Assembly (NCBI GenBank): GCA_021789095.1
Contig: JAJYJX010000146.1
Coordinates: 1-5,475 of the forward strand
Direction: 5' to 3'
Length of the DNA stretch: 5,475 nt
Origin: a bacterium
Lineage (GTDB): Bacteria; JAMCPX01
Made by a program: the position numbers and the translations under genes. The notes below the pieces were generated by a model, which was not told the DNA's origin, did no database searches, and was given only the letters and a program-made list of their open reading frames with translations. Of the stretch, positions 1-5,475 are shown piece by piece. Numbering within the stretch: the first letter of the stretch is position 1; each line of letters opens with the position of its first letter.

Positions 1-175
1 GATTTGATACGGCCTTGCCAATGCCGATACCTGTCGCATCGCTTGCAAATGCGTCCTGACCAAGCACCCTGCCGAGCTTTAGTATGGAGGACACACCGCC
101 AAACAATCTGCTTCCTATCACCAGTCCCGTGGAAATACCCATGAGCTTCAAGAATAGTCTTTTATCTCTGTCCAC
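1..175 (-). CDS. dsrO: DsrO, periplasmic ferredoxin-like subunit of DsrMKJOP (N-terminal part only)
   Basis: The first 58 codons are visible and the gene runs off the left edge. The product starts MDRDKRLFLKLMG, followed by a hydrophobic stretch (about residues 10-31). This looks like a Tat signal, S/T-R-R-x-F-L-K, with a Lys-Arg pair in place of Arg-Arg. DsrO proteins are Tat-exported periplasmic subunits with several [4Fe-4S] clusters that pass electrons between DsrJ and DsrP. None of the cluster-binding cysteines is inside the window, so the name rests on the export signal and on the position directly after dsrJ. The GTG start at 175 is chosen because AAAGGAGG lies 9 bases upstream. The gene overlaps the end of dsrJ by 14 bases, which suggests translational coupling. 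dsrP is expected next. The assignment is probable, mainly from synteny. Confidence 0.82.
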   Translation of the reverse strand, partial: MDRDKRLFLKLMGISTGLVIGSRLFGGVSSILKLGRVLGQDAFASDATGIGIGKAVSN

Positions 176-572
176 TGGCTACTTCCTCCTTTGGTTTGAC
201 GTGACAATCCCAGCAGTAAGGCTTTATATCTACATAGGTGTGACACTTATCGCAGAACTGTTTTTCGTTTGAATGGCAATGAAGGCATGTGTCTTCAAGG
301 CTCATTGTATAATATTGGCCTTTGCTGTTAATATACATTGTCATGTCCCCGCGTACGAATTCGTTCCTCCATTCATTCAGCATCTGCATGTGATTGTCTA
401 TCATATACTGCTTTGATTCTATACAATGTTTATCCTTCATTTGCTGGATTACCGGGGTGTCAAGACTCGGCTCGGGTTTGGCTGCTGCCTTTCCTGAATT
501 GTACCAGAAAGGCAGTGTTACAAGACCGGCAAAAATAACCAAACCAGCAATAATTTTACCAGTATCATACAT
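162..572 (-). CDS. dsrJ: DsrJ, membrane-anchored tri-haem cytochrome c subunit of DsrMKJOP
   Basis: A 136-residue protein with an N-terminal hydrophobic anchor (about residues 7-23) that should place the rest in the periplasm. Three CxxCH haem c motifs are clustered near the C-terminus: CLHCH (96-100), CDKCH (107-111) and CWDCH (120-124). This number and small size match DsrJ. A lone cysteine, C50 in the stretch KHCIES, is in the right region for the unusual His/Cys axial haem ligand known from Allochromatium vinosum DsrJ. The role in the family is electron transfer within the DsrMKJOP complex; its exact redox partner is not settled. The ATG at 572 is preferred over a GTG at 581 because AGGTG lies 6 bases before the ATG and the product then begins MYDTGKIIAG. 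The ATG sits in ATGTATGA, overlapping the dsrK stop by 8 bases. The gene overlaps dsrO at its 3' end. Confidence 0.95.
   Translation of the reverse strand: MYDTGKIIAGLVIFAGLVTLPFWYNSGKAAAKPEPSLDTPVIQQMKDKHCIESKQYMIDNHMQMLNEWRNEFVRGDMTMYINSKGQYYTMSLEDTCLHCHSNEKQFCDKCHTYVDIKPYCWDCHVKPKEEVASGQR
185..192 (-). promoter_or_regulatory. Shine-Dalgarno site of dsrO
   Basis: AAAGGAGG on the minus strand, 9 bases before the GTG at 175. It lies inside the dsrJ coding sequence and is the main support for a GTG start of dsrO that overlaps dsrJ. Confidence 0.8.
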
Positions 573-2181
573 TGACTTCACCTTCCGTTTCTTTCAATGG
601 ATCGCCTCGCAGTGTAAGAGTCCTTTCCTTCTCACCTTCCATAACAAGTGCATTGCCAACCATCTCATGAACGCCGGTGACTTTAACCTCGGGCACCCAG
701 TATTCCATCAGTGTTGTAAGTGTTGCCCTGTCGATCGCGCATATACATGCAAGCCTGTTCACTCCGTACTTTTCATGTACATGCCTTACTGCATTTGCGC
801 GCGGCAACCCGCCCCGCATCCTGGTTTCCATCATCTCGTCTGTGCCCAGACCTGCACCACCTGCACAGCAGAACGTTTGCTCCCTTATGGTGTTCTCGGG
901 CATCTCATAAAAATTATTACACACATTCTTTATGATGTACCGCGGCTCCTCAAGAATGCCCATTGCCCTCGCAGGGTTGCATGAATCATGGAATGTTACT
1001 CTAAGACTATCATTCCTGCTTGGATCCAGTTTTAACTTGTTGTTCCTGATCAGGTCTGCAGTAAATTCGGTTATATGTACCATCTTTGTGGATTTGGCAT
1101 TTTCGAATTTTGTTCCCGTTACAGGGGAAACCGGCTCTTCGAGAAAATCAGCAGGACCGTTCATGGTATCCATGTACTGGTGCATGACCCTCCACATGTG
1201 TCCGCATTCTCCCCCGAGTATCCACTTTACGCCCAGCCGCTTGGCCTCTGCATATATCTTGGCGTTGAGCCTCTTGATCATTTCATGCGATGTAAATAAC
1301 CCGAAATTCCCGCCCTCTGATGCATACGTGCTCCATGTATAGTCAAGGCCTAACTCGTGGAAAAGCACAAGATAACCCATACACGTATAAATTCCGGGCT
1401 CGGCAAAATAATCTGCAGAAGGTGTTACAAACAGGATCTCTGCGCCTTTCCTGTTAAACGACGGTTTAACCCGTATCCCGGTTCTGTCATAAATGTCGTC
1501 AAGCATCATTTCAAACATGTCCATAAGGGCATGCGGCTGGATACCAAGGTGGTTTCCTGTTCTGTAACAGTTTGCAACAGGTTCAATAACCCAGTTCACA
1601 TTACAACCGAGCAGATTGAGAAGTTCCCTGCCCATCATTGTGATTTCCGCAGTATCGATGCCGTATGGACAGAATACCGAGCACCTGCGGCACTCAGTGC
1701 ACTGATAGAAATAATAGAACCATTCTTTTAATACGTCCACGGTAAGTTCCCTTGCGCCGTTGAGACTGCCGAAAATCTTACCTGATTTTGTAAAATGTCC
1801 CCTGTATATGGACCTGAGCAGTTCCGCCCTTAGCACCGGCATGTTCTTTGGATCCCCGCCCCCTATAAAAAAATGGCATTTGTCGGCACATGCACCGCAC
1901 CTTACGCATATGTCCATGAATATTTTAAAGGACCTGTACTTTCCGAGTCTCTCCCTCATTCCTTCAAGTACTATCTCTTTCCAGTTTTCGGGCAGTTTCC
2001 AGTCCTTGTCGGTTGGGGACCATTCCCTCGGATTAGGCATGTCGAGATATTTGAGATTTTTTGCCTTGGCGGGATAGATGTACATACCATGCTTGAAATT
2101 AACAGGAGTTTTCATCCATTCCTTTCTGGGGGGCTTGTAATTTATCTTTGACAATTCAGCTGGTTTAAGGACATCTGACAT
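565..2181 (-). CDS. dsrK: DsrK, HdrD-like iron-sulfur subunit of DsrMKJOP
   Basis: A 538-residue soluble protein related to the HdrD/HdrC+B subunits of heterodisulfide reductase. It is the proposed cytoplasmic catalytic subunit that reduces the DsrC trisulfide. Two ferredoxin-type [4Fe-4S] motifs are visible: C92-x2-C95-x2-C98-x3-C102 (CVRCGACADKC) and C161-x2-C164-x2-C167-x3-C171-P. The C-terminal half holds a CCG-type cluster site: C401 (HDSCNPAR), the pair C438-C439 (FCCAGGAGL), then C479-I-C481 (ACICAID). An earlier degenerate half-site is GGECGHMWR around C326. No membrane segment is seen. The ATG at 2181 is chosen over a GTG at 2187 because AAAAGGAG lies 5 bases before the ATG, while the GTG is inside that site. 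The dsrM stop is only 2 bases upstream, and the 3' end overlaps dsrJ. Length and motifs fit a complete DsrK. Confidence 0.96.
   Translation of the reverse strand: MSDVLKPAELSKINYKPPRKEWMKTPVNFKHGMYIYPAKAKNLKYLDMPNPREWSPTDKDWKLPENWKEIVLEGMRERLGKYRSFKIFMDICVRCGACADKCHFFIGGGDPKNMPVLRAELLRSIYRGHFTKSGKIFGSLNGARELTVDVLKEWFYYFYQCTECRRCSVFCPYGIDTAEITMMGRELLNLLGCNVNWVIEPVANCYRTGNHLGIQPHALMDMFEMMLDDIYDRTGIRVKPSFNRKGAEILFVTPSADYFAEPGIYTCMGYLVLFHELGLDYTWSTYASEGGNFGLFTSHEMIKRLNAKIYAEAKRLGVKWILGGECGHMWRVMHQYMDTMNGPADFLEEPVSPVTGTKFENAKSTKMVHITEFTADLIRNNKLKLDPSRNDSLRVTFHDSCNPARAMGILEEPRYIIKNVCNNFYEMPENTIREQTFCCAGGAGLGTDEMMETRMRGGLPRANAVRHVHEKYGVNRLACICAIDRATLTTLMEYWVPEVKVTGVHEMVGNALVMEGEKERTLTLRGDPLKETEGEVNV
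579..586 (-). promoter_or_regulatory. Shine-Dalgarno site deciding the dsrJ start
   Basis: GGAAGGTG on the minus strand, 6 bases before the ATG at 572. The upstream in-frame GTG at 581 is part of this site itself, so it has no spacing to a ribosome binding site and is an unlikely start. Confidence 0.65.
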
Positions 2182-2183
2182 GT

Positions 2184-3176
2184 TCACTCCTTTTCTACGG
2201 GGATGTCTACGGCCTTCATTTTATCCCTGAACTCATCTTCATACTCTTCATAGGTATGGACCTTGACAGGATAATTCCACGGATTGATATGTCTTATCAT
2301 GCGGTTATTGTTTGCAAGATTTCTTGTAGGACTGAGAAAAACTCCGCCCATATGCATTAGTTTACTGAACGGGAAATATGCAAACAGTGTGGCGATTAAC
2401 ATAATATGTATATAAAATATACTGCCAATATCGGCAGAAACCTGCGGGTTAAAACTTACCAATCCCATGACCAGTTCTTTAACACTGATAAGATTCACCC
2501 GGAAAAAATACCTCATGAGTATCCCTGAGATACCTATTCCCAGGATTAAAAACAAGGGGAAGTAATCAGAGATGAGCGAAATATAACGGAACTGGGGTAT
2601 GAGCACCCTTCTTATAAACAGGTAAGACACAGATGCGAGCAATACTACATCTGTTATATACAACGGTGGTACGCCTATTTGTAAAAAGGCATCAAGATTA
2701 TTAAGCAGGGTAATAAGGTATGGAACAGGCTCTGTAAACAGTCTTAAGTGTCTTATAAGAATGATAAGGAACGACCAGTGGAACGCAAGCCCGGCAAGCC
2801 ATAACCATTTATCAGATCCATAAGCGAGGGATGGACCTTCCCGAAGTTCGGTCTTTGTATTTCTTAACAATGACCGGAAAAAAAGTATCTCGAGAGACAT
2901 CCTGCCTATTACACCGAGTGTACTTGAGGGATTATCAAGCTTATTTTGCTTGATCCACGGCAGGGATTTTTCCTGGCCGCAGGTTGTTGGTATGCGGAAA
3001 GGTACAGGCGAGCCTGCCCATTTCAGTACCCGGTAAACAAAACCGGTAATAAATATACCGACAGCGGCATACGGTATAATAACGCCGAAAACATAATATA
3101 AACTTGCATACCTTATACCTGCATAAGCAATTATAACAAGTAATAATACTGTGATGAAAGAAAATAAAAGCTTCAT
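2184..3176 (-). CDS. dsrM: DsrM, di-haem cytochrome b membrane subunit of DsrMKJOP
   Basis: A 330-residue integral membrane protein of the NarI-like cytochrome b type, expected to exchange electrons with the menaquinone pool and pass them to DsrK. About six membrane segments can be read (roughly residues 3-20, 28-50, 124-146, 172-192, 203-222 and 250-271). Histidines H133 and H143 (FHWSFLIILIRHL) are 10 residues apart, and H257 and H275 (YIHIMLIATLF then LMHMG) are 18 apart. These are the same spacings as the four haem ligands of E. coli NarI (His56/66 and His187/205), so two haems b are predicted. The extra N-terminal membrane pair before the NarI-like core is normal for DsrM. The charged C-terminal tail is probably cytoplasmic, next to DsrK. 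The ATG start has GTGAGG 10 bases upstream. The gene follows the RsbRD_N-like gene after 12 bases and is 2 bases from dsrK. Confidence 0.95.
   Translation of the reverse strand: MKLLFSFITVLLLVIIAYAGIRYASLYYVFGVIIPYAAVGIFITGFVYRVLKWAGSPVPFRIPTTCGQEKSLPWIKQNKLDNPSSTLGVIGRMSLEILFFRSLLRNTKTELREGPSLAYGSDKWLWLAGLAFHWSFLIILIRHLRLFTEPVPYLITLLNNLDAFLQIGVPPLYITDVVLLASVSYLFIRRVLIPQFRYISLISDYFPLFLILGIGISGILMRYFFRVNLISVKELVMGLVSFNPQVSADIGSIFYIHIMLIATLFAYFPFSKLMHMGGVFLSPTRNLANNNRMIRHINPWNYPVKVHTYEEYEDEFRDKMKAVDIPVEKE
2187..2194 (-). promoter_or_regulatory. Shine-Dalgarno site deciding the dsrK start
   Basis: AAAAGGAG on the minus strand, 5 bases before the ATG at 2181. It lies at the last codons of dsrM (Glu-Lys-Glu-stop), so ribosomes finishing dsrM stop next to the dsrK start. 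Confidence 0.75.
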
Positions 3177-3188
3177 GTATCATGAACC

Positions 3189-3749
3189 TCACTTCATATT
3201 TTCGGCACGCGTATCATTTTTTATAACCGCAGCCTCTTCATCTGCGATATCCGATATGAGGTTTGCCTTTTCAAGTAACCTGAAGGCCATATTTTTAAAC
3301 TCTTTTACCTTTAACCCGTAGACCTTCTCCCTGTATTTCATATAGCTTTCAAATGCGACAAGCGCCATGTTATCTATCCTGGACTCCAGGAGTAACAGCT
3401 CTTCATACATGCTGTTTTCCTGGAGTTCCTTTTGAAGTTCTTCCCTCAACACCTTCTTTAGGGAGAACAAAAAGCCGATTGCCTGTGAAGGTGTAAAATC
3501 CTGAACAGCTCTTATCCTTACAATCCTATCAAGAAAGTCGAGTGCCCTTTTATTTGCCTCATCACGTACGAGTGTGTCAAATATAGCTTCCATACCTTGA
3601 GATATTGTATAACCCACAGGATTAGCAAACGGATCTTTTTGATCTTTAAAAAAGGTTGAAGCGTTGACAGAATAAGTTTCCATGATCAAACTGGCCCCTC
3701 TTCGCAGAATATCGGCCTTCTTCCTCAATACAATATCTTCTATGTTCAC
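3189..3749 (-). CDS. small RsbRD_N-domain protein inside the dsr operon
   Basis: A 186-residue, mostly helical, soluble protein with no signal peptide, membrane segment or cysteine. The segment around residues 40-62 (DPFANPVGYTISQGMEAIFD) matches what I know of the RsbRD_N family, the N-terminal sensory domain of RsbR/RsbD-type stressosome proteins. Here the domain takes up almost the whole protein and no STAS output domain follows; the last 60 or so residues look like charged helices. I know of no proven biochemical role. Its place between dsrC and dsrM, 12 bases before dsrM, suggests a job linked to the DsrC/DsrMKJOP system, perhaps assembly, regulation or protein interaction; this is inference. 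The GTG start at 3749 is well supported by AAGGAG 6 bases upstream (3756-3761). The family call is from recall of the motif and is moderately sure; that the gene is real is close to certain. Confidence 0.8.
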   Translation of the reverse strand: MNIEDIVLRKKADILRRGASLIMETYSVNASTFFKDQKDPFANPVGYTISQGMEAIFDTLVRDEANKRALDFLDRIVRIRAVQDFTPSQAIGFLFSLKKVLREELQKELQENSMYEELLLLESRIDNMALVAFESYMKYREKVYGLKVKEFKNMAFRLLEKANLISDIADEEAAVIKNDTRAENMK

Positions 3750-3837
3750 ACTATGCTCCTTATCCTTTCAGGCATGCTCAATGAGCGCCAACGACGTTTC
3801 GATAAACAGATTTTTGTATATATCTGCTCTCTGTGAA
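3750..3837 (-). other. dsrC to RsbRD_N-gene intergenic gap with a weak hairpin
   Basis: An 88-base gap, the longest in the window. Just after the dsrC stop, on the minus strand, AGCAGAT (3822-3828) can pair with ATCTGTT (3805-3811) across a 10-base A-rich loop, giving 7 pairs including one G-U. There is no clean run of T after it, so it does not look like an efficient intrinsic terminator. It might partly stop transcription or protect the 3' end of a dsrC message. The gap ends with the AAGGAG site of the next gene. Confidence 0.3.
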
Positions 3838-4155
3838 TTATACACACCCGGTCGGCTTTGGCAGTCCTGCAATTTTGCACGCACCTTTTGCAGGTCCGCT
3901 TGGGAATAATTCGTACATGTGCTTGAGATCTACCTGTGTATCTTTACACATCTTTCTAATCATCGGAGCTATGTTGTATTTCAAATAGTACTCACGAAGA
4001 TATTTAACAACCTTCCAGTGCTCTTCCGTCATATTCGGCACATCTTCTGTTGAAGCAAGAGCCTCTGCTACTTTCTCATTCCACACATTGGGATCCTGAA
4101 TGAACCCATCTTCATCAATCTCTATCTCTACACCACCCAGATTTACCTTTGCCAT
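3838..4155 (-). CDS. dsrC: DsrC, sulfur carrier / substrate protein of sulfite reduction
   Basis: A 105-residue cytoplasmic protein of the DsrC/TusE family. The C-terminal arm ends GPAKGACKIAGLPKPTGCV, with both conserved cysteines: C93 and the penultimate C104, ten residues apart. Having both marks a true DsrC rather than TusE or another family member, which keep only the penultimate one. In sulfite reduction the arm enters DsrAB and leaves with a trisulfide bridging the two cysteines; the DsrMKJOP complex (through DsrK) is the proposed reductant. The N-terminal part (MAKVNLGGVEIEIDEDGFI) and the length are typical of the family. The start is certain: CAAAGGAGG (4161-4169) lies 5 bases before the ATG. 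The gene follows dsrN after 56 bases and precedes the RsbRD_N-like gene by 88 bases, so it may be transcribed partly on its own. Confidence 0.98.
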   Translation of the reverse strand: MAKVNLGGVEIEIDEDGFIQDPNVWNEKVAEALASTEDVPNMTEEHWKVVKYLREYYLKYNIAPMIRKMCKDTQVDLKHMYELFPSGPAKGACKIAGLPKPTGCV

Positions 4156-4211
4156 ATTAACCTCCTTTGTTTGTTTTATTCTTAAACTTTATGTGTTATC
4201 TTTTTATAGTT
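4156..4211 (-). promoter_or_regulatory. AT-rich leader of dsrC with a very strong ribosome binding site
   Basis: The 56 bases between dsrN and dsrC are strongly AT-rich on both strands. They end in a near-perfect Shine-Dalgarno site, CAAAGGAGGTTA, 5 bases before the dsrC ATG. TATAAA-like and GATAAC-like hexamers could serve as a -10 element, but no convincing -35 element sits at the right distance, so a promoter is possible and not shown. The strong binding site fits high DsrC production. Confidence 0.4.
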
Positions 4212-5475
4212 TTAGCCGAGTCCAAACCTTAGGCAATCGTATTGCCTGCTTTTGTCTGCTTCGGATCTTGAATACCTTTTCCTGCGAACCGCGTATGCCC
4301 CTGCACTACGGACCATATTTTCTGCCCATTGCGGTGTTCCTGCCGCATGTACATGTGAATAGACAGCCAGCAGGTTTTTGTAACATATACCGTCCTCTGT
4401 TTTATTAAAACCGTAACCTTTTTGTACTTTAAAAATAAAGGTAAGTTTACCTTGATCAACATCCACGGCCCTTGAATAATGGAACTCATGACCGTGAACG
4501 ATACTGGAAAGCTCAAAGTAAGGATTCCCGTGCTTGACCTCCAATATAGTGTATCCGTGCCCCTGGGGATGCCTGTCAAAATCAAATCCGACCGGCAATA
4601 CGTTTGTCATAGGGTATGTTATGCCTCTGTACGTCAGTGATCTACCCATATAAATCGCACCGCCGCATTCTGCATACACCGGCAGTCCTTCTTCAACTGC
4701 CTTCTTGATAGATATCCTGAAACTCTTGTTGTCTGCGAGCGCCCTGGCATTGGTTTCAGGAAAACCTCCGCCTATGTAAAGGGCATCGATATCAGGCAGC
4801 GAAGGATCCTTCAGTGCATTGATCTCTACTATTCTTGCACCAAGGGCCATGAGTGCCTCAATGTTATCGGGATAATAAAAAGAAAACGCTGGATCCCTTA
4901 TGATACCTATATTCACATTTCTCAAAGTATCATATTTATGTGTATGCACGTTTTGTTTCTTCATAGACATCTGCCCTGCACGGCTTGCCAGTAAAATAAG
5001 TTTATCAACATCAATGCAATTCTTTATAATATCTGCTGCGTAGGTTATTGCTCTATTAACCCCGGTGTATTCCTGGGGGGTAATCAATCCAAGATGCCTT
5101 TCTGGAAACATGGATGGTTCAAGTTTTGGGATCGCACCTATTACAGGAATGCCGCATATACCTTCGATTGATGAACGTGCTATCTGCTCATGCCGTTTGC
5201 CTGCAATTCTGTTCAGTATTATTCCCTCTATATGTACATCTGCATCAAGCCTCTGGCACCCTAGGACTTCTGCGGCAAGTGTTCTTGTTGCCTTGGTACT
5301 GTCCAGTACCAGAATAACAGGTGATTTCAGCAGCTTGGCAAGTTCCGCAGTACTGTATGTTCCGTTTTCATCCATGCCGTCAAATATGCCTCTGTTGCCT
5401 TCGATTAAAGCGACCCTTTTTTTAGCAAACCCTTTCAGTCGGTCGCAATCCGCACATGAAGAGTCATCACAAAAT
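4212..5475 (-). CDS. dsrN: DsrN, CobB/CbiA-type siroheme amidase (5' end missing)
   Basis: The frame is open to the right edge, giving 420 visible codons; the P-loop start of the protein lies outside. This family makes ATP- and glutamine-dependent amides of tetrapyrrole carboxylates (cobyrinate a,c-diamide synthase). Visible motifs are EGNRGIFDG (25-33 of the visible part) and STAELAKLL just after it in the amidoligase domain, then a class I glutamine amidotransferase domain from about residue 190. That domain contains YIGGGFPE (233-240), AECGG with the nucleophile C270 (codon 4665-4667), GHEFHYS (328-334) and YSHVHA with H374/H376, the likely catalytic histidine region. The dsr-cluster homologue, DsrN, is proposed to convert siroheme to siroheme amide for DsrAB. 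The position directly before dsrC favours DsrN over a cobalamin enzyme, though sequence alone does not exclude the latter. The C-terminal 30 or so residues after the last motif are basic and look family-atypical. Confidence 0.82.
   Translation of the reverse strand, partial: FCDDSSCADCDRLKGFAKKRVALIEGNRGIFDGMDENGTYSTAELAKLLKSPVILVLDSTKATRTLAAEVLGCQRLDADVHIEGIILNRIAGKRHEQIARSSIEGICGIPVIGAIPKLEPSMFPERHLGLITPQEYTGVNRAITYAADIIKNCIDVDKLILLASRAGQMSMKKQNVHTHKYDTLRNVNIGIIRDPAFSFYYPDNIEALMALGARIVEINALKDPSLPDIDALYIGGGFPETNARALADNKSFRISIKKAVEEGLPVYAECGGAIYMGRSLTYRGITYPMTNVLPVGFDFDRHPQGHGYTILEVKHGNPYFELSSIVHGHEFHYSRAVDVDQGKLTFIFKVQKGYGFNKTEDGICYKNLLAVYSHVHAAGTPQWAENMVRSAGAYAVRRKRYSRSEADKSRQYDCLRFGLG

Follow-up and report, generated by a model that had tools for sequence, protein, structure and literature searches.

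The open reading frame at positions 3189–3749 (minus strand) of the window, the whole stretch of 5475 nucleotides analysed here, is dsrT, an already named gene. This analysis adds an explicit fold and domain boundary, shows that the gene is linked to the MKJOP module, and makes a stressosome route less likely for this host. Sulfate respiration is a major part of the sulfur cycle, and its last electron step is fed by DsrMKJOP. DsrT is encoded alongside this complex in nearly all cases, and its role has only been guessed. We propose that DsrT is a dedicated post-translational accessory factor of DsrMKJOP, a reading that we consider about evenly balanced between right and wrong. The module linkage, the position at the head of the operon, and the lack of a recognisable stressosome kinase in the host narrow the question to whether DsrT binds DsrMKJOP.

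Identity of the gene and its neighbours

The dsrT product has 186 residues, read from a GTG start, and comprises an RsbRD_N domain (residues 4–106), a helix (residues 115–161), and a variable tail. A strong AAGGAG ribosome binding site, read from the sequence (3756–3761, minus strand), lies 6 nt from the start codon, and 12 nt (3177–3188) separate the dsrT stop codon from the ATG of dsrM, as the preliminary description had stated. All neighbouring genes lie on the same minus strand. Downstream are dsrM (2184–3176; NF038037, 546 bits), dsrK (565–2187; NF045796, 754 bits), and dsrJ (162–581; NF038038, 177 bits). dsrC (3838–4155; PF04358, TIGR03342), whose product ends in KPTGCV, is located 88 nt upstream of dsrT. 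The order in the window is thus dsrC-dsrT-dsrM-dsrK-dsrJ, with DsrM, DsrK, DsrJ, and the DsrC-family protein assigned by NCBIfam. A dsrN-like gene of the cobyrinate a,c-diamide synthase type (4212–5475), named from its position and the literature, is truncated at the window edge; in tblastn searches, matches to it were found beside dsrC in many related loci. The gap between dsrC and dsrT gave no signal of RNA structure (z 0.25), and promoter and terminator patterns were at chance level.

Identity of the window DsrC to its counterparts is approximately 58–72% for Zixibacteria-, Ignavibacteria-, and Acidobacteria-type loci. For those Nitrospirota-type loci that have the closest DsrT, it is just 41–52%. 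This contrast in identity hints that the window cluster may be of mixed ancestry.

The name dsrT rests on three matched loci, from GWF2-44-13 (L009), CG1-02-44-142 (L011), and GWB2-47-37 (L023), in which the homologue occupies the same place between dsrC and dsrM. These are genomes for which dsrT is listed between dsrC and dsrM in Table 2 of PMC5812927. With the window protein as the query, these named-DsrT loci were matched at 2e-51, 4e-50, and 4e-42, respectively. The window protein therefore shares with the named DsrT of dsrTMKJOP operons the position, the family, and the genomes of the published table, and differs only in lineage-specific substitutions: Gly for Trp at residue 18, Glu for Asp at 134, and Tyr for Cys at 139. 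The Gly codon at residue 18 (3696–3698), in place of a near-invariant Trp, is likewise present in the window's nearest relatives.

The gene had been singled out in the preliminary description as a candidate for an undescribed component, a claim that does not stand, since dsrT is already named in PMC5812927, PMC10504309, PMC11406059, and PMC13047784. Its function is given as unknown in PMC11406059, whereas PMC10504309 and PMC13047784 suggest, from homology, that it may regulate dsrMKJOP or its expression. For C. tepidum, Holkenbrink 2011, as cited in PMC6018796 and PMC8359478, is the source for a requirement for DsrT in sulfide oxidation. Full-text searching of an incomplete literature collection brought up no paper that mentions both RsbRD and dsrC, so the domain identity of DsrT seems to be rarely discussed.

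Domain, predicted fold, and the stressosome

RsbRD_N (PF14361) is the single Pfam domain of the window protein, matched over residues 4–106 with 60.5 bits (cut-off, 24.3 bits) and an E-value of 2.9e-16, and no STAS or other second domain was detected by Pfam. The earlier assignment as a stressosome-type sensory domain without STAS is thereby borne out. This protein is also the sole PF14361 match in the host genome. It lacks Cys and His as well as any transmembrane-like stretch. The lack of cysteine, also noted earlier, holds for the window protein but is no family trait: Cys139 is present in 98 of the 154 aligned rows, and Tyr takes its place in all own-phylum relatives compared. No alignment column has His in more than 27 of 154 rows. 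Haem or metal binding through His or Cys was rejected for the window DsrT, which has neither residue, and a conserved Cys acting as a redox partner of DsrC would not be essential, given the Tyr of the own-phylum relatives.

AlphaFold2, run with 57 homologues, predicted an all-helical structure (mean pLDDT 91) with a 47-residue helix at residues 115–161 and a weakly predicted tail. In structure comparisons, the model matched 3pmc (Z 12.3), 3pmd (Z 11.2), and the RsbR N-domain 2bnl (Z 11.2), followed by Listeria RsbR 7b0u (Z 9.2 over 144 residues of the model). Many globins and phycobiliproteins scored just below the best matches (Z 9–10), and for an all-helical model Z values of 11–12 are about the level that unrelated helical bundles can reach. 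Foldseek alone was weak, with no E-value below 0.3, and sequence searches found no significant match among solved relatives. Since the structural matches coincide with the RsbRD_N sequence match, a sensible reading of the model is that DsrT is an RsbR-N-type non-haem globin. The closest structural matches, 3pmc and 3pmd, are solo globin-like sensor-domain proteins and, like DsrT, have no output domain. However, their PDB titles describe sporulation inhibitors, their identity to DsrT is 10%, and they are not companions of a respiratory complex.

Aligned with the full-length RsbR proteins of the surveyed genomes, DsrT covers the sensor and the linker helix and stops approximately where STAS starts. 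It shares with the RsbRD/RsbR N-domain the RsbRD_N match, the predicted non-haem globin-like fold, and the Y-x3-R-E motif of the linker helix. It differs in that STAS is missing, the host yielded no RsbT partner, and dsr linkage is near-obligate, and it forms a high-scoring subfamily of its own; the other RsbRD_N proteins inspected from the surveyed genomes contain STAS and reach 29–35 bits with the DsrT model.

In a set of 82 sequences drawn independently of the search patterns, the most conserved positions in Desulfobacterota and the Moorella phylum are W18, N43-P44, A81, Q83, P87, K98, F133, D/N134, Y136, R140, E141, and E150, of which Q83, P87, R140, E141, and E150 are also kept in the Chlorobi-type set. 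R80, Q83, F85, P87, K98, Y136, R140, and E141 are found in some stressosome RsbR proteins as well, and the shared conserved residues therefore probably serve the fold or the linker. VQDFTPSQ seemed invariant among the first 72 loci, but this proved to be an artefact of the search patterns; in the unbiased set, Q83 and P87 are strongly conserved, while D84, F85, T86, and Q89 vary.

The RsbRD_N homology and the RsbR-like fold could be taken to mean that DsrT belongs to a stressosome and signals via RsbS, RsbT, and partner switching. Yet DsrT has no STAS domain with which to enter the core, and no RsbT-type kinase above the cut-off was found in the 92% complete host genome, where the one HATPase_c_2 match, in a 492-aa frame, is below the cut-off. 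For these two reasons this route is highly improbable. Moreover, the genomes with a real stressosome (L098, L099, L190, and L192) carry a separate full-length RsbR with STAS, and DsrT ends approximately where STAS starts in these proteins.

Linkage to DsrMKJOP and the proposed role of DsrT

A first scan of 84,980 species genomes yielded 72 homologue loci, 68 of which hold dsrM in the same stretch. The homologue is directly upstream of dsrM in 67 of these 68; the exception, from Moorella, has the order T-K-J-O-P-M, and the remaining four contigs stop just past the homologue. The group names of the phylum samples derive from the named record of each sample's central genome. The Desulfobacterota sample (the phylum of a Desulfobacterales bacterium; 247 genomes) has 113 genomes with both DsrT and DsrM, 4 with DsrM only, 4 with DsrT only, and 126 with neither, i.e., DsrT in 113 of 117 DsrM genomes (Fisher p about 1e-59, a value that ignores shared ancestry). 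The genes are adjacent, on one strand, and with dsrT first in 109 pairs. All 25 DsrM genomes of the Moorella phylum (249 genomes) have DsrT; of two further matches there, one is a contig fragment and the other an RsbR-STAS protein. In the small phylum of the window itself, DsrT is present in 6/6 genomes with DsrM over the cut-off.

Nitrospirota contains two types of loci. DsrT is encoded directly upstream of dsrM in 20/20 canonical DsrM loci, 17 of which have a recognised dsrC upstream, but in 0/20 of the low-scoring divergent DsrMK loci, which apparently lack JOP, neither DsrO nor DsrP being recognised there. In genome G1040, where a locus of each type is present, DsrT accompanies the canonical one alone. 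DsrT is therefore linked to the five-subunit MKJOP module and not to DsrMK alone. The divergent loci (L197–L216) comprise dsrC with divergent dsrM and dsrK; no DsrE, DsrF, DsrH, or DsrL was recognised among the ORFs tested there, and in L199 a Rieske-type protein directly follows dsrK.

The survey of solo RsbRD_N genes next to dsrM thus revealed a tight linkage and supports the dedicated link to DsrMKJOP suggested in the preliminary description. The possible restriction of the gene to reductive-type clusters, a question also raised there, is borne out if the MKJOP module is what is considered; published work, however, places DsrT in sulfur-oxidising Chlorobi as well (PMC10504309). DsrT was found in 16/16 fetched loci of the Ignavibacteriaceae-centred sample, mostly in a divergent form (41–93 bits) and upstream of dsrM; most of these loci are presumably Chlorobi. 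PMC10504309 argues that the DsrT of Chlorobi was acquired, together with MKJOP, from a sulfate reducer, which fits a protein that follows the five-subunit module. DsrT is reported to be absent from Pseudomonadota (PMC11406059).

Of the 23 fetched loci of the Moorella phylum showing dsrT, 6 have the order T-M-K-J-O-P and 17 the order T-K-J-O-P-M (18 including Moorella): dsrT remains first in the operon, beside dsrK, where dsrM has shifted to the last place. The permuted loci are L110, L112, L113, L115, L116, L118–L122, L125–L130, and L132, together with L028.

DsrT follows the five-subunit complex and stays with it through rearrangement, and on these grounds a direct partnership is the reading that we prefer. 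DsrT would be a soluble cytoplasmic protein with an all-helical, non-haem globin-like fold. It would descend from the sensor and linker-helix half of RsbR(D) after loss of the STAS half and, independently of any stressosome, would serve DsrMKJOP as a dedicated accessory factor. It would bind the cytoplasmic face of the complex (DsrK/DsrM, near the DsrC site) through a conserved patch and/or the exposed linker helix, and would act post-translationally as an assembly or activity-tuning partner. It may also sense a small hydrophobic or sulfur-related ligand. We infer the binding, the partner subunit, the sensing, and the post-translational mode alike. Only tentatively do we go further and suggest that a stressosome sensor shed its output domain and turned into a near-obligate partner of the terminal DsrC-trisulfide reductase, one that senses signals and serves allosterically or in assembly; we lean somewhat against this version, which, if true, would place a built-in sensor on the last step of sulfate respiration. 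No such mode of action has been described for RsbRD_N proteins in the literature searched.

The first place in the operon, held even with dsrM at the end, would also suit an operon regulator. DsrT might regulate dsrMKJOP expression by a stressosome-independent route. Upon a signal it could, for instance, bind and titrate a transcription factor or a regulator at the RNA level, like solo sensor-domain proteins of other systems, in line with the homology-based proposals cited above and with 3pmc and 3pmd, which are solo sensor-domain regulators. Nevertheless, DsrT lacks any domain for DNA binding or output, the loci showed no recognisable conserved regulator gene between dsrT and the adjoining genes, and the presence of DsrT depends on the type of MKJOP complex rather than on the host. 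Expression control is thus unlikely, although it deserves consideration.

Genomes without dsrT and with additional copies

The exceptions in Desulfobacterota bear on whether DsrT is a constant part of the complex. The DsrM-only genomes comprise one partial contig and three genomes (G051, G088, and G250; loci L093, L094, and L095) with the order dsrC-dsrM2K2-dsrM-K-J, in which the place of dsrT between dsrC and dsrM is taken by an extra dsrMK pair, and no dsrT is detectable. Since these genomes have dsrMKJ, DsrT cannot be strictly indispensable. Of the four DsrT-only cases, one is a contig end, one a short fragment, and one a true stressosome RsbR; the fourth is a genome that has a T-K-C contig beside a T-M contig on which dsrM is cut off.

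The near one-to-one co-occurrence, the gene order, the T-K-C and T-M contigs of that genome, and the position of dsrT beside dsrK in the permuted operons are also consistent with DsrT as a constant sixth structural or DsrC-docking subunit of DsrMKJOP, without sensing. On the other hand, no report of DsrT as a subunit of purified DsrMKJOP was found in the literature searched, DsrT is missing from a few genomes with dsrMKJ, and it is expressed below most other sulfur genes in one organism (PMC13047784). We regard a constant subunit as quite improbable, and an accessory partner remains our preferred reading.

Gene fusions of dsrT with dsrM or dsrK were sought, and none were found; the 475-aa frame of L037 appears to be a long upstream open stretch. 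Genome G025 (L102 and L103) has two dsrT copies, one before dsrK-dsrC and the other before dsrM.
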